Of a stretch of 39,771 nucleotides of DNA, positions 1-39,771 are shown in pieces. How positions within the stretch are numbered: position 1 is the stretch's first letter; every line of letters begins with the position of its first letter. Below the pieces are notes generated by a model that was not told where the DNA came from, made no database searches, and worked only from the letters and a program-made list of their open reading frames with translations. The stretch comes from a virus: the IMG/VR virus record IMGVR_UViG_3300040808_000522, positions 1 to 39,771 of that record; one strand, 5' to 3'. The position numbers and the translations under genes are program-made.

Positions 1-617
1 TCTAAAGTATAACCTGTTGTACCTGTGCCATCTAATTTATCTACATTCCAATCTGCTTGAGCAATTTTACTTTCTACAACTGAACCTGTTATTTTACTTC
101 GCTCTACAACATATATGTTTGTACCATCTTGTTCTAAATAGATACCATTATCTGAACCGAAATATCCTACTCTTTGTCTTAAACCAGTTTTAGCCGCATT
201 AAATACAAAAGAGTTTAAAAGTAATAATGATTTACCAGGTTGATAAGACATTACTTTATTTGTTTCTCTTATAATTTCATCATTAGCATTATCACCAACT
301 GTTAAATTAATAAGGCCTTCATTTATACTAAATGTAGATGAAGCGTCACCTGTAATATCTTCATTCCATAAACCATTGTCTTTGTATCTGTGTGAGCTGT
401 CAAATAATGTTAATGGTGATGATATTCTTTGTCTACCAAAAGCGTCTGTATTAGTTTCTGCTGAGCTCGATTGACTAATACTTGATATTGTGACTGGAAA
501 TGGATTTGTTTGAGTTACAACATTACCGTCATTTGTTGCTATCATTGGTACTTCAAAAACTGTTGCGTCAGCTCCTGTAGGTCCAAATGTCTGTGTATCT
601 TTTCTAAAATTTGCCAT
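1..617 (-). CDS. Virion structural protein, 3'-truncated by window edge
   Basis: The reading frame opens with ATG at 617 and runs off the left edge without a stop, giving about 205 residues. The product starts MANFRKDTQTFGPTGADAT and continues with a beta-rich, Ser/Thr/Asn-rich sequence (DAFGRQRISSPLTLFDSSHR, later YFGSDNGIYLEQDG). It has no signal peptide or membrane segment. The composition and the FGRQRIS...FDSSHRY pattern resemble virion structural proteins annotated in uncultured marine phages, perhaps a fibre or other exterior protein. That is a family impression, not a proven assignment. The start codon overlaps the stop of the upstream ligase-like gene by one base (TAATG), so the two are translationally coupled and probably share its early and late promoters. 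Confidence 0.7.
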   Translation of the reverse strand, partial: MANFRKDTQTFGPTGADATVFEVPMIATNDGNVVTQTNPFPVTISSISQSSSAETNTDAFGRQRISSPLTLFDSSHRYKDNGLWNEDITGDASSTFSINEGLINLTVGDNANDEIIRETNKVMSYQPGKSLLLLNSFVFNAAKTGLRQRVGYFGSDNGIYLEQDGTNIYVVERSKITGSVVESKIAQADWNVDKLDGTGTTGYTL

Positions 618-1840
618 TATCCTTTAATCCAATTCTTTGCTAATGTAAAGTTTGCTGTACTAAACTCTAATCTATCTACTAATTTAACGGCGTTGCCCAT
701 TCTATCTACAGCGACATAACCTTCTGGATTTGTTACTTCAAATCCATTACCTTTTTGTAAGAAAGTTCCTATTGATTTAATTTGATTCATTTTACTTACA
801 AGATAATTTTTAACTCTTTGTAAAGTTACGTAACTTGCAATTGCAAAATATATTTCATTATCATATCTGTCAATAAATTTTAAACCATCATCCCTTATTG
901 TTTTGTATTTACCTTTTGCAGCTTCTGTTTTTTTACTTGACATTTCATCATCTAAAACTGAAGCATAGTATTTTCTAAAATCTGATTGTAAACCTTTTAC
1001 GTTACCTATAGTTTGACCTTCTCTTATTTTTGTATTGAAGAAAATCTTTAGTCTTGCACCAACTGATAACATGTTAGTTTGTCTTTTTAACAAATCTAAA
1101 ATAACTTTACCTTTTGAAATTGATCCAACTGCCATTCTTAACATATTATCATACTGATCACTTTCAGCAGTTGTAAATGTAGCAACACCAGATGAGTCTT
1201 TGTAACTTGCGTCATCAAAGAATACTGCTGGCGTCTTTGTAAAGCGATTTACATTGACGCCAAAACTTGCTTTTAGGTTAGACATCTTTCGGCCATTGTA
1301 AGTAGTGTGAAAGATAATGCCTAACTTAGCTCTTTTAATTCTTTTAGCAAGATCAGTATTTTCTGGAACAGCATATGTTATAGTGTTTGGTGTAAATGCA
1401 ATAGCATCTTCACCTCGTATAGATACCGACTTAATATCTCCTGATGTAAATAACAAGTCACCTTGTACAACACCTCGTATACCAAGTTTAGGTAATTCTT
1501 TTAAACAGATTGATAATTTATCTACTAAACCACCAGAGTGATTTCTTCGTATATCTGCTTGTGTGTAATTGATTTTAGGAGTAACGTTGAATACTGATTT
1601 TGATCCAACAAAGAATTTGCCGTTTTCTGGATTGATACCACAGAATACAGCTGGTGCACCATCCCATTTAACGGATACATTTAATTTTCTACGTGATGAA
1701 CCTACTAGCATATTTCTTATTGATTTAAGAAATTCTACTGCGTTAAGGCCACCTTGGTAACCGTTATTAATAATTTCGTCTTCTAAATGTTCTAAATGAG
1801 TATTTTTTGCCTCATTAAGATATTGTTTAAAACTATACAT
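617..1840 (-). CDS. Nucleotidyltransferase/ligase-like phage protein (DUF6267-type)
   Basis: A 407-residue protein of a family found in marine T4-like phages and usually left as unknown. Several motifs of covalent nucleotidyltransferases (RNA/DNA ligases) can be read in order: KWDG at residues 58-61 (motif I, the lysine that would be adenylated), GVVQGDLLF at 123-131 (motif III-like), LGIIFHTTY at 173-181 (IIIa-like), NPEGYVAVD at 371-379 (motif IV, EGxV) and VKLVDRLEF at 385-393 (motif V with Lys386). The I-IV gap is longer than in T4 Rnl2, so an insertion domain would lie around residues 190-360. The start follows a GGGAG ribosome site. Upstream are a perfect sigma70 promoter (1859-1887) and an exact T4 late box (1933-1940). 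A nucleic-acid ligase or capping-type activity is inferred; loss of activity or a structural role is possible. Confidence 0.6.
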   Translation of the reverse strand: MYSFKQYLNEAKNTHLEHLEDEIINNGYQGGLNAVEFLKSIRNMLVGSSRRKLNVSVKWDGAPAVFCGINPENGKFFVGSKSVFNVTPKINYTQADIRRNHSGGLVDKLSICLKELPKLGIRGVVQGDLLFTSGDIKSVSIRGEDAIAFTPNTITYAVPENTDLAKRIKRAKLGIIFHTTYNGRKMSNLKASFGVNVNRFTKTPAVFFDDASYKDSSGVATFTTAESDQYDNMLRMAVGSISKGKVILDLLKRQTNMLSVGARLKIFFNTKIREGQTIGNVKGLQSDFRKYYASVLDDEMSSKKTEAAKGKYKTIRDDGLKFIDRYDNEIYFAIASYVTLQRVKNYLVSKMNQIKSIGTFLQKGNGFEVTNPEGYVAVDRMGNAVKLVDRLEFSTANFTLAKNWIKG

Positions 1841-1858
1841 TTTTCTCCCACTATACCC

Positions 1859-1887
1859 ATTATATCAAAAAATTACGCTTTTGTCAA
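1859..1887 (-). promoter_or_regulatory. Sigma70-type promoter for ligase-like gene
   Basis: On the minus strand TTGACA (1887-1882) and TATAAT (1864-1859) are separated by exactly 17 bases, both boxes perfect. The -35 is preceded by CGC, a context shared with the promoters at 6659-6687 and 28135-28163. Transcription would start about 12 bases before the ATG at 1840. Confidence 0.85.
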
Positions 1888-1932
1888 GCGAAAAATCACT
1901 TTATTCCATACATAAATCACTACTTACTAGAC

Positions 1933-1940
1933 TATTTATA
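1933..1940 (-). promoter_or_regulatory. T4-type late promoter TATAAATA
   Basis: An exact TATAAATA on the minus strand, the box recognised by gp55-type late sigma factors, in the gap between the unknown 392-residue gene and the ligase-like gene. With the sigma70 promoter just downstream it would give the 617-1840 gene and the virion protein after it both early and late expression. Confidence 0.7.
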
Positions 1941-3119
1941 CTATTTAGCAATTACAAACTTGCCTGAAAGAGGAGTCCTTGATGTGATGTATTCAAACAT
2001 TAATCTTAACACTTGATCAGCTTGACCTTGTTTGTTATCTTTAAAAAACTTTTTAAGTACAGGCATTACTTCATTTATGACAAAAATGGCACTTATAGCA
2101 CCTCTTTCATAATCAAATCGGTTTTTGTCTTTTCTTAAATATTGTATTTTTTCTATTGCTTGATTATATTTTTTTTCACCATTTTCATATTTAACTAGAA
2201 CTTGTCTTGCTATATCTGGATTTACAAATCTTATTATATCACACAATATTTTAATAGAACCTATTGAACCACCTCTTGCCTCTGCCTTTGAAAAAATAGC
2301 CTCAGCAACAAATCTTTTTCCTGATGGATCATGTCTTAATTTTATTTCACCACCTGTTTCTAAAAGTATTCTCATATCTCTAGTTTCACCTTTATTAGGA
2401 TATTTAACTACTTTATATGGTCTCCAATCAGTAACATTTTTAATTTTTATTTTTTTTATTAAATCTATTTCGGTTTTTCTGTCAAAGTTTACTTGTTGTA
2501 AAATGGCTTCCTTTGTAGTTTTTTTGAGTGATAATGGTAATAGATCACCACTATCAATTAAGTCTGATGTTAATATATTTAAGTTTTGAAATGTGTAAAC
2601 TTTTTCTTTAGCTGTTCGTACTTCATTGATAATTTGTTTTTTAGCTTTATCACTGGCTAAATATATATCAGCTGGATTCCATTTATTTACGTTACCAAAT
2701 TTTGTTTGAGATTTATATCCAGACTTGTTTGCTATTTTAAATAACTTTTCAATATTACTCATAACATCACTATCACCTCTAAAATAAAATAGTTTTTGAA
2801 ATCCTTTTTGAGCGATTTTTAAATCTGGATCAATTGAGCTAATATCGTTAACTAATTTTTTTGCAATCTGCATTGAAGATATAAACCACTTTTCATCTTT
2901 TTTTAAAAAAGTTTCTATATCTAATAATTGAACACCTGGTGTGTCAGTTCTTTTATAAGCTTCTTTTATTGTTTTTTCTTTTACTTTATTTCTAAATTCA
3001 GTATAGTTTGGAGAAACATTTGTGTCAAATATGATATTAGTTTCTTTCGTACCTATGTAGTCAGCAATTGCACAAAACAATGCTTGTGATGATTCTGCTA
3101 GTGATGTTAAGTCTGCCAT
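1941..3119 (-). CDS. Conserved phage protein of unknown function, 392 aa
   Basis: I do not recognise the function. The protein is soluble, Lys/Ile-rich and predicted mostly helical, with no signal peptide or membrane segment. Recognisable blocks are KWNPADIYLAS near residue 147, GDLLPLSLKKTTKEA near residue 192, and a beta segment with GGEIKLRHDPSGKRF near residue 255, followed by a helical C-terminal half. The NPADI and LPLSLKK blocks recall nuclease-like folds in which an Asp/Glu and a Lys form a catalytic site, but this is speculative. It lies downstream of the helicase operon and ends directly before the late promoter of the next gene. The ATG at 3119 is the first in frame; a near-consensus CATAAATA lies just upstream at 3125-3132. 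Confidence 0.6.
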   Translation of the reverse strand: MADLTSLAESSQALFCAIADYIGTKETNIIFDTNVSPNYTEFRNKVKEKTIKEAYKRTDTPGVQLLDIETFLKKDEKWFISSMQIAKKLVNDISSIDPDLKIAQKGFQKLFYFRGDSDVMSNIEKLFKIANKSGYKSQTKFGNVNKWNPADIYLASDKAKKQIINEVRTAKEKVYTFQNLNILTSDLIDSGDLLPLSLKKTTKEAILQQVNFDRKTEIDLIKKIKIKNVTDWRPYKVVKYPNKGETRDMRILLETGGEIKLRHDPSGKRFVAEAIFSKAEARGGSIGSIKILCDIIRFVNPDIARQVLVKYENGEKKYNQAIEKIQYLRKDKNRFDYERGAISAIFVINEVMPVLKKFFKDNKQGQADQVLRLMFEYITSRTPLSGKFVIAK

Positions 3120-3137
3120 ACATATATTTATGTATAT

Positions 3138-3419
3138 CTATCGGCCAGTTCTTTGTGTACTTGTTCTAGGATTGTAGTTAGATTTACCTTTGTCTGACAA
3201 TTTTTCTTTTTCACTCCTACAATCAAAGAATGGTGGAAAACCAAAGATACCAAATGTCTTATTTTTATTTTGAAACTTGACAGTTTCTTTTACATCTTCT
3301 TCAAAGAAGGACTCTTTTATTACTAACTTACTTGGCATTTCAACAGCTCGCCAAAGTATTTCATCTTTTACTTTGACCATTTCAGTTTTGTAGTATATTG
3401 ATGGTTTTCTTTTTCTCAT
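3138..3419 (-). CDS. Hypothetical basic protein, 93 aa
   Basis: A short Lys/Arg-rich protein (starts MRKRKPSIYYKTEMVKVKDE) with a Phe/Pro-rich stretch (GIFGFPPFFDCRSEKEK) and a basic, probably disordered C-terminus ending STQRTGR. No known domain is visible. The ATG overlaps the stop of the gp41 helicase gene (ATGA), which supports the start and indicates translational coupling. Its neighbour suggests an accessory role to helicase or DNA replication, but nothing in the sequence proves this. Confidence 0.65.
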   Translation of the reverse strand: MRKRKPSIYYKTEMVKVKDEILWRAVEMPSKLVIKESFFEEDVKETVKFQNKNKTFGIFGFPPFFDCRSEKEKLSDKGKSNYNPRTSTQRTGR

Positions 3420-4807
3420 ATTTTAAAGTCCGAAAACTTATCATAAACTTCAGCAGGTTGTGGTCCTGATGGTTTTTCAAGTTTTTCTTTTGTTTCTTGG
3501 TTACTATCTACAATCTGTTGAGCAGATTGTTCTACATCATACAATCTCATTCTACTTCTATCAACACCAATTATAAATGCACGATTGACAGCAGGATCAT
3601 TGTAACGATTTTTTAACTGTTTAACTTTAATTTGATTTAGTTCTTCAAGTTCTTCATTCGATATTAAAGCAAACATAAAGTCAGCCGTTGCAGGAAGACC
3701 AAATGATTCTGATGTATCTTCTAAACCAACATCACTTGACATATAACCAGTTCTTGTTGTTTGTGTAGCCGATACAATAGGAACATTATACTGAACAGCA
3801 AGACCTCTTAATTCTTCAGCAATTGCTTTGATTAAAAAATAAGATGATATATTACCACCTTTAAAACGACTACTAGTACATATATTTAAATAGTCAATGA
3901 ATACTATATCAGGTTTAAATGATTTCTTTAATGCAAGTTCATCAATTAGTCCTTTAAAATGACCACTATGAGCAGACGCAGTAGGATATTCTTTAATAAT
4001 TAATTGACCATTTACTTTGTTTTGTAATTTAGAAATTTTATTATCATAAACTTCTTTAGGCATTTCATAAAGATCATCTATTGTTACATCTAATAAATTA
4101 GCATCAATTCTTTCAGCAATTCTTTCTTCAGCCATTTCTAAAGTGATATACAGTACATTACGACCTTGCGTTATAGCAGCCGCAGCCATATGACACATAA
4201 ACAAGGACTTACCAACACCTGTACCTGCAAGTGCTACATTTAAAGTCTTAGGTGGTAAACCACCTTTTGTGATACGATTAAAATAATTTAAATCAAATTT
4301 TAATCGTTCTTCAGTTCTATGATAATATTCAAATCGGTCATCTGTTTGATTTAGATAATCATGTCCTATATGTCTATCAAATGAAACACCAAGTGCTTCA
4401 GATAATATACTTGGTATGGCCTCTGGTGTATGTTTATTGTCTTTACCATCTATAATCTTAATACCTTTTAGTACAGCATTATATACAGCACGATCTTTAC
4501 AAAACTTTTCAGTTGTATCTAGCAGCCATTGTTGTTCAACTTCTTCATGTACTAAACTATTTAATAAAGTTTTTGTATTTTTATATTCATCTTCGGTAAG
4601 TGTCTTGTTATTAGACAACTCAATAGTAATTGCTTCTTTTGTTGGGAGGTTATTATATTTTACAACAAAGTCATTAATAATATTAAATAAAGTTACTTCA
4701 TCTCTATTTTTAAAAAAGTCTTCTTTTATAAAAGGAATAACTTTACGAGTAAAATCTTCGTTATGTATTAGATTGGATAAAAGTGTTTTTTCAAATTGAT
4801 CAGACAT
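3416..4807 (-). CDS. 41: Replicative DNA helicase gp41 (DnaB-like)
   Basis: The product is the hexameric 5'-3' helicase that unwinds the phage replication fork and works with primase. It is 463 residues long, close to T4 gp41 (475). The N-terminal helical domain (1-150) is followed by a RecA-type ATPase core with Walker A GTGVGKS at 195-201 and a Walker B FIDYL near residue 302. The motif SATQTTRTGY near residue 350 and an arginine-containing stretch (GVDRSRMRLYDVE) near 420 fit DnaB family motifs. It is in the same run as uvsX and overlaps the preceding oxygenase gene by eight bases. No separate primase (gp61) is in the window. Confidence 0.95.
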   Translation of the reverse strand: MSDQFEKTLLSNLIHNEDFTRKVIPFIKEDFFKNRDEVTLFNIINDFVVKYNNLPTKEAITIELSNNKTLTEDEYKNTKTLLNSLVHEEVEQQWLLDTTEKFCKDRAVYNAVLKGIKIIDGKDNKHTPEAIPSILSEALGVSFDRHIGHDYLNQTDDRFEYYHRTEERLKFDLNYFNRITKGGLPPKTLNVALAGTGVGKSLFMCHMAAAAITQGRNVLYITLEMAEERIAERIDANLLDVTIDDLYEMPKEVYDNKISKLQNKVNGQLIIKEYPTASAHSGHFKGLIDELALKKSFKPDIVFIDYLNICTSSRFKGGNISSYFLIKAIAEELRGLAVQYNVPIVSATQTTRTGYMSSDVGLEDTSESFGLPATADFMFALISNEELEELNQIKVKQLKNRYNDPAVNRAFIIGVDRSRMRLYDVEQSAQQIVDSNQETKEKLEKPSGPQPAEVYDKFSDFKI

Positions 4808-5366
4808 AATGTAGATAACTTCCTATAATGTACTTTGGTTGATTGATTGGTTTTTCTCCTGCATGTTTAAATGGCCATAGTGGTGGAAACATTAATACTT
4901 TACCTGCCTCTGGTTTAATCTTAATATCGTAATCAGGAAATGTTGTTTCGCCGCCATCGTTATCATTTAAATACATAAAAAAAACTAAAAATCTTCTAGC
5001 ACTGTTATAGTTAGTCACATCTACATGTGTCTTAAATTCATCTTCACCGTTAGGTTCATATTTTTTAAATCTTATTTGTTCAAAACCAAATTTCTCTGGC
5101 CATTGTTTTATATCATCTATTTTAACATCTTTTGTATATTTGTCAACAAGCTCTCTAAACTTAGGAAAAAGAATATCAGAATACTCTTGCCAATCATTAT
5201 GAATACTAATATTGATTTCTGTAAATGACATATGATCATCTAATATTGTTTTGACTTGTTGTGAAGCTGAGTCTTCAAACTTATCAATTAAATGTTGACA
5301 TTGATCTTTTGTCAATACATTATCATATGTTTTTATATAATTATTTTTCAAATTTAATTGTTCCAT
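4800..5366 (-). CDS. 2-oxoglutarate/Fe(II)-dependent oxygenase (prolyl 4-hydroxylase-like)
   Basis: A 188-residue non-haem iron dioxygenase. The iron triad is visible as His114-x-Asp116 (FKTHVDV) and His168 (WPFKHAGEKP), with Lys178 in the usual position for binding the 2-oxoglutarate carboxylate. The core strands FLVFFMYLNDNDGGETTFP and PEAGKVLMFPP are typical of the P4Hc/2OG-FeII_Oxy family found in marine T4-like phages. The substrate is unknown; a protein side chain or modified nucleotide is plausible. It overlaps the upstream unknown gene by 26 bases and the downstream gp41 gene by eight, so it is a fully embedded operon member between uvsX and gene 41. Confidence 0.88.
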   Translation of the reverse strand: MEQLNLKNNYIKTYDNVLTKDQCQHLIDKFEDSASQQVKTILDDHMSFTEINISIHNDWQEYSDILFPKFRELVDKYTKDVKIDDIKQWPEKFGFEQIRFKKYEPNGEDEFKTHVDVTNYNSARRFLVFFMYLNDNDGGETTFPDYDIKIKPEAGKVLMFPPLWPFKHAGEKPINQPKYIIGSYLHYV

Positions 5367-5628
5367 TTTCTAATTGTTTTTCAACTACTTCAATTAATAT
5401 ATCGCCTATATAGTTTCTAAAATCAATACTTGTGGTATCAACATCATTAGGATTCTTTTTAATATCATAATCAAACTTTAAAGGCAATTCACCTCGTTCA
5501 TTTTCTTCAGAAGCAAACTTTACATGACCATACGTGTATATGATATCCTTGTAAGGGCCTTCCGTAATCTTTATACAACTGTAATCATCAACATCACGTT
5601 GAGCAAAAACAAATCTATTCTGCGCCAT
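5341..5628 (-). CDS. Conserved small phage protein downstream of UvsX, 95 aa
   Basis: A 95-residue protein (starts [20 protein letters not shown]) with an acidic, beta-rich body ([20 protein letters not shown]) and a helical C-terminus ([23 protein letters not shown] region). It belongs to a family repeatedly found beside uvsX in cyanophage-like T4 relatives, with no known function. I choose the ATG at 5628: it lies inside the end of uvsX and yields the MAQNRF start usual for this family. A longer frame reaching to 5733 would add 35 residues that merely translate the antiparallel use of uvsX codons. A link to recombination is inferred from position only. Confidence 0.75.
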
Positions 5629-6634
5629 AGAGGAATTCTTTTTTGGCTGCCTCGTCAATTTGAGCGAGAATATCTTTAGTAAAGAATTTATCAGGTTCAT
5701 TATTGATAGTCTTAGCATATTGTTTTGATCCATCTGGTAGTTCTATTCTGGTAGAAACAGATTTAAATATGTTATGTTTGATAGCAAGGTCTAATAACCC
5801 ATAATACTTATCAAGGCCATCTTTATATGTTAATCTAACATCTATTAATGCATTTTCTTTTGTTAACCTTGACTTATAGTTTTTACAATGTATGATGTTA
5901 CCAACAACTTCTTTACCATCTTTTTCTTTACGTTTAGATAGATAAACAATATTTGAAGCAGCGTATTTTAATCCAGAACCCCCACCCATTTCTTTTTGTG
6001 GAAACATTGAACCAATAACATCATAAGTGTGATTCGTCATAATCATTGGCACTTTTGCCTTACCAAGTTTAAGTGTTAATACTCTAAATGCAGCCTTGAC
6101 AATTTGAGACCTTGTCATATCTCTAGTTTCTTTACCTTCAGCAGTATCTTCCATTTCTTTTGTAGTAGATAACATACCTAAACTATCTAATACAAACATA
6201 ATAGGTTTTCTTGTTTTTTCGTCTTGTTCTAAATATTTGTCAATTACTTTTATTGATTGATGTCTAAATTCTTGTACTGTAGCAACTGGTACTATGACCA
6301 TTCTTTTACTATCAATACCTCTTGTTTCAACTAAATCTTTTGTTAACGCACTTTCTGATTCAAAGTAAATTACACCTGCGTCTTTGTTTTTATCTAAAAA
6401 TGCCTTTACAATACCTAACGCAAAGAAAGTTTTACCTGTTGCAGCTTCACCTGCAATTGCTGTTATTTTGTTTGATGGCATACCACCAAAGATAGAACCT
6501 GATAATAAAGCATTGAGAGCGTGTGAACCTGTGTCTATAAAACTATCTACATCGCCTGCTTCTACACCATCACTTACTAGTGTAGCATATTCATTACCTG
6601 TTTCTTTAATTATTTCTTTTAAAAAGTCACTCAT
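5615..6634 (-). CDS. uvsX: UvsX RecA-like recombinase
   Basis: The phage strand-exchange protein, which forms filaments on single-stranded DNA with the help of UvsY and drives recombination-dependent replication. It has 339 residues (T4 UvsX 391). Walker A is GEAATGKT at 62-69; the Walker B-like strand [12 protein letters not shown] lies near residues 142-153, and a DNA-binding loop with [12 protein letters not shown] lies near residue 216-227. The start at 6634 follows AAGGAG. A perfect sigma70 promoter (6659-6687) sits directly upstream, overlapping the end of the preceding gene, so uvsX heads its own transcript with the 95-residue protein, oxygenase and gp41. Confidence 0.96.
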
Positions 6635-6658
6635 ACATTATCTCCTTATTATGTGTTT

Positions 6659-6687
6659 ATTATATCAAATCATCTTTACTTTGTCAA
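6659..6687 (-). promoter_or_regulatory. Sigma70-type promoter for uvsX operon
   Basis: On the minus strand TTGACA (6687-6682), a 17-base spacer and TATAAT (6664-6659), both perfect, preceded by CGC. The -35 lies within the last codons of the upstream 99-residue gene. The uvsX start is about 25 bases downstream of the -10. Confidence 0.88.
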
Positions 6688-6964
6688 GCGTTTTTGGATC
6701 AGGTTTACCTTCCCAATCAAATCTATATTTTTCATCTTTAGGTATCCAACCTTTTATAGGTTTTTCATAATCATCACTTGTCATTTTTGACCATACTTTA
6801 TCAAACATTTCATTTACATCAATTGTTCCGTAATGACTAACAATACTAGTTTCAACACGATTTAATCTTTTTTCTAATAGTTCTCTATTGTATTCAAGTA
6901 GTCTTTGATAATCCCAATATTCTTTGAGGTCTTTGTATGATGTTTTTGAAATGGCCATACTCAT
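6665..6964 (-). CDS. Hypothetical protein, 99 aa
   Basis: A 99-residue soluble protein beginning MSMAISKTSYKDLKEYWDYQ, with an amphipathic helical N-terminal half (RLLEYNRELLEKRLNRVET, possibly a short coiled coil) and an aromatic, charged C-terminal half (GWIPKDEKYRFDWEGKPDPK). I see no known family signature. It follows the DNA methyltransferase gene at 6971 with a six-base gap and contains the uvsX promoter in its last codons. A second ATG two codons in is an alternative start. Confidence 0.6.
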   Translation of the reverse strand: MSMAISKTSYKDLKEYWDYQRLLEYNRELLEKRLNRVETSIVSHYGTIDVNEMFDKVWSKMTSDDYEKPIKGWIPKDEKYRFDWEGKPDPKTLDKVKMI

Positions 6965-6970
6965 ATTTAT

Positions 6971-8227
6971 TTAAAATAAAGTTGCTCTTCTACTATGTCT
7001 GAAGTAATCTATTTTTTCTTTAGCAAAACACCATACATTCTCAATATATATTCGATTCATAAACTCGGCCTTTTCTTCTTCACTTTCAAATAGTTTATCC
7101 GATTTAGGTCGTTGCATAATCCTCATACCTATCTGGCCTACAAAATTATCTTTTAAACTATCAACTAATTCATCACTTGAATAATATCTTTTGTTTTTTA
7201 TATTAGGGTCCATTATATTTACAAACATATGTTTTGATCTTTCAAAACTCTTTTTTGCAACAGGTAAATAGAAATCATCACGCCATTTAGAATACTCATC
7301 AAACTTAAACCATGATTGGTTTTCTTCTTTATCACCACCTTCGTTATATCTTTCTGTAGAAAAGTATGGTGGACTTGTAAATGCACAATCTATATTATCT
7401 ATTTTATCCCATGGTAAATCCTCAGCACCACAATTATAGATAGTAACTTTTTTAGGATTAGGCAAAAAACTATTATATGTTTCTATTTGTTTTAAATATT
7501 GTTTGTAAGTGTTAGGATTTGGATCACAACCAATATATTCTTCAGCATCACTGGCAAAAAAACCTGCAAGTCTATCACCCCAACCACATGATGTATCTAA
7601 CACTCTTTTGGCGTTAGTCATCTGATATATTGTTTTTGCTACATTTGGTTTAAATTGTGTTGCAATATATGTACCTAATCTAAAGGCTGACATATAACTT
7701 TTATCATTTAAAACCCCACCTCTTAATTCTGTTTTGCCATCCACTTCTACTGGTTTCATACCATTAATTCCACGCCAGATGGGGCCAAGACATCGCCATA
7801 TATCTTTTGCTGTACCATTTTGCCATACATCTATGGGTGCTTTGAAACCAAAACTACTACAATTTAATCTTAAATGTTGATGAAAGTAATTACTAACATC
7901 ATTGTAAATAGATGGTGCATCTATAATACCTAGGCCATGATCTTTAAAATTATACTTATAGTCATCATACTTTTCCTTTACATTTTTTTCTAACTGTTCT
8001 AAAGGCTTTACATATTCCCACACATCTTGTTTTTGTAAAGATTTAAACGCTTGACGCATTATATCATAAGATATTTGTTTCAAAGGAAACTCTGGCCTGT
8101 GTTTAGCTATATACTCAGATAAATCTAATCTAAACTGTTCTTTGCCAATATCATTTGTAACAGTTTCAAACATCTGTTGATCCATTACAGGTAATTTGCC
8201 GTTATACTTATTTAAATAATCACTCAT
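6971..8227 (-). CDS. SAM-dependent DNA methyltransferase, TSPPY type (paralogue A)
   Basis: A 418-residue methyltransferase probably modifying an amino group of adenine or cytosine in DNA. The SAM-binding motif I reads RVLDTSCGWGDRLAGFF (208-224) and the catalytic motif IV reads TSPPY (284-288). The long N-terminal part (1-200) has no recognised fold and probably recognises the target. The same plan (N-terminal region, DxSxGxGGRL/DRL motif, CDPNPNTY/TDPCVPTY motif, TSPPY) occurs in the 361-residue protein at 20965-22050, so the phage carries two paralogues. It is driven by the promoter at 8269-8297. No restriction partner is adjacent, so self-protection or regulation is more likely than an R-M system. 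Confidence 0.85.
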   Translation of the reverse strand: MSDYLNKYNGKLPVMDQQMFETVTNDIGKEQFRLDLSEYIAKHRPEFPLKQISYDIMRQAFKSLQKQDVWEYVKPLEQLEKNVKEKYDDYKYNFKDHGLGIIDAPSIYNDVSNYFHQHLRLNCSSFGFKAPIDVWQNGTAKDIWRCLGPIWRGINGMKPVEVDGKTELRGGVLNDKSYMSAFRLGTYIATQFKPNVAKTIYQMTNAKRVLDTSCGWGDRLAGFFASDAEEYIGCDPNPNTYKQYLKQIETYNSFLPNPKKVTIYNCGAEDLPWDKIDNIDCAFTSPPYFSTERYNEGGDKEENQSWFKFDEYSKWRDDFYLPVAKKSFERSKHMFVNIMDPNIKNKRYYSSDELVDSLKDNFVGQIGMRIMQRPKSDKLFESEEEKAEFMNRIYIENVWCFAKEKIDYFRHSRRATLF

Positions 8228-8268
8228 TGTTCCATTTTACTAATAACCATATTATAAAACTGTATATT

Positions 8269-8297
8269 ATTATAACATAAAATATGGTTAAAGTCAA
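8269..8297 (-). promoter_or_regulatory. Sigma70-type promoter for methyltransferase A
   Basis: On the minus strand TTGACT (8297-8292), a 17-base spacer and TATAAT (8274-8269). The methyltransferase ATG is at 8227, leaving a leader of about 35 bases. Confidence 0.8.
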
Positions 8298-8304
8298 TTC
8301 CATA

Positions 8305-8844
8305 CTAAAACTTATCTGTTTGATTTCCCCAACTATCCCAACCATTTCTTTGCGTTCTAGCAAACAATTCAATATAAGGACCTTCTAATAAGTTCTCTAT
8401 ATGATTATACATTATGTCTGGCTTTCTACTGTGTTCCCTACGTTGTTCTACAACTAATTGAGGCACACTCTTACTGATTCGTTTAGGTTTACCTTTAGTT
8501 GCTAATAAACACATTTCGGGATTACCTCTAGTCCAATAACCTAAACCTGTAAAATATCCTTCAGACTTTCTATTTGTTTTTGCCCAAGTAAATCCTACAG
8601 TTTTATATTTAAATCCCCACGCATTAATAACTTCAAAGGCCTTGTCTAATAATGGATCAATTACCCACATTAATAAAACTGAATTGTCGTTTGCAATTTT
8701 ATTAACAGGTAAATTACATATATCTTTAAAGTTCATAACATTATAATGTTTTTCAGGACTTCTATCTTTACCTTTATTAGAATACGTTTTAAAAGACCAT
8801 GGTGGGTCTGCGTAAATTACACTATACTTTTTATCAATGTCCAT
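8305..8844 (-). CDS. MT-A70 family N6-adenine methyltransferase
   Basis: A 179-residue enzyme with the MT-A70 signature: YADPPWSFKT at residues 11-20 (DPPW catalytic tetrad at 13-16), followed by the family pattern WVIDPLLDKAFEVINAWGF and FTWAKTN, and a C-terminal PYIELFART and GWDSWGNQ. Phage members of this family methylate adenine N6 in DNA; some eukaryotic relatives act on RNA. It overlaps the small membrane-protein gene upstream and has no promoter of its own that I can see, so it is probably transcribed with gene 43. It is the third base-methyltransferase candidate in the window. Confidence 0.92.
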   Translation of the reverse strand: MDIDKKYSVIYADPPWSFKTYSNKGKDRSPEKHYNVMNFKDICNLPVNKIANDNSVLLMWVIDPLLDKAFEVINAWGFKYKTVGFTWAKTNRKSEGYFTGLGYWTRGNPEMCLLATKGKPKRISKSVPQLVVEQRREHSRKPDIMYNHIENLLEGPYIELFARTQRNGWDSWGNQTDKF

Positions 8845-8960
8845 ATCAATAATATAATAATTAAAAATCTAGGAATACTCCAATCAGTTTTAATTGCAAG
8901 TATGCCTCCTGTTGCATAACCCCAATGTATCATCACCATAATTAAAAACAATTCTATCAT
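8817..8960 (-). CDS. Small membrane protein coupled to gene 43, 47 aa
   Basis: A 47-residue open frame starting at 8960 and stopping at 8817. Its ATG overlaps the stop of gene 43 (ATGA). The peptide has two hydrophobic segments, MIELFLIMVMIHWGYATGG and PRFLIIILLIWTLI, separated by a short polar turn (IKTDWS), so a hairpin of two membrane helices is likely. It overlaps the first codons of the MT-A70 gene. The stop/start overlap and hydrophobic pattern support it; the weak ribosome site argues for caution. Its function is unknown. Confidence 0.45.
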   Translation of the reverse strand: MIELFLIMVMIHWGYATGGILAIKTDWSIPRFLIIILLIWTLIKSIV

Positions 8961-11458
8961 CCAAAAAAACTTTCAAGTGTAGCCTCACGTTCAAGTTTCC
9001 AACCAATAGAATCTAGTATAAACTTTAACGGATCAGTAAATGTTTTTTCAAATTGCATATCGTAATCAACATATTTGTGTAATTCAAATTCTTGTGGTAT
9101 TTTTGTAGCAAAAGAAATAACTGTATCTTTAACTGTATTTGGTTGTTTCAACATTAAGAATTTAATTTTGTCACCATTTTTAATTAAAGGATACTTTCTT
9201 TCAAGTTTGTGTTTATGTATGTTGTAATTATATATTAAAGAACCTTTTACATGAATAGGTGTTCCTTTATTATAAATTTGTGATGAGTTTATGTACTTAT
9301 CTAAATTATTACAAGACCTAGGGAACGCAACTTCTTCAGGTGATAATGTTTTAAATACTTCTTTAAAATCACGTACAAATTTAATAAGATTATCTTCACT
9401 ATCATTCATAATTACACGAATAGCATCTTTAATCTTACCTCTACATACTTCAGGTGTAGATGATTTAACTGCTTCAACACCCATAATTTTTAGTTTAGGT
9501 ATATCAAATCTGATACCTTCTTCATCAAATACATTCATCATATATCTTTTTTTAGCAACCCATATACCTTTATTAGCAATTGCTTCTCGTTTCATAATCA
9601 TTTTTTGTTGATAAGCATTTATATAATTAGCAAGATTTTGAAAACTATCATCAATTACTTTTTGTATTTTTTCTTCAGCTGCTTTATCAATAAAATCTAC
9701 AATTTGATTTACCGATTTATTTTTACATACTTTTTCTACTAGTTTATCTAATCTTAAATAAATTGAATCTGTATCAGACGCAACAACATAATTTATGTTA
9801 TTAGTTTGTAATATTTTATTCATAAATCTATTTACATCACGTTCTACCCAACGAATAGATAACTGACCACCTAGAGTAATTGCCTCTGCCTGTTTTACAT
9901 CAAAGTATCTAAAGTATTGATTACCAATTGCACCGTAAGCAGAGTTAAGAGCAATCTTTTTTGCCATTTGTATATTATGACATCTACTAATTTCGTTTTG
10001 ATAGATAGGATCTTTTGTCTTTTGAAATTCTTTCTTGGCTTCAATTGCCTTCTTCTTATATACTACACGTTCGGTATACATTTTCTCCATCAGTTCAGGT
10101 AAGAACCCTTGTTTATCTCTTTTAAACATTGCACCATTTGGTGCGATAGTTACATTACGATCTTTTGCCCATTTAAGATTTAATTTTTCTTCTAAAAAGT
10201 TTTCTACACCAACTGCTTTTGGTTCAACTCCTACAAATGTTTCAGGACTTATATTGTATTGCATAATTAAATGTGGATAAAGTGAGTTAAGGTCAAATGA
10301 AACAATCCAATTATGTAATCCTAGTTGTGGATCTTTTACATATGCACCTTCGTATTGTGAATCTTTTATCTGATCTTCTCTTGGTGGTATAATAACATTT
10401 TTTTCTAATAGATGATTATAGATTAGTGTATCCCAACATCTTACTTGTGAATATACATCTGTATAATTTACTTTATAGTCATAGGCCATAGTTAAGCAAA
10501 GTTCAATTAACTTCATCTTATCTTCAAGTCTATCAACAAGCTCAACATCTTGTATATTATATTCTACAAATCTTTGATAATCTTTTGTATAAAAATCTTT
10601 AAACGTTTCATATGGATTATCTAACTTTTGTTCGCCCAGTTCTACCTTAGCAATGTAATTTAGTTTATAGCTTTCTTGTCTTACATAAGTAAATTTTCTG
10701 TACAAATCGAAATAATCTAATACTGAAATACCAAGTATATTCCAAAACTGTGAATTTTTATTTCCCATTTGCACACGGTCAGCGTTGACATAATTCCATG
10801 GTGACATTTTATTAATTGTATCATTATCAAACAAAAATCTCATTCGATTCATAAGATACGGTATATCAAAAAATTTTACATTCCAACCTGTTACAATATC
10901 AGGATGATTTTTGCACCAAAATTTAAGAAACTCTAATAATAGATGTTTTTCATTTTGACATTTTATATAAGTTACATTAGATTTTTTAGAAATAAAATCA
11001 CCTGTACCCCATGTTAATATCTGTTTGTTAGTATGATTTTTTACTGTGATACAGATAACCGTTTCTTTTGCAGTATCAGGATCGGGAAAGCCGTTCTCAC
11101 ACTCGGTTTCAATATCAAGTGTGAATATCTTTATGTAATCTTTATTCCATCTCATCTCGCCTTTATATTCGTCAGCGATATATTGATAATTATATCGATT
11201 CATACCATAGATTTTATATTCAGGTATGCCGCTATATTCGTTATAGAAATTTTTAGCTTTTACAATCGAATCAAATCTTTTTGATTTAAGATTTGTGCCG
11301 TCTAGTGTTTTGTATTTTGATTCTTCGTTTGTAGGTAAATAAAGTTTAGGACTATAGTTGATTCTACTCAAATATGATTGGCCATTATTAACACCTCTAA
11401 TAAGAAGTTTACCTTTATGCTCTACAACATTTGTGTAAAAACTACTTGCTAAATTCAT
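8957..11458 (-). CDS. 43: DNA polymerase gp43 (family B)
   Basis: The replicative polymerase with 3'-5' proofreading, 833 residues (T4 gp43 898). The exonuclease motifs are LDIET at 114-118, GWNVKFFDIPYL at 191-202 and YNIQDVELVDRL at 300-311. The polymerase motifs are SFDLNSLYPHLI at 387-398 (A), KKIALNSAYGAIGN at 500-513 (B) and SDTDSIYLRL at 561-570 (C). All catalytic acids are present, and there is no intein or intron. A sigma70 promoter with a GACTT/AAGTC inverted repeat lies just upstream (11464-11492). RegA, the translational repressor known to act on early messages including gene 43 in T4, is encoded just upstream, as in T4. Confidence 0.97.
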   Translation of the reverse strand: MNLASSFYTNVVEHKGKLLIRGVNNGQSYLSRINYSPKLYLPTNEESKYKTLDGTNLKSKRFDSIVKAKNFYNEYSGIPEYKIYGMNRYNYQYIADEYKGEMRWNKDYIKIFTLDIETECENGFPDPDTAKETVICITVKNHTNKQILTWGTGDFISKKSNVTYIKCQNEKHLLLEFLKFWCKNHPDIVTGWNVKFFDIPYLMNRMRFLFDNDTINKMSPWNYVNADRVQMGNKNSQFWNILGISVLDYFDLYRKFTYVRQESYKLNYIAKVELGEQKLDNPYETFKDFYTKDYQRFVEYNIQDVELVDRLEDKMKLIELCLTMAYDYKVNYTDVYSQVRCWDTLIYNHLLEKNVIIPPREDQIKDSQYEGAYVKDPQLGLHNWIVSFDLNSLYPHLIMQYNISPETFVGVEPKAVGVENFLEEKLNLKWAKDRNVTIAPNGAMFKRDKQGFLPELMEKMYTERVVYKKKAIEAKKEFQKTKDPIYQNEISRCHNIQMAKKIALNSAYGAIGNQYFRYFDVKQAEAITLGGQLSIRWVERDVNRFMNKILQTNNINYVVASDTDSIYLRLDKLVEKVCKNKSVNQIVDFIDKAAEEKIQKVIDDSFQNLANYINAYQQKMIMKREAIANKGIWVAKKRYMMNVFDEEGIRFDIPKLKIMGVEAVKSSTPEVCRGKIKDAIRVIMNDSEDNLIKFVRDFKEVFKTLSPEEVAFPRSCNNLDKYINSSQIYNKGTPIHVKGSLIYNYNIHKHKLERKYPLIKNGDKIKFLMLKQPNTVKDTVISFATKIPQEFELHKYVDYDMQFEKTFTDPLKFILDSIGWKLEREATLESFFG

Positions 11459-11463
11459 ATAAT

Positions 11464-11492
11464 ATTATAACATAAAGACTTAAAAAAGTCAA
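11464..11492 (-). promoter_or_regulatory. Sigma70-type promoter for gene 43
   Basis: On the minus strand TTGACT (11492-11487), a 17-base spacer and TATAAT (11469-11464). GACTT-TTTT-AAGTC forms a short inverted repeat starting in the -35, which could bind a regulator. The gene 43 ATG is at 11458, so the leader is very short. Confidence 0.8.
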
Positions 11493-11789
11493 CTATGTGA
11501 TAATTTTACTTTTAGGTGTAACTATCTGACCTGTGTTTTGTTGATATGCACCAATCATATTATCGTCTGGTGTAGTGTCAGTAATTATATTTGACTCTTT
11601 GATATGTATAACTTCATCCTTTGTGTATGGTATGTATGGATGAAATCCTATTTGCATAGGTTTGCCTGGTTGTCCTTGCATTGGTATCAATACAAAAGGT
11701 TTCTTTATTGCCACATGATCTGCTCTATCGCTTTCTTGTGGCGTACCTATTACGTCCTCTCCAGATGAGAGTCTGTATAATCTAATCAT
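11493..11789 (-). CDS. LSm-like small phage protein (paralogue 1)
   Basis: A 98-residue protein beginning MIRLYRLSSGEDVIGTPQES. The pattern hydrophobic-R-L-x-SGE-x-V/I followed by KKPFVLIPMQ and a second strand block resembles the Sm/LSm-like small phage proteins of T4-like cyanophages. The 157-residue protein at 28203-28676 opens the same way (VKIIRLVSGEEICCRFP), so the two look like paralogues. The C-terminal third is polar and flexible. The start follows AGGAG. It sits between regA and gene 43 in the replisome operon. RNA or DNA binding is suggested by the fold resemblance only. Confidence 0.7.
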   Translation of the reverse strand: MIRLYRLSSGEDVIGTPQESDRADHVAIKKPFVLIPMQGQPGKPMQIGFHPYIPYTKDEVIHIKESNIITDTTPDDNMIGAYQQNTGQIVTPKSKIIT

Positions 11790-11798
11790 AATATACTC

Positions 11799-12233
11799 CT
11801 ATTCAGTTTTTGATTCTTCAGTAGTTTGTTTTTTACCAATATTATATTTTGCTTGCAAATCCCATTCGCTCTTTTCTTTGAAAGCAATAATTTTGATTTG
11901 TGATAAAGGTGCTTTATTCTCAGCAGCTTTTGGATTTACAATTGTCAATAAATTCCAATCTTGTAATAAAACTGATATTGTGTTTCTTCTTTGTACATCA
12001 TTTTCAACCAAAGTTGCTTTCTTACCATCTAAGGCAAACAACTCTTTAAAATGTACTATGTAATATTTTCCTTGTTTGTGTAGTATGTGACAAGACTGAA
12101 ATAATGTTTTGTCTTTACGACTTGCAACACCTATTCGGGACAAGGTTTCCCTAATCTTCAAAAAATCATCTGGTTGTTTTAGAGTAACCTCTAACATCTG
12201 CTCAGGTGACCAATTAAAACTTTCTTCGCTCAT
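11799..12233 (-). CDS. regA: RegA translational repressor
   Basis: A 144-residue homologue of T4 RegA (122 residues), an RNA-binding protein that represses translation of early phage messages by covering their start sites. Family segments seen are QPDDFLKIRETLSRIGVASR, LFQSCHILHKQGKYYIVHFK and LFALDGKKATL, plus a stretch with DVQRRNTISVLLQDWNLL. The C-terminal extension from about residue 125 (KKQTTEESKTE end) is polar and probably disordered. Its ATG overlaps the gp62 stop (ATGA). The gene order 44-62-regA-43 matches T4. Confidence 0.95.
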   Translation of the reverse strand: MSEESFNWSPEQMLEVTLKQPDDFLKIRETLSRIGVASRKDKTLFQSCHILHKQGKYYIVHFKELFALDGKKATLVENDVQRRNTISVLLQDWNLLTIVNPKAAENKAPLSQIKIIAFKEKSEWDLQAKYNIGKKQTTEESKTE

Positions 12234-12628
12234 TTTTTTCTCCCACCTTTATCTAACTTCTCTTTGATAAAGTCTAATTGTTTTTTATCTAGTATGTCTA
12301 AGGCTGTTTTTGCTTTTGCATTGCTATATCCATAATATTCTTTTACATACTCTAAATTTTTCGATTTTGAAGTAGTTGCCCACTTACCACCAAATCGTTT
12401 TCTTTTTCTAATACTATTTAGTAGAAAATGAAACTGAAGGCGTTTAGTGAGGCTGTGATGAAAATTCATCTCATTGGCCATCATAATACTGTCAATATGT
12501 TGCGACAGGCAACGATTAATCACGTATGGTGGATATTTTTTTTCCCATGTCAGATCATCTCCGTCAAGTAAATTAACTTTTGTCCAGTTAATTGCATTTA
12601 AATAATCACTCAATTTATATTCAATCAT
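12230..12628 (-). CDS. 62: Sliding-clamp loader small subunit gp62
   Basis: A 132-residue protein identified from position and sequence as the small subunit that joins four gp44 molecules to load the gp45 clamp. It is shorter than T4 gp62 (187). Typical features are the opening KLSDYLNAINWTKVNLLDGD, the motif PPYVINRCLSQHIDSIMMAN, and a basic central helix (LLNSIRKRKRFGGKWA). It has no Walker motifs, as expected. It is separated from gene 44 by a tRNA gene and a 51-codon gene, which is unusual because 44 and 62 are normally adjacent and translationally coupled. Confidence 0.92.
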   Translation of the reverse strand: MIEYKLSDYLNAINWTKVNLLDGDDLTWEKKYPPYVINRCLSQHIDSIMMANEMNFHHSLTKRLQFHFLLNSIRKRKRFGGKWATTSKSKNLEYVKEYYGYSNAKAKTALDILDKKQLDFIKEKLDKGGRKK

Positions 12629-12639
12629 AATATACTTTC

Positions 12640-12715
12640 TGGTGCCGCTTCACGGATTTGAACCGCGGACCTACTGATTACAAATCAGTTGCTCTACCAA
12701 CTGAGCTAAAGCGGC
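12640..12715 (-). tRNA. tRNA-Thr (anticodon UGU)
   Basis: A complete 76-base cloverleaf on the minus strand. The acceptor stem is GCCGCTT/AAGCGGC, the D arm carries AGCTCAGTTGGTAGAGC, the anticodon stem is ACTGA/TCAGT with loop TTTGTAA (anticodon UGU, codon ACA), and the T arm has GGTTCAAATCC. The discriminator A and a genomically encoded CCA follow (12642-12640). It lies between the gp44-side 51-codon gene and gene 62. An ACA-reading tRNA suits an AT-rich phage coding sequence. Confidence 0.97.
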
Positions 12716-12721
12716 TCATTG

Positions 12722-12877
12722 TTAGTGTCTTTTTTCGTGTTTTATATGACCTTTATGAGAACCCATATAGTAATCGCCTGGTTCATAATCCCATCTCTTA
12801 CCGTGATGACCTCTTATATCAGCATACCACATTCTTAACTTCACTATCAAAGTTCTAAAAAACGTTCTTCTTGCCAT
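12722..12877 (-). CDS. Small basic protein, 51 aa
   Basis: A 51-residue frame starting at 12877 after an AGAGGA ribosome site six bases upstream, stopping at 12722, just before the tRNA. The sequence begins MARRTFFRTLIVKLRMWYAD and continues with His/Gly/Tyr-rich motifs (IRGHHGKRWDYEPGD, YYMGSHKGH). It is strongly basic with many histidines. I know no family for it, though the GHHGKRWDYEPGDYY block looks conserved in style. The good ribosome site and snug fit between gene 44 and the tRNA support it as real. Nucleic-acid binding is a possibility from charge only. Confidence 0.65.
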   Translation of the reverse strand: MARRTFFRTLIVKLRMWYADIRGHHGKRWDYEPGDYYMGSHKGHIKHEKRH

Positions 12878-12885
12878 TTCATCCT

Positions 12886-13830
12886 CTATTTAAATTTACA
12901 TTCTGCCATGATTTGTGTCAGGCACGCAACCATATTTATCTCATGGTCTGCCACAAAGGCTGATTTATATTGATAATCGGCGATTGTTAGTACGGCCGCA
13001 GGTATAGATTGAGGTTGTAGATGTTTGTATAGAATATCATAGATACTACTAAACAAAGATGATGGATCTTTATCAAGGTTTTGAATAACCCATTTTCTCA
13101 TATCACCAAATCTTTTTTCTTTTAACATCTTAATCAACTCTTTATTGTTGATTTCTGATAAAGAAACAAGTATACCACTATCAATCTTACCCCTTACAGA
13201 ATATCTTTGTAATTCATTGATTGTTCTTCTAAAGTCTGGATAATGTCTTTGTATGAGTTCAGCCAATACCTTTTTATCAAACTCTATGTTTTCTGTTTTA
13301 AGTATTTCACCTAGTCTTTCTAAAAATGCAGTAGCAGTTTTTACTTTTTGACCATTTGTAATACGAAAATCAATTACAGTACAACGACTATGTAAGGCAG
13401 GTATTATTTTGTTTTTAAAATTACAAGTAAATATAAATCTACAGTTTTTATAAAATGTTTCAATAAAGTTTCTTAATGCAGGTTGAACACTATCAGCATT
13501 CATATAATCTGCCTCATCTATAATAACAACTTTATGATTTGTAGATTCGTCTAGCGATACGGTAGACGCAAAGTTTTTGATTGTAGTTCTTAATGTATCA
13601 ATGTGTCGGCCTTCGTCTGAACCATTGATAATAATATAATCAGCACCTAACTCCTCACACAAGGCACGAGCAACTGTTGTTTTGCCCGTACCAGCTGTGC
13701 CAGAAAGGAGAAGATTTGGTATCTCTTTTTGATTTAAAAACTTTGAAAAAGTAATTTTTAAATCTTCAGTTAAGATACATTCTGATATTTTTCTTGGACG
13801 GTATTTTTCAACCCATAAAAAGTCTGACAT
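12886..13830 (-). CDS. 44: Sliding-clamp loader ATPase gp44
   Basis: The AAA+ large subunit of the clamp loader, 314 residues (T4 319). Walker A is GTAGTGKT at 44-51, Walker B VVIIDEADYM at 101-110, sensor 1 FIFTCNFKNK at 133-142 and the SRC arginine-finger motif at 148-150. It opens gp45 and places it on primed DNA together with gp62. It is preceded by a 115-residue acidic protein and gp45 in the same operon, matching the T4 order 45-44-62-regA-43. Confidence 0.97.
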   Translation of the reverse strand: MSDFLWVEKYRPRKISECILTEDLKITFSKFLNQKEIPNLLLSGTAGTGKTTVARALCEELGADYIIINGSDEGRHIDTLRTTIKNFASTVSLDESTNHKVVIIDEADYMNADSVQPALRNFIETFYKNCRFIFTCNFKNKIIPALHSRCTVIDFRITNGQKVKTATAFLERLGEILKTENIEFDKKVLAELIQRHYPDFRRTINELQRYSVRGKIDSGILVSLSEINNKELIKMLKEKRFGDMRKWVIQNLDKDPSSLFSSIYDILYKHLQPQSIPAAVLTIADYQYKSAFVADHEINMVACLTQIMAECKFK

Positions 13831-13852
13831 AATATATTCCTCACGTTATTCA

Positions 13853-14200
13853 TCATTTATCTTCCATTGTAAATTCACTTACGATTTCACTATCAACATC
13901 AAAGCCACCTTTATTAATTGTCCAGGTGTCTTCGTGTCGTTCATAATCGTGTTCACTTACAAATTCTTGTACTTTATCTGCCAGCTCTTTGTCTTCATCA
14001 CTAGCACTAGAATATTCATTCCAATTAAAATAAAGTCCTTTTTCAAAGTTTTGAAGACTACCAAATTGTTCTATAATATCATCTACATCAATTTTTCTAT
14101 TAAGATAATGTGTGGATTGGTGGTACTCTTTATCTTCAACTTTTAGAGTATCGCCAGGTTTATATTCAGTACCGTCTTCTAGTTTATATTTGTCTGACAT
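13853..14200 (-). CDS. Acidic hypothetical protein, 115 aa
   Basis: A 115-residue strongly acidic protein (MSDKYKLEDGTEYKPGDTLK start; ASDEDKELADKVQEFVSEHD) with no recognised domain. The opening looks like a small beta strand pair, followed by helices and an acidic C-terminus ending EFTMEDK. Its ATG overlaps the gp45 stop (TAATG), so it is translationally coupled to the clamp gene. The extreme charge and position between clamp and clamp loader would fit a DNA mimic or replisome accessory, but this is inference. Confidence 0.7.
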   Translation of the reverse strand: MSDKYKLEDGTEYKPGDTLKVEDKEYHQSTHYLNRKIDVDDIIEQFGSLQNFEKGLYFNWNEYSSASDEDKELADKVQEFVSEHDYERHEDTWTINKGGFDVDSEIVSEFTMEDK

Positions 14201-14865
14201 TAAAATACACTATCTGCTTCTAAAGCAATCCAATATTGTACTTTAACCTTTTTGTTTATGAAGTGAGCAATCTTTGCCTTCGATAAAGCAACATCATATT
14301 CGCCAGGAATAATTTTCATATTCTCTGCCTTAATATATGCAGTAAACTCTAAATCTGTTTCACCCACTATAATAGATGATTCATTTGAGTTACTATTCTT
14401 TTTATCTAAAGCAACTAATTTAATTTTGCCTTTTTCACCTTTAAAAGCAATGTCAGGTAGACTTAAATTAGTATATAACTTTTTGACAGAATCATAGTCT
14501 TCATTTTTTAATGTAAATGAAACTGTTTTGTCTGGCATTGATATTTGTTTTGATGGATATCTTAACGTTGACTTGTCAGCAAATGCATATCTAGCTGATA
14601 GAGTAGATTTCTCATCTTGTATTTTTAAATTAGCAGCACCATTAAACTTTAAAACTGGTTGTTGAAAAGAATCTACAGCTCTTAAAAATTCTGGCAAATC
14701 ATATATACCAAATTCTGTTTCAAACTGTTCCTCAACGTCTGCCTTTGCCATAATGTTTTTCATAGTTGACATTGTACTTAATGTCTTACCAGGTGTAAAC
14801 AAAATGTTAGCATTAATATCCGAGAAATTTCTCAAAATACTAATTGTATTATCACTTATTTTCAT
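14200..14865 (-). CDS. 45: Sliding clamp gp45
   Basis: The trimeric processivity clamp, 221 residues (T4 228). It starts MKISDNTISILRNFSDINAN, with the family segments ILFTPGKTLSTMSTMKNIMA and YDLPEFLRAVDSF. It encircles DNA, tethers gp43 and, in T4, also activates late transcription by contacting gp55/gp33. The presence of gp55 and TATAAATA late boxes in the window suggests the same role here. The start overlaps the stop of the DUF3310-like gene (ATGA), and a GGAG ribosome site is present. Confidence 0.95.
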   Translation of the reverse strand: MKISDNTISILRNFSDINANILFTPGKTLSTMSTMKNIMAKADVEEQFETEFGIYDLPEFLRAVDSFQQPVLKFNGAANLKIQDEKSTLSARYAFADKSTLRYPSKQISMPDKTVSFTLKNEDYDSVKKLYTNLSLPDIAFKGEKGKIKLVALDKKNSNSNESSIIVGETDLEFTAYIKAENMKIIPGEYDVALSKAKIAHFINKKVKVQYWIALEADSVF

Positions 14866-15125
14866 TTCTTCTCCTTATCATTATTTAATAATAGTATAAC
14901 ATAATGAATTGCTTTTAACAAGTCTTTACGATTATAACCATTTTTTCTACCATACCTAGACAAATATTTAATTGCGTTGGCTTGGCAAAAATCACTTTTA
15001 ATACCAATAGACTTTAATAAATCTAAAGTTTGAATACCATCTTTACCAGATGAGTAATGTTGACCATATGTAGATTTAATATAATTTTCAATCTCTTTAC
15101 ATATTTTGTCTTCATTGTATTTCAT
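14862..15125 (-). CDS. DUF3310-like small phage protein
   Basis: An 87-residue protein with the pattern ANAIKYLSRYGRKNGYNRKDLLKA (split across residues ~49-72) and HYVILLL, characteristic of DUF3310, a small helical domain widespread in phages and sometimes annotated as a nucleotide kinase-like domain. The function of the family is not firmly known. It is the first gene of the clamp operon and has a clear promoter just upstream (15132-15160). Confidence 0.8.
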   Translation of the reverse strand: MKYNEDKICKEIENYIKSTYGQHYSSGKDGIQTLDLLKSIGIKSDFCQANAIKYLSRYGRKNGYNRKDLLKAIHYVILLLNNDKEKK

Positions 15126-15131
15126 AATATT

Positions 15132-15160
15132 ATTATATCACTAAATTGAATTTGAGTCAA
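15132..15160 (-). promoter_or_regulatory. Sigma70-type promoter for clamp operon
   Basis: On the minus strand TTGACT (15160-15155), a 17-base spacer and TATAAT (15137-15132). The -35 lies in the last codons of the peroxiredoxin gene. It would drive the DUF3310 gene, gp45, gp44 and downstream replisome genes. Confidence 0.82.
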
Positions 15161-15665
15161 TAGATGATGATTGTAAATATTTTAACACATTCTCTGGTGC
15201 ACTTACGCTATAAGGATCACCTGTTGTATTATCACCTTTACCTGGTTCTTCAAATAAGGCTTCTACTGTACCATTGTTTACAATAGCAGCATATCTCCAC
15301 GATCTCATTCCAAAACCTGCAATTGTTTTTTCTACAAGCATATCAACTTGATCCGTAAAGTCACCATTTCCATCTGGTATAACTTTTACATTTTCAAGTT
15401 TTTGATCAGCTGCCCAAGCATTCATAACAAACGAATCATTTACTGATAAACAATAAATGTCGTCTATGCCGTGTTCTTTAAACACGTCAGCTAATTTTTC
15501 AAAGCCTGGCAATTGTTGAGTTGAACATGTAGGAGTAAAAGCACCTGGTAAAGCAAACAGTATAACTCTTTTATCTTTAAAGTAAGTATCAGTAGTTGTT
15601 TCTGTCCATTGACCAAGTGATCTTACTCTAAAATTTACTTCTGGTAATTTATCACCTTGTTTCAT
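15141..15665 (-). CDS. Peroxiredoxin (Prx5-type)
   Basis: A 174-residue thiol peroxidase that reduces hydrogen peroxide or organic peroxides. The active site PGAFTPTCS spans residues 40-48 with the peroxidatic Cys47, and the PxxxT/SxxC signature is intact. The C-terminal part (GMRSWRYAAIVNNG) matches the AhpC/TSA Prx5 subgroup. A second cysteine (Cys72) could act as a resolving residue, but this is not certain. Peroxiredoxins in marine phages are auxiliary genes that may protect the infected cell from oxidation. The start follows AGGAG; the likely promoter is at 15697-15725. Confidence 0.93.
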   Translation of the reverse strand: MKQGDKLPEVNFRVRSLGQWTETTTDTYFKDKRVILFALPGAFTPTCSTQQLPGFEKLADVFKEHGIDDIYCLSVNDSFVMNAWAADQKLENVKVIPDGNGDFTDQVDMLVEKTIAGFGMRSWRYAAIVNNGTVEALFEEPGKGDNTTGDPYSVSAPENVLKYLQSSSIDSNSI

Positions 15666-15696
15666 AATATTTCTCCTTATAATATAATTTACATAT

Positions 15697-15725
15697 AGTT
15701 TACACTATATTGTCAAAATTGTCAA
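15697..15725 (-). promoter_or_regulatory. Probable promoter for peroxiredoxin
   Basis: On the minus strand TTGACA (15725-15720), a 17-base spacer and TAAACT (15702-15697), a weaker -10. A second TTGACA begins nine bases downstream, so ATTGACAAT and TTTGACAAT form a direct repeat that could be an operator. Confidence 0.5.
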
Positions 15726-15729
15726 TACT

Positions 15730-15885
15730 CTATATGCTTTGCAATCTTGGATCTTTTGATGTGATATTTTTTTCTGCTTTTGGTCTTGCGATTGAGTCTT
15801 TTGATCTTTTTCTCAATTGAGCTTTAGCAGAATTTTCTCTACTTCTTTCAGTAAAGATTTTTTTTAAATCCCATTTAAAATTCAT
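15730..15885 (-). CDS. 51-aa basic peptide downstream of glutamine aptamer
   Basis: A short gene starting at ATG 15885 after a very strong GGAGGG ribosome site and stopping at 15730. The 51-residue product begins MNFKWDLKKIFTERSRENSA and is rich in Lys, Arg and Ser, probably disordered or helical (AKAQLRKRSKDSIARPKAEK). It is the only gene controlled by the riboswitch-like leader at 15906-15955. Known relatives of that leader, the Downstream-peptide RNAs, are also followed by a short peptide gene. In cyanobacteria, small basic proteins under glutamine riboswitches inactivate glutamine synthetase (IF17). An analogous phage modulator of host nitrogen metabolism is an inference; I see no sequence match strong enough to claim it. 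Confidence 0.75.
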   Translation of the reverse strand: MNFKWDLKKIFTERSRENSAKAQLRKRSKDSIARPKAEKNITSKDPRLQSI

Positions 15886-15905
15886 ACACCCTCCGTTTAT
15901 AGTTA

Positions 15906-15955
15906 GGTGCGTTCCTTCAGCATTTGCTTACTTCCGACTCATAAGAGTTGAACGA
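15906..15955 (-). promoter_or_regulatory. Glutamine riboswitch (glnA / Downstream-peptide type)
   Basis: Read on the minus strand, CGTTC (15954-15950) pairs with GAACG (15914-15910) as P1; ACTC-TTAT-GAGT is P2; AGC-AAAT-GCT is P3. The conserved junction strings TCGGAAGTA and GAAGGAACGCACC match what I know of the glnA/Downstream-peptide glutamine aptamers. The first P1 base lies about three bases after the predicted start from the TATAAATA box at 15963-15970. GCACC (15910-15906) can pair with GGTGT (15890-15886), which overlaps the end of the ribosome site, suggesting control of translation initiation. Confidence 0.85.
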
Positions 15956-15962
15956 TATAAAG

Positions 15963-15970
15963 TATTTATA
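15963..15970 (-). promoter_or_regulatory. T4-type late promoter for riboswitch gene
   Basis: An exact TATAAATA on the minus strand. By T4 spacing the transcript would start near 15957, almost flush with the glutamine aptamer. Three of its bases lie in the hairpin at 15968-16000. Confidence 0.75.
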
Positions 15971-16000
15971 TCTGGTATGCGTTTGAAACATACCAGATAT
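15968..16000 (-). terminator. Hairpin after hsp20, overlapping late promoter
   Basis: ATATCTGGTATG (15968-15979) and CATACCAGATAT (15989-16000) form a perfect 12-bp stem with a nine-base loop, starting eight bases after the hsp20 stop. It has no long U run, so it may be a weak terminator or a 3'-end stabiliser. Its base overlaps the next late promoter. Confidence 0.6.
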
Positions 16001-16008
16001 TGGTTTTA

Positions 16009-16452
16009 TTATTTGATTGAGATAGTTCTAGGCTTTTTATGTTCTGGAACTATTCTCTCTAAAGACACCCTTAACAAGCCGTCTTTTAGTTCAGCGCCTT
16101 TAACTTCAACGTCTTCAGCGATTGTAAAAGATTTTTTAAAGTATCTTTTAGCGATACCTTTATGGATTACTTCTCCATCTTTAGTATCTTCCTTTTCGTC
16201 TTTTTTAGACTCAATAGATAAAACACCCTCCTCAAGGTCGATGTTTATATCTTTTTTATTATAACCAGCAAGTGCGATTTCAATATCGTACTTATTCTTA
16301 TCCTGTTTTACTATATTGTAATAAGGAAAAGCTGTAGTTTGGATATGATCTAACTGATGATCAAACATTGATTCAAAATGTCTGAACGTGTCATCAAATC
16401 CTACGGTTAGTGGTCTTAATTGATTGAAAATAGATAATGCTTTATTAGTCAT
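16009..16452 (-). CDS. hsp20: Small heat-shock protein Hsp20
   Basis: A 147-residue IbpA-like chaperone that holds unfolding proteins. The N-terminal arm (1-40) leads into an alpha-crystallin domain (about 42-135) with NKYDIEIALAGYNKKDINID, GVLSIESKKDE and KSFTIAEDVEVKGAELKDG, and LRVSLERIVPE. The C-terminal tail carries the I-x-I motif (ISI at 144-146). Hsp20 is common in T4-like cyanophages and pelagiphages. The start follows GGAGG. The combined promoter at 16517-16548 precedes it, so it may be expressed both early and late. Confidence 0.96.
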   Translation of the reverse strand: MTNKALSIFNQLRPLTVGFDDTFRHFESMFDHQLDHIQTTAFPYYNIVKQDKNKYDIEIALAGYNKKDINIDLEEGVLSIESKKDEKEDTKDGEVIHKGIAKRYFKKSFTIAEDVEVKGAELKDGLLRVSLERIVPEHKKPRTISIK

Positions 16453-16516
16453 AATTAACCTCCTTGTTTAAGCAAAGTTATCTTTATATCGAATACCCAT
16501 TTGGCATATTCAATAT

Positions 16517-16548
16517 TATTTATATAAGTACGATATTTTATTTGTCAA
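16517..16548 (-). promoter_or_regulatory. Combined sigma70 and late promoter for hsp20
   Basis: TATAAATA (16524-16517, minus strand) is an exact late box. TTGACA (16548-16543) lies 18 bases upstream of the TATAAA that forms the first six bases of the same box, so one -10 could serve both host sigma70 and phage gp55. The leader to the ATG at 16452 is about 60 bases. Confidence 0.65.
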
Positions 16549-16552
16549 CCCT

Positions 16553-16742
16553 ACTTATAGAAATTCACTAGGCTGAGGATCCCTACCAGTTCCCTAGTGA
16601 ATATCTATAAGTGGTAGTTTCATTTTGTCACGGAGTTAAACTACCAAACATCACCGATTTATATGGGTTGTTTTAGATTTTTAATCAACGTACAACCCCA
16701 ACGTATCTATACCTCTACAAGGTCTTATGAACCGCCTTGTAG
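16553..16742. ncRNA. Four-hairpin structured noncoding region
   Basis: The 332 bases between bS21 and hsp20 hold no convincing gene but four consecutive inverted repeats. H1: 16553-16572 with 16593-16612 (19 pairs, one mismatch, 20-base loop). H2: 16613-16620 with 16638-16645 (8 pairs), directly abutting H1. H3: 16665-16671 with 16692-16698 (7 pairs, 20-base loop). H4: 16715-16722 with 16735-16742 (8 pairs, 12-base loop). I cannot match this to a known RNA class. The strand is undetermined: minus-strand transcription from bS21 would cross it, and a weak plus-strand TTGGCA-16-TATAAG at 16501-16528 is also possible. The remaining bases at 16453-16552 hold the hsp20 promoter; 16743-16784 shows nothing. 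Confidence 0.55.
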
Positions 16743-16784
16743 TAATAATATATATACTTATCAGACACAGACGGCATAGAATTT

Positions 16785-17027
16785 TTATATTTTCTTTATT
16801 TTTACACCTTTTATCCAAGTATATCCTAACAATTCATCATTAGCCTTTTGTGCTTTTCTGATTATTTTAGAACGTTCTTTTGCTTTTTCACGTTTTATTT
16901 CTGATGGTTTAGAAAAGTATTTTTTATCTTTTATACTTTGCATAATTCCTGACCTTTGTACTTTTTTCTTTAGTACACGCATAGCCTTCTCTAAATTGCC
17001 ACCTCTTACTTCAACTGTAATTGACAT
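16785..17027 (-). CDS. rpsU: Ribosomal protein bS21
   Basis: An 80-residue homologue of the small-subunit protein bS21 (host proteins about 65-75 residues). It has the family core MSITVEVRGGNLEKAMRVLK and KKKVQRSGIM, followed by a basic helix (PSEIKREKAKERSKIIRKA) and a C-terminal tail with YTWIKGVKIKKI. bS21 sits near the platform of the 30S subunit and affects initiation. Phage copies, known from some pelagiphages, are thought to replace host bS21 and bias translation. The start follows GGGAGG; the ribosome site lies in the last codons of the 109-residue gene upstream. Confidence 0.93.
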   Translation of the reverse strand: MSITVEVRGGNLEKAMRVLKKKVQRSGIMQSIKDKKYFSKPSEIKREKAKERSKIIRKAQKANDELLGYTWIKGVKIKKI

Positions 17028-17030
17028 CTA

Positions 17031-17360
17031 TTATTTACCTCCCATCTCATTTTTAGGTTGTTTTTCCCACCTAGGTGGGTTATCACCACCAACATCAAAG
17101 TCGTGGTATGATCCTTTTTTATATGTATCATAATTAGGTCTGGCTGTTTTGCCAACAGCAAGTCCTTTAGAAACATCTTCTTTTGTATATCTTGGTTTTT
17201 TACTTTTATCTAAGCTACCTACACTAATAGGGTATCCTGGTTTTAATTTTTCAATCTTTCCACCCTTCGCTAAAAACTTTTTCATTTTTTCATCACGTTC
17301 TTCTTGTGACATTTTTGGTTTGTATTTTTCTAAACCACTATTATCTTTAAAATTTGTCAT
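17031..17360 (-). CDS. Basic hypothetical protein upstream of bS21, 109 aa
   Basis: A 109-residue, Lys/Gly-rich, apparently unstructured protein (MTNFKDNSGLEKYKPKMSQE start; FLAKGGKIEKLKPGYPISVG; DVGGDNPPRWEKQPKNEMGGK end). No catalytic motif or membrane segment is seen. It is coupled to bS21: only three bases separate them, and its end carries the bS21 ribosome site. Its basic, low-complexity nature would suit RNA or ribosome binding, which is an inference from the neighbour. Confidence 0.7.
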   Translation of the reverse strand: MTNFKDNSGLEKYKPKMSQEERDEKMKKFLAKGGKIEKLKPGYPISVGSLDKSKKPRYTKEDVSKGLAVGKTARPNYDTYKKGSYHDFDVGGDNPPRWEKQPKNEMGGK

Positions 17361-17382
17361 TATTTTCCTTATTTAAAGTTAA

Positions 17383-17406
17383 CTTGTGGGGCACAACCCC
17401 CACAAG
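17383..17406 (-). terminator. Hairpin after CobS-like gene
   Basis: CTTGTGGGG (17383-17391) pairs with CCCCACAAG (17398-17406) around a six-base loop. On the minus strand it follows the CobS-like gene stop by about 28 bases and is succeeded by TTAACTTTAAAT. Probable intrinsic terminator with a poor U run, or a processing hairpin. Confidence 0.6.
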
Positions 17407-17434
17407 CGGACTTACACTATGGATAGATTTTTGA

Positions 17435-18637
17435 CTAGACTTGGAAATCCTCATCTTTGTCATCCTCACTATCATTGGAATTCTCTTGTAGAATTTCTGC
17501 CTCATCAGCCTGTTTCTTAGCATCAAGGATTTCTTCTACTGAAGCACCACTATCTACTTTACCATACAGATCAACAAATGATGTTTTCGTATCATCATCA
17601 AATCTATTAGTACATACGGATATTGCCTTCATCTTATTTTTAAAGATACCGTATGCCTCAGCGATATGTACAAGTCTTCTGGTACTTATAATCTCATCAA
17701 CACCGCCATCTTTGTAGGTTTTTCTAATCACATCTGCCCATGTCACTAGATTATGAGCAAACTTGTCATCAGACTTGCCAGCAGACTTTAATTTTGTACT
17801 AACAATTTTTTCTTCAATTTTAGCACTTGGATATTCTTGTTCAAATGTAACAGGAAATCTCTCAAGGAATGCCTCGTTAAGAACATTAGTACCGATAAAC
17901 TTACCGTCATCACTACCTTGACCTTTAGTGTTAGCAGTTGCAATCACATTGAAGCCAAGTTTAGGTTTAACAAACTTGTTTATCTTTTTAACATAGACAC
18001 CCGAACCCTCAAGGATAGGTTGTAAACACATAATCTTATTACTTGCAAGGTCAATCTCGTCAAGTAAAAGAACAGCACCTCTTTCCATTGCCTCAATAAC
18101 AGGACCATTTTGCCATACGGTTTGACCATCTTTAAGTCTGTAACCACCAAGTAAATCATCCTCATCGGTTTCAATCGTAATGTTACATCTAATCATCTCA
18201 CGTTTTGCCTCGGCACATGCCTGGGTCACAGCAAGTGTCTTACCGTTACCAGAAAGACCTGTAATAAAAACAGGATAGAATTTTTTAGATTTTACAATAC
18301 TACTAATATCTGTATAATTACCAAACTTAACAAAGTCAGTATCCTTTTGAGGAACTACATTGTCGGTCAATGAAGACACGATATAAGCAGCCTTTGTATC
18401 ATTTGATATTTTAGTATCAGTTGTATCAACTGTGGTTGTATCAGATTCAACAGAGTCAACATTAAGAGTATAGATTCCTCTGCCGACTTTATATTTGTCT
18501 GATTTTAACCAAGAAGGATTTTTGATAGCCTTCTTTTTAACAAGAGCATTAATCTCTGCTCTGGTTACTGTATCTTTTTTGTAAGTATCTTTTAATACTT
18601 TCAATACAGTTTTTTGTGTTTTATTTAACTCAATCAT
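17435..18637 (-). CDS. cobS: CobS-like AAA+ ATPase (MoxR type)
   Basis: A 400-residue AAA+ protein like those annotated CobS (cobaltochelatase subunit) in T4-like marine phages. Residues 1-60 form a small winged-helix-like domain (TQKTVLKVLKDTYKKDTVTR); residues 61-100 are a Thr/Asp-rich linker. Walker A is GLSGNGKT at 127-134, Walker B LLLDEID near 190-196, and sensor/arginine-finger motifs are FNVIATANTKG and NEAFLERFPV. The C-terminus is acidic. The adjacent VWA-domain gene at 18719 makes a MoxR-VWA pair; such pairs remodel proteins or insert metals. Cobalamin synthesis is not proven, because the other chelatase parts are absent here. It has its own promoter (18672-18700). Confidence 0.88.
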   Translation of the reverse strand: MIELNKTQKTVLKVLKDTYKKDTVTRAEINALVKKKAIKNPSWLKSDKYKVGRGIYTLNVDSVESDTTTVDTTDTKISNDTKAAYIVSSLTDNVVPQKDTDFVKFGNYTDISSIVKSKKFYPVFITGLSGNGKTLAVTQACAEAKREMIRCNITIETDEDDLLGGYRLKDGQTVWQNGPVIEAMERGAVLLLDEIDLASNKIMCLQPILEGSGVYVKKINKFVKPKLGFNVIATANTKGQGSDDGKFIGTNVLNEAFLERFPVTFEQEYPSAKIEEKIVSTKLKSAGKSDDKFAHNLVTWADVIRKTYKDGGVDEIISTRRLVHIAEAYGIFKNKMKAISVCTNRFDDDTKTSFVDLYGKVDSGASVEEILDAKKQADEAEILQENSNDSEDDKDEDFQV

Positions 18638-18671
18638 AATATAAGTCCTTTCATATTTAAGTTATACATAT

Positions 18672-18700
18672 ATGCTATCATTTTTTGGGGTAAAAGTCAA
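18672..18700 (-). promoter_or_regulatory. Promoter for CobS-like gene
   Basis: On the minus strand TTGACT (18700-18695), a 17-base spacer and TAGCAT (18677-18672). It matches the promoter of the VWA gene at 20866-20894 in both boxes and in the GCTTGACTTTT context, implying coordinated expression. Confidence 0.7.
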
Positions 18701-18718
18701 GCGAAAAAAACCCTTCAT

Positions 18719-20854
18719 TTATGCGATCCTTTTGATAAAGTTTTGTAGTAATACTCTGGAATTGATTCGTTTTTTCATTCCCGACATAAACATCTTTTTT
18801 AAAGTTCTCTTATCAGTTGAATCTGATTCGAATACTTGATTAGCAACTCTAGTGCCAGAGTTAACATAAAAGTAAACATCATAAGCAGTATTATAATCAG
18901 CGATAAATTTGTCTTTAGTAAACATTTTTTTAGCCAACATCTCTTTATTGTAAGGTACTCTTAACTGATATTGTAATTCTCTATATTTTGAAACTAGATA
19001 GAAACCAATAGTTTGTAAATCATATTTCTTTTTTAAGTATTTTAACATAACACTAGTGAAATCTCTACGTTCCATATAGTAACTACCTGCCATTTGATAT
19101 TTACCATTCAGTTTAATATATAACTCACCATTACCATGTCTATTAATACTATTAGCAGCACCGTCAGTTAAAGTAACAAGTGACAACTTTTCAACATTAT
19201 AGTCTTTTTTGAATTTTTTGATAATATGATCCATACCAATCAATGACTCATTAAGTGGTGTTGAGGATAAATAATAGTCACCTGAAATTGCAGGAACAGT
19301 TTGATCTTCAGCCGATGGATCGTAACGTCTGGAAGTATAATAATCACCAAAGTACATTGCAGCCCTATGCAATATAGTAGCACATCTCATATAATCAACT
19401 TTAGATTGTTTATGTGAAAACAGTTGAACCAATTTAGTTGAAGCGTCAGGTAATATTGTTTTACTATTAACAGTAAAACCAGACTCTAAATAATCACTTT
19501 TTGAATCTCTACAGTTATTCATAAACGCATAAACTGAAAAAGGTATATTAATTTTTTTACAAAATAAAGATAAATTTAATAGTTGTTCAACTGTAGGTAA
19601 AATGTGTTTTTGCATTGAACCAGACCAATCAAGTAGTAAAATCATACCGTGATTTTTTTGATTAGGTACAGTAGTCATCTTTTTAAATATATCTTCAGCA
19701 AATTTATAAGTGTGTAATTTAAGTGGATCAACAATACCTGTTTTATCTTGTGAAGCACGAGCATATAACTTAGCATTTTTTTTCATCTCAAATTCTTTAA
19801 CTAAAAAGTTAACAACATTAGAAGACTCTTTCATAAATTTTTGAGTTCTAATCTTTGCCTTGTTGATTTGTTGTTTATCATGTTCTGTATTGTTATATGA
19901 TTTATCATAAATCGCAATATCTCTAATAAATTTTTTATAAGGAATAATCAATTTTTTAAGATTAACTTTTGGTAGTTCAGCATAACATCTATTATGAGCA
20001 GTATCATCAGTAATGCCTTTAACCGATGTTTCATACATCTCAGCAGTAAGAGGTGTTAACTCACTTGGTGTATTATCAGTTGTACCTGCACCATTACTGC
20101 CAGTTTGTTTAGAGTCTTTTTTGTTTGCCTCATCATCTGATTTATCTGACTCTGATTTTTTTTCTAACCATTCTTCTAATTTTTCATCTATAGATTTACT
20201 ATCATTTGATTCTGTATTAGAATCAGTATCTTCATTTTTTTCATTAGATGGTGTATAAATTTTTTGTAATTGCGGTTGTTTTTTCAATTCATCTTTACAA
20301 TACCCAAGTATTTCCTCAGATAGTTTTAAAACATCATCAAACGTTTTACATTTATCAACAGCGTCAACTAACATTTTTTCTTTATTAGAAAATTTAAAGT
20401 TAAGTTTTTTAGATGATTTGTAGTATAAATTGATCTTGTCGATTAGTGTATAATCAGTTTGTATGTTTTTACCTTTAGTGCCAAAGAAATTATCTTTATA
20501 CATTTTATCAAAACCTTTGATGTAGTCATCAGTAAGACCAGGATATTTTTTCTGTATAAGTTTATCAATTCTAGCGTCTTCAATAACGTTTACAAATGAT
20601 TTAAATTCTTTAGTTCTATTTGCCATATCTTTCCATGACTCAGCAGGAGTATGTAAAGCATGAGATACCTCATGGCCAACCAACATGTCATAAACATGTT
20701 TAGATTTTTGTTCTTCTTTAAAGATAGGGATTGTTAATATTCTATTGACTACATCAAACGAAGCAGTTTGTACTTTGTTTTCTTGTACTTCAATATTTTC
20801 TGTAGCAAGTAGTTTTGCAAGTTGTGATTTATTTGTCATAGTGTTTTTATTCAT
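18719..20854 (-). CDS. Metallopeptidase-VWA protein (CobT-like)
   Basis: A 711-residue protein from the ATG at 20854 (a GTG nine bases upstream would add three residues). The N-terminal domain has HEVSH at 61-65, an HExxH zinc-peptidase motif, with a downstream IEDARID (91-97) that could provide the third ligand. A Ser/Asp/Lys-rich disordered linker spans about 200-265. The C-terminal half is a von Willebrand A domain with the MIDAS motif DWSGS at 409-413 and a later TLTDG. This resembles CobT-like partners of CobS ATPases. The pair would act as an ATP-driven protein-remodelling machine; the peptidase motif suggests cleavage of a target. It has its own promoter. Confidence 0.82.
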   Translation of the reverse strand: MNKNTMTNKSQLAKLLATENIEVQENKVQTASFDVVNRILTIPIFKEEQKSKHVYDMLVGHEVSHALHTPAESWKDMANRTKEFKSFVNVIEDARIDKLIQKKYPGLTDDYIKGFDKMYKDNFFGTKGKNIQTDYTLIDKINLYYKSSKKLNFKFSNKEKMLVDAVDKCKTFDDVLKLSEEILGYCKDELKKQPQLQKIYTPSNEKNEDTDSNTESNDSKSIDEKLEEWLEKKSESDKSDDEANKKDSKQTGSNGAGTTDNTPSELTPLTAEMYETSVKGITDDTAHNRCYAELPKVNLKKLIIPYKKFIRDIAIYDKSYNNTEHDKQQINKAKIRTQKFMKESSNVVNFLVKEFEMKKNAKLYARASQDKTGIVDPLKLHTYKFAEDIFKKMTTVPNQKNHGMILLLDWSGSMQKHILPTVEQLLNLSLFCKKINIPFSVYAFMNNCRDSKSDYLESGFTVNSKTILPDASTKLVQLFSHKQSKVDYMRCATILHRAAMYFGDYYTSRRYDPSAEDQTVPAISGDYYLSSTPLNESLIGMDHIIKKFKKDYNVEKLSLVTLTDGAANSINRHGNGELYIKLNGKYQMAGSYYMERRDFTSVMLKYLKKKYDLQTIGFYLVSKYRELQYQLRVPYNKEMLAKKMFTKDKFIADYNTAYDVYFYVNSGTRVANQVFESDSTDKRTLKKMFMSGMKKRINSRVLLQNFIKRIA

Positions 20855-20865
20855 AATATACACTT

Positions 20866-20894
20866 ATGCTATATTAAAACACTCTAAAAGTCAA
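20866..20894 (-). promoter_or_regulatory. Promoter for VWA gene
   Basis: On the minus strand TTGACT (20894-20889), a 17-base spacer and TAGCAT (20871-20866), near-identical in plan to the CobS-gene promoter. Confidence 0.7.
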
Positions 20895-20964
20895 GCACTA
20901 AAGGTAACGTATTTACTAGGTTTTTAGGAATAATTTTGAGAACAAAACAAGAACATATGTTTTT

Positions 20965-22050
20965 TTATTTAATTCCTATGAATATTGGCTCATATTTACG
21001 TCCTGGAATGTCAGGTCTTGCGAATCGACCTATATAATTATTCTTTTGTTTGGACTCTACAGAATCACCATCTAGTGTAGATTGTGTTTGTGTACCTTGT
21101 TGTGTTGATAATGACAACCACCATATTTCTATATCTTTAAATCCTGCCTCAACCATACAATCATATGTATCTTCCTCAAATGTTTTATATGATTTAACAT
21201 TTGCAACATTAAACGCAGCTCTTTTGCCAGGTTTTAGACCTGTGTGTGCATTTTTAATAGTTTGTAATAGGAAACCATTACGCCATTCATCTTGTTGTTT
21301 GAATTTATTAAATGATTGTTCTGGTTCATCACCATATTGTTCGTGTCCTAAATAAGGTGGACTTGTAAATACAAAGTCCAAACTATTTTCAGTAGGTATA
21401 TAAGTTTCACTACCTTGTTTTAATAGCACATATTTTTTATGAGAGTGGCCATACTCATCTCTAATCTTTTCTAAACCTGCATATGTAGGAACACAAGGGT
21501 CTGTGCCTATGTAATTAACGCCAGCTGCAATTGCACCCATTAAACGACCACCGTAACCCATACTAGGATCCCATACTGTACCTGCTTCTGTTCCTTCTAA
21601 TGGACTATCTTTTTCTACAAATATATCATATAAAGTTGCGGCTGCTGTAGGTCTAAAATTAGATACCATTTGAGTACCACTATATCTTCGCAACATAGCT
21701 CTCATATCTGACTCTGTAATTTTATGTGCTTCTCGTTTAGTAAAGAAAGTTCCTGTAAGTATTTTACTAATGCCTTTTTCTAAATGTTCTTCGTCTTCCC
21801 ATATATCCATAGGTGTTTTCATTTTACCACATTTAATACCCCATGCGTGGTGCATATAAGACCATGCAAGTGTTAACCCATGTGTTGATTGACCTATAAT
21901 TTTATTCTGTGTATCTAATATGGTATCTCTATTAAATGATAATAATTTTTGAAATTCATCATTACGCCATTTTCTATCTTCAGGATAGTATGGGAATCCT
22001 TTATTATCTTTCCAATCTCTAACTACTTCTTTTGCGTTTGACATATACAT
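20965..22050 (-). CDS. SAM-dependent DNA methyltransferase, TSPPY type (paralogue B)
   Basis: A 361-residue amino-methyltransferase of the same family as the gene at 6971-8227. The SAM motif reads VWDPSMGYGGRLMG (159-172) and the catalytic motif TSPPY lies at 229-233, preceded by the IGTDPCVPTYAG block. The C-terminus contains a specificity-like section ending PGRKYEPIFIGIK. It overlaps the upstream acetyltransferase gene by 32 bases; an ATG two codons later (22044) is an alternative start. The target sequence cannot be told. Having two diverged copies implies two target sites or two stages of infection. Confidence 0.85.
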   Translation of the reverse strand: MYMSNAKEVVRDWKDNKGFPYYPEDRKWRNDEFQKLLSFNRDTILDTQNKIIGQSTHGLTLAWSYMHHAWGIKCGKMKTPMDIWEDEEHLEKGISKILTGTFFTKREAHKITESDMRAMLRRYSGTQMVSNFRPTAAATLYDIFVEKDSPLEGTEAGTVWDPSMGYGGRLMGAIAAGVNYIGTDPCVPTYAGLEKIRDEYGHSHKKYVLLKQGSETYIPTENSLDFVFTSPPYLGHEQYGDEPEQSFNKFKQQDEWRNGFLLQTIKNAHTGLKPGKRAAFNVANVKSYKTFEEDTYDCMVEAGFKDIEIWWLSLSTQQGTQTQSTLDGDSVESKQKNNYIGRFARPDIPGRKYEPIFIGIK

Positions 22051-22453
22051 TACCAGGGATTGTGCCTTTTGACCAACTTGTTGTCCCGATTAAATTCATA
22101 TTCATTTTAACATAAAACTTGTTTGCTGTCAAGTTGTCAGCTCTTACTGATAAAAATACGTCTTTTGGGCAATACTCAAAGAAATTATTAAGAATTGATT
22201 GAGCAGTACCAGAACCTGGCGAATCACTTGCAATCTGGTGTAATACAGTATCACCTTTTTCTACTTGTACATCACCTATTTTTTGTCTTCTTTTTGCGTG
22301 ATGAAACGTAATCAATATACCATCTTCTAAAATAAGTTGTTTTTTATTAATCATTCTCATCATATAATCTGTTCTTACATGAGGAAACCACTTCTTGTGG
22401 CTATAAAATATTTCTTTTACTTTATTAAAATCTTTTTTTTCAGCAAATATCAT
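22019..22453 (-). CDS. GNAT-like acetyltransferase
   Basis: A 144-residue protein with the GNAT pattern in its C-terminal half: FLSVRADNLTANKFYVKMNM (residues ~108-127) resembles motif B, where an Asn and Tyr bind acetyl-CoA and act as acid, followed by LIGTTSWSKGTIPG. The canonical A motif (Q/RxxGxG/A) is degenerate: SDSPGSGTAQS at 77-87 could serve as the pyrophosphate loop. The substrate is unknown. It overlaps the small gene at 22450 by four bases (ATGA) and the methyltransferase after it, so it is a tight operon member. Confidence 0.7.
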   Translation of the reverse strand: MIFAEKKDFNKVKEIFYSHKKWFPHVRTDYMMRMINKKQLILEDGILITFHHAKRRQKIGDVQVEKGDTVLHQIASDSPGSGTAQSILNNFFEYCPKDVFLSVRADNLTANKFYVKMNMNLIGTTSWSKGTIPGNVYVKRKRSS

Positions 22454-22686
22454 TTAACTACCTCTACAGGACTTTCAGTTTCTATTACTACTCGAGCACC
22501 ACAATTTAGTAAGGGTTTATCATTACCACCATAGACAATTTTACTAGGGCCTAATATTTCTACCTCATGGCAATAAGTATTAGTTTTGCCTGATTTAATT
22601 GTAATTACAGGATCGTTTTTATCGTGTTTTTTATTTGCTCGTATAACGTGTTGATTAACGTGTATGTATGTCTTTTTATTCTTCAC
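22450..22686 (-). CDS. Conserved small phage protein, 78 aa (GTG start)
   Basis: A 78-residue beta-rich protein (MKNKKTYIHVNQHVIRANKK start; CHEVEILGPSKIVYGG; CGARVVIETESPVEVVK). The start is GTG at 22686 inside the end of the upstream hydroxylase gene. The family, with its HVNQHVIRANKKH opening, occurs in many phages, but I know no function. Two cysteines, in CHEV and CGAR, could bind metal. Coupled both ways by overlaps. Confidence 0.75.
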   Translation of the reverse strand: MKNKKTYIHVNQHVIRANKKHDKNDPVITIKSGKTNTYCHEVEILGPSKIVYGGNDKPLLNCGARVVIETESPVEVVK

Positions 22687-23320
22687 TTTGTTTTAATAAG
22701 TTTTCTAATTTAGGGTTCATATAACAATCTATAACTAAATGTAATCTATCATATAAAGATTTGTTATGTACAGCATGAGGTTTAGATACATCAACGTAAT
22801 AGTATTTACCTATTTCTAAATTAAAATGGTGTTCTTTCTTATCTTCCCATAGATAAAAATGTACGTTCTTATCAGTTCTTAATGGGACATGTAATCTTAC
22901 TAATTTGCCGTCTTTTATTTCTTTATCAACTTTGTCTGTGTGTTTTGAAATAGATGTTCCTGCTCTTAATCTCATTATTCTAACTCTATCAAATTCAGCA
23001 GGTATATGAGATAGAATTTCTTTTATAGGTAACATTTCAGATTGCTCGTATAGATATGTCCATCTTAAAGGTTGTACCTCTACGCCACTTTTTAGAACAC
23101 CTGGTTTTAATATATTCAACACATCATCACTATATCCTTTTATAGATATAGCTTCCCATCCATACCAAGTTTTATCTGGTTGGGATTCATCCCATTTTAA
23201 TTTTTCGTTATATTTCGTTTTTACAGCTGAAAATTCTATGTTATCTATGAAATCGCAACAGTTAGCTAAACTATTTTTATAGTGAGGTAAATCTATTTCT
23301 TTGCAGATTGTTGTTTCCAT
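22676..23320 (-). CDS. Aspartyl/asparaginyl beta-hydroxylase-like oxygenase
   Basis: A 214-residue Fe(II)/2-oxoglutarate enzyme like the Asp/Asn hydroxylases. The metal and cosubstrate residues appear as His127-x-Asp129 (SISKHTDK), His182 (SKPHAVHNKS) and Arg192 (YDRLHLVIDCY). The core strand RLHVPLRTDKNVHFYLW is typical of this family. It sits just after peptide deformylase with a 28-base overlap, so a role in modifying proteins after synthesis is plausible. Free amino acids are another possible substrate. Confidence 0.85.
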   Translation of the reverse strand: METTICKEIDLPHYKNSLANCCDFIDNIEFSAVKTKYNEKLKWDESQPDKTWYGWEAISIKGYSDDVLNILKPGVLKSGVEVQPLRWTYLYEQSEMLPIKEILSHIPAEFDRVRIMRLRAGTSISKHTDKVDKEIKDGKLVRLHVPLRTDKNVHFYLWEDKKEHHFNLEIGKYYYVDVSKPHAVHNKSLYDRLHLVIDCYMNPKLENLLKQSEE

Positions 23321-23850
23321 AATTCTTGTGCCTTTCTTATTTCTTTATCTCTTTTTTTAAGAGCATAGTCTAATTTAAACTTACTAACCTTTTCTGTAAA
23401 AACTGTACCGTTCATATGATCTAGCTCATGTTGATAACATCTACTAACAATGCCAATCATATCTTCTTCTTGTTCTTTTAAATCCTCATCAAGGTATTTA
23501 ACTTTTACAGCACTTGGTCTTTCTATATCTAAAAATAGAAAAGGGAAAGTTAAGCATCCTTCTTTGAGTCTAGTTGTTTGTTTACTTTCCTCAACTATTG
23601 TAGGATTTATACAAGTCCACCTTTTACTTTTATGTATTTCAGGATGAGCTCCCATTATAAACATTCTATATGGTTTGCCTACTTGATTAGCTGATAATCC
23701 AATACCTCCATATTTTTTCATAGTTTCAAACATATTATCTACAAATTCTTTTAGTTCTATTTTTTCTTGTTTCTTAAATGTTTCAATATCAAAAGGTGCT
23801 ATGCTTGATAGTACTCTTGGATCAGATGGTGGTAATAACTCATATATCAT
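23293..23850 (-). CDS. def: Peptide deformylase
   Basis: A 185-residue metalloenzyme that removes the formyl group from new proteins. The three signature motifs are all present: GGIGLSANQ at 48-56 (motif 1), EGCLTFP at 97-103 (motif 2, metal-binding Cys99) and QHELDH at 140-145 (motif 3, HExxH-like). Marine phages often carry this enzyme, thought to sustain deformylation of abundant phage (or photosystem) proteins. The start overlaps the stop of gene 46 (ATGA). Confidence 0.96.
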   Translation of the reverse strand: MIYELLPPSDPRVLSSIAPFDIETFKKQEKIELKEFVDNMFETMKKYGGIGLSANQVGKPYRMFIMGAHPEIHKSKRWTCINPTIVEESKQTTRLKEGCLTFPFLFLDIERPSAVKVKYLDEDLKEQEEDMIGIVSRCYQHELDHMNGTVFTEKVSKFKLDYALKKRDKEIRKAQELWKQQSAKK

Positions 23851-25559
23851 TGTGCTAACCTCGTAAAATTTTTATACTTTTCAAATTTAATTATATTCGT
23901 AAATCTATCAAATAGTATATCACCTTTGTGAGATATAATAAAAGTATTTTCGTTTGTTAATGTTTTAAGTATTTTAAAAAAGTCGTCTGTTCCTTGACCA
24001 TCTAAACTACTATCAAATATTTCGTCTAGTATTAATAGATTTGTATTTGTACTATTTTTCATTTTAGCAATAGTTCTCCATGTAAACAGTAGTGCTAAGT
24101 CTATTCTTAACTTTTCACCTTCACTAAAACTATTATAGTTAAAAGTATCTCTAAATCTACTTTTTATTGTTTCGTTAAATTCTTCATCTAAATGAAAGTT
24201 AACGAAGAAGTCCATAGATTGTAAATACTTATTAATTAAATTATTCATTATAGGTAGATACTTTTTGATAATATTAGCCTTAACACCTGTGTCATTTAAT
24301 ATTTCTCTAGCAATATCAATATATTTCTTTTCTTCTACAGCCTTTTGTTTTTCTACATTAACATCTTTTAGGTCTTCCTGTATTTTTTCTAATTCTTTTT
24401 GAATAACATTTGTATTAGTATCGTCATTTTCTAGTTTAGCAATTTCGTTATCTAGTCTATTTGAGTGTCTATTGATTTCTGAAATAGAGGTATTAATTTT
24501 TGCAACAGATATATCTAACTCATTAAGTTTTTTTTCTACTGCTTTGTATTCGTTAATTTTTTCGTTTGTTTTACCCATCTCAGCTGTCAGTTGAGTTAGT
24601 CCTTGTTCTAATTCCAATATTTTGTTTGCTTCACTATTGATTTTGTTTAGTTTAAATTGTTCATCAATTGGTTGTGTACAAGTAGGACAGTTGTCATTGT
24701 TTTGAAAAAATGATAATGTTTTTTTATGTGATGATAAATTGGTTTCTATCTTTGATTCTAGTTTATTAAGTTCATTTGATTTTCTTGTATATTTTTCAGC
24801 ACCCCATACTTCCGCTTTTGTGGATATAATTTTTTCATTTAATAATTGTAGCTTTTGATTATACTCATAGTTGCTTTGTTCATTTTCTTTTAGTTGTTGT
24901 TTTCTATTTTCTATGTCTGTGGTATCTCTATTTTTTATTTCATCAAAATGTTTCTTTTGTAACTCATATTTTTCAGTCATTAAATCATATCTATGTTTTA
25001 CGTCAATAACCGATTTGTTCAATTCGCCTTGTTTTTGTCTTAACAGTAGGTCCATGTGACTAAAAACTCGTATGTCTAATATTTCCTCTACAACTTCTCG
25101 TCTGTATCTGGCACGTAAATGCATAAATGGCTCATATGAAGTAGAGCCTAGTATAACAACTTGACAAAAGGCACGATAATTACATTTTAAAATATTTTGT
25201 TCTAATGTGTTTTGATAATCTACGTTAGAAGCATCCTGGTTTAACATTACGTCATTACAATAAATTTCAAATTTGTTTGGTTTAATACCTCTTACAATTC
25301 TGTATTTTTTGTTAGCAGTTTCAAACTCACATTCTACTTCACAATCATTTGAATTAATTGTATTAACCAATTGTTCTTTTTTAATATCTCTAAAAGCACG
25401 ATTAAATAAAGCAAAACACAATGCGTCAAGCATTGTTGATTTACCTGCACCGTTTGTTCCTATGATAAGTGTTGATGGTGATTTTGCTAGGTCAACTTCT
25501 AAAAACTGATTACCTGTAGATAGAAAATTACGCCATCTTAATTTTTTAAAATATATCAT
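23847..25559 (-). CDS. 46: Recombination endonuclease subunit gp46 (SbcC/Rad50-like)
   Basis: A 570-residue SMC-type ATPase (T4 gp46 560). Walker A is GTNGAGKST at 34-42; two long coiled-coil arms surround a zinc hook CPTC at 291-294; the ABC signature FSEGEKLRIDL and Walker B LLILDEIFDSS lie in the last 100 residues. It partners gp47 to resect DNA ends for recombination-dependent replication and host-DNA breakdown. The ATG overlaps the gp47 stop. Confidence 0.96.
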   Translation of the reverse strand: MIYFKKLRWRNFLSTGNQFLEVDLAKSPSTLIIGTNGAGKSTMLDALCFALFNRAFRDIKKEQLVNTINSNDCEVECEFETANKKYRIVRGIKPNKFEIYCNDVMLNQDASNVDYQNTLEQNILKCNYRAFCQVVILGSTSYEPFMHLRARYRREVVEEILDIRVFSHMDLLLRQKQGELNKSVIDVKHRYDLMTEKYELQKKHFDEIKNRDTTDIENRKQQLKENEQSNYEYNQKLQLLNEKIISTKAEVWGAEKYTRKSNELNKLESKIETNLSSHKKTLSFFQNNDNCPTCTQPIDEQFKLNKINSEANKILELEQGLTQLTAEMGKTNEKINEYKAVEKKLNELDISVAKINTSISEINRHSNRLDNEIAKLENDDTNTNVIQKELEKIQEDLKDVNVEKQKAVEEKKYIDIAREILNDTGVKANIIKKYLPIMNNLINKYLQSMDFFVNFHLDEEFNETIKSRFRDTFNYNSFSEGEKLRIDLALLFTWRTIAKMKNSTNTNLLILDEIFDSSLDGQGTDDFFKILKTLTNENTFIISHKGDILFDRFTNIIKFEKYKNFTRLAQ

Positions 25560-26623
25560 ACCTTATTATCACTAGCCTCAATGTAAATTGATTTTAAATA
25601 TTCTTTTAGTTTAGTTTTACTCACATCTGTTTCTAATTGATCAACATAGTTATTTAGGAATGTAACTGTATCTTCGCCCATTTCTAATATATCTTCTCTT
25701 ACACTAGCTTTAATATCTGAATAATCTTCTACAATATTTAAGTCATGTACTGTTATCTCATTATACAATCTTTCTACGAATTTGTCAAATACCTCGTTAT
25801 CGGTCTTGTTTAATACAATTAATTTAACAAAGTGGTTGTGATATTCTTTTATATCATAATTTTTATAGTCTTTCTTTTTATCATCATAAATTATTTTTTT
25901 GTGTATGGTAAGTGGATTACGTACTCTAGTTATTTCTCTAGTTTCTGTATCAAAGATATGAAATCCTTTAGGGTCTTGGTAGTCAGACCATGTCATCTCA
26001 TATTGAGCACCGTTGTAGTGTATTTGGCCATCATCTGTATGTTTATGAAAGTGGCCTGATATAACTCTATCAAATCTATTAAAATCTGATTTTGCTAAAC
26101 CGTGTTCATTAATTACACCATTTTGCATTTCAATACCTTTGATTTCTAAATGACCAAAACATAAATCTGCTTTGGCTGTTTTTAACATTTCCATAGAGTG
26201 TTCATAGTTGTCATCACAAATCCAAGGCACAAATAAAATAGATGTACCATCAAAATCTACAACAGTTGACTTTGTATATATCCATGGCTCATGTCTTTTA
26301 TCAAATGATGAATATAAATTTTCTATAGCATTTACGTCATTTGTATTTTTAAAGTATGTATCGTGGTTCCCTATAATAATATGTGTATCAATTTGTTCTT
26401 CATATAGTCTATCCCAAAATTGTTTTCTAAAAACAGAAGCGGTTTGAAAGTTAATAAACTTCCTTCTATCAACAACATCGCCCAGGTGAACCAATGTTTT
26501 TACATTGTGTTCTTGTAAGTAGGGAAAAAAGATTTCATTATAAAATCTTAATTGATATTCTCTAAATGCTTGAGAGTCATTTCTCACGCCAAAATGGGTA
26601 TCATTCAATAGGGCAATCTTCAT
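25556..26623 (-). CDS. 47: Recombination nuclease subunit gp47 (SbcD/Mre11-like)
   Basis: A 355-residue calcineurin-like phosphoesterase (T4 339). The metal motifs are NDTHFGV at 7-13, HLGDVVDRR at 46-54, GNHD at 85-88, and further down GHLEIKG and SGHFHKH. With gp46 it forms the nuclease complex. The start overlaps the gp55 stop (TAATG), so sigma factor and nuclease subunits share one transcript. Confidence 0.96.
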   Translation of the reverse strand: MKIALLNDTHFGVRNDSQAFREYQLRFYNEIFFPYLQEHNVKTLVHLGDVVDRRKFINFQTASVFRKQFWDRLYEEQIDTHIIIGNHDTYFKNTNDVNAIENLYSSFDKRHEPWIYTKSTVVDFDGTSILFVPWICDDNYEHSMEMLKTAKADLCFGHLEIKGIEMQNGVINEHGLAKSDFNRFDRVISGHFHKHTDDGQIHYNGAQYEMTWSDYQDPKGFHIFDTETREITRVRNPLTIHKKIIYDDKKKDYKNYDIKEYHNHFVKLIVLNKTDNEVFDKFVERLYNEITVHDLNIVEDYSDIKASVREDILEMGEDTVTFLNNYVDQLETDVSKTKLKEYLKSIYIEASDNKV

Positions 26624-27174
26624 TATATATCTAATACGCTAGTATAGGTTCTTTTTTTTCTTTTCTTAATTCTTATCTCACTAGCTGTTGGTTGTTCCTC
26701 AGTTGATGGTTTATTTTTTCTTAAAAATTCTAAAAACTGATTCTTATAATCATTTTGTGTATCACCAGGTAGTACAGAAAATTCATCTATGTTGCCTTGT
26801 TCAATCATTCTATACTTAATGTTTGTTTGTTTCTTTTCTTTTTGTATTCTTCTAATAAAGGCATAGTAAATGATTTGTGTAAAATAAGCAAATGGATTAT
26901 TTGACTTTTTAGGATTAAAGTTTTTAAGATATTGTAAACAGTTTTCTATACCATCAGAAATCATATCATCTCTAAAGGTATAGTTAATAAAATTAGGTCT
27001 ATAAGATAAGTGATTTGCAATCTTTAAAAAACATTCACCAATATAATTTGTAACTGGTGGTGTTTTTCTATTTCTTTTTTCTGCCTTATCACACTTATCC
27101 TTATACTCTATCATCGCCTGTAGAAACTTTTTGTTATCTACATAATGTGCTGATCTTTTTCTAGTTTTAGTCAT
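26623..27174 (-). CDS. 55: Late sigma factor gp55
   Basis: A 183-residue highly diverged sigma factor (T4 185) that directs host RNA polymerase to TATAAATA late promoters. The family region includes RPNFINYTFRDDMISDGIEN and NCLQYLKNFNPKKSNNPFAYF, corresponding to sigma region 2, and a C-terminal basic tail KKRKKRTYTSVLDI where T4 gp55 binds the clamp. Exact TATAAATA boxes occur upstream of five genes in this window. It has its own sigma70 promoter (27181-27209). Confidence 0.95.
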   Translation of the reverse strand: MTKTRKRSAHYVDNKKFLQAMIEYKDKCDKAEKRNRKTPPVTNYIGECFLKIANHLSYRPNFINYTFRDDMISDGIENCLQYLKNFNPKKSNNPFAYFTQIIYYAFIRRIQKEKKQTNIKYRMIEQGNIDEFSVLPGDTQNDYKNQFLEFLRKNKPSTEEQPTASEIRIKKRKKRTYTSVLDI

Positions 27175-27180
27175 AATTAT

Positions 27181-27209
27181 ATAATACTATATTTTGTTGT
27201 TTTTGTCAA
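27181..27209 (-). promoter_or_regulatory. Sigma70-type promoter for gene 55
   Basis: On the minus strand TTGACA (27209-27204), a 17-base spacer and TATTAT (27186-27181). The gp55 ATG is seven bases after the -10, so the leader is almost absent. Confidence 0.7.
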
Positions 27210-27886
27210 TGGTCCACGGTACCAAAAGTTCTATATTTGAACCCTATTGTATAAGTTTTAGAGGAGTGCCAATCTTTTGTTTTAAATGTTTCGTAAATAA
27301 CTCCAGAGTTAAATGTGTTTGAGCATATCAAAACAACCTCAATATTTTCGTGTTTTGTTGCAATACTATCAATTAAACCTTTCCACCAATCAGGTGATCT
27401 AACTGTTATATGAGCATTCTCACCATTTGGTAGTAATGCAGCTGCTTTATAACACGCAACATTTATGATTAATATTTTATTTGCAAGTGAAAAAAGTTCA
27501 TCTACAACATTTGTTACATCTGCTAAAAAGATATGTTCTAACACATCTATACAAACAACACAATCAGATTTCACTTTATTGTTTAAATTTCTTGCTGGTT
27601 CAAATACAGCTACTTTATCTATATTAAAAAATTGTTTTGCAGACTCTCCAGTTGTAGGTTCAAAATTAAGTTTATTCCAATTTGATCCACCTCCACCATA
27701 GTCTAATAAACTGTTAATTTCTATATTGTTTATCTTCTTTTTTATTATTTTTCTAAACTTTCTTATTTCAAAATTATCAAAGGCATTCTCAACTCTATTT
27801 CCGTCGGTTTTATTATAACCTTTTTTAGCCATATGTTCATATAGTTTGATTAGTTTTTTCCCGTGTGTTGATAGTTCTAACCTCAT
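27206..27886 (-). CDS. Class I SAM-dependent methyltransferase-like protein
   Basis: A 226-residue protein with a Rossmann methyltransferase core: SLLDYGGGGSNWNKL (motif I) near residue 60, AVFEPA (acidic strand end, motif II), and VVCIDVLEHIFLADV near residue 110 (motif IV-like, as in Methyltransf_23-type small-molecule enzymes). The C-terminal part is Tyr/Thr-rich. I choose ATG 27886 because it overlaps the upstream stop (ATGA); a TTG three codons earlier is less likely. The substrate is unknown; a metabolite, lipid or sugar is more likely than DNA, since no xPPY motif exists. Confidence 0.75.
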   Translation of the reverse strand: MRLELSTHGKKLIKLYEHMAKKGYNKTDGNRVENAFDNFEIRKFRKIIKKKINNIEINSLLDYGGGGSNWNKLNFEPTTGESAKQFFNIDKVAVFEPARNLNNKVKSDCVVCIDVLEHIFLADVTNVVDELFSLANKILIINVACYKAAALLPNGENAHITVRSPDWWKGLIDSIATKHENIEVVLICSNTFNSGVIYETFKTKDWHSSKTYTIGFKYRTFGTVDH

Positions 27887-28128
27887 ATTAACCAATTGTA
27901 AATAGCTCTTAATGCAAGTAATAGATACATAAGTTCCATGAGTGCTCTAGGTGTGTCTTTATCTTTTATACCCATGTATATCCAGATACTACAAGATACT
28001 GTTGCAATTGCCCATCCCATCCATTGTGTAACAGGATTTGCATTTGAAAGTATGTAGGCGCCTATCATAGCGAGTATAAACCCTACCCATCTCATTCCAT
28101 CTAATCTTTTGTAAAATCTAATTTTCAT
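27883..28128 (-). CDS. Small membrane protein, 81 aa
   Basis: An 81-residue protein with a short basic N-terminus (MKIRFYKRLDGMRW) followed by three hydrophobic helices: VGFILAMIGAYILSN, WMGWAIATVSCSIWIYMGI and LMELMYLLLALRAIYNWLI. It would sit in the inner membrane. Many unrelated phages and cyanophages carry similar tiny membrane proteins of unknown use. The start at 28128 lacks a clear ribosome site. A plus-strand promoter lies just upstream, pointing away from it (28135-28163). Confidence 0.7.
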   Translation of the reverse strand: MKIRFYKRLDGMRWVGFILAMIGAYILSNANPVTQWMGWAIATVSCSIWIYMGIKDKDTPRALMELMYLLLALRAIYNWLI

Positions 28129-28134
28129 AGTCGC

Positions 28135-28163
28135 TTGACATAATTTAATTTCATTGTTATAAT
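28135..28163 (+). promoter_or_regulatory. Perfect sigma70 promoter on the opposite strand
   Basis: TTGACA (28135-28140), a 17-base spacer and TATAAT (28158-28163), both perfect, with the CGC prefix seen in the other phage promoters. It is the only strong plus-strand promoter I found. Its transcript would begin near 28170, carry the hairpin-forming stretch around ACCC-ATGT-GGGT (28164-28175) at its very start, and run antisense into the LSm-like gene. Confidence 0.75.
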
Positions 28164-28202
28164 ACCCATGTGGGTTGTTACCGAGAAGACCTAGCTACCT
28201 CA

Positions 28203-28676
28203 CTAGTGAATCTTTTTACTTGGCATATTTAGTAGTTCGCTAACTTCTTTAACATCATTCTTATCTATATCTTTCTCATAAGGATCGGAATTGGATAATT
28301 CATCCATTTCGTCATCTGTCATATTTCTTTCTATAAAACCAGGCAACTGTTGTTTAGCATTTTTCAATGCAACTGTAAGATCACTATATCTTTTAGTAAA
28401 TGATGGAGTGGCATTTGCTATGGTTATAATTTTATCAATAGGAATTGTTATTATTTTTTCATCTGTAAAACCAACCCAGCGAACCAAAGCTATATAGTCC
28501 GATATGCCTTGTTCGGTAATTCTAGGAACATATTTAATTAACATGGGTTCCTGCAATCTTAATAGCTTTGAGTTTTCAGGCAGTTGATTTTTATGTAAAG
28601 GAAATCTACAACAGATTTCTTCTCCAGAAACCAATCTGATTATCTTAACTGACTTTGTATCAATACGATTAATCAT
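28203..28676 (-). CDS. LSm-like small phage protein (paralogue 2)
   Basis: A 157-residue protein whose N-terminal 95 residues look like the Sm/LSm-like domain of the 98-residue protein at 11493: VKIIRLVSGEEICCRFP, then LQEPMLIKYVPRITEQ and IITIPIDKIITIANATPSF. The C-terminal 60 residues are acidic and helical (MTDDEMDELSNSDPYEKDI; DVKEVSELLNMPSKK). It follows the small methyltransferase and ends at 28203. Nucleic-acid binding is plausible by fold only. An antisense transcript may start from the promoter at 28135 on the other strand. Confidence 0.7.
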   Translation of the reverse strand: MINRIDTKSVKIIRLVSGEEICCRFPLHKNQLPENSKLLRLQEPMLIKYVPRITEQGISDYIALVRWVGFTDEKIITIPIDKIITIANATPSFTKRYSDLTVALKNAKQQLPGFIERNMTDDEMDELSNSDPYEKDIDKNDVKEVSELLNMPSKKIH

Positions 28677-28680
28677 ATAA

Positions 28681-29160
28681 CTATTTATCTTTATTTAAGT
28701 CTAGTATAGCACAATGAGAACCACCAGTGCGTTGCGTTATGTTATAGTTTTCTAAAGCAGCTTCTTTAAAACACTTCATATTATATTCACCTTTATTTTC
28801 ATTTTTATTTTTATTACCTGGAAGATAATCGTGGAAAGCGACACTAAAGTTATCTGTTGTTCTTTTTAATATTTCTTCACAATCACCTAAGCCAATAGAA
28901 GCATCAATAAAAACAAAATCATACAATAAGTTATATTGCATATGTGGATTAAACCAAAAGTCTTTACTTTCCATTATGTGTCTTTTTGCATACTTTAGGC
29001 CTTTATATTTAAATATATCATTTCGATCTATGGTCATTATAAGAGAACCGTTTGTTGAAAGAGCCGCTGTGCTTTTTCCTGTACCTGTACCTATCTCCAA
29101 AATACTTCTAGCATTTCTACTTTCGTAAACCAAAAACATAAAATCTTCGTCTGAAATCAT
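28681..29160 (-). CDS. Class I methyltransferase-like protein, 159 aa
   Basis: A compact 159-residue Rossmann protein. ILEIGTGTGKSTAAL (residues 20-34) is a textbook SAM-binding motif I, IMTIDRND a motif II, FVFIDASIGLGD a motif IV-like strand and SVAFHDYLPG a following loop with a possible metal-binding His-Asp, as in Methyltransf_24 or catechol O-methyltransferase-like enzymes. The start overlaps the stop of uvsW (ATGA). The acceptor is unknown. Confidence 0.75.
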   Translation of the reverse strand: MISDEDFMFLVYESRNARSILEIGTGTGKSTAALSTNGSLIMTIDRNDIFKYKGLKYAKRHIMESKDFWFNPHMQYNLLYDFVFIDASIGLGDCEEILKRTTDNFSVAFHDYLPGNKNKNENKGEYNMKCFKEAALENYNITQRTGGSHCAILDLNKDK

Positions 29161-30620
29161 TTTAAATCTACCGTATGTATTTCATAGTTAAAGTTTTCTC
29201 TATTATAGATATTCACTCTTTCCTGAAAATGAGTTAAGGTAAAGTTTTTTTTATCTTTATATGTTAGGTCGTCTGAAATATCATAGACTGTAGCAGACTG
29301 TTTTTTATCACCAACTCTTAGGCCACGGCCAATACTTTGTAATACTCTTATAGGGCTTTTACTAGGGCTACTAAAAATAATGTTGTGTAAATTACGAATA
29401 TTGATACCAGTGCTGAACGTCCCGAAAGAAGCGACAATAATTGCGTTGTCCGACTTTTCTGTAATGGCTCTAATTTTTTCTCTATCATCTGTTTCTGTTC
29501 CACCATAAACAAAAAACACTTTTCGTTTAGGGTCTGATTTTTCTTTAATTATATTATATAAAATTTCACCATGTTTTTCTACTAATTGAAACAAACACAA
29601 AGTATTGCCGTTTAGTGCCAGGGTTAGATTTCGTATGTATTTATTACGAGCTTTATTTTGAGTGAGATATTCCAATTCTTCAAAGTACTTTACACCGTAA
29701 ACCTTTTTAGATTCTTCTTCTGGATATTTTAAATTCAAACAAACTACTTTTAAATTTGCTAGTTGTTTTTTATCTATTAATTGTTTTGTTGATACCACTC
29801 TATTAACTATACCAAATAGTCCTGTCAATACTAACTTATTAGTTTTACTATCATCCAGTGTTCCTGTAAGACCTATTCGATATTTACAATCTGTTAGTTT
29901 AGTCATTATCTTTGTTAATGATACGGCCTTGAACAGGTGAGCTTCATCACCTATAACTGCACCATAGTCTTCAAAAAACTTTTTAGGCATTTTGTATAAT
30001 GATTGCCACGTAGATATAACTATACGTTTATCATCATCAATATCATAACCGTGATATTTTCTACTAACATTTGTTTCTGAATCAAAACCATAATCTTTAA
30101 AATCTTTATATAATTGCTCTACTAGTGATGTTGTAGGAACAATAATTAATATCTTGTTGTTTATCATATTCATATAGTGTCTAACCAGCATGTATATAAT
30201 AAGTGATTTACCAGAGGCAGTGGGTGATAAAATCAACCCTCGTTCACACTCTAAAGCAAATTTATATGCTTCTATTTGATAATCTCTAGGTTTGATAGAC
30301 AGATCATACTCCTCAATCATACCCTCTATATCGGCGGCTGAGACGTTGCTACGTGTTAAAATATCACTAGATTCAACTATATGAACATCTTTCTTTTTAC
30401 ACCAATCTTTTAAATATGGGTACAGTCCTACATACATTTGACCTGTAGCATATGAATATAATCTTATTTTACCATCCCAGACTCTATTACGAAACTGTGG
30501 TGTAAACTTATAACCAGGAACTTCAAACGAGAAGTAATCAGAAAGTTCTCTACGAATAGAGGCGTCAGCATCTATACGAATATATACGTCATTTATTTTA
30601 TCTACTATTATATTTTGCAT
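29157..30620 (-). CDS. uvsW: UvsW helicase
   Basis: A 487-residue SF2 helicase (T4 UvsW 503). The N-terminal DNA-binding domain (1-110) precedes motif I SPTASGKSL at 132-140, motif II GDEAH near 225, motif III LTGTLDDS, and motif VI QSIGRGLRVGDK near residue 440. In T4, UvsW unwinds R-loops and branched DNA, turning off origin replication and favouring recombination-dependent replication. It is in one transcript with UvsY and the oxygenase upstream. Confidence 0.95.
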   Translation of the reverse strand: MQNIIVDKINDVYIRIDADASIRRELSDYFSFEVPGYKFTPQFRNRVWDGKIRLYSYATGQMYVGLYPYLKDWCKKKDVHIVESSDILTRSNVSAADIEGMIEEYDLSIKPRDYQIEAYKFALECERGLILSPTASGKSLIIYMLVRHYMNMINNKILIIVPTTSLVEQLYKDFKDYGFDSETNVSRKYHGYDIDDDKRIVISTWQSLYKMPKKFFEDYGAVIGDEAHLFKAVSLTKIMTKLTDCKYRIGLTGTLDDSKTNKLVLTGLFGIVNRVVSTKQLIDKKQLANLKVVCLNLKYPEEESKKVYGVKYFEELEYLTQNKARNKYIRNLTLALNGNTLCLFQLVEKHGEILYNIIKEKSDPKRKVFFVYGGTETDDREKIRAITEKSDNAIIVASFGTFSTGINIRNLHNIIFSSPSKSPIRVLQSIGRGLRVGDKKQSATVYDISDDLTYKDKKNFTLTHFQERVNIYNRENFNYEIHTVDLK

Positions 30621-30621
30621 A

Positions 30622-31173
30622 TTAACTAAAAGGCTTACCTACAATCCAACCAACCAAAGACTTTCTTATTCCTTTGATAATAGGGTTGACTTTGTGCCAA
30701 ATGAAACTTGGAAAAACTATCATAGTTCCTATTTGATTATTGTTTAATTTTATGTGTTTGTTTTGTCCTTGTTTAGGATTAGGCGTACATATTTCAAACT
30801 CTCCACCTGTATATTCATCATTTAGTAACAACGTAAAACTTAATTTTCGTATAAGACCATTTGAGTATGGTTTATTATGTGTATCAATATGCCAATCGTA
30901 AAAGTCATCTTCTTTATAAACCGTATATTGAAATGGCTCATATTCTGTTAGTTTGTAGTTCCAAACTTTATTACAACCTTCAATCGTATTTGATACTATA
31001 TCTTCAATACTCTTATCTTTTATCCAAGATATAATTGACTTTCGATTATTTTGATTTCCTTCTTGTATTTTGGCATTATCTAATTTTTGTTGTTCTCCTA
31101 TTGTAATTATTTTATTACAATCACTCTTTGAAATAACGGACTGATAAACCTTGTATGGTTCAGTAGTAAACAT
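30622..31173 (-). CDS. 2-oxoglutarate/Fe(II)-dependent oxygenase, second copy
   Basis: A 183-residue prolyl 4-hydroxylase-like enzyme. The iron triad is His95-x-Asp97 (DWHIDTH) and His160 (SFIWHKVNP), with Arg170 for 2-oxoglutarate binding. Core blocks are KLSFTLLLNDEYTGGEFEI and GTMIVFPSF. It differs substantially from the copy at 4800-5366, so the two probably have different substrates. It sits between uvsY and uvsW with single-base gaps, as in several cyanophage-like genomes. A role in DNA or protein modification is inferred. Confidence 0.9.
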   Translation of the reverse strand: MFTTEPYKVYQSVISKSDCNKIITIGEQQKLDNAKIQEGNQNNRKSIISWIKDKSIEDIVSNTIEGCNKVWNYKLTEYEPFQYTVYKEDDFYDWHIDTHNKPYSNGLIRKLSFTLLLNDEYTGGEFEICTPNPKQGQNKHIKLNNNQIGTMIVFPSFIWHKVNPIIKGIRKSLVGWIVGKPFS

Positions 31174-31174
31174 T

Positions 31175-31603
31175 TTAAATAATACCAGAAGTAAATTTCT
31201 TCCAATCTATAGCGTTTTTGATTTGAAATGTACGATTTGTAATAATACGAATAGTTTTATCCAGATAATCAACCACACTTTGTACGTAAGTTACTTTTTG
31301 TTCCAACTTAATTAAATCGTCATCTGACTTGATATACTTTTCAACATCTGGTTTAAGTAACTTTATGTTGAAAGGTTTTTCTTGGTAGACCGATGGGTCT
31401 GCTTTACCAGTATAGTACTCCCATTTATCCCGTAACAATTTATCTCTATCTTGTTCAGCCTTTTTTAGTATATTGACATATTGATTATGAAATTTACAAT
31501 ATTTGTTGTGTAGTTGTGGTGTTTTTAATGATTCTAAATCGAGTTCAGTATCATTTAATTTTAGGTCTTTTTCGGCTAATGCCTGCAATTCATCAAAGGT
31601 CAT
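31175..31603 (-). CDS. uvsY: UvsY recombination mediator
   Basis: A 142-residue helical protein (T4 137) that loads UvsX onto gp32-coated single-stranded DNA. Family features are the opening MTFDELQALAEKDLKLND, LKTPQLHNKYCKFHNQYVN, RDKWEYYTGKADPSVYQEKP and the C-terminal coiled segment YVQSVVDYLDKTIRIITNRT. The start follows GGAG and a promoter with an operator-like palindrome lies 10-38 bases upstream. Confidence 0.95.
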   Translation of the reverse strand: MTFDELQALAEKDLKLNDTELDLESLKTPQLHNKYCKFHNQYVNILKKAEQDRDKLLRDKWEYYTGKADPSVYQEKPFNIKLLKPDVEKYIKSDDDLIKLEQKVTYVQSVVDYLDKTIRIITNRTFQIKNAIDWKKFTSGII

Positions 31604-31612
31604 AATATCTCC

Positions 31613-31641
31613 ATTATATCAGTTATTGACTATTTAGTCAA
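31613..31641 (-). promoter_or_regulatory. Sigma70-type promoter for uvsY with palindrome
   Basis: On the minus strand TTGACT (31641-31636), a 17-base spacer and TATAAT (31618-31613). The perfect inverted repeat ATTGACTA-AA-TAGTCAAT (31625-31642) covers the -35 and the start of the spacer, where a repressor or activator dimer could bind. Confidence 0.8.
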
Positions 31642-31645
31642 TGGT

Positions 31646-32272
31646 TTATGTTGTAGTTTCTAAAGTACCTGTAGCACTAATATTTGCAAACTCATATATT
31701 TTATATTGAAATGTAACACTAGCTGTTAAGTAATCTACATCTGTAGCTTGTTGATTATAATCTAATCCAGATAGTGATATTGGATAAACATCTCTAAATC
31801 TTATTTCTATGTTTGAGTTATTTTTACTTGTTAATACAAATAGTGTAGCATCAGAATATAGACCACCATCATCAGGAGTATTTTTAGAAGTCACTCCTAT
31901 TTCACTTGAATAAGTTTCATTTGTTGTTGTTGGATATCTATCTGTTCCAGCAGATTGTAATGTTCTAAATTGTGAATAGTCTTTTGGAAATCCAAGACCT
32001 GTCATCCATCCATGTATTTCTCTATAGTTTTCTAAATTTTCATCTACTAAAAAAGAAATATTTAATGTATCATAGTCTAGTTTGTCACCAGGCATTGGTA
32101 CATCTTTAAAGGGTGTAGCTAAATTTGAAGTACCTAAAGTGATACCAGGAATATTTGCAGCTGTACAAAAGTATTCAACTTTTGGCAACTTAATCAAACT
32201 AAACTTAAACTGTGTAGGACTTGCATAGTCCAATTTAGTAGGTTGTCTATTGTATGAGTTTGTAGTAGTCAT
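31646..32272 (-). CDS. Tail-tube-family protein (gp19/gp54-like)
   Basis: A 208-residue protein with the pattern of the contractile-tail tube fold: PTQFKFSLIKLPKVEYFCTA, the proline-rich PGITLG and PMPGDKLDY, LNISFLVDENLENYREIHGW and a final strand block TASVTFQYKIYEF. The central LxISFxxDxxxxNYRxxxxW pattern resembles T4 gp54, the baseplate protein that starts the tail tube (320 residues), as well as gp19. The gene is distant from the true gp19 at the right edge. It is most probably a tube initiator or second tube-like subunit; gp54 itself is a good but unproven match. Confidence 0.75.
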   Translation of the reverse strand: MTTTNSYNRQPTKLDYASPTQFKFSLIKLPKVEYFCTAANIPGITLGTSNLATPFKDVPMPGDKLDYDTLNISFLVDENLENYREIHGWMTGLGFPKDYSQFRTLQSAGTDRYPTTTNETYSSEIGVTSKNTPDDGGLYSDATLFVLTSKNNSNIEIRFRDVYPISLSGLDYNQQATDVDYLTASVTFQYKIYEFANISATGTLETTT

Positions 32273-32276
32273 ACTA

Positions 32277-32558
32277 CTATTTATCTGTTTGTTTATCTAC
32301 TTCTTGCCACTCTTTTTCAGTAGCTTGTTTTTCTAGTTGTTTTTCAGGTTCAGTTAAAACAATCTCTTTTTGTTCTACTTTTTTAATCTTTTCTTCTAAT
32401 TCCTCTAATACATTTGGTTTAGGATTAAGATACTTTAACCCTTGTGCAACAAGTGTCATAAGCAAAATTACAGCTAGTACTCCTAAAATTTCTTTAAATG
32501 GTGTTCTTTTCCACATAGGTATTTCTTTATAAATTGTTATTCTTTCACTATAAAACAT
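32277..32558 (-). CDS. Small membrane-anchored protein, 93 aa
   Basis: A protein with one membrane helix (EILGVLAVILLMTLVAQGL, about residues 23-41) followed by a Glu/Lys-rich, probably coiled-coil tail (NVLEELEEKIKKVEQKEIV). The first 14 residues before MWKRTPFKE might not be translated, since the internal Met at 32516 begins with the basic, membrane-orienting MWKR. No clear ribosome site distinguishes the two. It follows the gp23 terminator; a near-consensus late box CATAAATA lies at 32569-32576. Holin-like or spanin-like roles are possible but unsupported. Confidence 0.6.
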   Translation of the reverse strand: MFYSERITIYKEIPMWKRTPFKEILGVLAVILLMTLVAQGLKYLNPKPNVLEELEEKIKKVEQKEIVLTEPEKQLEKQATEKEWQEVDKQTDK

Positions 32559-32582
32559 AATCTACTTTTATTTATGCTAAAA

Positions 32583-32612
32583 AAAAGGGCGACTTTTTAG
32601 GGCCGCCCTTTT
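32583..32612 (-). terminator. Rho-independent terminator after gene 23
   Basis: On the minus strand AAAAGGGCG (32612-32604) pairs with CGCCCTTTT (32591-32583) around a 12-base loop, followed by four more T residues (32582-32579). It lies 20 bases after the major capsid gene stop and would end the head-gene transcript. Confidence 0.92.
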
Positions 32613-32632
32613 AAATTTGTTTGTAACAAGTA

Positions 32633-33964
32633 TTACATTAAGTTAGAAATTTTAACTTTTCTGTAATATCTGTTTGCATTAGCAGTTGTTAAACCGTCAG
32701 CAGTAATAGCGTCAGACGCACCAGCACCAGCAAATGGGTTCGCTACTAGACCATATCTAGTTTTGAATCCAATTTTTGGTTGGAATGTGTCTTGGCCAAC
32801 TGCTCTTACCATTTGTAGAGGTACATATGGGCAGTAGAATATACCAGCATCATATGGTGAAGTACCTTTGTAACCTACTACAAAGTATTGACTAGCACTT
32901 GAGTTTGCACTATATGGATCAATATAAACTTTATATTTACCATTTAATACACCAGCAAAAGTGTTTCCTGTGTCATCAACATTTAAGTTGTTGTTTAACG
33001 CAGGAGTATAGTCTAATACACCAGCCATTTGTAAAGCACTAGCAACATCAGATGAACAGATAATCATGTTACCTTTTCCTCTTCTTGTTCTTTGTGCGAT
33101 AACGTTAGCATCTCTCTCTAATTGGAACATTAGGCCTTTAAATCTTTCAACAGACCATCTTCCGTTTGAGTCTGTATCTAGGTCAAAAATACCTGTAGTT
33201 GTTGTATTAGTTTGAGCACCTTTTTCAGCACCAATGTAAACTGATCTTACAACTTCTCTATTGATTTCCGCAAGGATTTCAGCAGATAAGATGTTTGATA
33301 ATTCAGTTTCAGCATCTAGGCCGTGGATTGCTTTAAGGTCTTGTGCTAACTCCATAGTGTACTCGGCTTTTAGCGCTCTTGATTTAGCAGTCACAGTTGA
33401 TTTCTCAATTGAGAATGCCATTTCAGCAAACGCATTAGCAGCGGTATCACCCATTGCTTCTGCATAGTCAGTAGTCATTCCTGATCCACTTGTGTATGCA
33501 CCAGCAGGTGTGTCGTTAAGTACAGCTGGGTTAGTTCCGTCTTGTGCTACTCCTGTTTTATTTGCAACAGATGAACCAGCAGCATTTCTACCACTGAAGT
33601 CTGTATCAGCTTCGTCAAAAAGAGCTTCACCACCAGTTTGAGATGCATATCTGCTTCTCATAGCAAATATCAAACCTGTAGGGCCTGACATTGGTTGAAC
33701 GCCTGCAATATCGTAAGCGATAAGGTTAGGCATTGATCTTCTTACTAAGCTAATTAAAATAGGATTCCAGTTTTGGATTGAAGCACCAGTTGCGTTAGTA
33801 GGCGCAGCTTCTGATAAGAAAGCAGCATCTTCTCTTAACGCTTTTTCTTGGTTCTCCAATACCATTGAAGTAACGGCTCTTTTATAAGCACCCTCGATCT
33901 TTGGAAGATCAGGATGTTCTAAAACGGGCTGCCACTTTTGTTGTATTGATTCAGATAAAAACAT
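32633..33964 (-). CDS. 23: Major capsid protein gp23
   Basis: The HK97-fold shell protein, 443 residues (T4 521). Diagnostic blocks are RRSMPNLIAYDIAGVQPMSGPTG at 80-102 and GAEKGAQ, TRRGKGNMIICSS and PYVPLQMVRAVGQDTFQPKIGFKTRYG near 385-410. The N-terminal 52 residues (ending FLSE) are probably a propeptide removed by the gp21 protease, because FLSE-AAP aligns with the T4 cleavage site FLTE-AEI. The gene is closed by the terminator at 32583-32612. The start follows GGAGAG. Confidence 0.97.
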   Translation of the reverse strand: MFLSESIQQKWQPVLEHPDLPKIEGAYKRAVTSMVLENQEKALREDAAFLSEAAPTNATGASIQNWNPILISLVRRSMPNLIAYDIAGVQPMSGPTGLIFAMRSRYASQTGGEALFDEADTDFSGRNAAGSSVANKTGVAQDGTNPAVLNDTPAGAYTSGSGMTTDYAEAMGDTAANAFAEMAFSIEKSTVTAKSRALKAEYTMELAQDLKAIHGLDAETELSNILSAEILAEINREVVRSVYIGAEKGAQTNTTTTGIFDLDTDSNGRWSVERFKGLMFQLERDANVIAQRTRRGKGNMIICSSDVASALQMAGVLDYTPALNNNLNVDDTGNTFAGVLNGKYKVYIDPYSANSSASQYFVVGYKGTSPYDAGIFYCPYVPLQMVRAVGQDTFQPKIGFKTRYGLVANPFAGAGASDAITADGLTTANANRYYRKVKISNLM

Positions 33965-34001
33965 TTTTCTATCTCTCCTTCTTTAGTTAGTTAACTAACC
34001 C

Positions 34002-35330
34002 TTACTTTAAGTAAGGATTTTTCTTTGTTTTACTAATTGCAGCAGTATATGCAGCCATTGATTCAGACAAGTCTAAACCAGCATTGTTTTCTGCTACTTC
34101 ATTAGATTCGTTATCACTCGCTTTTGCTTTAGGGAAGTAAGAATTTTTTAAAGTTTCTACACTTTTTCTAAAACTGTCAGCGTCTTTATATTCAATACTC
34201 TCTGCTAAACCTTTAAGTTTCTCAACTTCAGTTGCAACAAGATCAGATGATACATCATTTATAACTTCTTCTCTTGTAGATTCTGCAAGTTTTGAATTTA
34301 ACTCAACGTTCTTTTCGATAGTTTTGTTAACTTCTTCTTTTAACTTTTCTATCTCAGCAGCTTGATTCTCAATTACATCATACTTCTCTTGTGGAACATT
34401 AATGTAGTGAGACTCAAATAAAGATTTAAGACCACCGATAAAATCTTCAGTAATCTCATTTCTTAAGCCTTTTTCTATTGCCAATTCGTTTTCTTTCATC
34501 CACTCCTCGACAACATAGTTTAGATAAGCGTCAACTTTGTCAACGATTTCTTCTTTAACTTCAGAAACTTTTTCGTCAACTTTAGTTTCGTATTCGCTTT
34601 CTAATTTCTCAATTTCTTCGACAAGTTTTGCTTTAACAGCAGACTCGAAAATTGTAGCAGCTTTTGCTTTGAATTCCTCAGAAAGGTCTTCACCGTCAGT
34701 TAGAGCATTTACATCTTCTTTCATGTCCATGTCTTTAACTTTATCTTTAGCTGTTTCTTTTTTCATTTCTTTTTCTTTATCTTCAGATTCAGAAACTTCT
34801 TTTTCTTTCTTGTCTTCCTTGTCTTCCGCTTCAGACATTTCTTTTTCGTCTTTTTTCTTGTCTTCTTTGTCTTCAGCTTCTTTCATATCTTTTTTCTTAT
34901 CGTCTTCTTTTTCTTCAGACTTTTCATCTTCTTTATCATTCTTTTTGTCTAAGTACTTTTTAAGACCAGCAGGCATTTCGCCTTCTTTCACATCTTTTTT
35001 CTCATCATCTTTTTTGTCAGCGTATTCTGCTTCTTTCATGTCTTCTTTTTCTTTTTCGTCTTTTTTCTCATCAGCTTCGTAAGCAGCCTGAATATCTTTT
35101 TTAGGCTCTTTCTCAGCAGAGAGAGTAGGCATTGCGTCAGCTGGACCTGCACTTTTTTGTTGTGGGTCACCAGTAATGTGATTAACCCCTTGTGCGAAAT
35201 CTACTTTTGCGTCAGTCGGTGAAGTGATTGCTTTAGTCATCACTTGTTGTACAGTTGCCTGTAACGACTTTGCTGGTTCAGCTGGAGCGGCGTTTTTAGT
35301 TGGCAAATTTGCCACAGTATTGTCAGCCAT
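34002..35330 (-). CDS. 22: Prohead core scaffold gp22
   Basis: A 442-residue scaffold protein, much longer than T4 gp22 (269). The extra length is a repetitive Lys/Glu/Asp region at about residues 80-205 (units like KKDEKEKEDMKEAEYADKK, EAEDKEDKKKDEKEMSEAED), after which a helical gp22-like C-terminal part begins (LTDGEDLSEEFKAKAATIFE onward). It fills the prohead during assembly and is digested by gp21. An exact late promoter (35409-35416) lies upstream. The charged region may vary between relatives by slippage or recombination. Confidence 0.9.
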   Translation of the reverse strand: MADNTVANLPTKNAAPAEPAKSLQATVQQVMTKAITSPTDAKVDFAQGVNHITGDPQQKSAGPADAMPTLSAEKEPKKDIQAAYEADEKKDEKEKEDMKEAEYADKKDDEKKDVKEGEMPAGLKKYLDKKNDKEDEKSEEKEDDKKKDMKEAEDKEDKKKDEKEMSEAEDKEDKKEKEVSESEDKEKEMKKETAKDKVKDMDMKEDVNALTDGEDLSEEFKAKAATIFESAVKAKLVEEIEKLESEYETKVDEKVSEVKEEIVDKVDAYLNYVVEEWMKENELAIEKGLRNEITEDFIGGLKSLFESHYINVPQEKYDVIENQAAEIEKLKEEVNKTIEKNVELNSKLAESTREEVINDVSSDLVATEVEKLKGLAESIEYKDADSFRKSVETLKNSYFPKAKASDNESNEVAENNAGLDLSESMAAYTAAISKTKKNPYLK

Positions 35331-35408
35331 TGTTCTATCTCCTCAATAGTTTTTTAGTTGTTAATTATTGCAATAAATACACCAACCCATTAGGAAAGTG
35401 TCAATTAC

Positions 35409-35416
35409 TATTTATA
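35409..35416 (-). promoter_or_regulatory. T4-type late promoter for gene 22
   Basis: An exact TATAAATA on the minus strand, immediately after the gp21 gene stop (35420) and 79 bases before the gp22 ATG, so genes 22 and 23 get extra late expression. Confidence 0.78.
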
Positions 35417-35419
35417 AAA

Positions 35420-36067
35420 TTACAGTCTTTTAAGAAAAGATTCAAACACTTTAGCATTTTTCTCTGCTCTAGCAATTCTCTCTTTACTCTCTGCTTGTAA
35501 CTTTAATTCTCTAACCTCTGCTTCTTTCAAAATCCCATTATCCCAAACCCACTCTTTGCCTTCCATAATGCCTTCTACGAAAGCGTCTGGAGCGCTAGGG
35601 TCTGCAACTATATCAGCTGCGGTTGCAAGGTAAAAATCGTCTTTGACTACATTGGCACCACCTACATTTGCAAGTGTACCCATTCCTCTACTTGAAACTC
35701 CAAGTCTTGCACCCTCATCAATTAAACTTTTCACTATTTTTCCATATGGGGTATCGAGTACTCGTGCTTCACCTATAAAATTACTGCCTTCTGGATATAG
35801 AGCATTAATCATATGCGAAACTCTTTCTAGGTTAACGGTTGGTCCGTCTGGATGACCTAGTTCACCAAATGCTCTTTTCTTTTCTATGAACTCTCTATTA
35901 TATCGTAATACTTCTTTTTGTAGTATTTCTTTAGGATAGATTCTTCCATTTCTATTTTTCACATCAGATTGCATGAATACACCTTTAATGGAATAGTTTT
36001 TCTTTCCATTGCCAGCTTCTTCAACAATATATTCTGCGTTTGATATTTCTTCGGTAATTAACTTCAT
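35420..36067 (-). CDS. 21: Prohead maturation protease gp21
   Basis: A 215-residue serine protease (T4 212) that processes the prohead proteins after assembly. The catalytic motifs are FGELGHPDGP with His72 and GVSSRGMG at 123-130 with Ser125/Ser126. The C-terminus (ESKERIARAEKNAKVFESFLK) is a helical tail, likely removed or used for positioning. It is one of the five genes with an exact late box (36095-36102). Confidence 0.95.
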   Translation of the reverse strand: MKLITEEISNAEYIVEEAGNGKKNYSIKGVFMQSDVKNRNGRIYPKEILQKEVLRYNREFIEKKRAFGELGHPDGPTVNLERVSHMINALYPEGSNFIGEARVLDTPYGKIVKSLIDEGARLGVSSRGMGTLANVGGANVVKDDFYLATAADIVADPSAPDAFVEGIMEGKEWVWDNGILKEAEVRELKLQAESKERIARAEKNAKVFESFLKRL

Positions 36068-36094
36068 TTGTATCTATCTCTAATTTCTCTCTAA

Positions 36095-36102
36095 TATTTA
36101 TA
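36095..36102 (-). promoter_or_regulatory. T4-type late promoter for gene 21
   Basis: An exact TATAAATA on the minus strand, 28 bases upstream of the gp21 ATG at 36067, in the gap after the 130-residue structural gene. Confidence 0.78.
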
Positions 36103-36109
36103 CAAATTG

Positions 36110-36502
36110 TTATCTGAAAACCACTAAAATTGTATAATTATCACCATTTGCAAAATTCTTTGTAGATAATAAAACATCACCTGTAGGTGTTGTTGCATTG
36201 TTTAGAATCTCGTTTCCATCTGCCCTTAGGTCCCAAAAACCTTGACCTGATAAAGAAACTGCGGTAGCATTTGTTGCACCCTCCCAAACTATCTCTACAG
36301 CTGATTTTGCGTTTGCTGTATTTACTGACCAAAATATTTTAGATATTTTTCTATTTCCATCAGTAGTCATAAAGGTTGTATTTGAAGCGTCTATTTTTTT
36401 AACTAAATTCTCTCCTGTACCATCAGAATAGTTAGTCATTTTAACAGCGTATTTTACGCCTGTTGTGTCTGTTAATACTTGTGTTGATACTGTGTCTGCC
36501 AT
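36110..36502 (-). CDS. Putative virion protein, beta-sandwich type, 130 aa
   Basis: A 130-residue beta-rich protein (MADTVSTQVLTDTTGVKYAV start; KMTNYSDGTGENLVKKIDAS; VEIVWEGATNATAVSLSGQG). The MADTVxTQ...SDGTGE...KKIDAS pattern recurs in structural proteins of uncultured marine phages. It has no catalytic motif. It lies between the 268-residue carbohydrate-binding-like protein and the gp21 protease, a place normally without extra genes in T4, so it could be a capsid decoration or head-fibre component. This location-based role is an inference. Confidence 0.7.
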   Translation of the reverse strand: MADTVSTQVLTDTTGVKYAVKMTNYSDGTGENLVKKIDASNTTFMTTDGNRKISKIFWSVNTANAKSAVEIVWEGATNATAVSLSGQGFWDLRADGNEILNNATTPTGDVLLSTKNFANGDNYTILVVFR

Positions 36503-36510
36503 ATTATCTC

Positions 36511-37317
36511 CTAATTTTGTAAATCGTAATAGTCTTTAGATAGTTCTCCGCTTTCTTTAGTTTCACCAGCTTTTCTAGTTCTAATATAAACTTTTTGTAT
36601 TCTACCACTTGGTGTTTTATAACTTCTAACGCCACCAGCAATTGTTGAATTAGCGCCATCGGTTGAATCTGGATAAGTATCACTAATTGTAGCTGCGTCA
36701 TCAAATTCCCAGATACCGTCTGAACCTGCATTTGAAACTGTTGAAGATGTATCATTTGCTAAGTATTGCGATTCATTTGCACCTTCTTCTAATTGAGGTC
36801 CCCATACTAAAATGCCGTCTGTATCATTACCTACAAAAGATGTTGTAGTTGCGTCTGACATTATTCCTATTAAAACAGCATTAACTGATATTGAACCTCC
36901 TATAGTTAATGTTATAGAACATCTATACCATCCATTTTCTAATGTTTCAATAGATGAACCATCACAATCTGAACCTTCAGATTCTACAACGCCTGTTGAT
37001 AAATTATAAACACAGGTAGCATCAGTTACTAAATCATTACTACCTTGTCCTATGGTTAATGAAGCATGATTTAAACCAAACGCCTTTAAGTGTGCGCTAA
37101 AAGTATATTGTGTATTAACACTTAAGCCTGCTGGATTTTTATCCAATCTATGAGTATTATTATTAGTATCTGCTATAAGAGATAAAGCTGTATTGGTTCC
37201 GTCAGGAGCTGTGCCGGCGTTAGTTGTTTTTGTGGTTCTTCTAATAGGCCAGTTAGTAGAAAAATCTACTGTTTTTGTTAGTAAATTTGTAGAACCTACA
37301 ACATTTGTAAACGCCAT
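36511..37317 (-). CDS. Putative virion protein with carbohydrate-binding-like domain
   Basis: A 268-residue protein built mainly of a jelly-roll beta-sandwich like CBM4/9-type modules in phage fibres: NTQYTFSAHLKAFG, ENGWYRCSITLTIGGSI and DGILVWGPQLEEGANESQYL (residues ~85-195). The C-terminal 40 residues (GGVRSYKTPSGRIQKVYIRT) are basic and might anchor it to the virion. It is located between a gp68-like protein and the gp21 protease, with the 130-residue protein after it. Binding to cell-surface or polymer sugars from the capsid is a reasonable inference. Confidence 0.72.
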   Translation of the reverse strand: MAFTNVVGSTNLLTKTVDFSTNWPIRRTTKTTNAGTAPDGTNTALSLIADTNNNTHRLDKNPAGLSVNTQYTFSAHLKAFGLNHASLTIGQGSNDLVTDATCVYNLSTGVVESEGSDCDGSSIETLENGWYRCSITLTIGGSISVNAVLIGIMSDATTTSFVGNDTDGILVWGPQLEEGANESQYLANDTSSTVSNAGSDGIWEFDDAATISDTYPDSTDGANSTIAGGVRSYKTPSGRIQKVYIRTRKAGETKESGELSKDYYDLQN

Positions 37318-37318
37318 A

Positions 37319-37576
37319 TTACTTCCTTAAAATTGTTAATGTTTCTTTATCAAAGTAGTTCATTAAATCTTGTTTGCTTACACCATGTTGTTTTGCAGCT
37401 GTATCTACATTTTTTTCAAAGTTTGCAATGACATCAGCGTCTTTGTCTGCAGCTCTAAAAACCATATCTACAGCACGCTTCATTTTAGGTGTAAGTTTAT
37501 TGTATTGTCGAGTACGTTTGTAATCGTTTGCTTCAGTAATATTATCTGATATAAATTTACTGAGCCACTTCATCAC
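37319..37576 (-). CDS. Prohead core-like protein, gp68 position
   Basis: An 85-residue helical, basic protein (MMKWLSKFISDNITEANDYK start; LTPKMKRAVDMVFRAADKDA). It occupies the place of T4 gp68 (141 residues), a prohead core protein, but I see no clear sequence match. It overlaps the gp67-like gene by 20 bases. The second Met (37573) is an equal start. Confidence 0.6.
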   Translation of the reverse strand: MMKWLSKFISDNITEANDYKRTRQYNKLTPKMKRAVDMVFRAADKDADVIANFEKNVDTAAKQHGVSKQDLMNYFDKETLTILRK

Positions 37577-37811
37577 TTGCTACCTCTGGTGCAGGAGTTT
37601 CAGCTTCAACGTCATTACCAGTAAAAGGATTAGCTTCTGGTGCATCAGCACCAACTTGTCCAGTAAACATTGATCTCGCCACATCAGTTTTAGCATCATC
37701 TAAGGCAGAACTAACTTTATCAGCAAGAGCATTTTTTAAATCTTCTCCTGCTTGAGCATTGTCACCTGTCTGTAATGAATTAACAAATTTATTAATATTT
37801 TCTTTACTCAT
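37557..37811 (-). CDS. 67: Prohead core protein gp67-like
   Basis: An 84-residue acidic protein (T4 gp67 80 residues): NKFVNSLQTGDNAQAGEDLK and KVSSALDDAKTDVARSMFTG, then a Pro/Glu/Ala-rich C-terminus. The opening helix and acidic tail, together with its place directly after the portal gene (TAATG overlap), match gp67, the small core protein degraded during head maturation. Confidence 0.82.
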   Translation of the reverse strand: MSKENINKFVNSLQTGDNAQAGEDLKNALADKVSSALDDAKTDVARSMFTGQVGADAPEANPFTGNDVEAETPAPEVASDEVAQ

Positions 37812-39370
37812 TATTTATCTCCTAATGTTGATTTTTCTTTTTCACTACCATTCGTTTCTTGGTTAGGCGTAATGGTTGGTGTTTCTTCGGGCTGAGCTTC
37901 AGCACCTTCTTCTTCAATTTGTTTGTCGATTTCTTCTTGTTCTTGTTCATTTTGTTTTAATATTTTGGTTCTTATATATTCGTTAGAGAAATATTTACCA
38001 ACATACCCTTCTAGTTGTTGAGCCAATTGTACTCTTTCTCTCATCATTTCGCTGTGTTTTAACTCAGCAAAGTATCCATCTTGTAAGAAAGTATATGTAA
38101 TATCTCCCATCATCATATCCCATTCTTCAGGCGCAATGATACCTTTTAAAATTAATTGAGTTTTTAAAAGATCATGGAATAACATACAGAATTTCTTTCT
38201 TAAACGACCTACAAATTTAGTAAACTTAACTTCATCTCTACTAATTTCTGCAGCTCGACCAAGATTAAAACCTTGACCACCTTCTAATCTACTAATAGGT
38301 ATATTAAGAGAACGATATAGTTTCTTTTGGAAGTATTCTATATCCTGTATCTCACCTAAGTTTTGACCACCAGGTAATGTAGTAATTTCAGTTCCTCTCC
38401 CACCTTCTCTACGAGGTAACCAAAAGTCTTCTAACATACTCATTTGATTTCTATCATCTTTAATTTCACCTGTACTTGCGTCATACACAAGTTTGTTTCT
38501 ATATCTAGCCATAACATCTCTTAAATATTGTTCAGCTTTGATCTTAGGTAAATTACCTACATCAATGTAGAATATTCTTCTTTCAGGTGCACGAGCAATT
38601 CTGTAAATAACAACAGCGTCTTCAATCATTCTTAATTGATTTACTGGTTTAATTGCTTTGTGTAAATATGATAGTACTTGATTTTGTGTTTGATCTATCA
38701 GACCTGATGGACAATAAGAAATAGCATCTGTTGCTATTCTTAATCCACCTGCGTTAGATGTAGCAGTTGGATGTATTCCTCTTTCATTGAAAATATAATA
38801 TTCTGAAAACTTATTTTCAAATGCAAAAGATGATGGCATTCCATCTGTTCTTTGTTTTCTAACTTCTCTTATTTTTTTGATTTTTCTAGGATCAATATAT
38901 CTTACTTCAGTAATTCCTAGTCTTGGTGAGTCTTTATCAATAATTTTATGATAGTATAATCTACCATCCACATACCATCTTCTAAAGATGTCGTGGCCTT
39001 TAATATCGAAATTTAGTAATTTCAACACCTCAGCAAAAGACTCTCTAATTCTTTTCTTAATCGAATCTGAATAATCAATTTTACTTAAATCTAATTGTAC
39101 AGATTGTTGATTTTCGTTTGATACGATTGCTTCTGATACTATATCTTCTATTGCAAGATCACACTCTGGATGCAATGCAACTTCTCTATATCTTCTTATT
39201 AAATCTAATTCGTTTCGTGCCGTAGCATCGAAACCTCCATAAGACGCAAAAAACCCACCAGCGGGGACGGTTTGTGTACCGTCTTCCGCTTGAGGTGGAA
39301 CTATATTTTGTCTTGGATCGGTAGAGGGTTCTTTTAAACGCTCTATCTTAAACCCAAACAGTTCAGCCAT
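37811..39370 (-). CDS. 20: Portal vertex protein gp20
   Basis: The portal through which DNA enters the head, 519 residues (T4 524). Signature blocks are RYREVALHPECDLAIEDIVS near residue 60, VRYIDPRKIKKIREVRK, RIARAPERRIFYIDVGNLPK near 256-275, LPGGQNLGEIQDIEYFQKKL near 330, and RLEGGQGFNLGRAAEISRDE. The C-terminal tail (EQEEIDKQIEEEGAEAQPEE) is acidic and disordered. It starts 40 bases after gene 19. Confidence 0.97.
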   Translation of the reverse strand: MAELFGFKIERLKEPSTDPRQNIVPPQAEDGTQTVPAGGFFASYGGFDATARNELDLIRRYREVALHPECDLAIEDIVSEAIVSNENQQSVQLDLSKIDYSDSIKKRIRESFAEVLKLLNFDIKGHDIFRRWYVDGRLYYHKIIDKDSPRLGITEVRYIDPRKIKKIREVRKQRTDGMPSSFAFENKFSEYYIFNERGIHPTATSNAGGLRIATDAISYCPSGLIDQTQNQVLSYLHKAIKPVNQLRMIEDAVVIYRIARAPERRIFYIDVGNLPKIKAEQYLRDVMARYRNKLVYDASTGEIKDDRNQMSMLEDFWLPRREGGRGTEITTLPGGQNLGEIQDIEYFQKKLYRSLNIPISRLEGGQGFNLGRAAEISRDEVKFTKFVGRLRKKFCMLFHDLLKTQLILKGIIAPEEWDMMMGDITYTFLQDGYFAELKHSEMMRERVQLAQQLEGYVGKYFSNEYIRTKILKQNEQEQEEIDKQIEEEGAEAQPEETPTITPNQETNGSEKEKSTLGDK

Positions 39371-39392
39371 AATTTAGTTTCTCCTATTACTA

Positions 39393-39414
39393 TTAATACT
39401 TATAAGAGTATTAA
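39393..39414 (-). other. Hairpin at the gene 19/20 junction
   Basis: TTAATACT (39393-39400) and AGTATTAA (39407-39414) form an 8-bp stem with a six-base loop across the gp19 stop codon. With no U run it is more likely a transcript-stabilising or processing hairpin than a strong terminator. Confidence 0.5.
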
Positions 39415-39771
39415 GTAGTAGTATTTGTTTCAAAGTATTGGTATCTATGTGTAGCAGTAAAACTCTCTACAGAGTTGTTATCGCCATACGATAGTGCAAT
39501 ATCATCCAGAGTTGTTGGAAACATTCCTCTAAATGTGTATGATTTAATCACATTACCATTTCGGTCTAACTGATCAACAAAGGCGTCAACTTGATAATCT
39601 ACTGGATTTGTTAATCCTTCGTTATCTGACATATTGTTGATACCGTTTAACCATCTTTCGTATGCATTACGAATTAAGAAGTTAGTATCATTTAGAATTG
39701 TAGTTGTCCATGTAGCAAATGTTCTATCACCTGCAACATATAACTCTCTTCCTCTAAATGGAATAGCAACT
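39411..39771 (-). CDS. 19: Tail tube protein gp19, 5'-truncated by window edge
   Basis: The frame enters from the right edge and stops at 39411, giving the last 119 residues (T4 gp19 163 in full). It reads VAIPFRGRELYVAGDRTFAT at the edge, then NAYERWLNGINNMSDNEG, VDAFVDQLDRNGNVIKSYTF and GMFPTTLDDIALSYGDNNSV, the classic gp19 C-terminal half. An internal ATG at 39632 is not the start, because the sequence before it continues the gp19 homology (AGDRTF...W). The protein forms the inner tube of the contractile tail. Confidence 0.96.
   Translation of the reverse strand, partial: VAIPFRGRELYVAGDRTFATWTTTILNDTNFLIRNAYERWLNGINNMSDNEGLTNPVDYQVDAFVDQLDRNGNVIKSYTFRGMFPTTLDDIALSYGDNNSVESFTATHRYQYFETNTTT

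Follow-up and report, generated by a model that had tools for sequence, protein, structure and literature searches.

Background

Glutamine-I riboswitches were regarded in a 2018 review as restricted to cyanobacteria (PMC6316151), where members of both the glutamine-I and glutamine-II classes act as ON switches (PMC6316151; PMC6698751). The roles of the nucleotides contacting the ligand in the glutamine-I aptamer have been described (PMC6698751, PMC11477058), and the crystal structure revealed that C60 pairs with G23 upon glutamine binding (linchpin G23-C60; PMC11477058). Small basic proteins are known among cyanobacterial nitrogen regulators, e.g., the PII-interacting PirA of 51 aa (PMC8092223). 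In phages, a glutamine riboswitch was reported to control tmRNA in Melnitz (PMC9004378). Riboswitches have been called rare in phages, and none of the literature found establishes which genes they control. The locus presented here supplies a likely target, a promoter and a covariation-backed mechanism for a phage glutamine riboswitch, and points to an arrangement common in marine phages as well as to glutamine-I riboswitches on alphaproteobacterial nitrogen genes.

Results and discussion

Genomic setting

The analyzed stretch of 39,771 nucleotides (termed the window) is part of the genome of a T4-like myovirus, a marine virus of bacteria, the major capsid protein of which shares 82 % identity with that of Pelagibacter phage Mosig, 75 % with Methylophilales phage Melnitz and 72 % with Pelagibacter phage HTVC008M. 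All clear genes are located on the minus strand, and intergenic DNA makes up 5.2 % of the window. Phage-borne homologues of ribosomal protein S21 (16785-17027), peptide deformylase (23293-23850), Hsp20 (16009-16452) and peroxiredoxin (15141-15665) were detected, as were two proteins with SPPY-type motifs (6971-8227 and 20965-22050) that are weakly similar to DNA methyltransferases. The locus follows the order Hsp20 gene, hairpin, TATAAATA box, RNA aptamer, 51-codon ORF and peroxiredoxin gene, and the relevant features are:

16452-16009, minus strand: Hsp20 gene, upstream neighbour of the riboswitch/peptide locus
15968-16000, minus strand: 12-bp hairpin ATATCTGGTATG / CATACCAGATAT between Hsp20 gene and late box (sequence, fold)
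15970-15963, minus strand: T4-type late promoter box (motif, intergenic position, gp55/gp45 present)
15956-15906, minus strand: glutamine-I (glnA, RF01739) riboswitch aptamer with P1, P2 and P3 (cmscan)
15909, minus strand: C15909, equivalent of C60 and first nucleotide of the helix sequestering the Shine-Dalgarno (SD) sequence (model position, PMC11477058)
15909-15905, minus strand: anti-SD strand CACCU (covariation with the SD flank, fold)
15894-15890, minus strand: SD sequence GGAGG, with the sequestered strand GGGUG at 15891-15887 (sequence, fold)
15730-15885, minus strand: ORF of a basic peptide, MNFKWDLKK...DPRLQSI, 51 aa (relatives, coding signature, AlphaFold2)
15665-15141, minus strand: peroxiredoxin gene, downstream neighbour of the peptide ORF
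26623-27174: gp55-like late sigma factor, encoded in the window
14200-14865: gp45 clamp, encoded in the window

Glutamine-I aptamer

Two covariance models had been proposed in an earlier note on this DNA. RF01739 yielded a significant, full-length match (cmscan; model positions 1-53 of 53, 67.3 bits against a cut-off of 35, E 5.8e-13), with no second one elsewhere in the 39.8-kb record. RF01704 (Downstream-peptide, glutamine-II) gave no match in the window at the gathering threshold (cmscan), and this class was dropped for that reason. Stem P1 is formed by CGTTC (15954-15950) and GAACG (15914-15910), and the conserved aptamer strings CGGAAGTA and GAAGGAACGC are both intact, bearing out the P1, P2 and P3 stems and conserved strings that the note had read from the minus strand. 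The ligand-contact nucleotides of RF01739 (P1 end pair C1-G59, G22, G23, C58 and C60) are kept, with CGTTC/GAACG as well as CGGAAGTA and the C right after it all intact. Region 15956-15906 of the minus strand is, thus, well supported by sequence evidence as a glutamine-I riboswitch. The minimum free energy of the leader is ordinary (z -0.70 for 88 nt) and such z-scores are uninformative; the case for a switch draws on the covariance model and on comparing phages with one another, not on the thermodynamics of the window leader alone.

Late-type promoter

The string TATAAATA occurs 5 times in the window versus about 10 expected by chance; all 5 copies are intergenic and on the coding strand, including boxes directly ahead of the scaffold and head-protease genes. 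At the riboswitch locus, the aptamer match begins 6-7 nt past the box. T4 late transcription starts about 6 nt past the box, so that the transcript would begin at the aptamer. Intergenic boxes ahead of late genes, gp55 and gp45 were all found in the window, consistent with T4-type late promoters and with the box placement proposed earlier, by which the RNA would start almost at the aptamer.

The arrangement was compared across phages in a census consisting of two pattern scans of IMG/VR for the aptamer core, the counts of which represent minima. Of 77 distinct phage aptamers among the matches listed, 47 have TAAATA no more than 30 nt upstream (2.6 % of random positions), most commonly 6 nt ahead of P1. 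In an enlarged set, likewise among the matches listed, a late-type box was present in 101 of 139 (73 %) distinct upstream regions and in all 39 of one peptide family. The hairpin at 15968-16000 is retained in relatives, accompanied on contig L040 by a T-run at the same place, and is probably the signal at which the 3' end of the transcript from upstream is formed.

Ribosome-site helix and switching

The bases directly 3' of P1 are complementary to the 3' flank of the SD sequence, which is located ahead of the gene as previously noted. Pairing of GCACC (15910-15906) with GGTGT (15890-15886), put forward in the note as a ribosome-site switch, is present in the minimum-energy fold, and the helix covaries across phages: CACC/GGTG (window), CACTT/GAGTG, CACTTT/GAAGTG, CATCT/AGATG, CAATCT/AGATTG and CTC/GAG (Mosig). 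Since the register shifts by 1-2 bases, covariation was scored by swapping partners, a procedure leaving some relatedness among leaders in place, rather than from a fitted alignment. Among the matches listed, a perfect 4-base complement was observed in 40 of 68 distinct leaders, compared to 17.3±3.0 with swapped partners (maximum 27 in 5000 trials), and in 54 out of 93 leaders of a larger set limited to loci chosen without regard to anti-SD/SD pairing (23.8±3.4 swapped, maximum 35). The excess holds inside peptide family A (12/20 versus 6.2) and family B (9/10 versus 4.7, P 0.003), again among the matches listed. Some leaders, chiefly of the YRG and KNNWQL groups, have no perfect partner for the first four nucleotides.

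Upon computational withdrawal of G59 and C60, the chance of an open ribosome site rises by a median factor of 265. In the window leader, a 4-pair helix of -3.5 kcal/mol persists after this withdrawal, and the switch would, therefore, need steric help. P1 and the 5-bp SD helix fit into one structure (-13.1 versus -8.6 kcal/mol without the SD helix), as would be expected if the glutamine-bound aptamer stacked on the ribosome-site helix, stabilized it and repressed translation. C60, however, has to serve in the linchpin and is at the same time the first nucleotide of the SD helix, and the characterized cyanobacterial members are ON switches, rendering such an OFF switch unlikely. The covarying SD helix, the overlap with C60 and the ON behaviour of the cyanobacterial members together support a translational ON switch.

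Under ON control, RNA polymerase modified by gp55/gp45 would start at the late box, judging from motif and spacing, and the aptamer would form the 5' end of the RNA. At low glutamine, C15909-U15905 would pair with G15891-G15887 and hold translation down, as supported by the covariation. Glutamine binding would draw the last P1 pair and C15909 into the ligand-bound fold and take away the foot of the ribosome-site helix, and the peptide would be made, in accordance with the published structure of the aptamer and with other members of the class being ON switches. The phage micropeptide is, on this reading, probably controlled by a translational riboswitch that glutamine activates during late infection.

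The 51-aa peptide

The short Lys/Arg-rich gene of 51 codons recognized in the note is coding by its differences per codon position (103/71/249 versus 13 relatives), and its product has a pI of 10.8 with 15 K+R and 6 D+E. Searching for relatives, as the note had recommended, retrieved 496 related stretches from IMG/VR; every complete one inspected encodes 51 aa and more distant ones 49-50 aa. Conservation peaks in the C-terminal half (ARPKAEKNI.S.DPRLQ.I), while AlphaFold2 predicts a single helix (residues 3-33) and an extended tail (mean pLDDT 84.6). No match was obtained in PDB by sequence or by fold, in Pfam at E≤1 or in NCBIfam, and none of significance in PHROGs. Across 84,980 bacterial and archaeal species genomes, the peptide was detected on three contigs only, all phage-like by their other genes; the family, accordingly, appears to be phage-specific.

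About one quarter of the 80 nearest relatives of the peptide are accompanied by the riboswitch. It is absent from podovirus- and siphovirus-type relatives (HTVC023P and HTVC104P among them), in which the peptide gene is often found in a late or lysis-like region, overlapping the gene of a small membrane protein. Contig L040 harbours a permuted tmRNA of alphaproteobacterial type (1037-1384) about 1.5 kb apart from a riboswitch (2928-2976) with the 51-aa peptide.

The stretch between the peptide and peroxiredoxin genes showed no terminator, and the switch could mainly serve the latter by read-through, with the peptide as a leader ORF. The peroxiredoxin gene, however, is provided with a ribosome site of its own and with TTGACA-17-TAAACT resembling a promoter, and the peptide is strongly conserved and found with other downstream genes, which makes peroxiredoxin a very unlikely main target.

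Peptides behind phage riboswitches

In Melnitz (MZ577097.1), the annotated tmRNA (45984-46436) overlaps the aptamer (46398-46446), directly behind which lies an unannotated 32-aa ORF, MTLYQQWCYLKAQKEYRRRQKILMYFRIRLKG (46469-46564; L206 1969-2064), of WC type and with its own CACTT/GAGTG SD helix. At this ORF, the published annotation contains an opposite-strand ORF and the tmRNA overlapping the aptamer. The Mosig aptamer (92250-92197) is followed by Mosig_00116, a 51-aa homologue of the window peptide. The simplest reading of these sequences is that both switches would control peptides, which puts the published tmRNA reading of the Melnitz riboswitch in question.

Among the matches listed in the phage census, an ORF of ≤70 aa follows the aptamer in 178 out of 182 glnA aptamers with a readable ORF, noting that ORF picking demanded a ribosome site within 70 nt and, thus, favoured nearby starts; the family structure is independent of this rule. 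The distinct peptides, among the matches listed, have a median length of 49 aa and a median charge of +7. They represent several unrelated families: the window family, a 28-48-aa WC type, a 63-65-aa GTSGY type, YRG/DUF4278, KNNWQL, TYRPFSWK and NPFYP. The peptide on contig L124 was assigned to DUF4278 (30.5 bits versus 25.3), and some loci carry tandem aptamers. Extremely short YRG peptides, about 15-20 aa in length, are located directly behind riboswitches on L091, L094, L101, L114, L122, L126 and L181. No convincing isolate phage was found for YRG and NPFYP peptides, and blastn with the aptamer alone against the phage collection returned chance matches only. While the earlier note considered a late-only, single-gene riboswitch an unusual control design, the same arrangement was observed at more than 100 phage loci and is not unusual in kind: judged by these loci, it is widespread among marine phages, where it comes with a great variety of tiny basic peptides.

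Many peptide relatives manage without a riboswitch, as would be expected of a decayed or neutral passenger without regulatory effect. Such a passenger is, however, extremely improbable, given that diverged phages have retained the aptamer core, the late-box spacing and the covarying SD helix.

Glutamine-I riboswitches in marine alphaproteobacteria

RF01739 was detected in 12 of 28 genomes of the order to which MAG MED606 belongs, marine alphaproteobacteria with mostly small genomes, and in 6 of 385 genomes across the alphaproteobacterial class. Genes behind these riboswitches, identified by reading of the sequences, include those for glutamine synthetase, an ammonium transporter and a secreted protein; in two genomes, a 35-aa basic peptide follows tandem aptamers in chromosomal surroundings. 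The loci are:

L308, L310, L313, L314, L316, L319: riboswitch ahead of glutamine synthetase
L317, L318, L320: riboswitch ahead of Amt
L311, L315: riboswitch ahead of the 35-aa peptide

In the leaders of the glutamine synthetase genes, another kind of downstream hairpin (CGGTAT..ATACCG) is found at a distance from the ribosome site. Other alphaproteobacterial glutamine riboswitches (L322-L326) precede a protein of about 460 aa resembling a circularly permuted ATP-grasp member. The 35-aa peptide resembles phage family A, alignments of its two copies scoring 4.4 and 3.3 sd above shuffles, but the profile search gave no significant match, and homology is at best possible. These matches, from bacteria which may or may not be hosts of the window phage, extend the glutamine-I class beyond cyanobacteria and tie it to nitrogen genes.

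Possible roles of the peptide

The basic helix with its conserved tail most likely acts by binding a protein. A host nitrogen-assimilation protein would be the preferred, tentative candidate, with product-triggered feedback as for cyanobacterial IF17; action on host nitrogen metabolism, as suggested in the note, remains weakly supported. IF17, which inhibits glutamine synthetase in cyanobacteria, contains DUF4278. The presence of this domain among phage riboswitch peptides points to nitrogen, as does the riboswitch class shared by alphaproteobacterial glutamine synthetase, Amt and 35-aa peptide genes. The many peptide relatives without riboswitch weaken this role. The regulatory logic and the DUF4278 members would suit an inhibitor of nitrogen metabolism, whereas the riboswitch-free late-operon relatives fit morphogenesis or lysis.

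With the RNA device operating as described, the peptide could be a late morphogenesis or lysis helper, glutamine reporting a well-supplied cell and nutrient state gating a late step, although this falls somewhat short of an even chance. Podovirus- and siphovirus-type relatives carry the gene without riboswitch, overlapping genes of small membrane proteins and close to genes for peptidase M15 or amidase-like proteins, and timing of lysis by the Melnitz riboswitch has been speculated upon (PMC9004378). On the other hand, the peptide has no membrane segment, its neighbours change from one phage group to the next, peptides unrelated to it stand behind the same riboswitch and alphaproteobacteria use this riboswitch for nitrogen genes.

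The nitrogen-directed reading may, in its broadest and rather doubtful form, be a late programme shared by marine phages: unrelated tiny basic peptides would inhibit proteins of host nitrogen assimilation when glutamine has become abundant, each riboswitch beginning a late transcript, and some alphaproteobacteria would possess a micropeptide of like design beside riboswitch-controlled glutamine synthetase and ammonium transport. Late sensing of the host nitrogen state by phages and the binding partners of the peptides have become testable questions.

Comparison with known systems

RF01739 elements, as in the window, are present in the T4-like cyanophages S-CREM1 and S-H34 (PMC9964418, PMC10665884); the available parts of these two papers do not state controlled gene, promoter or mechanism. 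Glutamine-II riboswitches (RF01704) likewise sense glutamine and precede short ORFs (17-100 aa, marine picocyanobacteria), but have a pseudoknot architecture. The riboswitches of Melnitz and Mosig (PMC9004378) belong to the same class and to related T4-like marine phages; while control of tmRNA was proposed there, the Melnitz aptamer is found here to precede an unannotated 32-aa peptide.

PirA, IF7 and IF17, cyanobacterial nitrogen regulators, are small and basic like the window peptide, and IF17 is also under a glutamine riboswitch. PirA agrees in length and charge, the only features compared. In contrast to these regulators, the window peptide has no Pfam match and, in the genome scan, no relative outside phage contigs; the DUF4278 domain of IF17 was not found in it (no Pfam family at E≤1). 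The cyanobacterial gifB (IF17) riboswitch shares with the window the aptamer core, the ligand-contact nucleotides, a short basic protein as target and probable translational ON control. The phage system differs from gifB in its late-type promoter, a predicted transcript start at the aptamer, its non-cyanobacterial setting and targets belonging to families unrelated to IF17.
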